Below the pieces are notes generated by a model, which saw only the letters and a list, made by a program, of their open reading frames with translations, was not told where the DNA came from and did not search any database. A program made the position numbers and the translations under genes. From a bacterium (GTDB taxonomy: Bacteria > Chloroflexota > Dormibacteria > Dormibacterales > Dormibacteraceae), in assembly GCA_004299235.1 (NCBI GenBank), contig SCQL01000002.1, positions 124,001 through 188,000 on the forward strand: a stretch of DNA of 64,000 bases. Direction: 5' to 3'. This document shows, piece by piece, positions 1-64,000 of the stretch (the stretch's first letter is position 1; each line of letters starts with the position of its first letter).

Positions 1-1
1 C

Positions 2-556
2 CACCACAACTTCGTGATCGCCGTGCTGAACGATCTCTTCGGCATCCAGGCCCGAGGTGGATGCTCGTGCGCCGGGCCCTACGGGCATCGGCTGCTGGGC
101 ATCGACCTGGCGGCCTCGCAAGCATTCGGGTGCCTGGTGCTGGAGGGCTACGAAGGCATCAAGCCGGGATGGGCCCGCGTCAACTTCAACTATTTCATCC
201 CTGAATGGGAGTTCGATTTCATCCTTCAGGCGGTCGAAATGGTGGCTGACCAGGGCTGGCGGCTACTTCCGGATTACGCCTTCGATCCCCTGACAGGGCA
301 GTGGACTCACCGGCAGGGTCGGACCCAGGCGCCGGGTCTGCTGCGTCACCTCGATTACGCCGGCGGCAGGCCGTCCACCCGTTCCGGCGACCTCGAGATC
401 GAAGCGGCCGGCTACCTCGAGGAGGCACGCCGGATCCTGGGGCGGGCGCATACGGAGTCGAGTCCGGTCCCGGTCACGAACGTGGGCCCGGAGTTCGAGC
501 GCCTTCGCTGGTTCTGGCTGCCCCATGAGATCGAGGCGGCCGCGGCCGCGGGCTAG
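2..556 (+). CDS. Class V aminotransferase / cysteine desulfurase-like protein, C-terminal fragment
   Basis: The reading frame is already open at base 2, so the window cuts the gene and only about 184 C-terminal residues are seen. The piece carries the motif GGCSCAGPYGHRLLG, which corresponds to the cysteine-bearing loop near the end of SufS/Csd-type PLP enzymes, followed by the usual small C-terminal domain (VNFNYFIPEWEFDFIL). The lysine that binds PLP lies outside the window. Large class V aminotransferases of this kind are often annotated as selenocysteine lyase/cysteine desulfurase, but their true substrate is usually unknown. The next gene starts 113 bases downstream behind its own promoter, so this is probably a separate transcript. 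Confidence 0.75.
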   Translation, partial: HHNFVIAVLNDLFGIQARGGCSCAGPYGHRLLGIDLAASQAFGCLVLEGYEGIKPGWARVNFNYFIPEWEFDFILQAVEMVADQGWRLLPDYAFDPLTGQWTHRQGRTQAPGLLRHLDYAGGRPSTRSGDLEIEAAGYLEEARRILGRAHTESSPVPVTNVGPEFERLRWFWLPHEIEAAAAAG

Positions 557-562
557 GAACCG

Positions 563-576
563 ACCGAGCGCTCGGT
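563..576. promoter_or_regulatory. TetR-type perfect palindrome upstream of the hyu unit
   Basis: ACCGAGCGCTCGGT is a perfect 14-base palindrome. It ends on the first base of a good -35 box, so a bound protein would block RNA polymerase. The shape resembles operators of TetR-family repressors. No TetR gene is visible in this window, so the regulator would be elsewhere. Confidence 0.55.
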
Positions 577-604
577 AGACAAATCGCCCTTGAGCCGCTA
601 GAAT
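576..604 (+). promoter_or_regulatory. Sigma70-like promoter for the hyu unit
   Basis: TAGACA (576-581) and TAGAAT (599-604) each match the housekeeping consensus at five of six positions and are separated by exactly 17 bases. Transcription would start near 611, leaving a leader of about 60 bases before the ATG at 670, with AGAGGGG at 659-665 as ribosome binding site. Confidence 0.6.
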
Positions 605-669
605 GACGGTGTGACCGCGCGGCGGCTCGGGCCGGGCTGCGAAGTTCTTTTTATTGCAAGAGGGGTCAA

Positions 670-1794
670 ATGGGATCAATCGCTGTGTTCGGAGCCGCGG
701 GGCAGGTGGGTTCGGGGGTGCTGCGCACATTGGCGGCGGCTCCGGACGTGACCCGGCTTGACGCGTTCGACGTCAAGTCCGGGCCGCTCGAGATCGAGGC
801 CACCGACGCCGCCATGATCGCTGAGAAACTGCGCGCGCAGAGCCTGCAGATGGGCGTCGGTGTCGTCGACATGAGCGACGAGGAGCAGCTGGCTCAGACG
901 CTTGTCGACGCGCAGCCGGACGTCATCGTGCAGGCGGCCATTCCCCGCTCCTGGTACAGCTTCTCGCAGATCCTGTCGCCGGCGATGTGGCAGCGCGTCA
1001 ACACCGAGGTCCGGATGGGTCCCTGGCTCCCCCTCTTCCTCGTTCTGCCATTTCGGCTGATGCGTGCCCGCAAGCTGGCCGGCCTGACGACGCCGGTGGT
1101 TCAGATCTCCTATCCGGACGTCGTGAACGCGGTGCTGGGAGCCATGGGCATGGCTCCCGCATGTGGCGCTGGGAACTCGGAAAACATCGCGACTGTGATG
1201 CGTCTTGTGGCGGCACGGCGGCTGTGCCTGCCCACCAAGGACGTGACGGTCGCTCTCGTCGCGCACCACTTTCACGCCTGGTCCCTGGTTTCCCAGGAGG
1301 ATGATCATGAGCGCCGGGTCGAGCGGCCGTTTCGCTTCCGGATCCATGCCCACCAGGTGGATGTGACCGCCGACCTCGATACCCGGGACTTCTGGGCGGA
1401 GGTGAAGGGCCATTACCCCCACAAGCGCCCGCTTTTCGCGGCCACCTCGGCGGCCAAGAACGTGCTCCGGATTCTCCGCGACGATCGCTCCCTTTCCCAC
1501 GTCTCCTCCCCGGCCGGCCGCGGCGCCGGCTTCGACACCCGGCTGGGACGCAAAGGCGCGGAGGTTGTGCTGCCGCCCCAGATGTCCGAGGCTGAAGCCG
1601 ATGCGCTGATCGCCAAGGCTCAGGCGGGCGACGGCATCGAGCGCATCGAGGCTGGCGGCGCAGTCCGGTTCACAGACGTCGCCTACGAGGCGATGAAGGG
1701 CGTGCTCGGATACGACTGCCGTGTGCTGGCTCCCGACGAGATAGTCGGGCGCGCCGACGAGCTGGTGGCCCGGCTGGAATCGGCCCGGAAGTAA
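670..1794 (+). CDS. Rossmann-fold NAD(P)-binding protein of unknown function
   Basis: A 374-residue protein that opens with a dinucleotide-binding signature (VFGAAGQVGSGVL, residues 6-18; GxxGxxG at 8-14), as in saccharopine-dehydrogenase-like and related oxidoreductases. I recognise no substrate motif in the rest. AGAGGGG lies directly upstream of the ATG. It is the first gene of the unit with hyuA, hyuB and an amidase-like hydrolase, separated from hyuA by only 26 bases, so it probably acts in the same pathway, perhaps on a product such as an amino acid or imine. The specific role is not deducible from sequence alone. Confidence 0.6.
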   Translation: MGSIAVFGAAGQVGSGVLRTLAAAPDVTRLDAFDVKSGPLEIEATDAAMIAEKLRAQSLQMGVGVVDMSDEEQLAQTLVDAQPDVIVQAAIPRSWYSFSQILSPAMWQRVNTEVRMGPWLPLFLVLPFRLMRARKLAGLTTPVVQISYPDVVNAVLGAMGMAPACGAGNSENIATVMRLVAARRLCLPTKDVTVALVAHHFHAWSLVSQEDDHERRVERPFRFRIHAHQVDVTADLDTRDFWAEVKGHYPHKRPLFAATSAAKNVLRILRDDRSLSHVSSPAGRGAGFDTRLGRKGAEVVLPPQMSEAEADALIAKAQAGDGIERIEAGGAVRFTDVAYEAMKGVLGYDCRVLAPDEIVGRADELVARLESARK

Positions 1795-1820
1795 AGGTCG
1801 ATTCGGGCGAGCACGAAAGC

Positions 1821-3905
1821 ATGAAGAGGATTGGCGTGGACGTGGGCGGTACCTTCACCGACCTCGTCTACTGGGACGACCACAGCGGGCACCGCGTGGT
1901 CCACAAGGTCTCGACGACCACCGAGAACCCTGCCATGGGGACCGTGCAAGGCATCGTCGAGCTGTGCGAGCGGGCGGGGATCGAGCCTCGCGAAGTCGAC
2001 GTCGTCGTCCACGGAACCACCGTGGCGACCAACATCATCGTCCAGCGCTCAGGCGCCAAGGTGGGCCTGATCACGACCGAGGGCTTCCGCGACCTGCTGC
2101 ACATCGCCAGGAAGAAGCGGCCGCTCAACTTCTCCAGCTACCAGGACGTCCCCTGGCAGAAGTACCCGCTCGTCGAACGACGCCACCGGCTGACCGTTCG
2201 AGAACGCGTCACCGGGCCCAAGGGCGAGGTCCTCGAGCCCCTCGACATCGCCGGGGCCAGAGCCGCCGTACGGAAGTTGAAGGATGCCGGGGTGGAGAGC
2301 ATCGCGGTCTGCCTGCTGTTCAGCTTCCTCAACCCGAGGCACGAAACGGCCATCAGCGACCTGATCAAGGCGGAGTTCCCCGGCGCCTTCCTGTCGGTCA
2401 GCCACGAGGTGGTCCCCGTCTATCGGGAGTACGAGCGGTTCAGCACGACCGCCGTGAACGCCTACATCGGCCCGAAGACGGCTCGCTACGTCCGCGAGCT
2501 GGGCGATAGCGTCGCCGCCATCGGGATCGCCGGCGGTGTCCGCCTGATGACGTCGGCGGGCGGTGTGATCACCGCTCCGGCGGCGGCGGATTCCCCGGTC
2601 GTGCTCCTCATGTCCGGGCCCGCGGCCGGTCTCATGGCGGGAATCGAGGTCGGCCGGTCGGCCGGCGCCCGGGGTGTGATCACCCTCGACGTCGGCGGCA
2701 CGTCCTCCGATATCGGCGTGTCGCCCGACGGGCGGCTGAGGATGAAGCACCTGCTGGACACCAAGATCGGTGGCTACGACGTGATGGTGCCGATGCTCGA
2801 CGTAGAAACCGTCGGTGCCGGCGGCGGCAGCATCGCATCGGTCAACCCACAAGGCATCCTCGACGTCGGTCCTCGCTCGGCCGGCGCCCACCCGGGCCCG
2901 ATCTGTTATGGACGAGGGGGGACCGAACCGACCGTGACGGATGCGCTCGTGACGCTGGGCTGGCTGCGGCCGATCGGCCTCTTGGGAGGCAGGCTGAAGC
3001 TCGATGCCGGCGCCGCTCGAGCCGGAGTCGCTGAACGCGTCGCCGCACCGCTCGGCCTCGACGTGGTGGCGGCGGCACTCGGCATCCACGCGGTCTGCGC
3101 TCACAACATGGCCAACGCGATCGCTCAGCTGAGCGTCCGCAAGGGCCACGATCCGCGTGAGCTGGCCCTGGTCGCCCAGGGCGGCGCCGGCCCGGCATTC
3201 GCCTGCAGCGTGGGGAGAATCATCGGGATCGACCGGGTTCTGATCCCGACTCACCCGGGCATCGCCTCCGCATTCGGGCTTTTGAGCACCGATCTCCGCT
3301 ACGAGTTCGCTTCGACGTTCTGGGAGCTCGCCTCAGCCCTCGACCTCGACCGCTTGACGGCGAGCTTCCAACGCCTCCTGGAGCAGGCTCGACTGCGGCT
3401 CGCCGCGGACGGGCTCGGCGAGGGTGATACCGCTTTCGAGCTGTACGCGGACTGCAGGTATGCGGGCCAGGGCTATGAGCTGCGGGTCCCGGCGGAGCCA
3501 GGACCCTTCGACTCGACCTGGCTGGGTCGCCTGGTCGACAACTTCCATGAAGCTCATCAGCGCGCCTATCAACGCCGGTTCAGTGACTCTGATGTGCAGA
3601 TCGTGAACATCAGGGTGGTCGGCGTCGGCAAGATGGCGCCGCTGCAGATGCGTGACCTGCTGGCTGTGGCCCCGGATGGTGGCCCGCGACCTCAGGCGAT
3701 CGCTGAGACCATCGCTCACTTCGGCCCCGACGCCCAGCCCGTCCGGGTGCCGGTGTACGAGCGGGGCACCCTACGGCCGGGGGCTCGTCTGGACGGGCCG
3801 GCGATCGTCGAGCAGATGGACACCACGATCGTCATCGAGCCTGACTTCGAGGCGGCAGTCGATCATTCAGGCAGCCTCGTGCTGACACAGGTTGGTGACC
3901 AGTGA
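1821..3905 (+). CDS. hyuA: Hydantoinase/oxoprolinase A subunit (ATP-dependent)
   Basis: 694 residues, the normal length for HyuA-type subunits. The N-terminus has the sugar-kinase/actin-like phosphate loop GVDVGGTFTD (5-14), followed by HGTTVATN (64-71) and the second nucleotide-binding strand LDVGGTSSDIG in the middle. HyuA pairs with HyuB to open hydantoin or oxoproline rings in the cytoplasm, using ATP in the N-methylhydantoinase and 5-oxoprolinase branches. The stop overlaps the start of hyuB (GTGA), so the two chains are translationally coupled. Substrate is not readable from sequence; the amidase downstream favours N-methylhydantoin. Acetone carboxylase-type relatives share this fold but usually bring a third subunit, which is absent here. 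Confidence 0.88.
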   Translation: MKRIGVDVGGTFTDLVYWDDHSGHRVVHKVSTTTENPAMGTVQGIVELCERAGIEPREVDVVVHGTTVATNIIVQRSGAKVGLITTEGFRDLLHIARKKRPLNFSSYQDVPWQKYPLVERRHRLTVRERVTGPKGEVLEPLDIAGARAAVRKLKDAGVESIAVCLLFSFLNPRHETAISDLIKAEFPGAFLSVSHEVVPVYREYERFSTTAVNAYIGPKTARYVRELGDSVAAIGIAGGVRLMTSAGGVITAPAAADSPVVLLMSGPAAGLMAGIEVGRSAGARGVITLDVGGTSSDIGVSPDGRLRMKHLLDTKIGGYDVMVPMLDVETVGAGGGSIASVNPQGILDVGPRSAGAHPGPICYGRGGTEPTVTDALVTLGWLRPIGLLGGRLKLDAGAARAGVAERVAAPLGLDVVAAALGIHAVCAHNMANAIAQLSVRKGHDPRELALVAQGGAGPAFACSVGRIIGIDRVLIPTHPGIASAFGLLSTDLRYEFASTFWELASALDLDRLTASFQRLLEQARLRLAADGLGEGDTAFELYADCRYAGQGYELRVPAEPGPFDSTWLGRLVDNFHEAHQRAYQRRFSDSDVQIVNIRVVGVGKMAPLQMRDLLAVAPDGGPRPQAIAETIAHFGPDAQPVRVPVYERGTLRPGARLDGPAIVEQMDTTIVIEPDFEAAVDHSGSLVLTQVGDQ

Positions 3906-5743
3906 CCGAATACTCGGCAGACATGCCGCACAGCACCTCGCCCGGCCCTTACGTCGACCGCGGCTGGACTCCTGTGGCCGTTGATCCGATCACCCTGCGA
4001 GTCATGGGGGGCGCGCTGGTCTCGATCGCCAGGGAGATGGCACAGGTCCTCTATCGCATGGCCTACTCGAGTGTGATTCGTGAGTCCGAGGACCTCGGGG
4101 CGGGCCTGTTCGATCCCGAAGGGCGCGAGTTCTGCGAAAGCGATTCCACCCCGATGCACATCGGCAGCCTGCCCGCCTACATCCGCGGGGTCAACCGCAA
4201 GCTCAGAGGGCAGTACCAGCCGGGTGACGTGATCCTGCACAACCATCCCTATTACGGCGCCTCCCATTCGCCGGATTACGGCGTCCTGATACCCATGTTT
4301 TGGGAGGGCTGCCATATCGGCTTCGCGGGTTGCACGGGCCACCTGCTGGATGTCGGCGGCGCCACGCCGGGAATCAGCATCGAAGCGTTTGATGTGTTCG
4401 CCGAGGGCAAGCTGCTGGATGCGGTGCGGTTGGAGGCCGCCGGAGTCCGCAACCAGGAGCTTTTCGAGCACATCGTCGGTAACGTCCGGACGCCGGACAT
4501 GAATGCCGGAGACCTGGAGGCGATGATCTCCTGCTGCCGGTTGGGTGAGCGGCGATTCGCGGAGCTGCTGGGGCATTACGGCCATGACGTCGTGATGAGT
4601 GGGATCGAGACATGGATGGAGCGGTCTGAGCAGCGCCTGCGGGCGGCGATAGCGGAGATTCCCGATGGCGTGTATGCCGCGCCGACCGGATACCTGGACG
4701 ATGACGGCCGGAATCGCGGCCAGCCGCTGGCGATCGGGACCACGGTGACGATCCAAGGGTCAGAGCTGACCGTCGACCTGACGGGCAGCGCTCCCGAGGC
4801 CGCAACCGCTGTCAATTGTCCCTTCGAGGGCAGCGTGCTGCCGACGGCCAACTTCGCCGTCAGGACGCTGCTCCTCGACGAGGCGCTGAGCGACGATTTC
4901 ATCCCCCAGAACGACGGCATCTTCCGTCCGGTCCACGTGACCGCACCCCTCGGGACCATCTACAACCCGCGCTTCCCGCGAGCCTGCTCCGGTCGCTTCC
5001 CGCTGATCAACCGAATCCCCGACCAGATCAACCTGGCCCTCTCCGAAGTCCTCCCCCGGCAGATAACGGCCGGGAACTCGGCTTCTGTTCAGGGGGTCGC
5101 GTACGCCGGGTTCGACGGCGAAGCCGACCAATATTGGCTCTACATGGAGATCGGCGAGGGCTCCTATGGAGCGCGTCATGGGAAGGATGGACTTGACTCC
5201 ATCGACAACCTGATGGCCAACACGCGCAACAACCCGATCGAGGAGATAGAGATGCGCCTGCCGATTCGGTGCGAGCGTTACGAGCTTCGCGACCATCCGC
5301 CGGCTCCCGGCCGCTGGCGAGGTGGCCTGGGCAGCATTCGGCGGTGGCGATTCCTGGCCGATGCAACCGTCGGCGCCAACGGCGACAGCAGGCTGGACCG
5401 GCCGCGCGGAGTCTTTGGCGGCCACGACGGGTGGTCGGGGGCGCTGGTGAAGAATGAGGGTCGGCCCGACCGCGAGGACCTTCATGCCAAGTTCTCCGGC
5501 CTGCCCTTCCTTGCGGGGGACACGATCACCGTGGAGGTGCCCAGCGGCGCCGGTTACGGCGACCCCCGACAGCGCGACCCTGACGCGGTGCGGCGAGACG
5601 TGCTCGACGGGTACTACACCGTGAAGCAGGCGGAGGAGTTCTTCGGCGTGGTGATTCGACTCGACGGCGAAGCCGCGAGCCGGCGGGCCAAGGAGCCTGA
5701 GCCGGCGCGTGGCCTCGGTGCGGCCCAACCGAGCGGTGAGTAG
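3902..5743 (+). CDS. hyuB: Hydantoinase/oxoprolinase B subunit
   Basis: 613 residues with the typical opening DPITLRVMGGALVSIAREM and the following block on early termination of the ring substrate (MAYSSVIRESEDLGAGLFD). The C-terminal GAGYGDPRQRDPDAVRRDV is the family hallmark. It starts with GTG inside the hyuA stop codon. Together with HyuA it should form the ATP-dependent ring-opening enzyme. A 20-base gap separates it from the amidase-like hydrolase, which has its own strong ribosome binding site. Confidence 0.88.
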   Translation: MTEYSADMPHSTSPGPYVDRGWTPVAVDPITLRVMGGALVSIAREMAQVLYRMAYSSVIRESEDLGAGLFDPEGREFCESDSTPMHIGSLPAYIRGVNRKLRGQYQPGDVILHNHPYYGASHSPDYGVLIPMFWEGCHIGFAGCTGHLLDVGGATPGISIEAFDVFAEGKLLDAVRLEAAGVRNQELFEHIVGNVRTPDMNAGDLEAMISCCRLGERRFAELLGHYGHDVVMSGIETWMERSEQRLRAAIAEIPDGVYAAPTGYLDDDGRNRGQPLAIGTTVTIQGSELTVDLTGSAPEAATAVNCPFEGSVLPTANFAVRTLLLDEALSDDFIPQNDGIFRPVHVTAPLGTIYNPRFPRACSGRFPLINRIPDQINLALSEVLPRQITAGNSASVQGVAYAGFDGEADQYWLYMEIGEGSYGARHGKDGLDSIDNLMANTRNNPIEEIEMRLPIRCERYELRDHPPAPGRWRGGLGSIRRWRFLADATVGANGDSRLDRPRGVFGGHDGWSGALVKNEGRPDREDLHAKFSGLPFLAGDTITVEVPSGAGYGDPRQRDPDAVRRDVLDGYYTVKQAEEFFGVVIRLDGEAASRRAKEPEPARGLGAAQPSGE

Positions 5744-5763
5744 ATAGAGGAGGAAGTCGCCTT

Positions 5764-6405
5764 ATGGACTGGGAATCGACGGAGTTCGCGGAGGCGCACC
5801 GCAAGTATCGAGAGCGCGGCGTGGGCGCTCGTCTCGGCTTCGGGCGGGCGGCCGCCCTCATCATCGTCGACTTCCAGAAGGCCTACACGCGGAGCTGGCG
5901 CGCCGCCTCACTCGAACCCGTCGAGAACACGCGTCGCCTCCTCGACGCCGCGCGTGAGCTCGGATTGCCCGTGATCTTCACCCACGTGGGCTGGGACGCC
6001 GCCAAGCCCGACGCCGGCGTCTGGGGGATCAAGGCGCCCACGCTCCTCCAGATACAGGAGGGTACCGAAGCGTGCGAGATCGACCCGCTGATCGAACCCC
6101 TGCCTTCGGAGAAGGTGCTTTTAAAGCGCGTCCCCTCCGCGTTCTTCGGCAACACCCTCGCCGATGAGCTGCGCGCGGCAGGCGTCGACACCATCGTCGT
6201 CACCGGGACGAACACCAGCGATTGCGTGCGCGCGACCGTGGTCGACGGCCTCTCCCACGGCTTTCGGGTGATGGTGCCGCGCGACTGCGTGGCCGACCTG
6301 TCCCCGATGTCTGCGCGGGCTGCTCTCTTCGATATCGACACCAAGTACGGCGACGTGGTCACCGCCGATGAGGTGCTGGGCGGGTTCCGAGCTCTCCACC
6401 CGTAG
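5764..6405 (+). CDS. Isochorismatase-superfamily hydrolase, likely N-carbamoylsarcosine amidase
   Basis: 213 residues with the full catalytic triad of the superfamily: Asp36 in IIVDFQKAY, Lys121 in LLKRVPS and Cys154 in TGTNTSDCVRA. AGGAGGAAG at 5748-5756 sets the ATG. In the creatinine/methylhydantoin route, HyuAB yields N-carbamoylsarcosine and an enzyme of exactly this family releases CO2 and ammonia to give sarcosine; the gene order supports that assignment. Maleamate amidase or nicotinamidase are alternatives within the same fold. The 3' end overlaps the convergent bioD coding end by 47 bases. Confidence 0.72.
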   Translation: MDWESTEFAEAHRKYRERGVGARLGFGRAAALIIVDFQKAYTRSWRAASLEPVENTRRLLDAARELGLPVIFTHVGWDAAKPDAGVWGIKAPTLLQIQEGTEACEIDPLIEPLPSEKVLLKRVPSAFFGNTLADELRAAGVDTIVVTGTNTSDCVRATVVDGLSHGFRVMVPRDCVADLSPMSARAALFDIDTKYGDVVTADEVLGGFRALHP

Positions 6406-7048
6406 CGGTCCCGCCGGCCGCGGCCAGCACCAGCTCCGTCAGATCCGTGACTCGGGTGGCAACTTCAAGGCCGTCTTGATTCGCCAGCCACGAGCGGTTG
6501 GTCGCGTGGACTTCGTCGGTCGCCTCGAAGCGGTTGAGGAAGACCGTGACCGCCAGGCCACTTAGCCCGTCCAGGCTCGAGCGAACCGCGTGGATGGCGC
6601 CCAGGCCGGCGTCTGCCACAAGGATCACCCTGTCGGGCCGGATCGCTTGGGCCAGCGAGGCCGTGTCGCCGTCCGCGGCCAGCGGCGAGCGCACGCCGCC
6701 GGCGCCCTCGATCAGACCCACCTGAGCCGGTCCCCAGTCCAGTTCGGCGACGAGCTCGCCGATCGTGTAGGCCGGGCGTCCGAGGAGATGGGCCGCGATC
6801 GGCGGCGCCAGCGGCACCGGGTACCCGCGATGGCGCGGGCAAACCTCCTCAGCTTTGAGACCTGTCGCCCTGGCCAGCAGGTCGGCGTCGGTCTCCGCAT
6901 CGCCCTCGGCATACGACTGGACCGGCTTGCGCGCGGCGACGCTCAGGCCGCGCAGCCGCACCGCCTCCAACAGCCCCGCCCCGACCCAGGTCTTGCCGAC
7001 GCCGGTCCCGCATCCGGTGACCAGCAGGAGTAGTTCAGGCCGGGACAC
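6359..7048 (-). CDS. bioD: Dethiobiotin synthetase
   Basis: 229 residues. The ATP-binding loop GCGTGVGKTW sits near the N-terminus and is specific to BioD and close kin. It closes the ureido ring of dethiobiotin from diaminopelargonate, CO2 and ATP in the cytoplasm. The GTG start lies within the last codons of bioF (14-base overlap), placing it last in the leftward biotin run. Its 3' end overlaps the opposite-strand amidase gene, so neither gene has room for a terminator between them. Confidence 0.9.
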   Translation of the reverse strand: MSRPELLLLVTGCGTGVGKTWVGAGLLEAVRLRGLSVAARKPVQSYAEGDAETDADLLARATGLKAEEVCPRHRGYPVPLAPPIAAHLLGRPAYTIGELVAELDWGPAQVGLIEGAGGVRSPLAADGDTASLAQAIRPDRVILVADAGLGAIHAVRSSLDGLSGLAVTVFLNRFEATDEVHATNRSWLANQDGLEVATRVTDLTELVLAAAGGTATGGELGTRPAPHRR

Positions 7049-8150
7049 GCAGCGTTCTCAGTTGGCCGAGCGCCGGCAGGAGTCGATCCAGCTGATCGTC
7101 GGTGTGAGCGGCACTGAGGCTCAGGCGAAGCCTCGAGGTGGCGGCGGGCACGGTCGGCGGCCGGATCGCCGGCACCAGGAAGCCGAGCTCCAGGAGAAGT
7201 CGAGAGGCCTTCAGAGCTGCTGATTCCTCGCCCATCACGAAAGACACGATCGGCGAGGGGTGACCGGGCTTCACCCGCTCGACCAACGTCCGCAGACGCC
7301 GCCGCAGCGACTCACCCTCCGGGGAGCGGACGATGCGCAGCGCGGCCAGCGCGGCCGCGGCGGCGGCGGGGGGCGGGGCGGTGGTGAAGATGAACGGCCG
7401 GGCGCGGTTGACCAGGAGCTGGATCAGCGACGCCGGGCCGGCGACGAAGCCGCCGAGGGAGCCAAGGGTCTTGGAGAGCGTGCCCACACGCAGAACCAGC
7501 CCACCGTCGAGGTCCGGCGCGTCGCCGATCACCTGGTGCGCCTCGTCGATGACCAGGAGGGCGCCGGCGCGGCGGCAGAGTCGCGCCAGCTCGGCGATGG
7601 GAGCGACGTCGCCATCCATGGAGAAGACGGCTTCGGTGACCACGATGGTCCGCGGCCCCGGCCCCATCCGCGACTCGAGGTCATCAAGGTCGAGGTGCCG
7701 GAAGACCTGAACCTCGGCCCTGCTCAGGCGGCAGCCGTCAACGATCGAAGCATGGTTGAGGGCATCGCTGCAGATGCGGACACCGGGCCCGGCAAGGGCG
7801 GTGAGCACGCCGAGGTTGGTCGCATAGCCGGTCGGGAAGATGAGAGCGGCCTCGCAACCCTTCCAGGCGGCGAGCTCGCGCTCGAGCTGGGAGTGGACCG
7901 GGCGCGAGCCGACGACCAGCCGGGCCGAGCCGGCGCCGCAGCCCCAGCGCTCGAGTGCCTCGTGGGCCGCGGCCAGAACGGCGGGATGCAGGCTGAGCCC
8001 GAGGTAATCGTTGGAGGCGAAAGACACGACGTGGCGCCCGCCGGCCAGCCTCCCGACCGGGCCCTGGGCGTCGAAATCCCGGACCTCCCGCCACCGGTCG
8101 AGCGCTTGGATGGCGGCGCGCTCCTCCTCCGCCCATTCCAGCCAGCTCAG
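7035..8150 (-). CDS. bioF: 8-amino-7-oxononanoate synthase, apparently starting with CTG
   Basis: PLP-dependent enzyme that condenses pimeloyl thioester with alanine. The family motif SFASNDYLGL and the PLP lysine block GTLSKTLGSLGGF are clear. The first ATG/GTG/TTG in frame is the GTG at 8027, which would remove about 41 residues that look genuine (WLEWAEEERAAIQALDRWRE, then VRDFDAQGPVGRLAGGR) and belong to the usual N-terminal arm. No ATG, GTG or TTG precedes that point in frame. A CTG at 8150-8148 overlaps the bioA stop as CTGA, like the other junctions of this operon, and has GAGG ten bases upstream. From CTG the protein is 371 residues, close to family length (about 385). Confidence 0.85.
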   Translation of the reverse strand: MSWLEWAEEERAAIQALDRWREVRDFDAQGPVGRLAGGRHVVSFASNDYLGLSLHPAVLAAAHEALERWGCGAGSARLVVGSRPVHSQLERELAAWKGCEAALIFPTGYATNLGVLTALAGPGVRICSDALNHASIVDGCRLSRAEVQVFRHLDLDDLESRMGPGPRTIVVTEAVFSMDGDVAPIAELARLCRRAGALLVIDEAHQVIGDAPDLDGGLVLRVGTLSKTLGSLGGFVAGPASLIQLLVNRARPFIFTTAPPPAAAAAALAALRIVRSPEGESLRRRLRTLVERVKPGHPSPIVSFVMGEESAALKASRLLLELGFLVPAIRPPTVPAATSRLRLSLSAAHTDDQLDRLLPALGQLRTLRVPA

Positions 8151-9466
8151 AGTTCGGCCGCCTCGGTGATGGCCGCCTCGAGCGCTTCGACCAGGACCCG
8201 CACCTCGTCCTCGGTGATGGTGAGCGGGGGCATGAGCACGATCACGTCGCCCAGAGGGCGGAGCAGCACCCCGCGGCCGACCGCGGCGGCGCAGACCTTC
8301 CGCCCCAGCCGTCGCCCGGGAGCCGGCTTCAGCTCCACGCCTCCCATCAGGCCGCGCAACCGCACCTCGCTGACGACCGCCAGCGGCGTGATCCGGCTCT
8401 CGAGGAGCCGGCCCAGCTGCTCGGATCTGGCCCGGACGTTGGCGAGGACGTCTCGGGCGTCGAGCAGCTGCAGGTGCCGGAGAGCGACCGCAGCCGCCAG
8501 CGCGTTGCCGCTGTAGGAGTGGCCGTGGTAGAAGGTCTTCTCACTCAGGTCAGGGCCGCTGAAGGCGTCGAAGACGTGGCCGGCGGCGACCGTCGCCGAC
8601 ATCGGCAGGTAACCTCCGGTGAGGCCCTTGCCCAGGCAAAGCAGGTCCGGTGTCAGCCTGCATAGGGAGGACGCGAAGAGCTCGCCGGTCCGGCCGAAGC
8701 CGGTCGCGACCTCGTCGCACACGAGCAGAACTCCCAGCTGCTGGCAGCGCTCGCCGAACACCTGGAAGTCCGCCGGTTCGCCCATCAGCATCCCGGCGGC
8801 GCCCTGGACCAGGGGCTCGACCACCACCGCCGCCAGCTCATCCGCATGGGCTTCGAGGCGTCGCAGCGCGCCGCCCACCCAGTCTTTCGAGCCGGGGCCG
8901 GGAGCCCTCAGCACCGGGAAGCGGAGCGGGTCGAAGACCGAGGTGCCGAAGCCGCCGTCACCCAGGGACAGGGAGCCCACCGTGTCGCCGTGGTAGGCGC
9001 CGCCCAGCGCCAGGTAAGCGGTTCGCGAGCGGCCCCGGTTGGCCCAATACTGGAACGCGATCTTCAGCGCCTGCTCGACGGCGGCGGCGCCGTCGGAGGC
9101 GAAAAGGAAGTGCGGCCGGCTGACCGGCACCACCGCGGCCAGGGCTTCGGCCAGCTCGACCACGGCCCGGTTGCCATTGCCCAGCATGGTCGAGTGGGCG
9201 ACCTTGGCCAGCTGGTCGATCAGCGCCTGGTCCAGCTCAGGCACCCGGTGGCCCAGGGTGTTGACCCAGAGCGAGGAGATGCCGTCGAGGTAGCGCCGGC
9301 CCTCGACGTCCACCAGGTAGTGCCCCTCGGCTCGGTCCACGATGACGGGCGCGTTGTCGGCGAAGCAGGACATCTGGGTGAAGCCATGCCACACCACCGC
9401 CGCGTCCCTTTCGACCCAGCTCCGGCCGCCGCCACGCTGGGCCCGCGCCCGGCCGGTGTCGGTCAC
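8147..9466 (-). CDS. bioA: Adenosylmethionine-8-amino-7-oxononanoate aminotransferase
   Basis: Class III PLP aminotransferase, 439 residues from the GTG at 9466. I chose this start because it overlaps the stop of the preceding tenA gene (GTGA) and gives the normal BioA length and N-terminus (VVWHGFTQM around residue 24-32, typical of BioA). The PLP lysine lies in CLGKGLTGGYLPMSA. It converts KAPA to DAPA, conventionally with S-adenosylmethionine as amino donor. The frame stays open further upstream, but those codons lie inside tenA. Confidence 0.9.
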   Translation of the reverse strand: MTDTGRARAQRGGGRSWVERDAAVVWHGFTQMSCFADNAPVIVDRAEGHYLVDVEGRRYLDGISSLWVNTLGHRVPELDQALIDQLAKVAHSTMLGNGNRAVVELAEALAAVVPVSRPHFLFASDGAAAVEQALKIAFQYWANRGRSRTAYLALGGAYHGDTVGSLSLGDGGFGTSVFDPLRFPVLRAPGPGSKDWVGGALRRLEAHADELAAVVVEPLVQGAAGMLMGEPADFQVFGERCQQLGVLLVCDEVATGFGRTGELFASSLCRLTPDLLCLGKGLTGGYLPMSATVAAGHVFDAFSGPDLSEKTFYHGHSYSGNALAAAVALRHLQLLDARDVLANVRARSEQLGRLLESRITPLAVVSEVRLRGLMGGVELKPAPGRRLGRKVCAAAVGRGVLLRPLGDVIVLMPPLTITEDEVRVLVEALEAAITEAAEL

Positions 9467-10137
9467 AGCGAGGGCGCCCCCTGGTGGGTCCAGCACATCT
9501 CCCAAAAGGCCAATTCGTGCCGGCTCGAGGCGATGAAGGCGGCCTCCATCCGGTGCCGGCCGGCTCCTGAGGCCTCCGCTCCCAAGCGGTCGACCAGTTC
9601 GCGGCACCAATCCGCCTGGGCGCCGAATTCCGGGCTGGCATAGGAGTCGATCCAGGCGGCAAGGCGGGGATCTGGCGGGCGGTCTTTTGCGCCCAACTCG
9701 CGTCCCAGCCACGAAAAACCCCACATGCACGGCAGGAGGGCGGCGGCGAGCTCCGCGAAGTCCCGGGTGGTGGCGGCCCGGATCAGGAAGTCGGTATAAG
9801 CCTGCGTCACCGGCGCCGCCGGCTCGGCTTCCAACTCCTCAGCGCTGATCCTGAAGCCGGCCGCGACCGCCCGGTGCAGCTCCATCTCGGTCCGAGCGGT
9901 CGACTGCAGAAGGTCGGCGAAGCGAGCCAGCGTGTCGAGGTCGGGTGAGCGCGCCGCGGCCAGCGCCAGAAGCCGGCAGTAGTCGATCAGGAACCGGTAG
10001 TCCTGCCGGATCCAGTGCCGGAACTTGTCCAGGTCGAGGCTGCCATCGGCGATGCCGCGGACGAATGGGTGCTCGAGCTGGGCGCGCCAGAGGCCGTCGG
10101 CGAGTTCGCGGAGGTGAGAGCTGAACCGATCCGTCAA
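9463..10137 (-). CDS. tenA: TenA-family protein with catalytic cysteine (TenA_C type)
   Basis: 224 residues of the all-helical TenA/THI-4/PqqC fold. Residues expected of aminopyrimidine hydrolases are present: Asp46 in RQDYRFL, Cys137 in LLPCMWGF and a C-terminal Glu in HELAFWEMCW. TenA enzymes salvage thiamine breakdown products by cleaving amino-HMP. The start is TTG, overlapping the stop of the upstream tenA-like gene (TTGA), and the end overlaps bioA. No thiamine gene or THI-box is visible, so its place inside a biotin operon is unexplained. Confidence 0.85.
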   Translation of the reverse strand: MTDRFSSHLRELADGLWRAQLEHPFVRGIADGSLDLDKFRHWIRQDYRFLIDYCRLLALAAARSPDLDTLARFADLLQSTARTEMELHRAVAAGFRISAEELEAEPAAPVTQAYTDFLIRAATTRDFAELAAALLPCMWGFSWLGRELGAKDRPPDPRLAAWIDSYASPEFGAQADWCRELVDRLGAEASGAGRHRMEAAFIASSRHELAFWEMCWTHQGAPSL

Positions 10138-10724
10138 GCGGCGCCCCAGGCCATGTCCCAGAAGTCCAGTTCCAGCCGGCAGATCTGGAGGAAGGCCGCC
10201 TCCGAAAGGGGCCCGTCCGTGGCGGCGCCCTCAAGGTCGAGCACGTAGGCGGCGAACTCGGGCACGGTCCAATGCTCGACGAAGGCGCGGTACCGCGGCG
10301 CCCCGGGAGCGGCGCCCCGCCAGGCCTCCAGGTACACGCGTTCCATCGCCCAAAGGGCGGTGACGGCCGGGGCCGGCCCCTCCGCCAGCAGCTGGTCCAG
10401 CGCCACGCGATAGGCCTCGGTGCTCGAATGGCGCTCGCCGCCGAGTCGCAGCCCGCGTTCCGCTGCGCTCGCCTCGAACCAGGTGAGCTCGGACTCCAGC
10501 GCCACCAGGCCCCCAGCCAGGACGCGTTGCGCCGGCCGGGGAGCGAGGGCGAGCAGGCCGGCTTGAAAACCGAGGAGGTCGGTGACGAACAGGTAGTCCT
10601 GCGCCAGCCAGCGGTCGAAAGCGCGCGCCGGGAGGGTGCCGTCTCGGACTCCGGCCAGAAATGGATGGTCGACCGCCGACCGCCACTCTTGGGAGTGTCG
10701 CGAGATCAGGTCTGCGGTTGCCAT
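10134..10724 (-). CDS. TenA-family protein lacking the cysteine (TenA_E-like)
   Basis: 196 residues, same fold as its downstream neighbour. It keeps Asp43 (AQDYLFV) and the terminal Glu/Trp block (RLELDFWDMAW) but has Glu128 (AMERVYLEAW) where the C-type has its cysteine region, the mark of the TenA_E group. Some TenA_E proteins act on N-formylamino-HMP, others are uncharacterised. It is the first gene of the leftward biotin run. ATG at 10724 is preferred; a TTG two codons upstream has a slightly better placed AGGG and cannot be excluded. The two tenA genes look like an ancient diverged pair, not a recent duplication. Confidence 0.78.
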   Translation of the reverse strand: MATADLISRHSQEWRSAVDHPFLAGVRDGTLPARAFDRWLAQDYLFVTDLLGFQAGLLALAPRPAQRVLAGGLVALESELTWFEASAAERGLRLGGERHSSTEAYRVALDQLLAEGPAPAVTALWAMERVYLEAWRGAAPGAPRYRAFVEHWTVPEFAAYVLDLEGAATDGPLSEAAFLQICRLELDFWDMAWGAA

Positions 10725-10777
10725 GGCCAACCATTCTGCCCTGGGCGAGGAACCGAGGCGGGGCGGCTGATCGGCGG

Positions 10778-10794
10778 TGCCGGCCTGGCCGGCA
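10778..10794. promoter_or_regulatory. 17-base perfect palindrome in the divergent biotin promoter region
   Basis: TGCCGGCC-T-GGCCGGCA is a perfect palindrome midway between the two divergent biotin transcripts (starts at 10724 minus and 10873 plus). A single dimer bound here could control both. It does not resemble the E. coli BirA operator; a GntR-type or other biotin regulator would be needed. In GC-rich DNA some palindromes arise by chance, so this is a candidate only. Confidence 0.45.
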
Positions 10795-10872
10795 TTGGCC
10801 GCGGTGTCCGAGGGCCGCAATCGGCTACATTCTCCGGGCGAGCTGGTCGGCCCTTCATGGAGGTGAGCGCAT

Positions 10873-11484
10873 TTGCGCACGATCGAGTTGACAACCCGGC
10901 GCGATCTACTGCAGCACAGCTTCTACCGCCGCTGGACCGCGGGCGAGCTGACCATCGACGAGCTTCGGGACTATGCCTGCCAGTACGGGCATGTCGTCGC
11001 CGCGCTCCCGGCGTGGCTGCGTGAAGCCTCGCGGCACAACCCCGCGCACGCCGCCCAGCTGGAACGGCACGCCCGCGAGGAGGACGGCCACATCGCGTTG
11101 TGGCGCAGGTTCGCCGATGCGCTGGGAGTGCCCGATGGCGAACTGGCGGCGGCTCCCAACTCCGCCACGCGCGAACTGCTTCGTCGCGGAGGGGAGCTGA
11201 GCGGGCTGCCCGCGGGTGTCGCGGCTGCCTGGGCGATCGAGGTGCAAACGCCTGAGGTCAGTGCCGAGAAGCTGCGCGGTCTGAAGGCCCACTTCGGTAT
11301 CGACAGGGTGAGCGGCGGGGAGTACTTCGACGTTCACGCCACTCGCGACCTGGTTCATTCGGCCGAGCTGGAGCAGGTGATAGGGGCTCTTCCGCCCGAC
11401 CAGCATCCGCTGGCCCAGCGGACGGCGGACGAGATCCTGGACGGGCTCTGGGACGTGCTGAGCTCAGTCGAGCGCGCGGCCTGA
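10873..11484 (+). CDS. CADD-like heme-oxygenase-fold diiron oxygenase (pABA-synthase-like)
   Basis: 203 residues, TTG start set by GGAGGTGA at 10859-10866. The sequence follows the CADD/PqqC-like pattern ([18 protein letters not shown], then [13 protein letters not shown]). Candidate metal ligands are Glu69/Glu70, His73, Glu123, His155, Asp159 and His162; the spacing Glu-(10)-Lys-(22)-His-x3-Asp-x2-His equals that of Chlamydia CADD (E142, K152, H174, D178, H181). The residues CADD sacrifices to make p-aminobenzoate also seem present: Tyr18 in HSFY and Lys133. It is followed by bioB after 19 bases, so both are surely co-transcribed. It may make pABA, or, given the locus, an early biotin precursor (inference). 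Confidence 0.72.
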
Positions 11485-11503
11485 ACCGCTGTCCGATCCG
11501 GTA

Positions 11504-12550
11504 ATGGATCGTGCTTCGGTGCGCGACCTCGTGGATCGTGCTCTCGAGGGCTTGCCACCTGATCGTGAAGAAGCGCTGGCCGTGCTGCGGGTCAGCGATT
11601 CGCAGACGCTGTCACTGGTCGCCGAGGTGGCCCGCGTTCGCAGACACTTTTTCCAGGATCGGGTCAAGCTCAACTTCCTGCTCAACATCAAGAGCGGGCT
11701 TTGCCCCGAGGACTGCCAGTACTGTTCGCAGTCGAAGCTCTCCACGGCACCCATCCCGCGTTACTCCATGCTGCCTCCCGCGGCGGCGGTGCAGGCGGCG
11801 ACAATCGCCGTCGGCACCGGGGCCAAGCGCTTCTGCATGGTCGCCAGCGGCAGGGGCCCGAGCCAATCCGAGCTGCGCCGCTTCCTCGCCGCCGTGCGGG
11901 CGGTGAAAGGGGCGCACCCAGACCTCGAGATCTGCGCTTGCCTGGGCTTGCTTGCCGACGGCCAGGCGGAGCAGCTCAAGGAGGCTGGGGTCTACGCCTA
12001 CAACCACAACCTCAACACCAGCCAGGACCATTACGGAAAGATCTGTTCCACCCACGACTTCGCCGATCGCCGGCAAACGGTGAGCCGGGCCAAGGCGTCC
12101 GGGCTTTCGCCCTGCTCGGGTGCGCTCTTCGGGATGGGGGAGGCCGACGAGGACATCGTCGACGTCGGGTTCGCCCTTCGTGAGCTGGAACCCGACTCCG
12201 TGCCCATCAACTTCCTGATTCCGATCGAGGGGACGCCTCTGGCCGGGGACTGCGAGTTGACTCCGCTCCGTTGCCTGCGCATCCTCGCCCTCTATCGCCT
12301 GCTGTTCCCCGACGTCGAGGTCAGGATCGCCGGCGGCCGAGAGGTGCATCTGCGCAGCCTGCAGCCGCTCGGCCTGCAGCTGGCCAACTCGATCTTCGCC
12401 GGTGACTACCTCACCACCAAGGGCCAGGCCGCCAGCGCCGACCTCGACCTGATCGCCGACTGCGGGCTGCGAGTCGAGACGGCTGATGAGCTGACGCTGC
12501 CTCGATCACGCCTCGCTCCGGTGGTTCTGAAAACGTCGGCGTTCGACTAG
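11504..12550 (+). CDS. bioB: Biotin synthase (radical SAM)
   Basis: 348 residues. The radical SAM cluster motif CPEDCQYC (Cys67, Cys71, Cys74) binds the 4Fe-4S cluster; NxNTS-like YNHNLNTS and the C-terminal half of the barrel carry the second cluster ligands. It inserts sulfur into dethiobiotin. Together with bioA, bioF and bioD on the opposite strand it completes the late biotin pathway, but no bioC/bioH, bioW or bioI for pimelate is present nearby. Confidence 0.95.
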
Positions 12551-12588
12551 AAACGGTCTCCCCCGGCGCTCGAAATACCGAGCCCGGG

Positions 12589-14748
12589 CTAGTCCGGGGA
12601 CGATGTCGCACCGATCGGCAAGCCCGGTCCAGACGTGTCCGGAGAGGTCCCCGGCAGGAAGTACGCCTGTTTCCCGCCCACCCCAGCGTGCGTGAGGCCC
12701 GGCGGCTCCGCAAACCATTGGTCGCCGACGCCGAGCGTGTCCAGCGCCGCCTGCATGAAGTTGTGCCAGGCGGGCGCGGCGGTGAAGACTCCATCCAGGC
12801 CGAACGCCATCTTCTGCCGCCAGTCGGGATTGCCCATCCAGACGGCGGCCACCATGGACGGCGTGTAGCCGATCGTCCAGGCGTCGGCGAAGTCCTCCGC
12901 CGTCCCCGTCTTGGCGGCCACCCGGCGGCCGGGCAGGCTGAGGGGGGTGGAGGGTCCGAAGATCATGGCCCGGTTGTCGCCGTCGGACAGGATCTGGCCC
13001 ATGATGAAGGCGACCCGGGGATCCACGACCTGGACGGCGGCGGCGGCGGGATCGGCATGGAACACCCGCGAGCCTTGCGCCGTGCTGATCGACCACACCG
13101 CGAAGGGCGGATGCAGAATGCCCTGGGCAGCCAGCACGGAGGCCCCGGTCGCCATCTGCAGCGGCGTCTCACCGTAGCCGCCCAGCGTCAGCGAGGGCCC
13201 GTAGGAGGACAGGGGGTCGTTGGCGGTATAGGTCATGGCCCCCTGCTCGTCCAGGCGGCCGGTCCAGGGTGGCGCTCCCATCACGCGGGCCTCCTGGACG
13301 ACTGCCGCCACGCCGATCCCCAGCTCGACTTTGACCGCCGGCACGTTGAGCGAGTTGCCGAGGCACTGCTCCAGCCGGCAGATGCCGTGCCACCGGCCGT
13401 CGTAGTCGCGTGGGGCATAGGTCTCAGTCGCGCCCGGCGGGCGGATGTAGATGGGGCTGTCGGCAATGCGCGTCACCATGGTGAACTTGCGGCTGGCAAG
13501 CGCCGCGGTGTAGGTGAAGATCTTCATCGAGGAGCCGGGGTTGCGAGGTGGCCAGACGGCCATGTTGTACCGGCCCCCGTTGGCGTCAGGATCCGCCGAC
13601 CCGACCATGGCCTCGAGGGCTCCGGTCCGGGGATCGATGGCCACCAGCGCTCCCTGGCTGACGTGCCAACGGCTTCGGGCGGTGACCTCGTCGGCGATCG
13701 CCTTCTGGGCCAGTTGCTGCAGGCGCCAGTCCAGGGTGGTGACGACCCGAAGGCCGCCCCCAAAGGTGGTGCTTACGCCATAGCGGGACACCAGCTGGCC
13801 GGTCACGTAGCTGACGAAGCCGGGGGCCAGGATCCGGTTCTCGGGTCCGAACATGTGCTTGGGCGGGCTGATGTCCTCGACCCAGGCGGCGGCCGCCTCC
13901 GCGGGCGCGACCATCCGTGCTCGCACCATGGCGTCCAGCACCTGCCGCTGGCGAGCCCTGGCCGCCTTCCAGTCGGCGAACGGGTTGCTGTAGGTGGGGT
14001 CGCGGAGAAAACCGGCAAGCATCGCCGCCTGAGCCAGGTCGAGGCGGGCCGTCTCGGTGTGGAAGTAGGTCCTGGCGGCGGCGGCGCTGCCGTAGGCGTC
14101 GTTGCCGAAGAAAACCGTGTTCAGGTACATCTCCAGGATCTCCTGCTTGGGGTAGGCGCGCTCCGCCTCCATGGCCAGCAGGACCTCGCTGAGCTTGCGG
14201 CTCAGCGTCGGCCGGCTGCCGACCAGTTTCAACTTGATCAACTGCTGGGTGATGGTCGAGGCGCCCTCCACGGGTCCGCCGGCGTGCCAGTCGACCCAGG
14301 CCGCACGCAGCATCGCCCCGGGATCGACCCCTGGCTCGGAGAAGAAGTTGTGGTCCTCGATGGCGACTGCGGCCATGGGCAGGTACCTCCCCATCGCCGG
14401 CAGCGGCTCGGAGTAGTGCTGGTAGCCCGCGGGATGGAGGTCGGCGAGGAGAGTCGTCCCATCGGAGGCGTAGATGAGCGTGTCCTCGGCGCCCGCCTGC
14501 GCCGCCATCAGTCGCACGTCCGGCAGACGGTCGACGTAGCTGAGATAGGCCGGCGACGTGCCCAGCATGGTGGCCCCGATCAGGATGGCCAGGACGGCCA
14601 GCTTGGCTCCAGCCGGCAGGATCCAGAGGTGGGCCAGGGGCGGTGGGTTCCAGGGTCCGCGCTTCCGGTAGATGCCGGCCCGCAGCGGATTTCCATTCCG
14701 GTCCAAAGGCCTGAGCAGCCGGCCGATGGCCCGCATGCTCTCGCTCAT
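12589..14748 (-). CDS. Bifunctional penicillin-binding protein 1A (glycosyltransferase/transpeptidase)
   Basis: 719 residues. One membrane helix at about 46-65 is followed by a GT51 domain with catalytic Glu131 in EDHNFF, GASTITQQL (162-170) and KQEILEMYLN (201-210), then a transpeptidase domain with SSMK (Ser406, Lys409), the SxN motif in GNSLNVPAVK and KTGTAEDF. It polymerises and crosslinks peptidoglycan on the outer face of the membrane. The ATG overlaps the stop of the membrane/HTH gene (ATGA), so the two are made together. Convergent with bioB, 38 bases apart. Confidence 0.92.
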   Translation of the reverse strand: MSESMRAIGRLLRPLDRNGNPLRAGIYRKRGPWNPPPLAHLWILPAGAKLAVLAILIGATMLGTSPAYLSYVDRLPDVRLMAAQAGAEDTLIYASDGTTLLADLHPAGYQHYSEPLPAMGRYLPMAAVAIEDHNFFSEPGVDPGAMLRAAWVDWHAGGPVEGASTITQQLIKLKLVGSRPTLSRKLSEVLLAMEAERAYPKQEILEMYLNTVFFGNDAYGSAAAARTYFHTETARLDLAQAAMLAGFLRDPTYSNPFADWKAARARQRQVLDAMVRARMVAPAEAAAAWVEDISPPKHMFGPENRILAPGFVSYVTGQLVSRYGVSTTFGGGLRVVTTLDWRLQQLAQKAIADEVTARSRWHVSQGALVAIDPRTGALEAMVGSADPDANGGRYNMAVWPPRNPGSSMKIFTYTAALASRKFTMVTRIADSPIYIRPPGATETYAPRDYDGRWHGICRLEQCLGNSLNVPAVKVELGIGVAAVVQEARVMGAPPWTGRLDEQGAMTYTANDPLSSYGPSLTLGGYGETPLQMATGASVLAAQGILHPPFAVWSISTAQGSRVFHADPAAAAVQVVDPRVAFIMGQILSDGDNRAMIFGPSTPLSLPGRRVAAKTGTAEDFADAWTIGYTPSMVAAVWMGNPDWRQKMAFGLDGVFTAAPAWHNFMQAALDTLGVGDQWFAEPPGLTHAGVGGKQAYFLPGTSPDTSGPGLPIGATSSPD

Positions 14749-15449
14749 GCCACCGACCCCGATTGGCGGACCACCCCGGGGCGGCGAGCGCGGCGCTCTC
14801 GTAGCGCTTCCAGCTCGCCGGAATTGAAGCGCAATCCCTCACGGGTGCGCGCGCAGGGCAGCCGGCCGGTGCTCGCCCACCGGTACACCGAGGACTGAGA
14901 AACCCCAAGGAAGGCCGCCGCCGCCCGTGTGTCGACAACACCCGTCGGGGTGGGAGCGCTGGGCGGATGCGGAGGGAACGAGGCGGGAGCGGCGGCGGGA
15001 GGCGCGGGGATGCGTGGCCCTGGTTCCCGGCGCCATCGGACGAGCCACCAGTCGCCGAGATGAGGCCTGGGCTGGAGTGCACGGCGCAGGGCTGAAGCGG
15101 CGCCCGCGGTCGCGACGAGCCAGCAGATGCCGAGAACGGCCAGCAGGAGCAGAAGGACGGACGGCTCATGTCCGGACAGCCAGGCGGTGCTCCGCTCGAG
15201 CCAGGAGTCGAGGGTCTGGCCGGCGATGGCGAGCATCGCTCGCACCGCCGCCTGGGTGAGGCTGGTCGACTGAGGGGTGCTGACGCTCGCCAGCGCCGCC
15301 AGGCAAGCCGCCACGAAAGCGAACCAGAGCAGCAGCTCCAGCCACGCGGGGAAGCTGCGCAGCCCGGGCACCCTTCGCCGCAGGGGAGGCACGCTCAACA
15401 GGGCAAGGAGGCCAGCAAGCGAGGCGATCGCCAGCCGAAGATTGCCCAC
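14745..15449 (-). CDS. Membrane protein with cytoplasmic MerR/excisionase-type DNA-binding tail
   Basis: 234 residues. Three hydrophobic stretches (about 4-22, 37-57 and 97-116) are followed by a basic, proline-rich linker and a helix-turn-helix at 171-220 (DTRAAAAFLGVSQSSVYRWA, then TGRLPCARTREGLRF), the pattern of HTH_17 domains that bind DNA. A DNA-binding domain on a membrane anchor, directly coupled to a penicillin-binding protein, suggests a sensor of envelope state or a chromosome-membrane tether. I know no characterised protein of this layout. GTG start at 15449; AGGGG is about 11 bases upstream of it. Confidence 0.7.
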   Translation of the reverse strand: MGNLRLAIASLAGLLALLSVPPLRRRVPGLRSFPAWLELLLWFAFVAACLAALASVSTPQSTSLTQAAVRAMLAIAGQTLDSWLERSTAWLSGHEPSVLLLLLAVLGICWLVATAGAASALRRALQPRPHLGDWWLVRWRREPGPRIPAPPAAAPASFPPHPPSAPTPTGVVDTRAAAAFLGVSQSSVYRWASTGRLPCARTREGLRFNSGELEALRERRARRPGVVRQSGSVA

Positions 15450-15505
15450 CCCTGGTCACCGTGCCCCTGGGAATTACTTGGAGGTGAAGACCTTAATTCT
15501 GCGCC

Positions 15506-15525
15506 CTATCCGATCGGTTGGATAG
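15506..15525. promoter_or_regulatory. Inverted repeat upstream of the membrane/HTH gene
   Basis: CTATCC and GGATAG are inverted around an 8-base centre (gatcggtt), about 57 bases upstream of the start at 15449. It is one of few AT-containing spots in this gap and could be an operator, possibly bound by the membrane/HTH protein itself. No bound factor can be named. Confidence 0.35.
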
Positions 15526-15576
15526 ACCGCGCGCGCGCCACAGGCCGGGGGGCCCGGCCGCCCCGTCAACCGGGGG

Positions 15577-15729
15577 TCAGGCGCGGTCGATTCGGTCGAA
15601 GAAGCGCCAGTTCTTCTCGGCTTCCCACACGCAGTGCAGGAGGTCCTCAAACTGGGTCTGTAGGTCGGGCACATCCGCGGGCTTTCGGGTCTTTTTGCCG
15701 GGGCGCATCCGGGGTGCGGTTCGCTTCAT
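15577..15729 (-). CDS. Unrecognised 50-residue basic/aromatic protein
   Basis: A short frame of 50 codons from ATG at 15729 to TGA at 15577, with a strong ribosome binding site (AGGAGG, ten bases upstream) and a promoter-like pair behind it (see 15754-15782). It begins with a basic segment (MKRTAPRMRPGKKTRKPADV) and ends with an acidic-aromatic helix-like part (VWEAEKNWRFFDRIDRA) that contains three Trp/Phe-rich turns and one Cys. There is no signal peptide or membrane segment. It lies between the membrane/HTH gene and the SufR-like regulator, divergent from the latter. I do not recognise it; a small adaptor or nucleic-acid-binding protein is possible. Confidence 0.62.
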   Translation of the reverse strand: MKRTAPRMRPGKKTRKPADVPDLQTQFEDLLHCVWEAEKNWRFFDRIDRA

Positions 15730-15753
15730 GATCGACTGCCTCCTGCGTTCTAA

Positions 15754-15824
15754 AAACTAAAACCGGAGGTGTTAGAGAACAATTCCAAGGCCGGTGTAAA
15801 ACTCGCGGAAGCTCGTGTTAGAGT
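15754..15824. promoter_or_regulatory. Divergent promoter region with GTGT repeats
   Basis: On the minus strand TTGTTC (15782-15777) and TAGTTT (15759-15754) are 17 bases apart and would serve the 50-residue gene. On the plus strand TAGAGT (15819-15824) lies 13 bases before the regulator's ATG. GTGTTAGAG occurs at 15769-15777 and again at 15815-15823, with a related GTGTAAAAC at 15794-15802. The repeats overlie both promoters and may be the binding sites of the regulator encoded at 15838. Confidence 0.45.
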
Positions 15825-15837
15825 CCAAACAGGCCAG

Positions 15838-16566
15838 ATGAGCTCGCCTCACGAGCGCCGGCGGACGCACCACATAGCGACGGTGGCCGTTCTGGCGGAC
15901 CCCGTGCGCCGCTCCCTCTACGAGTTCGCGCTCTCCCGGGAGCCGGGAGACGTCTCGCGCGATCAGGCCGCCGAAGCGCTCGGCATCAGGCGAGGTCTCG
16001 CCGCCTTCCACCTGGACAAGCTGGTCGAGGCCGGGCTCATGCGGACCGAGTACCGGCGTCCGTCCGGCGTGGGCGGCCCCGGCGCGGGGCGACCGACCAA
16101 GTTTTACCGTCGCAGCCACGAGCCGATCGAGGTCAGCCTTCCCCAGCGCCGGTACGACCTGATGGGCAGGTTCCTCGCCGATGCGGTGACTGACGGCCGC
16201 GCCCCCGGTGCGCGGCGCGCACAGGTGGCTGCGCAGGGGTACGGGCGAGAGCTGGGTGCCATCGCTCGCGGCCGAGGCGGCGCACGGCCGTCGGCGGGCC
16301 GGTTGATCGCCGAAGCGTTGGCCGTGCTGGCCGAACACGGGTTTGAGCCGGTTCGCCAAGGGCGTCACAGGATCATCCTTCGCAATTGCCCGTTCCACGC
16401 ACTGGCCGTCGATTACAACGACACCGTCTGCGAGGTCAACCTCGCTATGCATCGGGGTGTGGTCGAGAGCCTGGGGGCCGGTTCACTGCGAGCCGAGCGC
16501 GAACCGTCACCCGGCCGTTGCTGCGTCGCCTACCGAACCGTGAAGGTGGGTTCGCGCGGTGAGTGA
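15838..16566 (+). CDS. SufR/ArsR-like winged-helix regulator with cysteine-rich C-terminus
   Basis: 242 residues from ATG 15838. An N-terminal winged helix (VLADPVRRSLYEFALSREPG, then QAAEALGIRRGLAAFHLDKL) is followed by a C-terminal domain with Cys184 (RNCPFHAL), Cys198 and a CysCys pair at 228-229, the arrangement of COG2345 regulators such as the iron-sulfur repressor SufR. It may bind a cluster or metal. The frame is open to a GTG at 15769, but GGAGG there is too close to it and the segment before residue 1 looks non-coding. No ribosome site stands before the ATG, so the message may be nearly leaderless. Confidence 0.72.
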   Translation: MSSPHERRRTHHIATVAVLADPVRRSLYEFALSREPGDVSRDQAAEALGIRRGLAAFHLDKLVEAGLMRTEYRRPSGVGGPGAGRPTKFYRRSHEPIEVSLPQRRYDLMGRFLADAVTDGRAPGARRAQVAAQGYGRELGAIARGRGGARPSAGRLIAEALAVLAEHGFEPVRQGRHRIILRNCPFHALAVDYNDTVCEVNLAMHRGVVESLGAGSLRAEREPSPGRCCVAYRTVKVGSRGE

Positions 16567-16642
16567 GGAGTTCGGGTCCTTGCCCTCTTGCTCTCCGCCC
16601 TCCTTCTTGTGATGATGCTGGGTGAGGTGGAGTCGAACCCGA

Positions 16643-17221
16643 ATGACTGATTGGGGTCTGAGGCATGCGGCCGAGAGGACGACCGGACGGATCGACTTCG
16701 GCCGGTCCACTCCCGAGCAGGTGCCGGTCTTCATGACGATCATGCGGATCCTTCATTCGGAACCTCTCGCGTCGGCGTTCGTACGGCTGCTGACCAAGCG
16801 CCTGGGAGACGACGACTATGTGCAGCTCGCCCATTTCTTCGAGGAGCTGGGCGTGCTGGCCCTGCACCGTCATATCGCCGAGGAGCTGCTGTTCGACGCG
16901 CTGGCGCTCGACATGTACTGGGACGAGTTGCGTGAGGACGTCATCCGCAAGCGAATCGAGACCGGCAATGACAAGTTCTGCGAGAACTTCGAGATCGCGG
17001 CCGATCGGGCGCGTGAGTATCGCCACACATTTCCCTCCAAGCTCCGCTGGGAGAAGCAGCAGAGGCCTGGCGATGACGAGCCGCCCGACGAAGGCGGTCT
17101 TGGCGATCGCCGGCCCGGCTTCGATCCAGGCGGCTCGCCGTTCGATCCGCAGCCGGGTCCGGCAACAGCGTCGGGACGAGATCCCAGCGCCAAGCTGATC
17201 GGTGGTGAAGCGGCCGGGTGA
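16643..17221 (+). CDS. Uncharacterised helical protein with proline-rich tail
   Basis: 192 residues from ATG 16643. The first 130 residues look like a compact helical domain (VFMTIMRILHSEPLASAFVR and HFFEELGVLALHRHIAEELL, ending near FPSKLRWEK), somewhat like DUF4760-type proteins found next to membranes. The last 55 residues are acidic and rich in Pro, Gly and Asp, likely disordered. GGTGAGGTGG 12 bases upstream may be the ribosome site. It follows the SufR-like regulator by 76 bases and is convergent with the beta-glucosidase. I cannot assign a function. Confidence 0.55.
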   Translation: MTDWGLRHAAERTTGRIDFGRSTPEQVPVFMTIMRILHSEPLASAFVRLLTKRLGDDDYVQLAHFFEELGVLALHRHIAEELLFDALALDMYWDELREDVIRKRIETGNDKFCENFEIAADRAREYRHTFPSKLRWEKQQRPGDDEPPDEGGLGDRRPGFDPGGSPFDPQPGPATASGRDPSAKLIGGEAAG

Positions 17222-17266
17222 GCTGACCGCCGCGGAGCAGTCTGAACGTCCATCCCGGGGGAAGCG

Positions 17267-18484
17267 CTAGCGGTTGCGCACCGACTTCGCGTACTCCCCG
17301 AGCCAGGCGGCGCTTGGTTTGGGATGGCGGGCGAATGTCCTGCGATCCACCGCGACCAGACCGAAGGTCGGCGCGTAGCCGAAGGCCCACTCGAAGTTGT
17401 CGAGGAGGGACGAGTAGAGATAGCCGCGCACGTCGATGCCTTCCGCAAGGCAGGCCTGCACCTCGCGCAGGGCGGCCGTCATGTAGGCCACCCGCTTCTC
17501 GTCGATCGCGGTGGCGATGCCACTCTCGGTGACCAGGATCGGAATCCCGCCGCAGCTCTTCCACGCACGCCGGATCGCCGCGCCCAGCGCCGGCGGGTAG
17601 GGCTCGTATCCCATCTGCGTCGTCTGCTCGGTCTCGGTGATCTCGCGTGTCGTGTCGCTCCAATCGTGGCCGGGGCTGCGCGGACCTTCCGGCCCGATGC
17701 GAAACCGCGTGTAGGTCTGGACCCCGATGAAGTCATCCTTGCGTGCCAGCTCGAAAAACCAGTCGTTGACGCGCGACTCGAGCTCCAACGATGTGTCCCC
17801 GGGCGCCGCGCCATCCTCGTACTGGAGGTCGGGGAGGGCGAGGGTCACACCCACCGGGATCCGGGCTCGCGAACGGATCGCCGCCGCCCCCAGGCGGTGT
17901 GCCTCGAGCAGGTGATCGACCGCGCGCTGGGCGCCGTCCCGGTCGTCGGTGTGCCCTGGCGGGTTGATGCCCAGCATGTATCCGCTCGAGCCCAGCCCCT
18001 GCGGCTCGTTGATCGTGCAGGCATACCCGATGAGGTCCCCGAGCGCCTGCGCCGCGCGGTCGCAATAGCGCTCGAAGAGCGATGGAAAGCGGTCGGAGGC
18101 GAAACCGCCCAGGTCGTGCAGCCATTTCGGCAGCGTGACGTGGTGAAACGTGACGATCGGGACGACGCGATGCTCGTGGCAAGCCTCCAGGACGCGACGG
18201 TAGTGGTCGAGCGTCGCTTGCGAGAACTCACCTTCGGCCGGTTCGATGCGCGCCCATTCGATGCCGAACCGGAACGTGTTCAGACCGAGCCCGTCCAGCA
18301 GGGCGATATCCTCGCCATAGCGGTGATAGAAATCGCAGGCGTCTCCGGACGGTTCGCGGCACGGCGTCGATTCGATGTGCTCCCACCACCACCAGTCGCT
18401 GTTGGTGTTGCCGCCCTCGACCTGGTGCGCCGACACCGAGGCGCCGACGAGAAAGCCGTTTGGCAACGTGGTCGTGTCGCTCAT
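17267..18484 (-). CDS. Family 1 glycoside hydrolase (beta-glucosidase)
   Basis: 405 residues with the GH1 signatures: the opening NGFLVGASVSAHQVEGG, TFHHVTLPKWLHDLGGF, the acid/base glutamate in TINEP (near residue 160) and the nucleophile glutamate in VTESG (near 320). No signal peptide is seen, so it acts on imported disaccharides in the cytoplasm. It is slightly shorter than the family average (about 440-450). Neighbouring genes also concern glucose polymers, which makes a beta-glucosidase or trehalose-related sugar cycle plausible; beta-galactosidase or fucosidase activity is not excluded. Confidence 0.88.
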   Translation of the reverse strand: MSDTTTLPNGFLVGASVSAHQVEGGNTNSDWWWWEHIESTPCREPSGDACDFYHRYGEDIALLDGLGLNTFRFGIEWARIEPAEGEFSQATLDHYRRVLEACHEHRVVPIVTFHHVTLPKWLHDLGGFASDRFPSLFERYCDRAAQALGDLIGYACTINEPQGLGSSGYMLGINPPGHTDDRDGAQRAVDHLLEAHRLGAAAIRSRARIPVGVTLALPDLQYEDGAAPGDTSLELESRVNDWFFELARKDDFIGVQTYTRFRIGPEGPRSPGHDWSDTTREITETEQTTQMGYEPYPPALGAAIRRAWKSCGGIPILVTESGIATAIDEKRVAYMTAALREVQACLAEGIDVRGYLYSSLLDNFEWAFGYAPTFGLVAVDRRTFARHPKPSAAWLGEYAKSVRNR

Positions 18485-18573
18485 CCCGGGCAGTGTTCCA
18501 CAGGCGGGGCTTGCCGCGTGGCCGGCGACCGCAGCTGGCGGCGGCGCCGCCGCTCGATCCGGCCGCCGGTCAA

Positions 18574-19152
18574 GTGATCGGGATCATCTTCGGGCCGCCC
18601 GGCAGCGGCAAGGGGACGCAGGCGACGCGCATCCAGTCCGAGTTCCGGCTCACGCACCTGTCGACCGGCGAGATCCTTCGGGCCGAGGTCGCCAAGGGCA
18701 GCGACATCGGCCGGGAGGTGGGCCGGATCATGGCCGCCGGCGCGCTGGTGCCCGATGACCTGATCGTCGGCATCGTCCGCGGCCGACTGCCAGGGTCCGA
18801 GGCCGGCGCCGGCGTGCTCCTCGACGGCTTCCCCAGGACGGTCGAGCAGGCCAGGGCGCTGGACGCGATGCTCTCGGCCGAGGGCCGCCCCGGGGTGGAC
18901 CTTGTGATCTTCCTGGACGTTCCCGAGCGAGTGCTGGTCGAGCGTCTGCTGCATCGGGCCGCGGTTGAGGGCCGGGCCGATGACACGCGAGAGGCGATCA
19001 CGGGGCGCATGCACGAATACAGGACCGTCACGGCGGCGGTCCTGGATCACTATCGCGAGGACGGAGTTCGCGTGGCGGAGATCGACGGGGTCGGCGAGGT
19101 GGGGGAGGTGTTCAACCGCATCCGAGCGGCCATCCGGTCTTCCCGCCGGTAG
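18574..19152 (+). CDS. adk: Adenylate kinase, short form without LID domain
   Basis: 192 residues from GTG 18574, chosen because the P-loop GPPGSGKGTQ then sits at residues 7-16 as usual; the frame is open upstream but there it crosses the GH1 start. STGEILR and GFPRTVEQA are the AMP-binding segments. Where long adenylate kinases carry a zinc-finger-like LID, this protein goes straight from LLHRAAVEG to RADDTREAI, so it is the short type. A second, ribosomal-operon adk may exist elsewhere in the genome, which would make this one accessory. Confidence 0.85.
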   Translation: MIGIIFGPPGSGKGTQATRIQSEFRLTHLSTGEILRAEVAKGSDIGREVGRIMAAGALVPDDLIVGIVRGRLPGSEAGAGVLLDGFPRTVEQARALDAMLSAEGRPGVDLVIFLDVPERVLVERLLHRAAVEGRADDTREAITGRMHEYRTVTAAVLDHYREDGVRVAEIDGVGEVGEVFNRIRAAIRSSRR

Positions 19153-19233
19153 CCGGCCTATATTTCGCTGGGAGCGTGCGGTACGGCCAGAAAAGCGCGC
19201 GAGTCAGACGGCGGCCAGGCGATTAGGACCACG

Positions 19234-21240
19234 GTGAAAGGCGAGCGCGCCCGCACCAGGCCCGGTGTGGACGCCGACGGCCGGGCTGATCGCGAGGTCG
19301 GGCCCCGCGCCGCGGCGTCGCGCATCGCCAGCGCCTTCCCGCCCATCGGCGACTACGCCTTCCTGTCCGACTGCGAGGTCAATGCGCTGGTCGCGCCGAG
19401 CGGTCGGGTGGAGTGGATGTGCCTGCCGCGTCCCGACAGTCCGAGCGTGTTCGCGGCCATCCTGGATCGCGCCGCGGGCAGCTTCCGCTTCGGCCCGACC
19501 GGAGTCCAGGTGCCCGCCGGGCGCCGCTACCTGCCCGGCACCCTGGTCCTGGAAACGACCTGGAGGACGCGGACCGGCTGGCTCATCGTCCGAGACGCAC
19601 TCTGCATCGGTCCCTGGTATCACAGCCAGCGGCGGTCGGGCACGCACCGGCGGCCGCCGACCGACCAGGAGGCGGAGCACATCCTGCTGCGAACGGCGCG
19701 GTGCCTGGTCGGCGAGGTCGAGCTGGGCATTGACTGCCACCCGGTGTTCGCCTATGGGCGGACGGCCGCCAGGTGGGAGTACTCGGGCCCTGGTTACGGC
19801 GAGGCGATCGCGACCGGTGGCGAGTCCGACGTGCCGCTGCGCCTCGTCACCGACCTCAGGGTTGGATTCGAAGGCCCCGGCGCGCATGCGACGAAGACCC
19901 TGCGCCAGGGTGATCGCGCTTACGCCGCCATCGCCTGGCCGCGCTCGCAGCACTCCACGACCAAGGAGTTCTGGGCCGAGCACCCGCCGCCGGCCGACCT
20001 GGACGAGGCCTTCCACCGGATCGAGAGGACCGCCGACTTCTGGCGTGAGTGGATCAACCACGGCGAGTTTCCCGAGCACCCATGGCAGAGCTACCTCCAG
20101 CGCAGCGCGCTGACTCTCAAAGGGCTGACGTACAGCCCGACCGGGGCGCTGCTGGCGGCGCCGACGACCTCGCTCCCCGAAACCATCGGCGGTGAGCGCA
20201 ACTGGGACTATCGGTACACGTGGATCCGCGACGGGACCTTCATGCTGTGGGGTCTGTACACGCTGGGCTTCGCGCGCGAGGCCAACGATTTCTTCTACTT
20301 CATCGCCGACGTGGCCGCCGGCAAGAAGGATCTCCAGATCATGTACGGCATCGGCGGCGAGCACGAGCTGGCCGAGAAGACGCTCGACCACCTGAGCGGG
20401 TATGACGGGTCGCGGCCGGTGCGCATCGGCAACGCCGCGTTCCAGCAGGTGCAACACGATGTGTGGGGCGCGGTGCTCGACTCGGTGTACCTGCACACCA
20501 AGTCGAGGGATTACCTGCCGGAAGCGGTCTGGCCCATCCTCAAGCACTCGGTCGAGTGCGCCATCGGCAACTGGAAGAAGCCGGATCATGGGATTTGGGA
20601 GATGCGCGGCCGGCCGCAGCACTTCACGTCCTCGAAGCTGATGTGCTGGGTCTCGGCCGATCGCGGAGCGCGGCTGGCGGAGCTTCACGGAGACCTCGAC
20701 CTGGCGGAGCGCTGGCAGGCTGCGGCGGATGAGATCAAGTCGGACATCTGCGAGCACGGCGTCGACTCACGCGGCGTCTTCGTCCAGCGCTACGGCTCGA
20801 AGGCGCTCGACGCGTCCGTGCTCCTGATCCCGCTCGTGCGCTTCCTCCCGCCGGACGATCCGCGCGTCAAGGCGACGGTGCTGGCCATCGCCGGCGAGCT
20901 GACCGTCGACGGGATGGTCCTCCGCTATCGCCCGGAGGAAACCGACGAGGGCCTCTCAGGCGAGGAGGGCACGTTCACCATGTGCTCGTTCTGGCTCGTG
21001 TCCGCGTTGTGCGAGATCGGTGAGCTGGAGCGGGCGCGGCAGCTTTGCGAGAAGCTGCTCTCATATTCGAGCCCGCTGCAGCTCTACGCAGAAGAGATCG
21101 ACCCCCGCAGCGGCAGGCATCTCGGCAACTTCCCGCAGGCCTTCTCACACCTGGCGCTGATCAATGCCGTCATGCACGTGATCCACTGCGAGACGGGAAC
21201 GCCTCACATTTTCGGGGGCGTGCCCTCCCCCCAACCCTGA
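19234..21240 (+). CDS. Family 15 glycoside hydrolase (trehalase or glucoamylase-like)
   Basis: 668 residues. The N-terminal IGDYAFLSDCEVNALVAPSG and RPDSPSVFAAILDR are typical of actinobacterial GH15 proteins, some of which are trehalases. The catalytic barrel has RYTWIRDGTFMLW, the presumed acid glutamate in GIWEMRG (near residue 456) and the base in YAEEIDPRSG (near 620), followed by GNFPQAFSHLALI. No signal peptide. It is convergent with the glgE-treS-glgB operon, so it may hydrolyse trehalose or glucan made there. About 30 extra basic residues precede the conserved region, so the true start could be later than the GTG used here. Confidence 0.85.
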   Translation: MKGERARTRPGVDADGRADREVGPRAAASRIASAFPPIGDYAFLSDCEVNALVAPSGRVEWMCLPRPDSPSVFAAILDRAAGSFRFGPTGVQVPAGRRYLPGTLVLETTWRTRTGWLIVRDALCIGPWYHSQRRSGTHRRPPTDQEAEHILLRTARCLVGEVELGIDCHPVFAYGRTAARWEYSGPGYGEAIATGGESDVPLRLVTDLRVGFEGPGAHATKTLRQGDRAYAAIAWPRSQHSTTKEFWAEHPPPADLDEAFHRIERTADFWREWINHGEFPEHPWQSYLQRSALTLKGLTYSPTGALLAAPTTSLPETIGGERNWDYRYTWIRDGTFMLWGLYTLGFAREANDFFYFIADVAAGKKDLQIMYGIGGEHELAEKTLDHLSGYDGSRPVRIGNAAFQQVQHDVWGAVLDSVYLHTKSRDYLPEAVWPILKHSVECAIGNWKKPDHGIWEMRGRPQHFTSSKLMCWVSADRGARLAELHGDLDLAERWQAAADEIKSDICEHGVDSRGVFVQRYGSKALDASVLLIPLVRFLPPDDPRVKATVLAIAGELTVDGMVLRYRPEETDEGLSGEEGTFTMCSFWLVSALCEIGELERARQLCEKLLSYSSPLQLYAEEIDPRSGRHLGNFPQAFSHLALINAVMHVIHCETGTPHIFGGVPSPQP

Positions 21241-21306
21241 CCGCCTCGCCCCCGAGTTCGAGGGGGAGTGGGGATGCCGGGTTCCCTTCGCCGGGGCGGG
21301 ATCCTG

Positions 21307-23210
21307 TTACGCGCCCGGCTCCGCCTCCGGTTTCAGGAACAAGGCGGCCAGCGGTGGGAGTGTGAGCGTGATGCTGTGACGCTGCCCGTGCACGCTGATC
21401 GGGGCCGCTTCGACCCCTCCGAGGTTGCCTTGCCCGCTGCCGCCGTAGATCGGGGCGTCGCTGTTCAGCAGCTCGCGCCAGCGCCCACCCCGGGGGATCC
21501 CGATCTGGTAGTTGTGGCGCGGCACGGGAGTGAAATTGAAAACGCCGACCACCACGTCGTTGGGCGAGCGGCCGCGGCGCATCAGGCTGACCACGCTCTG
21601 GTCGGCGTCGGTGCAGTCGATCCACGCGAAACCGCCCGGCTCGAAGTCCAACTCGTGCAGCGCCTTCTCCTCGCGCAGGACCCGGTTCAGGTCACCCGTC
21701 CACAGCCGCAGGCCGCCGTGGAGTGGTTGGTCGAGCAGGTGCCAGTCCAGGCTCTGGTCGTGGTCCCACTCGCGCCACTGCCCGAACTCGGCGCCCATGA
21801 AGAGGAGCTTCTTGCCGGGCTGCGCGTACATGTAGGCGAGCAGCAGACGCAGATTGGCGAATTTCTGCCAGTCGTCGCCGGGCATCTTCGAGATCAGCGA
21901 TCCCTTGCCGTGGACGACCTCGTCGTGCGACAGCGGCAGCATGTAGTTCTCGCTGAACGCATAGAGCATCCGGAACGTGAGCTCCTGCTGGTGGAACTTG
22001 CGGTGGATCGGCTCCTGGGACAGGTAGCCGAGGGTGTCGTGCATCCAGCCCATGTCCCACTTCATGCCGAAACCCAGGCCGCCCAGATAGGTGGGCCTTG
22101 ACACCAGCGGCCACGAGGTCGATTCCTCCGCGATCGTCTGCACGTCCGGCTGCTCTTTGTAGACCTCGATGTTGAAGCGGCGCAGGAAATCCACCGCCTC
22201 CAGGTTTTCGTTGCCGCCGAACATGTTGGGAATCCATTCGCCCGCCTTGCGCGAGTAGTCGAGGTAGAGCATCGACGCGACCGCGTCGACGCGCAGGCCG
22301 TCGGCGTGATAGCGGTCCAGCCAGCACAGCGCGCTGCTCAGCAGGAAGCCGCGCACCTCGTTGCGACCATAGTTGAAGATCGAGCTGCCCCAGTCCGGGT
22401 GCACGCCGAGGCGTGGGTCCGCGTGCTCGAAGAGGTGGGTTCCGTCGAAGTTCTGGAGACCGAACTCGTCCGATGGAAAGTGTGAGGGGACCCAGTCGAG
22501 GATCACCCCGATTCCGTTCTGGTGCAGGTAGTCGACCAGGAACATGAAGTCCTGCGGCGTGCCGTACCGGCTGCTCGGGGCGAAGTAGCCCGTCACCTGG
22601 TATCCCCAAGAGCCATAGAACGGGTGCTCCATCACCGGCATGAACTCCACGTGAGTGAAGCCCATGCGGCTCACGTAGTCGGCAAGACGCGGTGCGAGCT
22701 CGCGGTAGGAAAGGGAGCGATTCTGCTCCTCGGGGACGCGCATCCACGAGCCGAGGTGCAGCTCGTACACCGCCCAGGGCGCCGACCGCGCGTTCGTCAC
22801 GTGCCGGTTGGCCATCCAGCCTTCGTCGCCCCACCGATAGCCGAGGTCCCACACCACCGACGCCTGTCTCGGCGGCGGCTCGGCGAAGGCGGCGAACGGG
22901 TCTGCCTTGTCGGCGCCCGCGCGGGTCACGCGGGAGTGGACGTAGTACTTGTACAGCGCCCCATGACGCACGCCGGGGATGAAGCCCTCCCAGATCCCCG
23001 ACTGTTCCCGTGGGTACAGGCCGTTCGCCGACTTGTCCCAGCCGTTGAAGTCGCCGATCACGCTCACCGAATCGGCGTTGGGCGCCCACACGGCGAAAAA
23101 CGTCCCCTCGGGGTCATTCGACACATGGGCTCCCAACTTATCGAAGAGGTGGCTGTGCGTGCCCTCATTGAAAAGGTGGAGGTCGAACGGGCTGAGCAGC
23201 GACCGCGCGA

Positions 23211-23214
<4 letters not shown>
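21307..23214 (-). CDS. glgB: 1,4-alpha-glucan branching enzyme
   Basis: 635 residues from ATG 23214, which overlaps the treS/maltokinase stop (ATGA). Begins with a carbohydrate-binding segment (FAVWAPNADSVSVIGDFNGW), then the GH13 barrel with the nucleophile in LRVDAVASMLYLDY (near residue 312), the acid/base in IAEESTSWP and LSHDEVVHGKGSL. It introduces alpha-1,6 branches into the linear glucan made by GlgE. Last gene of the three-gene leftward operon. The 5' frame extends upstream but only within treS. Confidence 0.93.
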
Positions 23215-26590
<3,376 letters not shown>

Positions 26591-26594
<4 letters not shown>

Positions 26595-28660
26595 AGGAAG
26601 TACTCGAAGTCGTGTTCGCTGCGAAGGCTGCGCCGGAACCGAAAGATCTGCGCGGGCGCCGCGTGCGGGTTGATCTCGACGTAGTTGCGCGGCCCGTTCC
26701 ACAGGTACCGCGCGCCACTGATCAGCTCGTGCGCCTGGTAGCCGCGATCGCGTTCGATGCCCAGCTCCTCGAGCGGCAGCGTGACCATGCCGGCCTGCGA
26801 GTGATGCGGGTCGACGTTGACCACCGTCAGCACGATGTCGGCAAGGTCCGATGTGCTCTTGGTGTATGCGAGCAGCTGATCGTTCTCGGTCGGGTGGAAC
26901 CGAAGCCCTCGATCGCTCTGCAGGGCGGGATTCTCACGCCGGATCTTGTTGACGAGGGTGACCAGCTCGCGCAGGCCGTCGGGGTGGTCGAGGTCCCAGC
27001 TGCGAATCTGGTACTTCTCCGAGTCGAGATATTCCTCGGAGCCGGCTTCCCTGGCGCGGCTCTCGCACAGCTCGAACGCGGGTCCGTAAATGCCGTAGCT
27101 CGCCCCCAGGGTGGCCGCCAGCACGAGGCGCGCGGCGAAGGCAGCACGGCCTCCGTGCTGCAGGTACTCCGTGAGGATGTCGGGCGTGTTCGGCCATAGG
27201 TTCGGTCGGAAGAAGTCACGAACCGGCGCCTGCGAGAGCTCGGTGAAGTACTGGGTCAGCTCCCAGGCCGTGTTGCGCCATGCGAAGTAGGTATACGACT
27301 GGCTGAAGCCGAGCTTGGCGAGCCGGTACATCACCTTGGGCCTCGTGAACGCTTCCGCCAGGAACACGGCGTCGGGTTGCCGGCGCTTGATCTCGGGGAT
27401 GAGCCATTCCCAGAAGGCGAACGGTTTGGTGTGCGGGTTGTCGACGCGGAAGATGCTGACGCCCTGCTCGCTCCAGAACAGCACGATCGAAAGCAGCTCA
27501 TCCCACAGCTCGCGCCAGCTCTCCGTCTCGAAATCGAAGGGCAGGATGTCCTGGTATTGCTTCGGCGGGTTCTCGGCGTGCTGGATGGAGCCGTCGGGCC
27601 GGTGCTTGAACCACTCCGGATGCTCGCGCGTGTACGGGTGGTCGGGTGAGCACTGAAACGCGATGTCGAGCGCCACGGCCAGCCCCTGCTCCCCGGCGGC
27701 TGTGACGAGGCGCCGGAAGTCGTCCAGTGTGCCGAGCCGGGGATCGACGGATTTGTGGCCGCCCTCTTCCGACCCGATCGCCCACGGGCTGCCCGGCTCG
27801 CCGGGCGCTGCTTCGACCGAGTTGTTGGCGCCCTTTCGATGGGTATGACCGATGGGGTGGACGGGCGGCAGGTAGAGGACGTCGAACCCCATCGCGGCGA
27901 TCTCGGGCAGGCGGCGCTCGACGTCGCGCAACGTGCCGTGCTGGCCACTCTCGCCGGCGGACCTCGGAAACAGCTCGTACCAGGCGCTGAACCGCGCCTT
28001 CTCGGGGTCGACCACGATCTCCAGCTCGCGGGGATACCGCACCGCCTGGCTCCTGTCGGCGTACAGCTCCATCAGGTGCGCCAGCTCATCGCCGAGAGCC
28101 GCCGCCGCGGCGGCGCGTCCCCGGCGCAGCGACGCGGCGAGCGCGAGGAGGCGTGCGGCATCCGTGCTGCCGCGGTTCGCGAGTGCGCCCGGCGCGCGCC
28201 GGGCCCGCGCGGCGGCCTCATCGACCAGGCGGGCGGCCACCTCGAGCTCCAGCGTGATGTCCTGGCCCGCCTCCACGCGCTTGGCGAACTGGCGACTCCA
28301 GGTCTCGAAGCGATCGACCCAGCCCTCGACCGTGTAGAGGTAGCGCCCAAGATCGGTCACCGTGAACTCGCCGCGCCAGCGGTCGTTGACGAGCGGGAGC
28401 ATCGGCTGCTCGGTCCACCCGGTCGAGGACTGGTGGCGGTATCGGAGAACGCACGTCAGCGCGTCGTGCCCGTCCGCGAACACGTCCGCCTCGACCGCCA
28501 CGCGCTCCCCCCGGGTGCGTTTGGCCGGGAACCGGCCGGAGTCGATCTCCGGTGTGACGGCATCGATCACCACCCGCCTCCGGCCGGCGAGCTGATCCGT
28601 GTTGATCGAGGGGAGGACCAGGGGGCGGTCCAGCCGCCTCCTCACCGGTGCGCGGGCCAC
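26591..28660 (-). CDS. glgE: Alpha-1,4-glucan:maltose-1-phosphate maltosyltransferase
   Basis: 689 residues. The N-terminal domain has RVVIDAVTPEIDSGRFPAKR, diagnostic of GlgE, and the GH13 barrel carries the nucleophile in IFRVDNPHTKPF (near residue 407) and the acid/base in LAEAFTRP (near 436). It extends cytosolic alpha-glucan from maltose 1-phosphate. First gene of the operon with treS/maltokinase and glgB, so the complete trehalose-to-glucan route is encoded here. GTG start with AGGA about 9 bases upstream. Divergent from the aldehyde dehydrogenase across an 88-base gap. Confidence 0.94.
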
Positions 28661-28687
28661 GGGTCAAATCCTGCCACATATGTCCGG

Positions 28688-28704
28688 CCGCCCCTTTGGG
28701 GCGG
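28688..28704. promoter_or_regulatory. GC hairpin in the glgE / aldehyde dehydrogenase divergent gap
   Basis: CCGCCCC-TTT-GGGGCGG is a perfect 7-base-pair inverted repeat in the middle of the 88-base gap between two divergent starts. It could be an operator or fold in one of the leaders. A possible -10 (TATGTT, 28728-28733) for the rightward gene lies just beyond it. Confidence 0.35.
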
Positions 28705-28748
28705 GCTGATGAGCCGAAAGCTGGATTTATGTTCTGATATGCGGCGCG

Positions 28749-30119
28749 ATGCTCAGATCGGTCGACCCGGCCACCGGACGCGAGCTGGCCACGTTCCCGG
28801 AGCTGGATGGGGCCGGGATCGAGGCGGCCCTGGCCCGCGCCTGGACCGGCCGCCACACCTGGCGCGATGCCGGCCTCGACCTGCGGTCGTCGCTGATGCG
28901 CTCCGCCGCGGGCGTGCTGAGAGCGGGCAAGGCGCGCTACGCGGCGCTGCTCACCGCCGAGATGGGCAAGCCGATCGCCGAAGCCGAGGGCGAGGTGGAG
29001 AAGTGCGCTTGGACGGCGAATTGGATCGCGGACAACGCCGCACGGCTTCTGGCCGACGAGCCGGTCGACAGCACCGCGTCCCAGAGCTATGTGAGGTTTC
29101 AGCCGCTTGGCGTCATCCTCGCCGTCATGCCGTGGAACTTCCCGTTCTGGCAGGCGTTCCGCGCCGCCCTACCCGCACTGGTCGCCGGCAACGTCATGCT
29201 CCTCAAGCACGCATCGAACGTGCCGCAGGCGGCGCTCGCGATCGAGGAGGTGTTCCGCGAGGCGGGCGTGCCCGAGGGTGTGTTCCAGACGCTGCTGGTC
29301 GGCTCGGGTGCCGTGGAGCGGATCCTGTCCGACCACCGCGTGGCGGGCGTCACGCTCACCGGCTCCGAGGCCGCCGGCGCGCTGGTGGCCGCCACCGCCG
29401 GCAGGACGCTGAAGAAGTCGGTGCTCGAGCTCGGCGGCTCGGATCCGTTCATCGTCCTGGCCGACGCCGATCTGAAGGCGGCGGCGACGGTCGCCTGCCG
29501 CGCCCGCAACCAGAACAACGGGCAGAGCTGCATCGCCGCCAAGCGGTTCATCGTCGAGGAGTCGGTCGCGGAAGAGTTCGAGGAGCTGTTTGCCGCCGCG
29601 GTCGGGGCGCTCAAGGTAGGGAACCCGATGGACCGCGGCAACCAGGTCGGTCCCCTGGCGCGCGCCGACCTCGTCGATGACCTCGAGCGCCAGGTGTCCG
29701 AATCGGTGCGCCTCGGCGCGCGGGTGCTGACAGGCGGGAAGCGAGTGGACGGCGATGGCTGTTACTTCGAGCCGACTGTGCTCGCCGGCGTCCGGCCGGG
29801 AATGCCCGCCTACCACGAGGAGACGTTCGGCCCGGTGGCCGCCGTGATCCGCGTCAAGGATGCCGAGGATGCGCTCCGCGTCGCCAACGACAGCGACTTC
29901 GGATTGGGCTCGAGCATCTGGACGGCGGACGTCGAGCGCGGCAAGAAGCTCGCGGAACGCGTCGAGGCCGGGCTCGTGTTCGTCAACGGCATGGTCGCGT
30001 CGGACGCACGCCTGCCGTTCGGAGGTGTGAAGAGGTCGGGCTACGGGCGCGAGCTGTCGCCGTACGGGATCAAAGAGTTCACGAACATCCAGACCGTCTG
30101 GGTGGGCCCCGCCAGATAA
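28749..30119 (+). CDS. NAD(P)-dependent aldehyde dehydrogenase, succinate-semialdehyde type
   Basis: 456 residues with the whole ALDH signature set: PWNFPFWQAFRAALPAL, GSEAAGALVAATAGRTLKKS, the glutamate in LELGGSDPF and catalytic cysteine in NNGQSCIAAKRF, ending with PFGGVKRSGYGRELSPYGIKEF. The pattern fits the NADP-dependent GabD/Sad group that oxidises succinate semialdehyde to succinate. No GABA transaminase is in the window, so it could equally serve other small aldehydes. Confidence 0.85.
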   Translation: MLRSVDPATGRELATFPELDGAGIEAALARAWTGRHTWRDAGLDLRSSLMRSAAGVLRAGKARYAALLTAEMGKPIAEAEGEVEKCAWTANWIADNAARLLADEPVDSTASQSYVRFQPLGVILAVMPWNFPFWQAFRAALPALVAGNVMLLKHASNVPQAALAIEEVFREAGVPEGVFQTLLVGSGAVERILSDHRVAGVTLTGSEAAGALVAATAGRTLKKSVLELGGSDPFIVLADADLKAAATVACRARNQNNGQSCIAAKRFIVEESVAEEFEELFAAAVGALKVGNPMDRGNQVGPLARADLVDDLERQVSESVRLGARVLTGGKRVDGDGCYFEPTVLAGVRPGMPAYHEETFGPVAAVIRVKDAEDALRVANDSDFGLGSSIWTADVERGKKLAERVEAGLVFVNGMVASDARLPFGGVKRSGYGRELSPYGIKEFTNIQTVWVGPAR

Positions 30120-30138
30120 TCTAGCCGGGCCTTCCTTT

Positions 30139-30164
30139 CGGGGAGAGGGTCAGGGTGAGGGGCG
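30139..30164. repeat. Intergenic GC repeat, copy 1
   Basis: CGGGGAGAGG, three variable bases, then AGGGTGAGGG. The same two blocks recur with the same spacing at 44828-44850. Both copies sit at gene ends, so this looks like a short dispersed intergenic element of unknown role. Confidence 0.5.
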
Positions 30165-30770
30165 CGAGCCGTCATCCCGGCCCGCTCCATTCTTCTTCTC
30201 CTTCTCCTTCTTCTTCGCCGCCAGGGCCTTCCTGGCCAGCACGGAATAGCTCTCCCGCAGCGCCTGCTTCGGCTCCAGTCCGAAGCTGCGAGCCATTTCA
30301 GGCAGGACCTCGAGCGGTCCTTCGAGCTCGACGAACCAGCCGAACTCGAGTTGGTCGAGGGTCACGGCGACGCCGTTCAGCATCCACATGGCACGGTGCT
30401 TCGGATAGGTGAAGGCGATGCCAAAGCCGAGCTGCGTGAGCAGGTCGAGGGTCGCGTGAGCATCCGAGACCGCCACCTCCGTCTCCTCGCGAATCTTGAC
30501 CCCGCCCGAAAACCTGGCCGGACCCTTCGCGGTGAGAAAGCCGCGCGGTCCACCGTCGAGGACGCGCAGCCTCAACGTGGTGTGTCGCGTGGACTTGCCG
30601 GGACCGTCGAACCTGACATTCTCCTCGTCATAGCTGCCGTCGAGCCGGGCCCCTCGCTGACGCAGCATGGCGCGGATTCGAGTGTGATCAGCGGGGCCGG
30701 AGAGCCGGAACTTGAGCTCGCATTCGACACTGCGATCCCGGAGTCGATGACGTGGGCGGCGCCGAGGCAC
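30150..30770 (-). CDS. CYTH-domain protein (class IV adenylate cyclase / triphosphatase-like)
   Basis: 206 residues. The N-terminal VECELKFRL contains the ExExK signature of CYTH proteins, which form an acidic/basic tunnel that binds triphosphates; later TTLRLRVLDGG, KIREETEVAV and FGWFVELEG supply the expected charged strands. Members include class IV adenylate cyclases, thiamine triphosphatases and inorganic triphosphatases, and sequence does not tell them apart. The C-terminus is a lysine/glutamate-rich tail, probably disordered. GTG start at 30770. The last bases overlap a dispersed GC repeat, which may have contributed the tail. Confidence 0.78.
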   Translation of the reverse strand: MPRRRPRHRLRDRSVECELKFRLSGPADHTRIRAMLRQRGARLDGSYDEENVRFDGPGKSTRHTTLRLRVLDGGPRGFLTAKGPARFSGGVKIREETEVAVSDAHATLDLLTQLGFGIAFTYPKHRAMWMLNGVAVTLDQLEFGWFVELEGPLEVLPEMARSFGLEPKQALRESYSVLARKALAAKKKEKEKKNGAGRDDGSRPSP

Positions 30771-30812
30771 GCGTCGAGAGTAACGCCGGGTGCGTCCGGG
30801 GCGCGCCTTCGG

Positions 30813-31226
30813 CTACGCGGCGGGCTTTCGGATTCGATACAGGGAGCTGGTGACCGCGGTGCACTCGTCCTCGACGAAGTCCAGTCCGGCCGATTCCACA
30901 ATCCCCCGCGCCTCGTCCGAGCGGATGTCCAGCTGCAGCCACACCGCCTTGGCGCCGATGGCGACCGCCTGCCGCGCGATGTCCGCCGCCTCGTGAGCCG
31001 GGCGGAAGACGTCCACCAGATCCACCTTCTCGGTCACTTCAGCCAGCGAGCGATAGACGCGCTCGCCGAAGAGCTCGTCCGCGTAAGGATTGATCGGGAT
31101 GATGCGGAATCCGCGCCGCTGCAGGACCGCGGGTACCGAGGCGCCCGCCTTGTTGGGATCGCGTGACGCGCCCACGACGGCGATGGTGGTCGTGTTCTCG
31201 AGGACCTCACGGGAGCTGCGTGCCAC
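30813..31226 (-). CDS. CoA-binding domain protein (YccU-like)
   Basis: 137 residues forming a single CoA-binding Rossmann domain like the N-terminus of succinyl-CoA synthetase alpha: TIAVVGASRDPNKAGASVPAV, the IIPINPYADELFG strand and VDLVDVFRPAHEA, then AVWLQLDIRSDEA. Stand-alone proteins of this size are common and thought to bind CoA, but their role is not established. Just downstream of lon in the same direction, 35 bases from its stop, so probably co-transcribed. Confidence 0.85.
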   Translation of the reverse strand: MARSSREVLENTTTIAVVGASRDPNKAGASVPAVLQRRGFRIIPINPYADELFGERVYRSLAEVTEKVDLVDVFRPAHEAADIARQAVAIGAKAVWLQLDIRSDEARGIVESAGLDFVEDECTAVTSSLYRIRKPAA

Positions 31227-31261
31227 ACCAAGGGCAAAGCGGCCGGCCGGCCGGAATATTC

Positions 31262-33607
31262 CTACGCCGCTTGCGTCTTGGATGCGGCCTTGGGCTCGAG
31301 CGCGACCTTGAGCACGTCGTCCACGCGACTGGCGAAGTGGAACTTCATCGACTCGCGAATGCTCTGCGGCACGTCGTCGATGTCCTTCTCGTTGCGGCTC
31401 GGGAGGACGACCTCCTTCAAGCCCATCCGATGCGCGGCCAGCACCTTCTGCTTGACGCCGCCGATCGGCAGCACCAGGCCCTGCAGCGTGACCTCACCCG
31501 TCATGCCGACCGTGCTGCGCACGGGCCGGCCGGTGAGCAGGCTCACGATCGCGGTGGTCATCGTCACCCCCGCCGACGGACCGTCCTTGGGCACGGCGCC
31601 TTCCGGCACGTGGATGTGGAACGACTTCTCCGCGGCCTCGGGATCGATCTGCAGGTCCTTGGCGTGCGAGCGGACGTAGGACAGCGCGATCTGCGCCGAT
31701 TCCTTCATCACGTCGCCCAGCTGGCCGGTCAGGGTCAGCGTGCTGCCGTGACTGCCGCCGTTGGTGGCGGTCGCCTCGACGAACAGGACGTCCCCCCCGG
31801 TGCCGGTGACGGCGAGTCCGGTGGCCACGCCGGGCACCGCGGTGCGGGCGGCGACCTCGTTGTCGAACCGCGGCTTGCCGAGGAACTCGCGCACGCGCTC
31901 GGGCGTGATCTCGAACGGCGGCGTCAGCGCGCCGGTGGCGACCTTGGTCGCGACCTTGCGCGTGATCTTCCCGAGCTCGCGCTCGAGGTTCCGCACGCCC
32001 GCCTCGCGGGTGTGCTCGGTGATCACCTTCATGATCGCGGCGTCCGCCACCGTCACCTCGTCGTCCTTCAATCCCGCCTGCCTGACCTGGCGGCGCAGAA
32101 GGTGGTCGCGCGCGATAGCGACCTTCTCCTCTTCCGTGTAACCGTCGAGCCGGATCAGCTCCATGCGGTCGAGCAGCGGCGCCGGGATGGTCTCCGACAC
32201 GTTGGCCGTCGGGATGAACAGCACCTCGGACAGGTCGAGGTCGACCTCCAGGTAGTGGTCGCGGAACGTGTGGTTCTGGGCGGGGTCCAGCACCTCCAGC
32301 AACGCGGCCGACGGGTCGCCGCGCCAGTCGCTGCCGACCTTGTCGATCTCGTCGAGCATGATCACCGGGTTCTTGGTCCCCGCGTCTTTCAGGGCGCGCA
32401 CGATCCGGCCCGGCAGCGCTCCGACGTAGGTGCGCCGGTGGCCGCGGATGTCGGCCTCGTCACGGATGCCGCCGAGGGAGACGCGAGTGAACTTGCGGCC
32501 GAGGGCGCGGGCGACCGACTCACCCAGTGAGGTCTTGCCGACGCCCGGAGGGCCGACCAGGGTGATGATCGCGCCCGCCCCGCGCCCGCCGAGCACCTCG
32601 AGGCCGCGTTCGTTGCGCAGCTTGCGCACGGCCAGGAACTCGATGATGCGGTCCTTGACGTCCGCGAGACCGGTGTGGTCCTCGTCAAGGATGCGGCGGG
32701 CCTCCACCAGGTCGTAGTTGTCCTCCGAGCGCACGTTCCAGGGGATGTCCAGCATCCAGTCCAGGTAGGTGCGGATCCAGCCGTACTCGGGGTTCTGCTC
32801 GCTCGTGCGCTCCAGGCGGTCGAGCTCACGGTTGACCTCGGCCAGCACCGCCTCGGGCATGCCCGCCAGGGCAATCCTCTCGCGGTAGTTGGAGACGATG
32901 TCGCTGCCGCCCTCGTTGAGCTGCTTTTTGATCGCCTCGAGCTGCTGGCGGAGCAGGAACTCGCGCTGCGTCTTCTCCATGCCCTCGGCGACCTCGCTGC
33001 GGATCTTCTCTTTCAGCGAGGCATCGGCCAGAATCGACTTGGTCCAGCCGATCAGCAGGGTCAGCCGCTGCTCCAGGTCGACCGTCTCGAGGACCTGCTG
33101 CTTCTGCTCGGTCGAGAGGTCGGGCGAGTAGCCGGCGAGGTCGGCGAGGTGGCTGGGGGTCTTGGCGGCCCGCAGGAACTGGACGACCTGGGGCACGCCC
33201 CTCGATTCGACCAGGTTCTCCAGCAGCGCACGGTACTCGCGCGCCAGCTCGACCGCGTGCTCGGTGGCCGGGTCAGGGTCGAGGATCGGGTCGGCCTTGA
33301 CCCAAAGCGCCCCGCCGATATCCGCCTGGCCGCTGCCCAGCCGGGCGCGGTGCTCGCCGCGGATCATGAAGGCCTCCGCCCCCGTGGGCAGCTCGGCCGA
33401 GTCGCCCAAGCGCCCGACGGTCCCGATGCTGCCGAACTTGCCCTCGATGCGAGGCACGAGCAGGATGAGGCGGTTGCCCTGGCGGGCGGCCTCGATCGCG
33501 GCCTTCTGGTCGTCGCCCTCGACGGCCAGCGTGACGGTCATGTGGGGCAGGACGACGACGTCGTCCATGGGGAGGACGGGGAGGAGTTCCGACTTTGGGC
33601 TTGCCAT
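31262..33607 (-). CDS. lon: ATP-dependent protease Lon
   Basis: 781 residues from ATG 33607 (a TTG four codons upstream is also possible). The N-terminal substrate domain [20 protein letters not shown] is followed by an AAA+ module with Walker [12 protein letters not shown] (near 357) and the protease domain with the catalytic serine in [14 protein letters not shown] (near 677) and lysine in [19 protein letters not shown]. Degrades damaged and regulatory proteins in the cytosol. No CIRCE-type heat-shock element is visible upstream. Closest transcription neighbours are xylH upstream (79-base gap) and the CoA-binding protein downstream. Confidence 0.94.
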
Positions 33608-33686
33608 CTCTATGGACAACGTTTACCCAGGAGAGCGAATTCCAAATCACCCGCCTCGCAGGGGATCGCCGTGACCACCTCATCGC

Positions 33687-34892
33687 TCAGACGCCCGCTC
33701 TTTGCCGGCCCTGCCTTGCAACCGCATCGATCGTCACGGCGGCCAGCAGCACACCGCCCGTGATCATGTACTTGATGTCGGCGGAGACGCTGAGCAGCGC
33801 CAGGCCGTTGTTGATCGACCCGATCACCAGCGAGCCGGTGAGGGCCGACCATACCGTCCCCCGACCGCCGAACAGGCTCGTGCCGCCGATCACCGCGGCC
33901 GCGATGGCGTTGAGCAGCACGTCTCCTGAGCCGGACGAGTAGTTGACGGCGAAGAGCCGGGACGCCGCCATGATGCCGCCGATCGCGGCCATCGTTCCGG
34001 ACAGTGCGAAGACGGCGAGGCGGATGCCGTTGACGGAAATGCCCGCGCGCCGTGCGGCTTCGGCGTTGCCGCCGACCGCGAAGATGTGGCGGCCGAACCG
34101 GGTGCGCGTGGTGACCAGGTCGAAACCGACGATGAAAGCGAGCAGGATCAGGAAGGCGAGCGGTACGCCCCGGTCGCCGGCCAGGACGGCCGTCGCGCCC
34201 AGCACGGCGACGGCGATCACGGCGAACGTCGCCACGTCGCCGAGCCAGGCGTTTGCGGGCAGTCCTGCCGCCGCCCGCCGGCGCCGCCGGATCAAGACGT
34301 CGATTCCGAGAAATGCCACGACGGCCGCGGCGATCACCCAACCCAAGGTGGAATCGAAGAACTTGCTCGCCAGCTGGTCGATGGTCGAGTCGTAGATGTT
34401 GATGGTTCCCGTCTCGCCCAGGACGAGGAGCTGTGCCCCCAACCACGCCAGCAGCCCGGCCAGCGTGACCACGAACGACGGGATCCTGAAACGCGTGAAC
34501 CAGAAGCCGTGCAGGGTGCCGATGGCGGTGCCCGTGAGGACACCGGCCGCGATGGACGGCACCGCCGCCCAGCCGTGCTTGACATTGAGCACGGCCATCA
34601 CCGCCGAGCCGAGCCCGTACACGGATCCGACTGAGAGGTCGATCTCACCCAGCAGCAGGACGAGGACGACCCCGGTCGAGACGATGCCGATGTCCGTGAC
34701 CTGCACTGTCAGGTTGGTCAGGTTGCGCGGGCTCAAGAAGTTCGGGTTGAGATAGTCGAAGACCGCCCAGATCATGACCAGGCCGAGGATGACCGGCAAC
34801 GAGCCGACGTCGCCCGAGCCGAGCCTGCGCCACAACGAATCGAGATTCGTCCTGATCGTGGCCTCCGCGGCGGCTGGTCGGACCGAGCTCAT
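33687..34892 (-). CDS. Sugar ABC transporter permease (XylH/RbsC family)
   Basis: 401 residues, very hydrophobic, with about ten membrane segments. LLLGEIDLSVGSVYGLGSA and, near the end, ALTGSLVIGSINNGLALLSV with FGGRGTVWSAL are signatures of xylose/ribose-type permeases. Starts with ATG overlapping the ATPase stop (ATGA). With the ATPase and binding protein it makes an importer for a pentose or similar sugar. The central segment between membrane spans (RRRRRAAAGLPANAWLG) is cytoplasmic and basic. Confidence 0.88.
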   Translation of the reverse strand: MSSVRPAAAEATIRTNLDSLWRRLGSGDVGSLPVILGLVMIWAVFDYLNPNFLSPRNLTNLTVQVTDIGIVSTGVVLVLLLGEIDLSVGSVYGLGSAVMAVLNVKHGWAAVPSIAAGVLTGTAIGTLHGFWFTRFRIPSFVVTLAGLLAWLGAQLLVLGETGTINIYDSTIDQLASKFFDSTLGWVIAAAVVAFLGIDVLIRRRRRAAAGLPANAWLGDVATFAVIAVAVLGATAVLAGDRGVPLAFLILLAFIVGFDLVTTRTRFGRHIFAVGGNAEAARRAGISVNGIRLAVFALSGTMAAIGGIMAASRLFAVNYSSGSGDVLLNAIAAAVIGGTSLFGGRGTVWSALTGSLVIGSINNGLALLSVSADIKYMITGGVLLAAVTIDAVARQGRQRAGV

Positions 34893-35707
34893 TCCTGCGG
34901 CTTGAACTTGCCGAACTCGGCGCCGGTGATCGCCCCCACGACCGCTTCTTCCGATGACTCGGTGCGGTTGAAGGTCCCGACGCGCATGCCCAGACGCAGG
35001 ACGATGATGCGGTCGGCGACTTCGAAGACGTTGGCCAGGTTATGACTGATGACGATCACCCCGAGGCCCTGGTGCTTCAGGCGGAGCACGAGCTCCAGCA
35101 CCTGCTTGGTCTGCTGCACGCCCAGCGCGGCGGTGGGCTCGTCGAGCAGCACGACCTTCGCCTTCCACATCACGGATCGGGCGACGGCGACCGACTGTCG
35201 CTGGCCTCCGGAAAGCGCCGCCACCGCGTTGCGGGGGTTGGGGATCTTGACGTCGAGCGCCTTGAGGACCTCGCGCGCTCGGAACTCCATCCGCTCCTCG
35301 CTGATCAGCCGCGCCGGGGGCTCGACCTCCTCGCGACCGAGGTACAGGTTGGCGACGACGTCGAGGTTGTCGCACAGCGCCAGGTCCTGGTAGACGGTGG
35401 CGATGCCGAGCGCCGCCGAGTCGCGAGGGCCGTGGACCGCCACGTGGCGGCCTTCGAACCAGAACTCGCCCGAGTCCGGGATGTTGATGCCGGCGATGAC
35501 CTTGATCAGGGTCGATTTACCGGCGCCGTTGTCGCCGACGAGCGCCACCACCTCGCCGGGGTACACCTCGATGTCGACTTCGGACAGGGCTTGCACGGCC
35601 CCGAATCGCTGGCTGATCCGGCGCAGCTGGAGCACGGGTTGGAGTTCGCCGGCCGCCGACGCCGGCGGTGTCGCGCCCTCGAGGGGCTGGGCGCCCGGGG
35701 CTTGCAT
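34889..35707 (-). CDS. Sugar ABC transporter ATP-binding protein, single-domain
   Basis: 272 residues from ATG 35707. Walker A GDNGAGKSTLIK, the signature LSGGQRQSVAVAR and Walker B VVLLDEPTAAL are intact. Only one ATPase domain is present, half the size of classical XylG/RbsA with two; a homodimer would be needed. A GTG at 35740 is in frame but lies inside a perfect hairpin, so I prefer the later ATG although it lacks a clear ribosome site. Confidence 0.86.
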   Translation of the reverse strand: MQAPGAQPLEGATPPASAAGELQPVLQLRRISQRFGAVQALSEVDIEVYPGEVVALVGDNGAGKSTLIKVIAGINIPDSGEFWFEGRHVAVHGPRDSAALGIATVYQDLALCDNLDVVANLYLGREEVEPPARLISEERMEFRAREVLKALDVKIPNPRNAVAALSGGQRQSVAVARSVMWKAKVVLLDEPTAALGVQQTKQVLELVLRLKHQGLGVIVISHNLANVFEVADRIIVLRLGMRVGTFNRTESSEEAVVGAITGAEFGKFKPQE

Positions 35708-35720
35708 GTTCAGACGCAAA

Positions 35721-35744
35721 GCGGGTGGCCGTGAGGCCACCCGC
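35721..35744 (-). terminator. Perfect intercistronic hairpin between binding protein and ATPase genes
   Basis: Arms GCGGGTGGCC and GGCCACCCGC (10 base pairs, no mismatch) enclose four bases. In the transcript it comes 26 bases after the binding-protein stop and is followed by TTTGCGT. Such hairpins usually stop part of transcription or protect the upstream message, so the binding protein is made in excess over ATPase and permease. Confidence 0.6.
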
Positions 35745-35770
35745 CGATGTCACTCACAGGTGCGAACAGA

Positions 35771-36844
35771 TTAGGTGATTCCAGCCGCGGTGCACGCCGA
35801 TGCGTACTTGTCGGAGCAGATGTCGGTCTTGGTCCAGAAACCGTCCGCGATGACCGTCGAGACGATCGTCGTCTTGGTCACCGCCACCGGGGTCAGCAGG
35901 ACCGACTTGATGTCCGCCTTCCCGTTGTTCACGGACCTGCCGTTGGTCATCGACGACGGCACCGCGATGCCGTACGCGAGGTCGTATGCGAGCTGGGCTG
36001 CGGCTTCGGCCTCAGCCTTGATCGCCTTGTACACGGTCATGTACTGATCGCCGATGAGGATGCGCTGGATGGCGGCCAGCTCAGCATCCTGTCCGGTGAC
36101 CGGGGGCAGAGGCGCCACTCCGGCCGCCTTCAGCGCCGCGATGGCACCGCCACCGGTGCCGTCGTTGGCGGCCAGCACTCCGTCGACCCGGTTGTGGAGC
36201 GCGGTGAGCGCTCCCGCCATCTCGGTCTGTGCCGTGTCCGGGCTCCACGACGGTGTGTCGTACTCCTTGGCGATGTTGACCTTGCCGTCGAGGATGCTGT
36301 GCGCGCCCTGCTTGAAGAGCTTGGCGTTGTTGTCAGCCGGGTCGCCGTTGATCATCACGACGGTGGCGTTCTGCTTGCCGTTGAGCGCCGTGAGCAGGGC
36401 GTTGCCCTGGAGCGCGCCGACGGCGGCGTTGTCGAAAGACAGGTAGTAGTTGAGGTCGGGGGTGTTGAGGATCAAGCGGTCGTACGAGACCACGGGGACG
36501 TTCTGCGCCTTGGCCTTGGCGACGATGGCCGCGGCGGCCGCGCCGTCGACCGGGTCGAGCACCAGGACGCTGGCGCCGTTGGTCAGAGCCGCTTCCGCCT
36601 GCGTCTGCTGGGTCGGAGCGTCCTGGTTGGCGTTGCTGTAGATGATCTGGCAGCTCGAGCAGAGCGCCTTCAGCTTCGCCTCGAACAAGGGCCTGTCCTT
36701 GCTCTCATATCGGGCGGTCTTGGACTCCGGCAAAAGAAGAGCGATCTTCTTGCCGGCGGTCGCCCCGCCCCCGGTGCTCCCGCCACATGCCATCAGGACC
36801 AAGCCTGCGAGCACGAGGACTGGCAATAACCTGGCTGGCTTCAT
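35771..36844 (-). CDS. Sugar ABC transporter substrate-binding lipoprotein (XylF-like)
   Basis: 357 residues. A lipoprotein signal peptide ends in LVLMAC (Cys20), so the protein is anchored on the outer face of the membrane. The body is a type I periplasmic-binding fold (KKIALLLPESKTARYESKDR, then NANQDAPTQQTQAEAALTNG and VLDPVDGAAAAAIVAKAK), the XylF pattern. AGGAGG six bases before the ATG is a perfect ribosome site. First gene of the importer operon, repressed presumably by the divergent ROK protein. Confidence 0.9.
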   Translation of the reverse strand: MKPARLLPVLVLAGLVLMACGGSTGGGATAGKKIALLLPESKTARYESKDRPLFEAKLKALCSSCQIIYSNANQDAPTQQTQAEAALTNGASVLVLDPVDGAAAAAIVAKAKAQNVPVVSYDRLILNTPDLNYYLSFDNAAVGALQGNALLTALNGKQNATVVMINGDPADNNAKLFKQGAHSILDGKVNIAKEYDTPSWSPDTAQTEMAGALTALHNRVDGVLAANDGTGGGAIAALKAAGVAPLPPVTGQDAELAAIQRILIGDQYMTVYKAIKAEAEAAAQLAYDLAYGIAVPSSMTNGRSVNNGKADIKSVLLTPVAVTKTTIVSTVIADGFWTKTDICSDKYASACTAAGIT

Positions 36845-36981
36845 CTAGGACCTCCTGTCCCCACCACGTCTGGCTTTCCTGGTGCCTTCTTCCCGGGGGC
36901 TCCGGGGCGAGAGTGCGCCGGCAACCAGGTCTACTCAATAGCCGTCAGATCCGACCATTGGCCGAGGCTTCGTTGGCGCAG

Positions 36982-37056
36982 AGCATTGCTCAGGACCTCC
37001 TGTTTGTCAAGAGATCTGCGGGCTTGGAAATTTAAATGTCCGGACTCTTGACAAAC
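36982..37056. promoter_or_regulatory. ROK-type operator pair and importer promoter
   Basis: GTTTGTCAAGAG (37002-37013) and CTCTTGACAAAC (37045-37056) are perfect 12-base inverted copies, 43 bases apart start to start, about four helical turns. On the minus strand the left copy supplies TTGACA as -35 (37010-37005), with AATGCT (36987-36982) 17 bases away as a possible -10 for the importer operon. The right copy contains TTGACA facing the ROK gene. The symmetric placement suggests that one repressor controls both transcripts, possibly by looping. Confidence 0.7.
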
Positions 37057-37079
37057 TGTGGGATGATTCGGCTGCATTC

Positions 37080-38264
37080 ATGGCCAACAGGGGAGACGGG
37101 ACGCTCGCCTGGCTTCGAGATCGCAACCGGCAGCGGGTCATCGGGGTCCTGCGGGAGCAGGGCCGCGCCAGCCAGGCCGAGATCGCCAGGGCGACCGGTC
37201 TTTCGCGCACGACCGTCTCCACCCTGGTGGCGGAGCTCAAGGCTTCCGGGCGCATCTCCGACGTCGACGTCAAGGCTTCGGATTCGCGCGGCGGGCGGCC
37301 GGCCGTGCAGCTCGTCCTGCAGGACTCATCGCAAGCGGTCGTCGGGATCGACTTCGGGCACAGCCACGTCCAGGTCGCGGTGGCCGACCTCGCTCACAAC
37401 GTGCTGGCGGAGGCTCAGTGCGATCTCGACGTCAATCGGCGGGCGATCGAATCGCTCGACACCTCGGCCCGCATGGTCGGCGAGGTGCTGGCGCGGGCGG
37501 GAGTCGAGCGCAGGAACGTGATCGGCGCGGGGATCGGAATCCCGGGCCCGGTGGACCGCGCGCGCGGCACGGCCGGCTCGGCGACCATCCTCCCGGACTG
37601 GGTCGGCCTTCGGATCGCCACCGAGATGCAGGTCCGCCTTGGGTTGCCGGTTCAGATCGAGAACGACGCCAACCTGGGCGCGCTGGCCGAGCTGACCTGG
37701 GGTGCCGGCCGCCATTGCTCGAACTTCGCCTACGTCAAGGCCGCCACCGGCATCGGCGCCGGGATCGTGATCGATGGCTGGCTGCTGCGGGGCGCGTCGG
37801 GGACCGCGGGCGAGATCGGCCACACCACGCTCGACGAGGATGGGGCACTTTGCTATTGCGGCAATCGCGGCTGTCTTGAAACCGTGGCGTCGGGGCCGGC
37901 GATCATCCAGCTGGTCGGGCGCGGCTGGGGTGACAACCTGAGTCTGCCAAGGGTCATCGAGCTGGCGGCGGAGGGAGACCTGCGCTGCCAGCGTGCCATC
38001 TCCGACGCCGGCCGGGAGATCGGCGTCGCGGTGGCTGGGCTCTGCAATCTCATCAACCCGGAACGCGTGATCGTCGGGGGTTTGCTCAGCCGCGCCGGTG
38101 AGGTCCTGCTGCGCCCGCTGCGTGAGTCCATACGGCGCCACGCGGTCCAGGCCGCGGCGGAGAGGCTTGAGGTCCTCCCAGCCGTGTTCGTCGAACGGGC
38201 AGAGCTGCTGGGGTCCGTGGCGCTGGCGCTGCGGGGCTCCCGCGCGCGCATGGCGGAGAGGTGA
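37080..38264 (+). CDS. ROK-family transcriptional repressor (XylR-like)
   Basis: 394 residues. An N-terminal winged helix (GRASQAEIARATGLSRTTVS, residues about 30-50) precedes a sugar-kinase-like ROK domain with VGIDFGHSH, GIGIPGPVD, EIGHTTLDEDG and the zinc-binding CYCGNRGC. Proteins of this layout sense a sugar and release their operator. It is divergent from a sugar importer and faces a matching inverted repeat, so it very likely regulates that importer and itself. No ribosome site precedes the ATG. Confidence 0.9.
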   Translation: MANRGDGTLAWLRDRNRQRVIGVLREQGRASQAEIARATGLSRTTVSTLVAELKASGRISDVDVKASDSRGGRPAVQLVLQDSSQAVVGIDFGHSHVQVAVADLAHNVLAEAQCDLDVNRRAIESLDTSARMVGEVLARAGVERRNVIGAGIGIPGPVDRARGTAGSATILPDWVGLRIATEMQVRLGLPVQIENDANLGALAELTWGAGRHCSNFAYVKAATGIGAGIVIDGWLLRGASGTAGEIGHTTLDEDGALCYCGNRGCLETVASGPAIIQLVGRGWGDNLSLPRVIELAAEGDLRCQRAISDAGREIGVAVAGLCNLINPERVIVGGLLSRAGEVLLRPLRESIRRHAVQAAAERLEVLPAVFVERAELLGSVALALRGSRARMAER

Positions 38265-38314
38265 GCTGGAACCGATGAATTTCCACGCCGCGGCCGGAGT
38301 TCTGTAGGCAACCG

Positions 38315-39409
38315 ATGCAGCTGGCCGCCGCTTTATTCGGGATCGCCCTCGTCGCCGTCGTGCTCCGCGACGCCTTCGAGACCGTCATCCTGCCTCGGCG
38401 CGTGGCGGGCCGGGTGCGCGTGTCGAAGATCTTCTACCAGCTCACCTGGAAGCCGTGGGCGGCGGTGGGGCGCCGCATGTCAGCCGGCGACCGGCGCGAG
38501 ACCTTCCTGAGCACCTACGGTCCGATCTCTCTGCTCTTCCTGATCATCCTGTGGGGGGCGATCCTCATCACCGGCTTCGCGCTGCTGCTGTGGTCGGCCG
38601 GATTCGACGCCCGGCTCAACGGCACGACGAGCCTCTACGTCAGCGGGACGACCTTCACGACGCTCGGCATCGGCGACTTCTCGCCGAAGACCGACCTCGC
38701 GCGGTTCCTGACCGTCGTCGAGGCCGGCATGGGCTTCGCCTTTCTCGCGGTCGTCATCTCGTACCTGCCCGTCCTCTATCAGGCGTTCTCCCGGCGCGAA
38801 ACCGCCATCTCGATGCTCGACGAATACGCCGGCTCACCGCCCAGCGCCGGCGACCTGCTGCGCCGCGCCGCCGCGGCGGGCGAGACCGATGAGCTGCGAC
38901 CGCTGATGGCGCGGTGGGAGGAGTGGACCGCGGAGCTCCTCGAGAGCCATCTTTCCTACCAGGTCCTCGGCTACTTCCGGTCGCAGCACGAGAACCAATC
39001 GTGGGTTGCGGCACTGACCGCGATCATGGATTTCGCCACGCTGTGGCAGGCGGCCAAGGCGCATGGGAAGACGTGGCAGGCGCGGCGCGTATACGCGATC
39101 GGCCGTCACGCCCTCGGCGACCTGAGCCAGGTCCTACGCGCGGCGCCGAGGTTCAACGCCCCAGACCGCTTGTCCGAAGCCCAGCTCGTCGCCCTCCACG
39201 AAGCGCTGGCCAGTGCCGGCATCGAGGTGGACCCCGGTGTTTTCCGGGAGCGCCTGAACAGCCTCCGCAAGGGCTACGAGCCCTACGCTGTCGCCCTCAG
39301 CCACGAGCTCCTGATGGACCTCCCTCCTTGGATTCCGCTCGTCGCCCGGAAGGACAACTGGGAGACGACGGCGTGGGAGGGCGCCGCGCCGGGAGAATCT
39401 CTGCACTGA
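38315..39409 (+). CDS. Two-helix ion channel with unusual selectivity filter and large cytoplasmic domain
   Basis: 364 residues. Hydrophobic segments at about 1-17, 68-94 and 135-155 surround a pore loop whose filter reads TTLGIGDFSP (115-124) in place of TVGYGD. The remaining 200 residues are soluble and helical (LDEYAGSPPSAGDLLRRAAA, then LLESHLSYQVLGYFRSQHEN) and conserved-looking. It resembles potassium channel family proteins with a long C-terminal part of unknown role. The Gly-Ile-Gly filter may alter ion preference. 50 bases downstream of the ROK gene. Confidence 0.75.
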   Translation: MQLAAALFGIALVAVVLRDAFETVILPRRVAGRVRVSKIFYQLTWKPWAAVGRRMSAGDRRETFLSTYGPISLLFLIILWGAILITGFALLLWSAGFDARLNGTTSLYVSGTTFTTLGIGDFSPKTDLARFLTVVEAGMGFAFLAVVISYLPVLYQAFSRRETAISMLDEYAGSPPSAGDLLRRAAAAGETDELRPLMARWEEWTAELLESHLSYQVLGYFRSQHENQSWVAALTAIMDFATLWQAAKAHGKTWQARRVYAIGRHALGDLSQVLRAAPRFNAPDRLSEAQLVALHEALASAGIEVDPGVFRERLNSLRKGYEPYAVALSHELLMDLPPWIPLVARKDNWETTAWEGAAPGESLH

Positions 39410-39416
39410 CCGCCCG

Positions 39417-39436
39417 CCTCCCAAGTCGCGGGGAGG
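39417..39436. terminator. Weak hairpin between convergent channel and ABC genes
   Basis: CCTCCC and GGGAGG enclose eight bases. It sits between two gene ends that face each other and could help end both transcripts, but there is no run of T. A similar hairpin (CCCCC/GGGGG at 21249-21266) lies between the GH15 gene and glgB. Confidence 0.3.
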
Positions 39437-39455
39437 GGGGCTGGTGAACGGGTAC

Positions 39456-40223
<768 letters not shown>

Positions 40224-40224
40224 C

Positions 40225-41214
40225 TCACCGGCGCTCGCTGGGCCGGGAGATCGTCGCCTCCCCCGGCATGGGTCGCGGAGCATGGAAGGTGAAGAGCAGG
40301 CTCCGGAACCTCTGGAACGGCGTCGGCGGGAGCTCGCGCTGGGCGCCCCGGCCGTAGTACCGCTCCAGGTAATACTGTCCGACGGTCAGGATCGACGTCA
40401 TGACCAGGTACCAGACGCTGATCACGATGAGCAGCTCGACGACGGCGAAATTCGCGCTCGAGATCTGCTGCGCCCGGGTGAAGAGCTCGGGCACGGTCGC
40501 GACAAAGGCCAGCGAGGTGGTCTTGAGCATCGAGATGGTTTCGTTGCCGGTGGGAGGGATGATCACTCGCATCGCTTGAGGCAGGACGATGCGTTGCATC
40601 ACCTGCAGGCGTGTCATGCCCAGCGCCTGGGCGGCCTCGGTCTGACCGTGTTCGACCGAGATGATGCCGGCGCGGACGATCTCGGCCATGTAAGCGGCCT
40701 CGTTGAAGCCGAGACCGAAGACCGCGGCCATGAATGGCGTCACCAGCACATTGGTGCTCACCTGCCACAGGAGCGGGAAGCCTGGGATGCCCACGCCGAC
40801 GTGGGGAAGCACGAGGGCGAGGTTGAACCAGAAGAAGATCTGGACCAGCACCGGGGTGCCGCGAAAGAACCAGATGTAGAACCAGCTCACCCATGAGACC
40901 ACCGGGTTGGGCGAAAGCCGCATCACGGCCAGGACGACCCCCAGGACGATGCCGATGACCATGGCGAGGACCGTCAGCTCCAGGGTGATGAGGATGCCCT
41001 CGCGGATGAGCCGCTGCACGAGGTATGTCCCCACCACGTTCCAATTCAGGTTGGGCGCCGTGACCATCGTGTAGACGACGTCGGCGGTGATCGCCAGGAC
41101 CGCCGCCGCCGCCACCCACCGCCAGGGGTGACGGACCGGGACCGCCTTGATCGCCTCCGGCCGCCGTCCAGCTGTCGGGCCGTGGAGCGGCGGGCCGGTG
41201 GCGATCTCGGTCAT
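40225..41214 (-). CDS. Polar amino acid ABC transporter permease
   Basis: 329 residues with about six membrane segments and the permease loop [38 protein letters not shown] is the conserved stretch of His/Gln/Glu/Arg/opine permeases. Longer than many GlnP-type proteins because of an N-terminal cytoplasmic segment and an additional first helix. A single permease implies a homodimer in the complex. Confidence 0.9.
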
Positions 41215-41266
41215 TTAGTTGGCATTCGCTGAATCCAGCTGGTCGGGGACCTTGACTCTGACGACC

Positions 41267-42256
41267 TCAGTACGAAGGCACGCAGCTGGGGCCGATGGAG
41301 TTGTTGTTGTTGAGCGCCACATCCGAGCTGGCGATGGCGCCGTCATCGACGCCCCAGGTCTTGAGGATGTTGGCGTAGTAGCCGTTGTTGTCGATCAGGT
41401 ACTTGACGGCGTCCGTGATGGGCTTCTCCAGCGGGCTGCCCTTGACCACGGCGATGCCGTAGGGCGAGACGCTGCACGCCTGGCCGGCGATCTTCAGCTT
41501 GCCATTGGACTGCTTCACCTGGTAGTCGGCGACGGGCTGGTCGAGCCAGCCGAAGTCGGCACGGCCGGAGAGCAGCGCTGAGTTGGCCTCGGTCTGGGTG
41601 GCAAAGCTGAGCACGTTGATGGGCTGCTTGCCTGCCGCCTGGCAGTTGTCCTTGTCACCTGAGATCGCGGTGCCGCCGACCTGCTTGCCCATGTAGCCCC
41701 AGGCATCGGACTCCTCGGTCGTCCCTGACTCCACCGCGACGTTGTGGCCGCACATGTCGGCGGCCGTGCTGATCGTCGGCCCGCCAACCTTGGCCAGCCA
41801 GGATTCGCCGGCCTTGTAATAGGTGATGAAGTCGATGCCGCCAGTCTCCCGCGCCTGAGTTGGGGTCCAGCTTGAGATGCTGAGGACGTAGCGCGGCTTG
41901 TCCCCACCGGCGACCTCGCTCGGCGTGCTGGCCTTGAGCTGGGCGATGATGTCGTCAAAGGTCACGTTGTTGAAGGTGCAGGCGACGCCCATGACCTTGC
42001 AGATGGCGTTGCCGAAGTCGATGTCCCAGCCCGTGATGGCGCCGGTTTCCGGGTTGACGAACTCATTGGGTGCGTACGTGGCGTCGACGGCGATCTGGAA
42101 CGGCGCCAGGGCCTTCATCTCCGCGGGCACCTCGCTAGCGATGCTGTCGACTTTGGCGGGGCCGCCCGAGGTCGCCGGGGTCGTCGCCGGCGCGCCGCCG
42201 CAGGCGGTCAGCATGATCGTGGCCGCGAGCGCCAACAGGGGTTTACGTGGGTTCAT
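41267..42256 (-). CDS. Polar amino acid ABC transporter substrate-binding lipoprotein
   Basis: 329 residues. The signal peptide ends with MLTAC (Cys19), marking a lipoprotein. Type II binding-protein fold: FQIAVDATYAPNEFVNPETG and GWDIDFGNAICKVMGVACTF, then WLDQPVADYQV. An internal insert with cysteines (DMCGHNVAVESG, NCQAAGKQ) may be disulfide-bonded outside the cell. AAGGAGAGG eight bases before the ATG. First gene of the operon. Confidence 0.9.
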   Translation of the reverse strand: MNPRKPLLALAATIMLTACGGAPATTPATSGGPAKVDSIASEVPAEMKALAPFQIAVDATYAPNEFVNPETGAITGWDIDFGNAICKVMGVACTFNNVTFDDIIAQLKASTPSEVAGGDKPRYVLSISSWTPTQARETGGIDFITYYKAGESWLAKVGGPTISTAADMCGHNVAVESGTTEESDAWGYMGKQVGGTAISGDKDNCQAAGKQPINVLSFATQTEANSALLSGRADFGWLDQPVADYQVKQSNGKLKIAGQACSVSPYGIAVVKGSPLEKPITDAVKYLIDNNGYYANILKTWGVDDGAIASSDVALNNNNSIGPSCVPSY

Positions 42257-42296
42257 CGCTTACCTCTCCTTCGCAGCACTTTCTGGAATCGGCCGA

Positions 42297-42302
42297 ATTG
42301 TA
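42297..42302 (-). promoter_or_regulatory. Candidate -10 box of the amino acid importer operon
   Basis: TACAAT on the minus strand lies 41 bases upstream of the binding-protein ATG and matches TATAAT at five of six positions. I see no good -35. The opposite strand carries TATGAT at 42351-42356, 11 bases before the next rightward gene, which may be its -10 for a nearly leaderless message. Confidence 0.4.
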
Positions 42303-42367
42303 AGCCGCGTCATCTACGGTCTGCTGACGAGGACTTGAGGTCGGGTTGCCTATGATCGTGAACGACG

Positions 42368-42991
42368 ATGGGTAGGCGGACCTGGTTGGTGCTGGCCGGC
42401 GTGGCGGTGCTCGGCTCCCAGGCGGGACACCTGCTCGCCTATCAGCTCCGCTTTGGAGCGGCGGCGCAGCAGTTGCAGAGCGCGGGCGTCCACGCTTACT
42501 TCCCGGCGCTGGCCAAGACCAGCCTCGGCGTGCTTGGGTCGGCTCTCGTCGCCGGTCTTTTCATGATCGGCCTCGCTCGAATCCTGAGCGGCCGGCCGGC
42601 GATCCGGGGCGCGGGGCCGTCATGCCTGCGGCTGCTGGCCGCGCTTTACACGGTGCAGCTCGCCTTGTTCGCCGGCCAGGAGGCCGGCGAGGCCATGGCG
42701 GCCGGCGCGCCCGTCGCTTCCGCCGCTCATCTCATCCTGTGGGGGACTCTGGGCCAGCTTCCCGTCGCGGCCGTCGCCGCCATGGCTCTGTGGTGGCTGC
42801 TGGCGCGCTTCGAGTCGGCGGTGAGCGAAATCAGAGTTGCTTTCCGCATCGCGCCGCCCGCGCACCTGGTGCTCGCGGTCGAGGTCAGCATGTGGCGGAC
42901 CCCCAACGCGGCCCTCCTGCTCTCGCGCGTCGCGGGACCATCGCTCGCCAAGCGGGGGCCGCCATCCTCCTTGCGTTTCAGCTCGAACTGA
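42368..42991 (+). CDS. Membrane protein of the copper-linked set, unknown function
   Basis: 207 residues. Hydrophobic segments near 5-20, 48-70, 86-104 and 118-146 indicate four membrane helices; His21 (GSQAGHLLAYQ) and His42 are near the membrane face. The C-terminal 60 residues are soluble. No family recognised. It precedes a cupredoxin-like protein (41 bases), a large membrane protein and a CtaG homolog, so a role in copper import or oxidase assembly is inferred. Confidence 0.6.
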   Translation: MGRRTWLVLAGVAVLGSQAGHLLAYQLRFGAAAQQLQSAGVHAYFPALAKTSLGVLGSALVAGLFMIGLARILSGRPAIRGAGPSCLRLLAALYTVQLALFAGQEAGEAMAAGAPVASAAHLILWGTLGQLPVAAVAAMALWWLLARFESAVSEIRVAFRIAPPAHLVLAVEVSMWRTPNAALLLSRVAGPSLAKRGPPSSLRFSSN

Positions 42992-43032
42992 TCGCAACGC
43001 GCCCTCGCGCGCGCATTTAAAAGGAGGAAGTC

Positions 43033-43392
43033 GTGAACCGTACGCGGATTGGCATCGTCATCGGCGTGCTCGTCGTCTTTGCCGCCGCCGGCGGATATCT
43101 GATCTTTGGCGGCCACCAAGCCCCGAGCGAGCACCGCACCTTTGATGTGACCGTCACCGGGGCCAGGGCCATGTCGCCAAGCCACCTCTCAGCTCATCAG
43201 AACGACACGATCACCATCAACCTCAAAAGCGACATCGACGGGGAGGTGCATCTCCACGGCTACGACCTCCACTTCGACACCAGGGCCGGCGAGACGGTCA
43301 GCCACACGTTCAAAGCCGGCACCACATGCACCTGCGACATCGAGTGGGAGAGCACCGGCACGCCCCTCGGCACGCTGGTGGTGAGCCCCTGA
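43033..43392 (+). CDS. Cupredoxin-like secreted or membrane-anchored protein
   Basis: 119 residues, GTG start with AGGAGGAAG nearby. One N-terminal membrane helix (IGIVIGVLVVFAAAGGYLIF) anchors a beta-sandwich of cupredoxin type facing outwards: HLSAHQNDTITINLKSDIDG, EVHLHGYDLHFDTRAG, then a TTCTCDIEWE segment. His residues near 75-80 and the two Cys could bind copper, but the final His/Met of a blue-copper site is not evident, since the end reads STGTPLGTLVV. More likely a copper-handling scaffold than an electron carrier. Confidence 0.68.
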   Translation: MNRTRIGIVIGVLVVFAAAGGYLIFGGHQAPSEHRTFDVTVTGARAMSPSHLSAHQNDTITINLKSDIDGEVHLHGYDLHFDTRAGETVSHTFKAGTTCTCDIEWESTGTPLGTLVVSP

Positions 43393-44780
43393 TGCTCGCC
43401 ACCGGAATCCTTCTCCACGGCTTCGGCGTGCGCTATGACCTGCCCATCTCGCTTGCCCTCTACCTGTACGCCGCCGCCGGCGTGGTGGTCATCTCGTTCG
43501 TGCTGGTCGTCCTGTTCGCGGGCGACCAGGTCGGCTCGAAAGCTCTCCGGTACCCCCGCCGCGCGCTGCCGTTCCTGCTCCCGATCGCGCGCTCCGCCTG
43601 GCCGCGCGCCCTCGGTGGCCTGATCGGAGTGGCGGCCCTGCTGGCGATCATCGTCAGCGGGTGGCTGGGCTCGAAGGACCCCACCCGCAACCCCGCCGAG
43701 TACCTGACCTGGATCTACTTCTGGTCGGCGACGTTCATCCTTTCCGGGCTCGTCGGCAACCTGTGGGCCCTGCTCAACCCGTGGGCCGCGATCTACGACG
43801 GCCTCCGGTTGGCGCGGCTCAAACCGGTATGGAAGCTGCCGGAGATCGGCGTGTGGCCGGCCGCGGCCGCCTACTTCTCGTTCGCCTGCCTGGAGCTCAC
43901 CAGCGGCATGGCCAACCGGCCATGGCTGGTCGCCGCCGTGGCGGTGATCTACTCGGGGGCGACCCTGGCCGGGATGATCCTGTTCGGCCGCGACCAGTGG
44001 CTCGAGCACGGCGAAGGCTTCACCGTGCTCTTCAGCATCGTCGGCCGGTTCGGTCCCGTCGAGACCGAACGCGACGGATCGGGCGGCGTCGCGATGGTCT
44101 GGCTCCGACCGTGGGGGGTGGGACTGCTCAAGCCGTCACCCACCGGTTGGGACCGCGTCGTCTTCGTCATCCTGATGCTCAGCACCCTCGCCTTCGACGG
44201 CATCATCGCCACGCCCGCCTGGCAGGATTTCACGATCACGCTGGAGCCGATCTGGGTGCCCCTGGGCGCATTCGGCTTCTTCTTCGTCCGCACGCTGGGG
44301 CTGCTGCTCCTGACGAGCGCATTTCTTCTCGTCTTCATCGCGTTCATGGAGCTGGTCGTCTACTTCGGCAGCCGCAAGGTCGACCTGAAGGCGACCGTCT
44401 CCGCTTTTGCCCTCACTCTGGTGCCGATCGCGCTCGTGTACAACGCGGCGCACAACTACAGCTACGTGATGGTGCAGTCGCAGGGCCTGATCCCCCTGCT
44501 CAACGACCCGCTCGCCCGGGGCTGGCACCTGTGGCCGGCCGTCGCGAACCTGAAACCCAGCTTCGCGTTCGCCCAGGCCTCGACCGTCTGGTATGCGCAG
44601 GTGATTCTGATCGTCCTCGGGCACGTGGTCGCCGTGTATCTCTCGCACCTGCGTGCGGGTGAGCGGTTCCGCACCGCTCAGCGCGCGCTGCTGAGCCAGT
44701 ACCCCATGCTGCTGCTGATGGTCATGTACACGATGACGAGCCTGTGGATCCTCGCCCAGCCCATCACCCGGGAATCGTGA
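43392..44780 (+). CDS. Large polytopic membrane protein of the copper-linked set
   Basis: 462 residues; the ATG shares its first base with the preceding stop (TGATG), so it is translationally coupled to the cupredoxin. Eleven or so hydrophobic segments with SKDPTRNPAEYLTWIYFWSA and GNLWALLNPWAAIYD as the most conserved-looking loops, plus HNYSYVMVQSQGLIPLLNDP near the C-terminus. I do not know a characterised homolog; similar proteins occur beside cupredoxins and CtaG in related genomes, to my recollection. Transport of copper or another metal to an extracytoplasmic enzyme is a reasonable guess. Confidence 0.65.
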   Translation: MLATGILLHGFGVRYDLPISLALYLYAAAGVVVISFVLVVLFAGDQVGSKALRYPRRALPFLLPIARSAWPRALGGLIGVAALLAIIVSGWLGSKDPTRNPAEYLTWIYFWSATFILSGLVGNLWALLNPWAAIYDGLRLARLKPVWKLPEIGVWPAAAAYFSFACLELTSGMANRPWLVAAVAVIYSGATLAGMILFGRDQWLEHGEGFTVLFSIVGRFGPVETERDGSGGVAMVWLRPWGVGLLKPSPTGWDRVVFVILMLSTLAFDGIIATPAWQDFTITLEPIWVPLGAFGFFFVRTLGLLLLTSAFLLVFIAFMELVVYFGSRKVDLKATVSAFALTLVPIALVYNAAHNYSYVMVQSQGLIPLLNDPLARGWHLWPAVANLKPSFAFAQASTVWYAQVILIVLGHVVAVYLSHLRAGERFRTAQRALLSQYPMLLLMVMYTMTSLWILAQPITRES

Positions 44781-44827
44781 TGCTGAATCGCCCCCCGGGA
44801 GAACCCACCAAGCCGATGCGCTAGGCG

Positions 44828-44850
44828 CGGGGAGAGGACTAGGGTGAGGG
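44828..44850. repeat. Intergenic GC repeat, copy 2
   Basis: CGGGGAGAGG, three variable bases, then AGGGTGAGGG, matching the copy at 30139-30164. It lies directly in front of the ctaG GTG at 44852 and supplies its GA-rich ribosome site. Confidence 0.5.
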
Positions 44851-44851
44851 C

Positions 44852-45640
44852 GTGGTGAGCTGGCCGCTCGATCCCACCGTCGACGCGGGCCTCATCGCCC
44901 TCTTCCTGGGCCACGCGTGGCTCGCGAGCCGCGTCGCCGATACGCGGCCCAAGCACACCTTCTACTTCGGCCTCGGCCTCATCACCTTGTGGGTCGCGCT
45001 GGAGACGCCGATCGACGTCCTCAGCGACCACTATCTGGACAGCGTCCACATGCTGCAGCACGTGCTGCTCGGCTTTGTCGCGCCGCCGCTCATGCTCCTG
45101 GGGCTGTCGGGCGAGATGGTGGCGCGCCTCGTGCGCGTGCCCGGGGTCCGCGGCGTGACCGAGCCGGTGCCGGCCCAGCTCATCGCCGGCCTGGTGATGA
45201 TCGCCTGGCATGTGCCGCCGCTCTACGAAGCCACGCTCCACTCGGAGTCGCTCCACGTCGTCGAGCACCTGATGTTCATCGCCGCCGGGGCCGCGATGTA
45301 CTGGCCGATCCTCGAAGCGACCTCGGCCCAGGCACGCTGGCCACTGTCGCCCGGCGCCAAGCTCGTCTACATGCTGGTCGCGACGCTGCCTCAGGACGGG
45401 GTCGCCCTCGTCTTCATCTTTTCACGCGCCCCCTTCTACGACTTCTACACCCACGTGCCGAGGCTCATCCCGTCGCTCACCCCGCTCATCGACCAGACCA
45501 TCGCGGGCGCCGTGCTGATGACCCTGGGCAAGGCCACCTTGGCGGTCGCCGCCATGGCCGTCTTCTTCCGCTGGTTCAGCGTCGAGCACCGTGAGGACAT
45601 GGCGCGGCCGGCGAAAACCGGATCCTCGATCCGAGGCTAA
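44852..45640 (+). CDS. ctaG: Cytochrome c oxidase assembly factor, Caa3_CtaG family
   Basis: 262 residues with seven hydrophobic segments and the histidine-bearing motifs of the Caa3-type CtaG family: MLQHVLLGFVAPPLMLLG, AWHVPPLYEATLHSE and VEHLMFIAAGAAMYWPI. Such proteins insert copper into aa3/caa3 oxidases. Two GTG codons in a row make the start uncertain by one residue. A dispersed GA-rich repeat forms its ribosome site. No oxidase subunit genes are within the window. Confidence 0.85.
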   Translation: MVSWPLDPTVDAGLIALFLGHAWLASRVADTRPKHTFYFGLGLITLWVALETPIDVLSDHYLDSVHMLQHVLLGFVAPPLMLLGLSGEMVARLVRVPGVRGVTEPVPAQLIAGLVMIAWHVPPLYEATLHSESLHVVEHLMFIAAGAAMYWPILEATSAQARWPLSPGAKLVYMLVATLPQDGVALVFIFSRAPFYDFYTHVPRLIPSLTPLIDQTIAGAVLMTLGKATLAVAAMAVFFRWFSVEHREDMARPAKTGSSIRG

Positions 45641-45696
45641 AATCGCGGAGAAGTGGGGTGCTTGGGGGCGCGCAGGGCGCACACTGACGAACGGCG

Positions 45697-47061
45697 ATGA
45701 AGTACTACGAGAGCATTCTCGACATCGTCGGCAACACCCCCCTGGTGCGGCTGCACAAGGTCACCCAGGGCCTCAAGCCCCTCGTCCTGGCCAAGCTCGA
45801 ACAGCTCAACCCGGGCGGCAGTGTCAAGGACCGGATCGGGTTGACCATGATCGAAGAGGCCGAGCGCAGCGGCCTGCTCCGGCCCGGCGGCACCATCATC
45901 GAGCCGACCTCCGGCAACACGGGCCACGGTCTCGCCATGGTGGCCGCGATCAAGGGCTACAAGATGATCTTCGTCATGCCGGACAAGATGTCGGCGGAGA
46001 AGATCAGCCTCCTGAAGGCCTACGGCGCTGAGGTCGTCGTGTGCCCGACCAACGTCGAGCGCTCGTCGCCGCAGTCCTACTACTCGGTGGCGGACCGGCT
46101 CGCGCGCGAGGTCCCCGGCGCTTTCCAACCCAACCAGTACTTCAACCCGCGCAACCCCGAGGCCCACTACCGCACGACCGGGCCGGAGATCTGGCAGCAG
46201 ACCGAGGGTCGCGTCGGCGTTTTCGTCGCCGGCATGGGGACGGGCGGCACGATCAGCGGCGTGGCGAAATATCTGAAGGAGCAAAAACCATCGGTCCACG
46301 TGGTCGGCGCCGACCCTGAGGGCTCCCTGTACTCCGGGCCGATCGCGCCCTACAAGGTGGAGGGCGTCGGCGAGGACTTCATGCCCGGGACGATGGACAT
46401 CAAGATCGTCGACCAGATCGTCCAGGTCACCGACAAGCAGTCGTTCGTGGCGGCGCGGCGGCTGGCGCGCGAGGAAGGGATCCTGGTCGGCGGCTCGTCG
46501 GGCCTGGCGCTGCACGGCGCGCTCGAGGTGGCGCGTGAGCGAGGCCCGGACGACGTCATCGTCGTGCTCTTCCCGGACACCGGCCGCAACTACCTGAGCA
46601 AGTTCTTCAACGACGAGTGGATGCGCCAGAACGGCTACCTGGCGCGGCTGGGCGCGGTGCGCATTCGCGAAGTCCTGGCCGCACATCCGCAGGGACTGCC
46701 GGCGCTGGTGACCGTGCAGTCGGGGCGGTCCGTGGGCGAGGCCATTGACCTGATGCAGCAGTACGGCATCTCGCAGCTGCCGGTGGTCGAGGAGTCCAAC
46801 GGCCAGGGCGTAGTCGGCACGCTGCAGGAGCGCACGCTGCTGGATCGCGTGTACCGTGACCCGGGCGTGGTCACGACCGCCGTTTCCGCCGCCATGGACG
46901 CACCCCTCAGCCAGGTGGGCGTCGATTCGTCGCTGGACGACGCTTTCGAACCGCTGTTGCGCGGCGAGCAGGCGGTGCTGGTCGTCGAGGCGGGGCAGCC
47001 GGTGGCCGTGATCACGCGCGCCGACCTGCTCGAGTTCGTCGCCCACCGCGGCCAGGGCTGA
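45697..47061 (+). CDS. cbs: Cystathionine beta-synthase
   Basis: 454 residues. The PLP fold includes Lys44 in NPGGSVKDRIG, PTSGNTGHGLAM and GMGTGGTISGVAKYL; after residue 330 two CBS domains follow (AHPQGLPALVTVQSGRSVGE, then AAMDAPLSQVGVDSSLDDAF), which distinguish it from plain cysteine synthase. It condenses serine and homocysteine, the first step of reverse transsulfuration. A TAAAAT at 45639-45644 may be its -10. The next gene, two bases downstream, encodes the partner enzyme. Confidence 0.9.
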   Translation: MKYYESILDIVGNTPLVRLHKVTQGLKPLVLAKLEQLNPGGSVKDRIGLTMIEEAERSGLLRPGGTIIEPTSGNTGHGLAMVAAIKGYKMIFVMPDKMSAEKISLLKAYGAEVVVCPTNVERSSPQSYYSVADRLAREVPGAFQPNQYFNPRNPEAHYRTTGPEIWQQTEGRVGVFVAGMGTGGTISGVAKYLKEQKPSVHVVGADPEGSLYSGPIAPYKVEGVGEDFMPGTMDIKIVDQIVQVTDKQSFVAARRLAREEGILVGGSSGLALHGALEVARERGPDDVIVVLFPDTGRNYLSKFFNDEWMRQNGYLARLGAVRIREVLAAHPQGLPALVTVQSGRSVGEAIDLMQQYGISQLPVVEESNGQGVVGTLQERTLLDRVYRDPGVVTTAVSAAMDAPLSQVGVDSSLDDAFEPLLRGEQAVLVVEAGQPVAVITRADLLEFVAHRGQG

Positions 47062-47063
47062 TC

Positions 47064-48239
47064 TTGGGGAGCGACGGCGACGGCAAGGATGCTTGGGGGT
47101 TTGCCACGCGTGCGCTGCACATCGGCCAGGGGCCTGACCCGGCCACCGGCGCGGTCGTCCAGCCGATCCACCTGGCGACGACCTACGCGCAGCAGGGGGT
47201 AGGCCGCCACCGGGGTTTCGAGTACTCGCGCTCCGGCAACCCGACCCGGCAGGCGCTGGAGGAGTGCCTGGCCGGGCTGGAGGACGCCAAGCATTGCCTC
47301 GCCTTCTCGTCCGGGCTGGGCGCCGAGACCACGCTGCTGCTCCTGCTCAGCCCAGGCGACCACGTGGTCTACATGGAAGACGTTTACGGCGGCACCTTCC
47401 GGCTCTTCGACAAGGTGATGAAGCGCTACGGCCTCAGCTTCAGCGCCGTCGATGCCGGCGACATCGAAGCCGTCGAACGCTCGATGACGCCGGCGACGCG
47501 GTTGGTGTGGCTGGAGTCACCGAGCAATCCGCTCCTTCGCGTGGTGGACATCGATGCGGTGAGCGAGGTCGCGCACAGCCACGGTGCGATGGTTGGCGTC
47601 GACAACACCTTCGCGACGCCCTACCTGCAGCAGCCGCTGCACCTCGGCGCGGACCTGGTCGTCCACAGCTCGACCAAATACATCGGTGGGCACAGCGATG
47701 TCGTGGGCGGCGCGGTCATGACCGACAACGACGAACTGGAGGAGCGGCTGCGATTCCACCAGAACGCGGTCGGCGCCGTGCCCTCGCCGTTTGACTGCTG
47801 GCTGTTGCTGCGCGGCATCAAAACGCTGGCGCTGCGGGTCGAGCGTCAGAGCCAGAACGCGATGGAGATCGCCGGCGCCCTCGCGGCGAATAGGTCGGTC
47901 GTCCGCGTGCATTACCCGGGCTTGGAATCGCACCCTAATCGCGCGGTCGCCGCGCGTCAGATGCGGATGTTCGGCGGCATGGTGAGCTTTGAGGTCGCGG
48001 ACGAGGCGACGGCATTCCGGACGCTCGAGCGGCTCAAGCTGTTCGCGCTGGCCGAGTCGCTGGGGGCGGTCGAATCGCTGGCCGAGCATCCCGCGCGCAT
48101 GACGCATGCGTCGATGCCGCCCAGTGAGCGAGAGCGGGCGGGCGTGGGCGATGGGCTGATCCGGCTGTCGGTCGGCGTTGAGGACGTTGCCGACCTGATC
48201 GCGGACCTGGAGTCCGCCCTGTCCGGCCGCGCGACGTAG
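47064..48239 (+). CDS. Cystathionine gamma-lyase / gamma-synthase
   Basis: 391 residues from TTG 47064. Cys/Met-metabolism PLP enzyme with FEYSRSGNPTRQALEECLA, PLP lysine at 205 in HSSTKYIGGHSD and SLGAVESLAEHPARMTH. Placed two bases after cystathionine beta-synthase, so it most likely cleaves cystathionine to cysteine; gamma-synthase activity in methionine synthesis uses the same fold and cannot be excluded. Confidence 0.88.
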   Translation: MGSDGDGKDAWGFATRALHIGQGPDPATGAVVQPIHLATTYAQQGVGRHRGFEYSRSGNPTRQALEECLAGLEDAKHCLAFSSGLGAETTLLLLLSPGDHVVYMEDVYGGTFRLFDKVMKRYGLSFSAVDAGDIEAVERSMTPATRLVWLESPSNPLLRVVDIDAVSEVAHSHGAMVGVDNTFATPYLQQPLHLGADLVVHSSTKYIGGHSDVVGGAVMTDNDELEERLRFHQNAVGAVPSPFDCWLLLRGIKTLALRVERQSQNAMEIAGALAANRSVVRVHYPGLESHPNRAVAARQMRMFGGMVSFEVADEATAFRTLERLKLFALAESLGAVESLAEHPARMTHASMPPSERERAGVGDGLIRLSVGVEDVADLIADLESALSGRAT

Positions 48240-48265
48240 CGCCGTTTCCGCATACGATTTCCGCG

Positions 48266-49933
48266 TTGCCATCACCTGATCTGCCCAGCCGCACGCTTTA
48301 CCAGGGCCGCGACCGAGCGGCCGCGCGCTCCTTTCTGCACGCCATCGGGCTGAGCGCCGAGGACATCGGCAAACCATTTGTGGGCGTCTCGAACTGCTGG
48401 CTCGAGACGATGCCGTGCAACTTCGGGCTGCGCGAGCTTGCCGTCCCGCTGAAGGTCGGCATTCGCGCCGCGGGCGCGAACCCGATGGAGTTCAACACGA
48501 TCGCGATCTCGGACGGCATCACGATGGGGACGGAGGGCATGAAGACCTCGCTGGTGAGCCGGGAGGTCATCGCCGATTCGATCGAGCTCGTGGCGCGCGG
48601 GCACATGTTCGATGCCCTCTGCTGCCTGTGCGCGTGCGACAAGACGATCCCGGCATCCGCGATCGCCCTGGCGCGGCTCGACCGGCCGGGGATGGTGCTG
48701 TACGGCGGCTCGATCATGCCCGGCCGCTTTCGCGGGCGGGATGTCGCGGTCGGGGATGTTTACGAAGCGATCGGCGCCGCCGCCGCGGGCAAGATCGGCG
48801 ACGCCGACCTGGCGGAGCTCGAAGCGGTGGCGTGCCCGGGCGCGGGCGCGTGCGGCGGTCAGTACACCGCGAACACGATGTCGATGGTCATGGAGGTGAT
48901 CGGTCTTTCACCGGTCGGCTTCAACTCGATCCCCGCCACCGATCCCGGCAAGCACCGCGCGGCGGAGAGCATGGGCCGCTTCGCGCTGAACGCCCTCGAG
49001 CAGGACCTGCGGCCGTCGCGGATCCTCACGCGACGCGCGTTTGACAACGCGATCGCCGCGGTGGCCGCGAGCGGCGGCTCGACGAACGCGGTGCTGCACC
49101 TGCTGGCGCTGGCCCGCGAGGCGGGGGTCGACCTGGCGATCGACGACATCGACCGCATCAGCCGGCGCACCCCGTTGCTGTGCGACCTGAAGCCGGGCGG
49201 CCGCTTCGCCGCGGTCGAGCTGCATCGGGCCGGCGGCATCGCCCTGCTCACGCGGCGCCTGCTGGACGGCGGCTACGTCGACGGCGACGCGCTGACGGTC
49301 ACCGGCCGGTCGCTGGGCGAGGAATGCGAGGCGGTGACGGAGACGGTCGGGCAGGAGGTGGTCGCCCCGCTGAGCCGCCCTCTGCGTGATGAGGGCGGGC
49401 TGGTCGTGCTGCGCGGGAACCTGGGGCCGGACGGGGCGGTGGTCAAAGTCACGCAGCACACGCCGAGGACGCACCGCGGCCCGGCCCGCGTGTTCAACCG
49501 GGAGGAGGACGCTTTCGCGGCGGTTTCGGCCGGCCGGATCAAGCCGGGGGACGTCGTCGTCATCCGTTACGAGGGACCGCGGGGCGGGCCCGGCATGCGG
49601 GAGATGCTGCTGGTGACGGCGGCCATCGTCGGCGAGGGCCTGGGCGAATCGGTGGCGATGGTCACCGACGGCCGGTTTTCGGGCGCGACCCGCGGCCTGA
49701 TGATCGGGCATGTCGCGCCGGAGGCGGCGGTGGGCGGGCCGCTGGCCGCGTTGCAGGACGGCGATGTGATCGAAATCGACGTCGAGAGCCGCCGCCTGGC
49801 GGTGGTCGAGGTCGACATCGAAGCCCGGCTGAAGGGATGGTCGCCGCCCGAGCCGCACTACCGCAAGGGCGTGCTCGCGCGTTACGCACTGCTGGTCGGC
49901 TCGGCGTCCGAAGGGGCGATGCTCAAGCCGTAG
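48266..49933 (+). CDS. ilvD: Dihydroxy-acid dehydratase
   Basis: 555 residues. Cluster cysteines are Cys51 (MPCNFGL), Cys124 (CACDKTIP) and one near 197 (GACGGQYTANTMSM), the standard 2Fe-2S/4Fe-4S ligand set. It makes the 2-oxo acids of valine and isoleucine. The start is TTG; TACGAT at 48253-48258 lies seven bases upstream, so the gene may be read from a leaderless message or from the preceding operon. A hairpin terminator follows. Confidence 0.93.
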   Translation: MPSPDLPSRTLYQGRDRAAARSFLHAIGLSAEDIGKPFVGVSNCWLETMPCNFGLRELAVPLKVGIRAAGANPMEFNTIAISDGITMGTEGMKTSLVSREVIADSIELVARGHMFDALCCLCACDKTIPASAIALARLDRPGMVLYGGSIMPGRFRGRDVAVGDVYEAIGAAAAGKIGDADLAELEAVACPGAGACGGQYTANTMSMVMEVIGLSPVGFNSIPATDPGKHRAAESMGRFALNALEQDLRPSRILTRRAFDNAIAAVAASGGSTNAVLHLLALAREAGVDLAIDDIDRISRRTPLLCDLKPGGRFAAVELHRAGGIALLTRRLLDGGYVDGDALTVTGRSLGEECEAVTETVGQEVVAPLSRPLRDEGGLVVLRGNLGPDGAVVKVTQHTPRTHRGPARVFNREEDAFAAVSAGRIKPGDVVVIRYEGPRGGPGMREMLLVTAAIVGEGLGESVAMVTDGRFSGATRGLMIGHVAPEAAVGGPLAALQDGDVIEIDVESRRLAVVEVDIEARLKGWSPPEPHYRKGVLARYALLVGSASEGAMLKP

Positions 49934-49934
49934 C

Positions 49935-49970
49935 CCGGCCTTAACCGGCTGGATTGCGGCCGGCTTTTTC
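49935..49970 (+). terminator. Rho-independent terminator after ilvD
   Basis: CCGGCC (49935-49940) pairs with GGCCGG (49958-49963), followed by CTTTTTC. It begins two bases after the ilvD stop. An alternative inner stem CCGGC/GCCGG exists. It would also separate ilvD from the convergent leuCD operon. Confidence 0.65.
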
Positions 49971-50065
49971 CTGTGATTCATTACCCCCAGGCGTGCCGGT
50001 TGGGGGTGGGGCCGGCGAGGGGAGGGGGTGGGCCCTCGGCCTGGTCCGTCTGAGCGGCGGGGCGG

Positions 50066-50653
50066 TTATCTGGCCGCCGGCAGCCAGGCCGGACGCCGGG
50101 TTTCGAACGCATCGATGTCCGGCGCGTGCCGCTCGACCAGCGCGATATTGTCCAGCCCGCGCAGCATGCAGTCCCGCGCGAACGGGTCGATGTCGAACCG
50201 GTACGCCACGCCTTCGCTGCGAACCTCCCGCGCCTCGAGGTCGACTGTGATCTCCGCCGAGGGGTCCTCCGATGCCAGGTCGATCAGGTGTCGCACCTGG
50301 CTCTCCGGCAGCGTCACGGCGAGCAAACCCGTCTTGTAGCAGTTGCCGCGAAAGATGTCGGCGAAGCTCGGCGCGATGATCGCCCGGTAGCCGGCGTCCC
50401 GGATCGCCCACGGCGCGTGCTCGCGCGACGACCCGCAGCCGAAGTTGGCGCCGGTCACCAGGATCGACGCTCCCGCATGCTCCGGGCGGTCCAGCACGAA
50501 ATCACCGGCCGCCCGCCAGTCGTAAAACAGGAACGGACCGTAACCCGTCCGCTCGATCCGCTTCAGAAATTGCTTGGGCACGATCTGGTCGGTGTCCACG
50601 TCGGCGCGGTCGAGCGGCGCCATCCGTCCACGGATCCGAACCACCGGCTCCAT
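50066..50653 (-). CDS. leuD: 3-isopropylmalate dehydratase, small subunit
   Basis: 195 residues from ATG 50653, two bases after the leuC stop. GRMAPLDRADVDTDQIVPKQ and GANFGCGSSREHAPWAI are the swivel-domain signatures. Forms the isomerase with LeuC in leucine synthesis. Confidence 0.94.
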   Translation of the reverse strand: MEPVVRIRGRMAPLDRADVDTDQIVPKQFLKRIERTGYGPFLFYDWRAAGDFVLDRPEHAGASILVTGANFGCGSSREHAPWAIRDAGYRAIIAPSFADIFRGNCYKTGLLAVTLPESQVRHLIDLASEDPSAEITVDLEAREVRSEGVAYRFDIDPFARDCMLRGLDNIALVERHAPDIDAFETRRPAWLPAAR

Positions 50654-50655
50654 CG

Positions 50656-52083
50656 CTAGAGCAGCTCCCGCACGTCGACCAGGTGCCCGGTCACCGCCGC
50701 CGCCGCCGCCATCGGCGGGCTCATGAGGTGGGTTCGCCCACCCGTGCCCTGGCGGCCTTCGAAGTTGCGATTGCTGGTGGAGGCGCATCGCTCGCCAGGC
50801 GCCAGGATGTCCGGGTTCATGCCGAGGCACATCGAGCAGCCGGCGTTGCGCCACTCGAAGCCGGCGGCCTTGAAAATGAGGTCCAGTCCTTCGTCTTCGG
50901 CCGCTCGCTTCACCGACGCCGAGCCCGGGACGACCATCGCTCGCACCTTCGGGTGCACACGCCGCCCCTTGATCACGCGCGCCGCCGTGCGCAGGTCCTC
51001 CAGCCGCCCATTGGTGCAGGAGCCGATGAACACCCGGTCGACGGAGATGTCCGCCAGGGCCGTCCCCGGCCGGAGGTCCATGTAACGCAATGCCCGCTCA
51101 TCGGTTTCCGATCTGGGCGCCGGCACCCTGCCCGTCACCGGAGCCACCTGGGCGGGGTTGGTCCCCCACGTCACGTGCGGCTCCAGCCGCGTCGCATCGA
51201 CGGTGATCTCCTCGTCGAACGTCGCCTCGCCGTCTGTGGGCAGCGACCGCCACCAATCAAGGGCGGCTTCCCAGGCGGCTCCCTTCGGAGCGTGCGGGCG
51301 CCGCTCGAGATAGCTGAAGGTCGTGGCATCCGGCGCGACCATCCCCGCCTTCGCGCCCCACTCGATGCTCATGTTGCACACCGTCATGCGGCCCTCCAGG
51401 CTCAGGCCTCGAATCGTCGAGCCGCGGTATTCGACCAGGTAACCCTGACCTTCCGAGGTGCCGGTGCGGCCGATGAGGCTCAGCACCACGTCCTTGGCCG
51501 TGACCCCGATCGGCAGTTCGCCCTCCACCGTCACGGCGAGATCCCGCGGGCGCTTTTGCGGCAGGCACTGGGTGGCGAGGACCAGCTCGACCTCCGACGT
51601 GCCGATGCCGAATGCCAGCGCCCCGAACGCGCCGTGGGTGGAGGTGTGCGAGTCGCCACACACGATCAGCATCCCGGGCTGCGTCAAGCCCAGCTCGGGC
51701 CCGATGACGTGCACGATGCCCTGCCGCCGGCTGCCGATCTGGTGCAGCGGAATCCCCTCGCGCCGGCAGTTCTCGGCCAGGACCTCCATCTGCTTCCGCG
51801 ACAGCTCGTCCGCGGCTCGGACCCCGCCCCGGGTCGGGACGTTGTGGTCCATGGTCGCCACGGTCAGATCGGGCCGCCGGACCTTCCGGCCGGCCAGCCG
51901 CAGGCCCTCGAACGCCTGCGGCGAGGTGACCTCGTGGACCAGGTGCAGGTCGACGTACAGGAGGTCGGGCTCGCCCGTCGCCGAGCGCACGACATGTGCG
52001 TCCCACAGCTTCTGGCCGAGGGTCTTTCCTCTCCCTCCATCGGGGGCGGGGCTGGGTTGGGGGACGGACGCTGGTGCAACCAC
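50656..52083 (-). CDS. leuC: 3-isopropylmalate dehydratase, large subunit
   Basis: 475 residues. Aconitase-type 4Fe-4S ligands are visible in GSCTNGR and [17 protein letters not shown] and [13 protein letters not shown] are substrate loops. The family normally begins at the equivalent of [14 protein letters not shown] (residue 19); the 18 residues before it ([16 protein letters not shown]) are low complexity and derive from a GC-rich intergenic repeat. Only the GTG at 52083 is a standard start in frame, so either the repeat is translated or a non-standard start is used. Leads the leftward leuC-leuD operon, divergent from ilvB. Confidence 0.92.
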
Positions 52084-52207
52084 GGGAAGCCAACTCTACC
52101 GACCCCATCAGGGCCCTGGTCGTGGCAGCCGTTCAAAAGGCGGGCCCCGGATTTTGTGTCTCAGGCACAACTGGAAGCCGGCGCCGATCGCTAACATCCA
52201 TATCCAC

Positions 52208-52294
52208 ATGGTCGGCTCAGCCCGCGACTTCGTAGTCCTCCTTGGCCTCCTGGGCCTTATTGGCCTTGTCCAATCGGGGGCGCGCGCGACCTGA
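52208..52294 (+). CDS. ilvL: Leader peptide of the ilv-leu operon
   Basis: A 28-codon frame, ATG 52208 to TGA 52294. Eleven of 28 residues are Val, Leu or Ile, clustered at codons 9-21 (VVLLGLLGLIGLV). They use codons scarce in neighbouring genes: CTT three times, GTA and ATT once each. This is the design of a leader peptide whose translation rate reports the supply of charged Leu/Val/Ile tRNA. No ribosome site is seen; TAACAT at 52192-52197 could be a -10 producing an almost leaderless message. Confidence 0.8.
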   Translation: MVGSARDFVVLLGLLGLIGLVQSGARAT

Positions 52295-52352
52295 CCCAAA
52301 CCGCAAAAAAGATCGCCAAGCCCCCGACCGAAAGGCGGGGGCTTTCTTGTTT
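52274..52352 (+). terminator. Transcription attenuator of the ilv-leu operon
   Basis: Terminator: AAGCCCCCG (52318-52326) pairs with CGGGGGCTT (52336-52344), nine base pairs, followed by TCTTGTTT. Antiterminator: TCGGGGGC (52274-52281, inside the leader frame) is an exact complement of GCCCCCGA (52320-52327), the terminator's left arm. A ribosome stalled on the Val/Leu/Ile codons leaves 52274-52281 free to pair and lets transcription continue; a ribosome reaching the stop codon covers it and allows termination 10 bases before ilvB. Confidence 0.85.
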
Positions 52353-52361
52353 AAAGGAGCA

Positions 52362-54056
52362 ATGACCAAATTGACCGGAGCGGACATGGTGCTGGAAGCA
52401 CTGGAGCGCGAGCACGTCGAGCTGATCTTCGGCTACCCCGGCGGCGCCAACCTGCCCATCTACCAGCACCTGCCTGAGCACCCCAAGCTCAAGCACATCC
52501 TGGTCCGCCACGAACAGGGGGCGGCGCACATGGCCGACGGCTACGCCCGCGCCAGCGGCCGACCCGGCGTCGTCCTCGCCACCTCCGGGCCCGGCGCCCT
52601 GAACCTCGTCACCGGCCTCTGCACCGCCTACATGGACTCGGTGCCGATGATCGCGATCACCGGTCAGGTCAACAGCGCGCAGGTCGGGCTCGACGCCTTC
52701 CAGGAGTCCGACGTCATCGGCGCCACCAGCTCGGTCACCAAGCACAGCTACCTGGTGACCAGCATCGATCAGCTGCCTCGCGTGATCCACGAGGCGTTCC
52801 ACATCGCCACCACCGGCCGCCCCGGCCCGGTGCTCATCGACATCTGCAAGGACGTGCAGCTGGCCGAGGCCGACCGGGTCACTCCGGAGCGCCTGGACAT
52901 CCCCGGGTACCAGCCCAACGGCCACGTTCAGCTGGATCGCGCCCGCCAGGCCGCCGAAGCCCTGGCGAAAGCCGAGCGGCCGGTGATCCTCGCCGGGCAC
53001 GGCGTTCTGCTCAGCCACGCCGAGCCGCAGCTCCGCGAGCTGGCGGAGAAGGCCGGCGCGCCGGTCGGCACCACCCTGCTCGGCATCGGCGCGTTCCCGG
53101 TCAGCCACCCGCTCTCGCTCCACATGACCGGATTCATGGGCACGGGCTGGTGCCTCAAGGCGGTGCAGAACGCAGACGTCTTGATGATGGTCGGAATGCG
53201 CGTGGACGACCGCGTCACCGCGCGCCTCGCCGATTTCGCCCCGAAGGTCAAGACCTTCATCCACGTCGACATCGACGGCTCCGAGATGGGCAAGAACGTG
53301 CGCCCGCACATCGAGCTGGTCGCGGACGCTCGCCAGGCGCTCGAGGCGGTGCTGCCGCATGTCGGGTCGCTCGAGGAAGGTCGCGGCCGGTGGCTCGCAC
53401 AGATCGACGCCTGGCGTGAGGAGCACCCGCTTCGTTACACGCGCTCGAACGGACACCTCCAGCCGCAGGACGTGCTCATCGACATGTACCGGCGGTGCCG
53501 GAACGAGGCCGTGGTCGTCGCCGACGTCGGCCAGAACCAGATCTGGGCCGCGCTGTGGTGGAACTACGACCGCCCCGGGCTCTTCCTCAACTCCGGAGGC
53601 GCCGGGACGATGGGCTTTGCTCTGCCGGCCGCCATCGGCGCCAAGTTCGGCCGTCCGGAGCTGCCGGTGTGGTGCGTCGCCGGCGAAGGCGGGTTCGTCA
53701 TGACCGCGCAGGAGCTTTCGGTTGCGGTCGAGCACCAGCTCGACATCAAGATCGTCCTCCTCAACAACTTGTCGCTGGGCATGGTCCGCCAGTTCCAGGA
53801 CGACTTCTACGGCGGCGTGCGGTCGCAGGTCGACCTCACCCACATGCCCGAATTCGTCAAGCTGGCCGAGGCGTACGGATTGCCGGCGGTCCGGGTCGAC
53901 AAGCTGTCGGACGTCGGGCCCGCGATGGACGCGGCCGAGCGCACCCAAGGACCGTTCCTGATCGACTTCCGCATCGACCCGGAGGCGAACGTCTACCCGA
54001 TCGTGCCTTTGGGTAAGGGCCTCAACGACTTCTGGGAGGCGCCGGAACATGACTGA
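52362..54056 (+). CDS. ilvB: Acetolactate synthase, catalytic subunit
   Basis: 564 residues from ATG 52362 behind AAAGGAG; the frame is open upstream but only through the attenuator. Catalytic Glu51 in RHEQGAAHMADGYARASG, the thiamine diphosphate motif from GEGGFVMTAQELSV to VLLNN, and the FAD-binding middle domain (HMTGFMGTGWCLKA). Condenses pyruvate (or 2-oxobutyrate) with pyruvate. First structural gene of ilvB-ilvN-ilvC-leuA-pheA. Ends within ilvN (8-base overlap). Confidence 0.95.
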   Translation: MTKLTGADMVLEALEREHVELIFGYPGGANLPIYQHLPEHPKLKHILVRHEQGAAHMADGYARASGRPGVVLATSGPGALNLVTGLCTAYMDSVPMIAITGQVNSAQVGLDAFQESDVIGATSSVTKHSYLVTSIDQLPRVIHEAFHIATTGRPGPVLIDICKDVQLAEADRVTPERLDIPGYQPNGHVQLDRARQAAEALAKAERPVILAGHGVLLSHAEPQLRELAEKAGAPVGTTLLGIGAFPVSHPLSLHMTGFMGTGWCLKAVQNADVLMMVGMRVDDRVTARLADFAPKVKTFIHVDIDGSEMGKNVRPHIELVADARQALEAVLPHVGSLEEGRGRWLAQIDAWREEHPLRYTRSNGHLQPQDVLIDMYRRCRNEAVVVADVGQNQIWAALWWNYDRPGLFLNSGGAGTMGFALPAAIGAKFGRPELPVWCVAGEGGFVMTAQELSVAVEHQLDIKIVLLNNLSLGMVRQFQDDFYGGVRSQVDLTHMPEFVKLAEAYGLPAVRVDKLSDVGPAMDAAERTQGPFLIDFRIDPEANVYPIVPLGKGLNDFWEAPEHD

Positions 54057-54522
54057 CCAGGAACGAGTCCGCATCCTGTCGGTCGAGGTCCTGAATGGCT
54101 CGAACACGCTGAGCAAGGTGTCGGGGCTGATCCGCCGCCGCGGGTTTCACGTCCGCTCCATCTCCGTCGGCCCCAGCCGCGAGCCCGGGCGCTCCCGCAT
54201 GACCCTGACCGTCGACTCCGGCCACGCCGGAGCCGACCAGGTGCGCAAGCAGCTCGAACGATTGGTCGAGGTGGTCGCGGTCGAAGACCTCACGGGTTAT
54301 GAGGTGCACAGCCGCGAGCTGATCGTCGCCAGGGTCGCGGCATCAGAGGTTGGCGGGCTGCTGGAGCGCGGCGCCAGGGTGCTGGACGCGGGCCCTGGCG
54401 GCACGACGATCGAGTTTGCCGGCGAAGACAAGGACGTCGGCGATTTCGTCGACGAGTTGATGCGACACGGAATTCTTGACGTGGTCCGATCCGGGCCCGT
54501 CGTCATGAGGAGAACAGCATGA
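54049..54522 (+). CDS. ilvN: Acetolactate synthase, regulatory subunit
   Basis: 157 residues. N-terminal ACT domain ([35 protein letters not shown]) that binds valine, and a C-terminal domain. Overlaps ilvB by 8 bases and ilvC by 4 (ATGA). Confidence 0.92.
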
Positions 54523-55507
54523 AGATCCACTATGACCGCGACTGCCCGCCCAGCCTGGGGGAGCCGGTGGCAGTGCTCGGTTACGGCAGCCAGGGCCGGG
54601 CCCATGCGCTGAATTTGCGCGACAGCGGCGAGGACGTCCGGGTCGGCCTGTACCCCGGCAGCAAATCATTCGAACGGGCTAAGGCAGACGGCGTACGCGC
54701 TCTCGAGGTGTCGGCGGCGGTGGCGGAGGCGTCGGTCGTGATGGTGCTGACGCCGGATGCGGGGCAGGGCAAGCTCTTCCGCGATTCGATCGCCGAGCAG
54801 CTGAAGCCGGGCTCGATGCTGATGTTTGCGCACGGGTTCTCGATCCATTTCGCCCAGATCAAGCCGGAAGCCGACATCGACGTCGCGATGATCGCGCCGA
54901 AGGGCCCCGGCCACCTCGTCCGCAGCACCTACCTGCAGGGCCAGGGCGTGCCCGCCTTGATCGCGATCCACCAGAACGCCACCGGGCGGGTCTGGGAGCG
55001 GGCGCTGGCATATGCGCGGGCGCTGGGCGCCGGGCGCGCCGGCATCCTCGAGACCAGTTTCAAGGAAGAGACCGAAACCGACCTGTTCGGTGAGCAGGCG
55101 GTGCTCTGCGGCGGCATCAGCTCGCTGGTCAAGACCGGCTTTGAGACGCTGGTCGAAGCCGGTTACCAGCCCGAGGTCGCGTACTTCGAGGTCCTGCACG
55201 AGCTGAAGCTCATCGTCGACCTGATGTACCGGGGCGGCCTGGCCTTCATGCGCTACTCCGTCTCGGACACGGCCGAGTACGGCGACTACGTCTCCGGGCC
55301 GCGCGTGATCGACTCTCACGTGCGTGAGCGAATGCGACAGGTGCTGCACGAGATCCAGGACGGCAGCTTCGCCGAGCGCTGGCTGGACGAGAACTCAAAC
55401 GGACGGGAGGGCTTCCTCACCATGCGGCGAAACGACGCCGAGCACCCCATTGAGAAGGTCGGGCGCGAGCTGCGCTCGATGATGACCTGGTTGGAGCCGG
55501 TGGAGAA

Positions 55508-55511
<4 letters not shown>
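54519..55511 (+). CDS. ilvC: Ketol-acid reductoisomerase, class I
   Basis: 330 residues. Rossmann motif [17 protein letters not shown], cofactor loop [11 protein letters not shown] (two serines fit NADPH use), [18 protein letters not shown], and metal-binding Glu/Asp in [13 protein letters not shown]. Overlaps leuA by 4 bases. Confidence 0.95.
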
Positions 55512-56793
<1,282 letters not shown>

Positions 56794-56797
<4 letters not shown>

Positions 56798-57612
56798 GGA
56801 TCGCCTACCAGGGGGAGCCTGGGGCATACTCGGACGAGGCCGTGGCGGCGCTCTTCCCCGACGGGGAGGCGGTCGGGTTTCCGACCTTTCGCCAGACCTT
56901 CGACGCCCTCACGCTGGGGGCGGTGGACGCTGCCGTCATGCCGGTCGAGAACAGCAGTGCCGGCGTCGTGCAGGAGGTGTCGGACCTCCTGTGGGAGCTG
57001 CCGGGTCTGCGAGTGGTGCGTGAGCACGTGCAGCCGGTGCAGCACTGTCTGCTCGGCTGGCCGGGACCGGTGGAGCGGGCGCTCTCTCATCCGCAGGCGC
57101 TGGCCCAGTGCAACCGCTACCTGCACTCAAGGCAGATCCGCTCGGTGGCGTTTCACGACACCGCCGGAGCTGCGCGAGCCGTGGCGGAGCAGCGCCAGCC
57201 GGGCACGGCCGCGATCGCCAGCCGGGCGGCCGCGGCCCGGTACGGCCTGTACGTGCTGGCGGAGGCCATCCAGGACGATGCCGAGAACCGGACCCGGTTC
57301 GTCGTCGTCGAGAAGGGGTCGCCATCGCGTCCTCGTGACGCCGGCCCCGCATCGAAATGCTCGCTGGCGTTCGTCGCCGCCCACCGGCCCGGCAGCCTGG
57401 CCCAGGCCCTCGACTGCTTCGCGCGCCGGAGCGTCAACCTGACCAGGCTGGACAGCCGGCCGATGCTCGGCCGGCCGTTCGAGTATCGCTTCTACCTGGA
57501 CTTCGCCATCAATGGAGACTCGTCCGCCCCGGCCGCTGCCGAGGCGGCGCTCAACGACCTGGAAAAGGCGAGCGCGGAGATCAAGCTGTTCGGGACGTAC
57601 CCGGCCGCCTGA
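56794..57612 (+). CDS. pheA: Prephenate dehydratase
   Basis: 272 residues from GTG 56794, which overlaps the leuA stop (GTGA). IAYQGEPGAYSDEAVAALF opens the catalytic domain; the catalytic TRF triplet is in ENRTRFVVVEK; from about 190 an ACT domain (FVAAHRPGSLAQALDCFARR, SRPMLGRPFEYRFYLD) senses phenylalanine. It makes phenylpyruvate. Its placement at the end of the leucine/valine operon puts phenylalanine synthesis under the ilv attenuator. No chorismate mutase domain. Confidence 0.93.
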
Positions 57613-57661
57613 GGTCCTCGACGGCGTCTTTTGGTTGTCGCTCGGGCTCCCGAAGGGTCTA

Positions 57662-57685
57662 TGACTTAACGTTGGTGTTAAGTCA
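57662..57685. promoter_or_regulatory. Perfect palindrome upstream of the XRE/TPR gene
   Basis: TGACTTAAC and GTTAAGTCA are perfect 9-base inverted copies around a 6-base centre (GTTGGT). The DNA here is unusually AT-rich for this window. It lies 33 bases upstream of a -35 box and is a likely operator, plausibly for the regulator at 57757. Confidence 0.6.
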
Positions 57686-57717
57686 CGGTCCTGATAAAGT
57701 CATTTTCACAGCTCACA

Positions 57718-57746
57718 TTGACTCGGGTTAAGAGTTTTCATCTAAA
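57718..57746 (+). promoter_or_regulatory. Promoter of the XRE/TPR gene
   Basis: TTGACT (57718-57723) and TCTAAA (57741-57746) with a 17-base spacer. The start codon GTG at 57757 is 10 bases past the -10, so the message would be leaderless or nearly so, in line with the lack of a ribosome site. Confidence 0.55.
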
Positions 57747-57756
57747 GTGAATAGCA

Positions 57757-59151
57757 GTGGCGAAGGGGAATAAGAAGGCACCTGCCGAAGATGACGCGCG
57801 GCCGACGGCGCCACGCCGTCGCCTGCCGGGTGTCGCGCTCAAGCCGGGCACGGTCAAGCAGGCCCGCCTTGAAGCGGGCCTGAGCCTGGCGAAGGTCGGC
57901 AAAGGACACGTCACCGCGCCCGCGATCTACCTGATCGAGACCGGCCGGACACGCCCTTCGATGCCCACGCTCGAACACATCGCGCAACGCACGGGCAAGC
58001 CGGTCGAGTTTTTTCTCGCCGATCCCGCCAGCTCCGCGGACGAGAGCCGAGCCGCGCATGCGGAGCTCGAAGCCATGGTCGGGGCGGGGCGATACGCCGA
58101 AGCCGTCGTCCTCGGCAAGCGCCTGCTGAATCTGGGCCCGTCCGCCTACCGGCCCGGAAGGATTCGCTATTACCTGGCCCAGGCGTACCTGCAGCTCGCC
58201 CAGCCGGACGAGGCGGTGGCTCTGCTCGCGGAAGCGCGCGCTCACTTCATCGCCGTCAACGACGAGGTGATGCTTGCCGAGTGCCTGGGATCGGAGGCGG
58301 CGCTCGCCTCTTTCATGCAACGGCCGGATGCGCTGTCGCTGGCTGAGCAGGCGCTGGCCGTCTGCCGGAGGCTCAAGCCCGTTCCGCGGCTCATGGAAGC
58401 CCGACTGCTCGGCATCCAGGCCACCGCCCACGTCGCCAATCGCGAGTGGGACAGGGCGATCGAGACCTATCAGGCCGCGATCGGGGCGGCAGGCCCGCTG
58501 TTCGACCTGAGGCGCGTGGCGAAGATGTACGCCGAGCTGGGCTCCACTTACCGCGAGCAGGGCCAGGTGGACCTGGCGGCCAGGTACGCCACGAGGTCGA
58601 TGGCCCTGCTCGACGTCCTGCGGGATCGAGTTGCGCTCGCGCGCTCGGAGAACAACCTCGGATTGATCCTGGCCGCAAGGGGAGACGCCGCCGCGGCCAA
58701 GCAGCACCTCGATAAGTCGAAGGAGCTGAGCCCGGAATCGGAGCTCGAGGTCGGTCGCAGCCACGTGCTGCTCGCCCTGTGCGAGCTTTGCCTGCAGCAG
58801 GGCCGCGTGCAGCAGGCGCACGAGTTGGCCGAACAGGCGCTGGGGTTGGCCGAGCGCCTGCAGGAGGGCCTGAGCGTCGCCGAGGCCCACGTTTGGCTGG
58901 GACGAATCGCCCACCAGCTGGGCCGCACCGAAACCGTCGATCGGGAGTTCGAGCTCGCGATTCGGGGCCTCGAGCAGCTGGGCGCGCGTGAGCGGCTGCT
59001 CCAGTGTCACGGCATCTACGCCGAGATCCTGGAGGGTCGCGGCGAGCTGGCCAGCGCTTACGCCCACATGAAGAAGGCGCTGCAGGCGAGCCAGCCCGAC
59101 CTGCTGCAGGGGCAGGGCCCGGACGCAGAGGAGCGCCTCAACTCCGCCTGA
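57757..59151 (+). CDS. XRE-type helix-turn-helix protein with tetratricopeptide repeats
   Basis: 464 residues. A basic N-terminal tail precedes an HTH at about 32-85 (KQARLEAGLSLAKVGKGHVT, then PAIYLIETGRTRPSMPTLEH), followed by about 350 residues of TPR-like helical pairs (AVVLGKRLLNLGPSAYRPGR, AKMYAELGSTYREQGQVDLA and further copies). Proteins of this plan sense peptides or partner proteins through the TPR groove, as in RRNPP regulators, but no small peptide gene is seen next to it. It separates the ilv-leu-pheA operon from the 2-oxoacid dehydrogenase gene and might control one of them. Confidence 0.8.
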   Translation: MAKGNKKAPAEDDARPTAPRRRLPGVALKPGTVKQARLEAGLSLAKVGKGHVTAPAIYLIETGRTRPSMPTLEHIAQRTGKPVEFFLADPASSADESRAAHAELEAMVGAGRYAEAVVLGKRLLNLGPSAYRPGRIRYYLAQAYLQLAQPDEAVALLAEARAHFIAVNDEVMLAECLGSEAALASFMQRPDALSLAEQALAVCRRLKPVPRLMEARLLGIQATAHVANREWDRAIETYQAAIGAAGPLFDLRRVAKMYAELGSTYREQGQVDLAARYATRSMALLDVLRDRVALARSENNLGLILAARGDAAAAKQHLDKSKELSPESELEVGRSHVLLALCELCLQQGRVQQAHELAEQALGLAERLQEGLSVAEAHVWLGRIAHQLGRTETVDREFELAIRGLEQLGARERLLQCHGIYAEILEGRGELASAYAHMKKALQASQPDLLQGQGPDAEERLNSA

Positions 59152-59264
59152 CGGACCATCCGGCAGCCGCGGCGGTGCGTGCTAGTGTAGATTTCCGCCG
59201 CTCGGCCGTTGCCTTGGAGGAGCGTTCGAGGAGGCCACCAAAAGCGTAGGGGAGGATTTTCCGG

Positions 59265-61658
59265 CTGGCGAAGACGCTGCGCAACTCCAAGCACTCCCTG
59301 ACCGCCGAAACCATCGTCGCCGACTACCGCCTGGCGTACAGCAGCCGGCGGGCAAGCATCATCGGGCGCGCCGAGGTGCTTCGCGGCAACGCCACCTTCG
59401 GGATCTTCGGCGACGGCAAGGAGGTCGCTCAGGTCGCCATGGCCAAGGCCTTCCGGCCTGGTGACTGGCGAGCCGGCTACTACCGCGATCAGACCTTCAT
59501 GTGGGCGACGCGGATGTCGAACGTCCGCGCGTTCTTCGCCGAGCTGTACGGCAACGCGAACCTGGATGCCGACCCCGCGTCCGGCGGCCGGCAGATGGGC
59601 AACCACTTCGCCACGAGGTTCCTGGACGAGCGAGGCGAATTCACGCGGCCGGTCGATATGCCGAACTCGAGCGCGGACGTCTCCAACGTCGCCGGTTGGA
59701 TGCCCCGGCTGATCGGGCTGGCCTACGCGTCGAAGCTGTACCGAGACAACCCCCAGCTGAAATCGGTGCGGGACGGCTTTTCGGTCAACGGCAACGAGGT
59801 CGCGTTCGGCACCATCGGCGACGCGGCGACCAGTGAGGGACCTTTCTGGGAGTCGATCAACGCGGCGGGCGTGCTCCAAGTGCCGCTGGCGCTGTCGGTG
59901 TGGGACGACGGGTACGGCATCTCGGTGCCGATCACCGCCGAGACGACGAAGGCTTCGATCTCGGACGCGCTTCGAGGCTTCAGTCCCGACGACCGTCCGG
60001 GAATCGACATCCACGTGGTGCGCGGGTGGGATTACCCCGCGCTGGTCGACGCGTACGCGACCGGGGTCGAAAAGGTTCGCCGCGAGCACAAGCCGGCGCT
60101 CTTCCATATCACCGAGCTCACGCAGCCTCAGGGGCATTCGACGAGCGGCAGCCACGAGCGCTACAAGTCACAGGAGAGGCTTCGATTCGAGAGCGAGTTC
60201 GATTGCGTCGCACGCATGCGGGATTGGATCATCGAGTCGGGCATCGCCAGCGAGTCCCAGCTGGAGGGCTGGGAGGCGGCTGACAAAGAGGCGGTCGAGG
60301 CGGCGCGAGACCTGGCCTGGGAGGCTTTCCAGGCGCCGATCCGGGCCGAGCGCGACCGCGCCGTCGCGATCCTCAACCGCATCGACATGGCGGAGGTGGC
60401 CGGAATCACCGAGGCGCTGAACGAGGCGGGGAAAGTGACCCGCTCGCTGGTGATGTCGAGCGCGACGCGAGCTTTGCAGCAGACACGCGGAATCGATTCC
60501 CCGGCGCGGACCGAGCTCGCCAAGTTCGTTGAGGACTACCAGCGTGAGAACGACGAGCGCTACAACTCGCATGTCTACAGCCGCTCGCGCGAGTCGCCGC
60601 TCAAGGTGGCGGTGGCGCCGGCGGTTTACTCCGACCAATCGCCGACCGTGGACGGCAGGCAGGTCCTGGTCCGCAACTTCGACGCCAACTTCGCGCGCGA
60701 TCCACGACTCTTCGTCATCGGCGAAGACGTCGGCCGCCTTGGTGACGTCAACCTGGTGTTCGAGGGTCTGCAGGCGAAGTACGGTGAGCTGCGGCTGACG
60801 GACACCGGCATCCGCGAGGCGACGATCCTCGGCCAGGCGATCGGCGCGGCGATGCGAGGCCTGCGCCCGATCTGCGACATCCAGTACCTCGACTACTTCC
60901 TCTACGCGCTCCAGACCGCGGCCGACGACCTCGCGACCCTGCACTGGAGGACCGTCGGCGGCCAGAAAGCACCGGTCATCATCCGGACCAAGGGCCACCG
61001 CCTGGTCGGCATCTGGCACGCGGGTTCGCCGATGGCCGTGCTGTTGAACGCGCTGAAGGGCATCTACATCGCCGTGCCGCGAAACATGACCCAGGCGGCG
61101 GGGTTCTACAACACGCTGCTGCGGGGCGACAACCCCGGCATGGTCATCGAGGTGCTGAACGGCTACCGGCTCAAGGAGCGGGTGCCGGACAACGTCGGCG
61201 AGTTCACCGTGCCGCTCGGGATGCCGGAGGTGCTGCGCGAGGGTACGGATGCGACCCTGGTCACCTACGGAGCCTGCTGCGCGATCGCCCTCGAGGCGGC
61301 GATGACGCTGGAGGGGCTCGGGGTTTCGTGCGAGGTCATCGACGTGCAGACCCTCAACCCGTTCGACCTCGACCACGCGATCGTGCGCTCGGTCGAGAAG
61401 ACACATGCGCTCGTCTGCCTCGACGAGGACATGCCGGGTGGCGCGTCGGCCTTCATGCTCCAGCAGGTGCTGGAGGTGCAGCAGGGCTGGTGGCACCTGG
61501 ACGCGGCGCCACGCACGCTCGCGGCTTCACCAAACCGGCCGGCATACGGCCCGGATGGAGACTATTTCACCAAGCCGAATCGCGAGAGCATCGTCGCGAC
61601 CGTATATGCGCTGATGCGCGAGCGGCAGCCATGGAGATTCCCGGCCCTCGATTCCTGA
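59265..61658 (+). CDS. 2-oxoacid dehydrogenase E1, fused alpha and beta subunits, apparently starting with CTG
   Basis: 797 residues if started at CTG 59265. The first half is a thiamine-binding alpha subunit (GDWRAGYYRDQTFMWATRM, GTIGDAATSEGPFWESINAA), the second a beta subunit (VLVRNFDANFARDPRLFVIG and GEDVGR, then SPMAVLLNALKGI). The fusion type is used for branched-chain oxoacid and related dehydrogenases, and the ilv-leu neighbourhood suggests 2-oxoisovalerate. The first standard start is GTG 59376, which would remove conserved N-terminal residues (LTAETIVADYRLAYSSRRAS, directly before IIGRAEV). GGGGAGG stands nine bases before the CTG and no ATG/GTG/TTG occurs between the stop at 59247-59249 and 59376. 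E2 and E3 are not in the window. Confidence 0.85.
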   Translation: MAKTLRNSKHSLTAETIVADYRLAYSSRRASIIGRAEVLRGNATFGIFGDGKEVAQVAMAKAFRPGDWRAGYYRDQTFMWATRMSNVRAFFAELYGNANLDADPASGGRQMGNHFATRFLDERGEFTRPVDMPNSSADVSNVAGWMPRLIGLAYASKLYRDNPQLKSVRDGFSVNGNEVAFGTIGDAATSEGPFWESINAAGVLQVPLALSVWDDGYGISVPITAETTKASISDALRGFSPDDRPGIDIHVVRGWDYPALVDAYATGVEKVRREHKPALFHITELTQPQGHSTSGSHERYKSQERLRFESEFDCVARMRDWIIESGIASESQLEGWEAADKEAVEAARDLAWEAFQAPIRAERDRAVAILNRIDMAEVAGITEALNEAGKVTRSLVMSSATRALQQTRGIDSPARTELAKFVEDYQRENDERYNSHVYSRSRESPLKVAVAPAVYSDQSPTVDGRQVLVRNFDANFARDPRLFVIGEDVGRLGDVNLVFEGLQAKYGELRLTDTGIREATILGQAIGAAMRGLRPICDIQYLDYFLYALQTAADDLATLHWRTVGGQKAPVIIRTKGHRLVGIWHAGSPMAVLLNALKGIYIAVPRNMTQAAGFYNTLLRGDNPGMVIEVLNGYRLKERVPDNVGEFTVPLGMPEVLREGTDATLVTYGACCAIALEAAMTLEGLGVSCEVIDVQTLNPFDLDHAIVRSVEKTHALVCLDEDMPGGASAFMLQQVLEVQQGWWHLDAAPRTLAASPNRPAYGPDGDYFTKPNRESIVATVYALMRERQPWRFPALDS

Positions 61659-61699
61659 TCGCCCCCTTCACCTGCGGCCAAGCCTCCTTGCGGTGGCGG

Positions 61700-63388
61700 T
61701 CAGGAGTCGATTGCCGGCAGGTAGTCCATCACCGCCAGCACCGGGGCCCGGTTGAGCAGCGAGGCCCCCTCCAGAAGGTGGCCGATGTAGCCGGCCGCGC
61801 CGGCGGCAGCAGGAGGGGCGATCATTCGCTTCGGAGCTCTCGCCTCACGCACCGGAACGTCGTCCTTGAGGCCCGCCAGGCTGCGCGCCTTGCGCACCGC
61901 CGCCTCCAGTCCGCCGAGCTCGTCGATCAGCTTCCGCTCCAGCGCCTGCCGGCCGGTCCATACACGCCCCGCCGCTATGGGATGGACTTCTTCGAGGCTC
62001 ATGTGGCGCGACTTGCCGACCAGCTCGAGGAAGATGGCGTAGATGCGGTCGACCTGACCCTTCACCATCTCCCGCTCCTCGTCGCTGTACGGCTGGTCTT
62101 CGCTCTCGAGCGCGGCGTGCCGGCCGAATGCGATCGTCTCGCGGTTGAAGAGAAGCTTCGACCACAGCCCGCCTGTCACCACCTTGCCGCTCAACACTCC
62201 GATCGACCCCGTGAAGGTGCTCGGCCGGGCCACGATCCACCGTCCCGGCATGGCCACCCAGTAGCCGCCCGAACCCGCGATCGGACCCATGGCCACGACC
62301 AGCGGCTTGCGAGCCGCGATCGCGTCCAGCGCCTGGCGCATCGCCTCGGACGCGGTCGATGATCCCCCTCGTGAGTTGACGTAAACCACCACCGCCGCCG
62401 CGCGCTTGTCGCCGGCCACCTGGCGTGCGATCTGCACCACGCTCAGGTCGCCGGCGCGGTCGTCCCCGACCAGCGGGACGTCGATCGGTGGCTTGACCGG
62501 CAGGCGTCCCGAGCGCCCGTCGACGATCGTGCCCTCGATCCGCAGCACCGCCACGTAGGGCCCTCTGCCCAGGGCCGGCGCCGGCAGGCGGAGCTTGCGC
62601 TGCGCCCGCTCCCAGGTCCCGATCGTTGCCGCCGCGCCGCCGGCGCCGCCCAGGTATTCGGCCAGTCCTTCCTCCGGCAGCACTCGATCCACGACGTGCT
62701 TTTCGAGGGCGGTGTCGTCTCCGTATGGTGAGCCGTCGACCAGCTTCTGCGCGTCCTTGCCGTCCACATGCCGGCTCTCTTCGATGGCGCTCAACAGCTC
62801 TTGGTGCTGTGAGTCCAGCAGCCACGTGACCTGCTCGCGGAGCTCGTCCGACATCCTCGACTTGGTGAGGATGTCCGCCGCGGCCTTGTAGGGCGAGATC
62901 TGGACGAAGTCCGCCTCGATGCCGAATCTCGCCAGGCCGTCGGCCAGAAACATGCCCGTGTTGGCGAAGCCCATGGGCTGCACGGCGCCGGTCGGCATCA
63001 GCAGGATCTCGTCGCACGCGCAGGCGAGGTAGTACGTGCCGGTGGTATAGAACGGCGCCCATGCGACCACACGCTTGCCGGACTGGCGGAGCTTGTCGAT
63101 CAGCTCGCGCAGGTCCTGCAATGTCGCCATGGGCATCGCGACCGGCCTCAGGTGCAGCACCACGCCCTTGATCCGCCGGTCGCGCCCGATGGCCTCGAAT
63201 CGCTCGCCCAGCTCCCTGACGCTGAGACGCCGCCTCGCCGTGAACCGCTGCCAGAACGGCCGGGGCGGGTCCGGCAGCGCCGGCAGGCTGCTTTCCAGGA
63301 CGAAGATGACGAAGTCGGGCGGCTTGCCCAGCGAGCGTCGGATGCTGGAGACCAGCCACCACAGGTACCTGAACGGAAAAAGCACCAT
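61700..63388 (-). CDS. sppA: Signal peptide peptidase SppA (S49 protease), long form
   Basis: 562 residues from ATG 63388 with AAGGGG close upstream. A hydrophobic N-terminus (VLFPFRYLWWLVSSI) precedes two S49 domains. The catalytic lysine is expected in SPYKAAADILTKSRM of the first domain and the serine in PIAGSGGYWVAMPG of the second, as in E. coli SppA. It digests cleaved signal peptides in the membrane. It ends 41 bases from the convergent E1 gene. Confidence 0.87.
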   Translation of the reverse strand: MVLFPFRYLWWLVSSIRRSLGKPPDFVIFVLESSLPALPDPPRPFWQRFTARRRLSVRELGERFEAIGRDRRIKGVVLHLRPVAMPMATLQDLRELIDKLRQSGKRVVAWAPFYTTGTYYLACACDEILLMPTGAVQPMGFANTGMFLADGLARFGIEADFVQISPYKAAADILTKSRMSDELREQVTWLLDSQHQELLSAIEESRHVDGKDAQKLVDGSPYGDDTALEKHVVDRVLPEEGLAEYLGGAGGAAATIGTWERAQRKLRLPAPALGRGPYVAVLRIEGTIVDGRSGRLPVKPPIDVPLVGDDRAGDLSVVQIARQVAGDKRAAAVVVYVNSRGGSSTASEAMRQALDAIAARKPLVVAMGPIAGSGGYWVAMPGRWIVARPSTFTGSIGVLSGKVVTGGLWSKLLFNRETIAFGRHAALESEDQPYSDEEREMVKGQVDRIYAIFLELVGKSRHMSLEEVHPIAAGRVWTGRQALERKLIDELGGLEAAVRKARSLAGLKDDVPVREARAPKRMIAPPAAAGAAGYIGHLLEGASLLNRAPVLAVMDYLPAIDS

Positions 63389-63440
63389 CGCCACCCCTTG
63401 CCTCGGCAAGTTTAGGGTCGGGAGCCGCGCCGGGCGATCG

Positions 63441-64000
63441 TCAGACTACCTTCGAGACCTCCAGCTGCTCGTCCAGATCCTCGCTCAGCCGCGTCGCGCC
63501 GTACTCGTGACCGAGGTGCTGGTGGTAGGGCACACCGGTGAAGAGATGGTGGCTCCGGGTCGGAACGTCGGCGCCCTCAGCCCATTCCCTGCGCTGCAGC
63601 GCCATATAACCCTGTTCCTTGCTCTTCCACAGATCGTGCAGCAGGATCGACATGCCGTGGCCGGCCGCATGCTGCAGGGCGAGGGTGATGAAGATGAAGC
63701 CGACCCCAAGCTCGCCGAGCTCGTCCCACGTGATCGGGTCCTTCTCGTTGTACCACTTGAAGGATGAGGAGTAGTTGAAAGCGAATCGCGCCTTCGGGAA
63801 GCGCTTGCGGATCTCGCCGCAGAACTTCTCTGTCGGGCCGCGCTCGGCGGTTGGGAACTCGCACCACAGAAGGTCAGGCACGCCGCTGTCGAGATAGCGC
63901 AGGCCGCGGTCGATGGCGAGCTCGATGCCTCGCTTCGATTCGGGCGCTTCGGTGGCCGACACGCCGTCGGTGCGCGCGATGACGACGAAGTCCTTGTGAC
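63441..64000 (-). CDS. aceA: Isocitrate lyase, C-terminal part (runs off the window)
   Basis: About 186 codons are seen and the frame is open at the window edge, so the N-terminal part lies beyond it. FVVIARTDGVSATEAPESKR, LLWCEFPTAERGPTEKFC and FNYSSSFKWYNE, then GVGFIFITLALQHAAGHGM, are signatures of isocitrate lyase. The catalytic cysteine region is outside. It splits isocitrate to glyoxylate and succinate in the glyoxylate bypass. The internal ATG at 63962 is not the real start. Confidence 0.9.
   Translation of the reverse strand, partial: HKDFVVIARTDGVSATEAPESKRGIELAIDRGLRYLDSGVPDLLWCEFPTAERGPTEKFCGEIRKRFPKARFAFNYSSSFKWYNEKDPITWDELGELGVGFIFITLALQHAAGHGMSILLHDLWKSKEQGYMALQRREWAEGADVPTRSHHLFTGVPYHQHLGHEYGATRLSEDLDEQLEVSKVV

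Follow-up and report, generated by a model that had tools for sequence, protein, structure and literature searches.

How does a bacterium of the Dormibacteria control the entry of RNA polymerase into its genes for branched-chain amino acid synthesis? The question is raised by a short leader region that precedes an ilvB-ilvN-ilvC-leuA-pheA gene cluster in a genome of 2.87 Mb (100 contigs), which, among named genomes, is closest to MAGs of Dormibacteria (Candidatus Dormiibacterota; 'Chloroflexi bacterium' soil MAGs), a lineage placed in the Chloroflexota by GTDB. The window, i.e., the whole stretch of DNA that was analysed, comprises 64,000 nucleotides (positions 124001-188000 of contig 2). A preliminary description had proposed that a ribosome-mediated attenuator lies before the cluster, and the reading frame with its control codons, the two alternative hairpins, covariation, spacing and the surrounding genes, all presented below, support that proposal. 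The region is, with high probability, a ribosome-mediated attenuator of branched-chain amino acid synthesis acting on a leaderless transcript.

The leader region and the downstream operon

The features of the locus are as follows (positions in the window).

52153-52170, no strand assigned: palindromic site TTTGTG-N7-CACAA, probable activator site, centre about -42 from the predicted transcription start
52192-52197, + strand: -10 hexamer TAACAT, ending 10 nt before the ATG; predicted start at about 52204-52208
52208-52294, + strand: leader peptide ORF MVGSARDFVVLLGLLGLIGLVQSGARAT, 28 codons, 11 of them Val/Leu/Ile, no Shine-Dalgarno (SD) sequence; ATG at 52208 to TGA at 52294
52274-52281, + strand: 5' strand of the antiterminator outer stem, TCGGGGGC, within the leader ORF (exact 8-mer)
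52286-52289, + strand: 5' strand of the antiterminator inner stem, GCGA, at the end of the leader ORF (from folds and relatives)
52313-52316, + strand: 3' strand of the antiterminator inner stem, TCGC (from folds and relatives)
52320-52327, + strand: 3' strand of the antiterminator outer stem, GCCCCCGA, complement of TCGGGGGC and common to the terminator 5' arm
52318-52344, + strand: intrinsic terminator hairpin AAGCCCCCG..CGGGGGCTT, about -21.7 kcal/mol by folding
52343-52352, + strand: T-rich tail TTTCTTGTTT after the terminator, read in the sequence
52353-52359, + strand: SD sequence AAAGGAG of ilvB, read in the sequence
52362-54056, + strand: ilvB, acetolactate synthase large subunit, first regulated gene (TIGR00118; start ATG at 52362)
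54049-54522, + strand: ilvN, acetolactate synthase small subunit (TIGR00119)
54519-55511, + strand: ilvC, ketol-acid reductoisomerase (TIGR00465)
55508-56797, + strand: leuA, 2-isopropylmalate synthase, no C-terminal regulatory domain recognised (NCBIfam/Pfam)
56794-57612, + strand: pheA, prephenate dehydratase (PF00800)

The gene order first read from the sequence was borne out by the NCBIfam and Pfam matches. Neighbouring genes of the cluster overlap by 4-8 bases each; leuCD is divergent and lies upstream of the leader, and ilvD is more distant. The LeuA protein (window 55508-56797) has 429 residues, and its only Pfam domains are HMGL-like and HCS_D2. As no C-terminal regulatory domain is recognised, the enzyme may not be subject to leucine feedback, in which case attenuation would carry more weight.

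Distribution of the leader among relatives

IlvB-guided and DNA-guided searches yielded 32 distinct leaders that share one layout (L056 and L123 were set aside), and two further leaders before a TPP enzyme brought the set to 34. Thirty precede ilvB, two precede leuA (in G008 and G002; L114 and L118) and two precede an IlvB-like TPP enzyme (in G008 and G015; L115 and L128). Nearly all genera of family f1 have the attenuator before ilvB. A model-based search of 400 Chloroflexota genomes retrieved it in most sampled genomes of this family, with few other matches, and found no copy in the sister families. The matches L149, L152 and L158 were discarded as chance, their flanks having no IlvB match. 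Comparison with relatives, which the preliminary description had called for, showed that leader frame, control codons, both hairpins and spacing are conserved in the 34 leaders.

In the two loci with the TPP enzyme (L115, from 1105; L128, from 1177), the apparent 3' end of a leuA gene lies upstream. When L115 was scanned, no NCBIfam model above cut-off was found for its IlvB-like enzyme.

The leader transcript is predicted to start at the leader codon

The leader had been described as seemingly lacking a ribosome binding site and as possibly leaderless, and the family supports both points. In 34 of 34 leaders a TANNNT hexamer ends 9-12 nt upstream of the start codon, and an SD-like sequence upstream of this codon was found in none of the 32 leaders checked. 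The same TANNNT test applied to internal ATG/GTG codons of window genes gave 4 hits out of 880. As the -10 element sits where a transcript beginning at the start codon would need it and SD sequences are missing, the leader transcript looks leaderless in all copies. The accompanying remark that a leaderless leader would be unusual for attenuation did not hold: the S. lividans ilvL leader, among others, is described as leaderless (PMC8079986), and transcription of the C. diphtheriae ilvB leader was mapped to its first codon (PMC5784534).

Similar arrangements were observed elsewhere in the window. The leuC gene (50656-52083, - strand) has the hexamer TAGAGT 9 nt before its GTG at 52083, and TANNNT lies 7-11 nt before the first possible start in leuC, ilvD and others; window genes with the hexamer near their start are 50656-52083 (-), 42368-42991 (+), 48266-49933 (+) and 57757-59151 (+). 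This suggests that leaderless transcripts are common in the host organism.

Further upstream, the sequence TTTGT (CTTGT in some leaders) is found 39-40 nt before the -10 hexamer in 34 of 34 leaders, and its CACAA partner is present in 20 of the 32 checked. The exact pattern TTTGTG-N6-8-CACAA has a single match in its own genome, the leader site, so that no regulon can be derived from it. Class II activators bind at about -42 from the transcription start, and the palindrome near this position probably binds an activator or another regulator.

The -35 hexamer of the leader promoter is poor. The TANNNT hexamer could therefore be misread and transcription could start further upstream, the leader then being translated from a 5' untranslated region by an SD-independent route, all the more as the transcription start is itself a prediction. 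Such an origin, which is compatible with attenuation and overlaps our preferred explanation, appears improbable given the invariant 9-12 nt placement of the hexamer, the fixed TTTGT site 39-40 nt before it, the rarity of TANNNT before internal start-like codons and the lack of SD sequences in the leaders checked. We therefore retain the leaderless start as the preferred reading. A simple promoter/terminator scan returned nothing at the leader, because its rule admits only loops of 3-8 nt and the promoter did not fit it either.

The leader ORF is under selection and is rich in rare control codons

The ORF lies between the promoter and the first gene and is rich in codons for the end products, as expected of an attenuator. 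Both its size and its 11 Val/Leu/Ile codons were found as first described, and codon counts of the genes called in the window confirmed that GTA, CTT and ATT are locally rare: GTA represents 1.2% of the Val codons, CTT 5.6% of the Leu codons and ATT 5.4% of the Ile codons. In 20 related leaders, GTA accounts for 24 of 43 Val codons, ATT for 25 of 31 Ile codons and CTT for 48 of 135 Leu codons; these figures are counts over related, non-independent sequences and not probabilities. The pN/pS value of the leader is 0.61 in the ORF frame, whereas the two alternative frames give 0.94 and 1.95, and indels in the ORF among relatives come in multiples of 3. Comparison of the three frames indicates that purifying selection acts in the ORF frame. 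The peptide core VLLLGLLGLIG..(S/T)GARA(T/N/S) is conserved among near relatives and diverges in the more distant leaders.

The ORF and the terminator might nevertheless be real without any control by stalling at Val, Leu or Ile codons, the peptide being vestigial, or a protein or the general translation rate acting as the regulator, as has been suggested for ilvB of S. coelicolor. There are precedents: mutations of upstream control codons in the S. coelicolor ilvB leader had no effect (PMC1262725), so that anatomy alone does not prove the mechanism, and in a Corynebacterium ilvB uORF one Val codon could be changed to Glu without loss (PMC10272879). However, the rare Val/Leu/Ile codons and their distance to the antiterminator strand are strongly conserved in the 34 leaders, and a vestigial peptide fits poorly with purifying selection in its frame. 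We consider this explanation still less probable than an upstream start, and favour control by stalling at the Val/Leu/Ile codons.

The same conserved peptide-coding frame speaks against a riboswitch or a T-box at this place. T-boxes are indeed present before ilvB in sister families (L117, L120), but Rfam, at gathering and at permissive thresholds, gave no relevant match in the window, the segment 52100-52420 gave only chance matches even at an E-value of 10, and the T-box covariance model (RF00230) had no match in the window. It is very improbable that the region is anything of this kind and not a leader-peptide attenuator.

Two alternative hairpins are conserved, and the antiterminator covaries

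An intrinsic terminator with a T-rich tail lies before the first structural gene and is conserved in the 34 leaders, and an antiterminator (outer stem of 7-10 bp, inner stem of 4 bp) overlaps both the 3' portion of the ORF and the terminator 5' arm. In the window, the terminator stem AAGCCCCCG/CGGGGGCTT has 9 bp and is lengthened by CC/GG across one bulged A; its U-tract is interrupted, which counts against the attenuator reading. The exact 8-base strand that competes with the 9-bp terminator stem was present where first reported. The antiterminator is nevertheless larger than described, as the inner GCGA:TCGC stem, conserved in nearly all relatives, had been missed. All 34 leaders can form both the terminator (-15 to -31 kcal/mol) and the antiterminator (-22 to -42 kcal/mol).

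An 8-nt complement to the terminator arm arises by chance in 1.9% of random 87-nt stretches of the GC-rich window and in 5.9% of leader codon shuffles, so that a single sequence is weak evidence. We therefore rely on the family. In an alignment of 33 sequences, 93.8% of the antiterminator pair cells hold a standard pair. Changes on both sides occur in 17 cells, vs 5.0 +/- 1.6 in shuffles (0 of 500 as high) and at most 2 in slid controls. The outer closing pairs across the alignment are GC (8), UA (8) and AU (2). The alignment was built with the antiterminator structure in the model, which favours the structure; shuffle controls, slide controls and unaided folds all agree with it. Among close relatives alone most of the pairs never vary, and the covariation is seen after adding distant members. 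Conservation in 34 distinct leaders together with covariation secures the antiterminator, and the same covariation and conservation over many genera refute the idea, whose probability is close to nil, that the 3' hairpin is an ordinary terminator to which the ORF and the antiterminator match by chance in GC-rich DNA.

Ribosome position sets the predicted choice between the hairpins

In the folding check suggested in the preliminary description, both alternative hairpins can form, and snapshots of the nascent RNA switch with ribosome position. In this nascent-RNA model, the terminator 5' arm has emerged and the 3' arm is not yet transcribed, and the ribosome hides everything up to 14 nt past the first base of the A-site codon. 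For the window leader, the antiterminator probability is 1.0 with the A-site at codons 1-19 and 0.78 at codon 20, and it falls to 0.02 at codon 21 and to 0 from codon 22 to the stop. In the model, the spacing thus switches the antiterminator on with the A-site up to codon 20 and off from codon 21. With a ribosome at the stop codon the probability is 0.00 in 34 of 34 leaders, and nearly all Val/Leu/Ile codons of the 34 leaders fall in the antiterminator-permissive range.

Equilibrium folds of the ribosome-masked RNA gave no clean switch, the terminator being favoured in many relatives despite an upstream ribosome. As the terminator often wins at equilibrium, the choice has to be made kinetically, in line with the classical model; a kinetic decision is an assumption of the nascent-RNA model. 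When no ribosome is present, the nascent fold mostly favours the antiterminator and the equilibrium fold favours the terminator. The nascent fold would mean readthrough when the leader is not translated.

Other leaders before ilvB in the Chloroflexota

We also observed other types of leader before ilvB in the phylum. T-box-like leaders precede the gene in two members of family f2, below the gathering score (L117 and L120; E-values 5e-6 and 1e-5). Independent leader-peptide attenuators were found before ilvB in families f21 (L155, L157), f24 (L153) and f59 (L156). The leader ORFs of L155 and L157 have about 67-70 codons, longer than usual leader peptides, with a conserved N-terminal RRxVAxVVTxDGRRVxVPL joined to an LLGLLGLIG-like control tail. 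The L153 attenuator consists of a leader, MNSLLLVVVVLALLVLSGEDQRPFRMATCQA, and a terminator; its CCCGTTTAGGA strand is complementary, over 11 bases without a mismatch, to TCCTAAACGGG of the terminator hairpin.

In five genomes of f59 (L156, L160, L161, L162, L163), a T-box and a leader-peptide attenuator lie in series before ilvB. The order is a T-box (RF00230, 106-147 bits, above the gathering score) with its own terminator, a Val/Leu/Ile-rich ORF, a second terminator and ilvB. A clear antiterminator strand is seen in the second half of the L156, L161 and L163 leaders, and the T-box specifier is likely CUC (Leu). A single RNA thus appears to carry two starvation sensors of different types. 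That one gene can switch between a T-box and a leader peptide is already known (PMC2965389); a partial literature search turned up no account of both in series.

A conserved structured RNA (GGCTTACCGG...CCACGACCGNATGGCGTGG...) was also found before ilvB in other Chloroflexota (L029:2830-2985, L032:2780-2935, L036:2794-2950, L063:2834-2985, L075:2833-2985, L078:2828-2982). Compensatory changes occur in 8 of its 34 pairs, it has no Rfam match, and a model search located it in 3 of 400 genomes, all of one family. It is possibly a riboswitch-like element.

Discussion

Judged by testable criteria, the Dormibacteria ilvB leader is very likely a ribosome-mediated attenuator. Its frame, codons, both hairpins, covariation, spacing and operon are established by sequence comparison.

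It resembles the ilvB attenuators of Actinobacteria (C. glutamicum ilvBNC, C. diphtheriae, S. lividans ilvL, M. tuberculosis ilvB1NC and the ilvB-II uORF motif) in its Val/Leu/Ile-rich leader and its competing antiterminator and intrinsic terminator. Candidate ilvB leaders in that phylum have been listed (PMC1262725); the C. glutamicum attenuator has mutational support (PMC11857589), and M. tuberculosis ilvB1NC (PMC13236596) and the Corynebacterium ilvB-II uORF (PMC10272879) are functional relatives. The Dormibacteria leader differs in phylum, in peptide length (about 21-29 residues vs 13-17) and sequence, in its two-part antiterminator and conserved upstream palindrome, in having leuA and pheA in the same operon and in matching no Rfam family. 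With the E. coli ilvBN, ilvGMEDA, leu and trp attenuators it shares the race between ribosome and polymerase and the masking of the antiterminator strand by a ribosome at the stop codon, and with leu the use of rare control codons; however, the E. coli leaders have an SD sequence and a 5' untranslated region, whereas here there is no SD sequence and the predicted 5' untranslated region is a few bases at most. The ilvB-OMG and Leptospira ilvB motifs likewise place a uORF rich in branched-chain amino acid codons before ilvB, with proposed attenuation (PMC10272879), but they are also rich in threonine codons. T-box leaders of ilv and leu operons, like those before ilvB in L117, L120 and f59, sense the same shortage but bind tRNA directly; none was detected in the Dormibacteria window.

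For the ilvB leader, we infer the transcription start, stalling, termination and activator as follows. RNA polymerase would start at about 52204-52208, placing leader codon 1 at the 5' end or a few bases from it, and the leader would be translated without an SD sequence; the conserved palindrome near -42 is probably bound by an activator or another regulator. Under a shortage of charged Leu, Val or Ile tRNA, the ribosome would stall on the GTA/CTC/CTT/ATT run (codons 9-20), leaving TCGGGGGC and GCGA free to pair with TCGC and GCCCCCGA. The antiterminator would take up the terminator 5' arm, and the polymerase would continue into ilvB-ilvN-ilvC-leuA-pheA. With the amino acids in ample supply, the ribosome would reach the stop codon and mask the antiterminator strand, the 52318-52344 hairpin would form and transcription would end.

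No earlier account of leader-peptide attenuation in Dormibacteria or Chloroflexota came up in a partial literature search. The Dormibacteria leader adds a further phylum to the range of this textbook mechanism, the comparative evidence being unusually complete, and these leaders support leaderless initiation as sufficient for attenuation outside the Actinobacteria. We propose more tentatively, giving it slightly less than an even chance, that Dormibacteria use a fixed module (the -42 palindrome, a 5'-terminal AUG without an SD sequence, a rare-codon leader and a two-part antiterminator) placed before ilvB, leuA and the IlvB-like enzyme, and that elsewhere in the phylum an attenuator is stacked behind a T-box, with two starvation sensors in series on one RNA. 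If so, leaderless and SD-driven attenuation of the same gene would be directly comparable. The window leader is itself modest, and the tandem f59 leaders are of greater interest. The family set allows the study of codon choice, spacing and hairpin competition, and the related lineages present one gene, ilvB, that appears to be under the control of a leader peptide, a T-box, or both.
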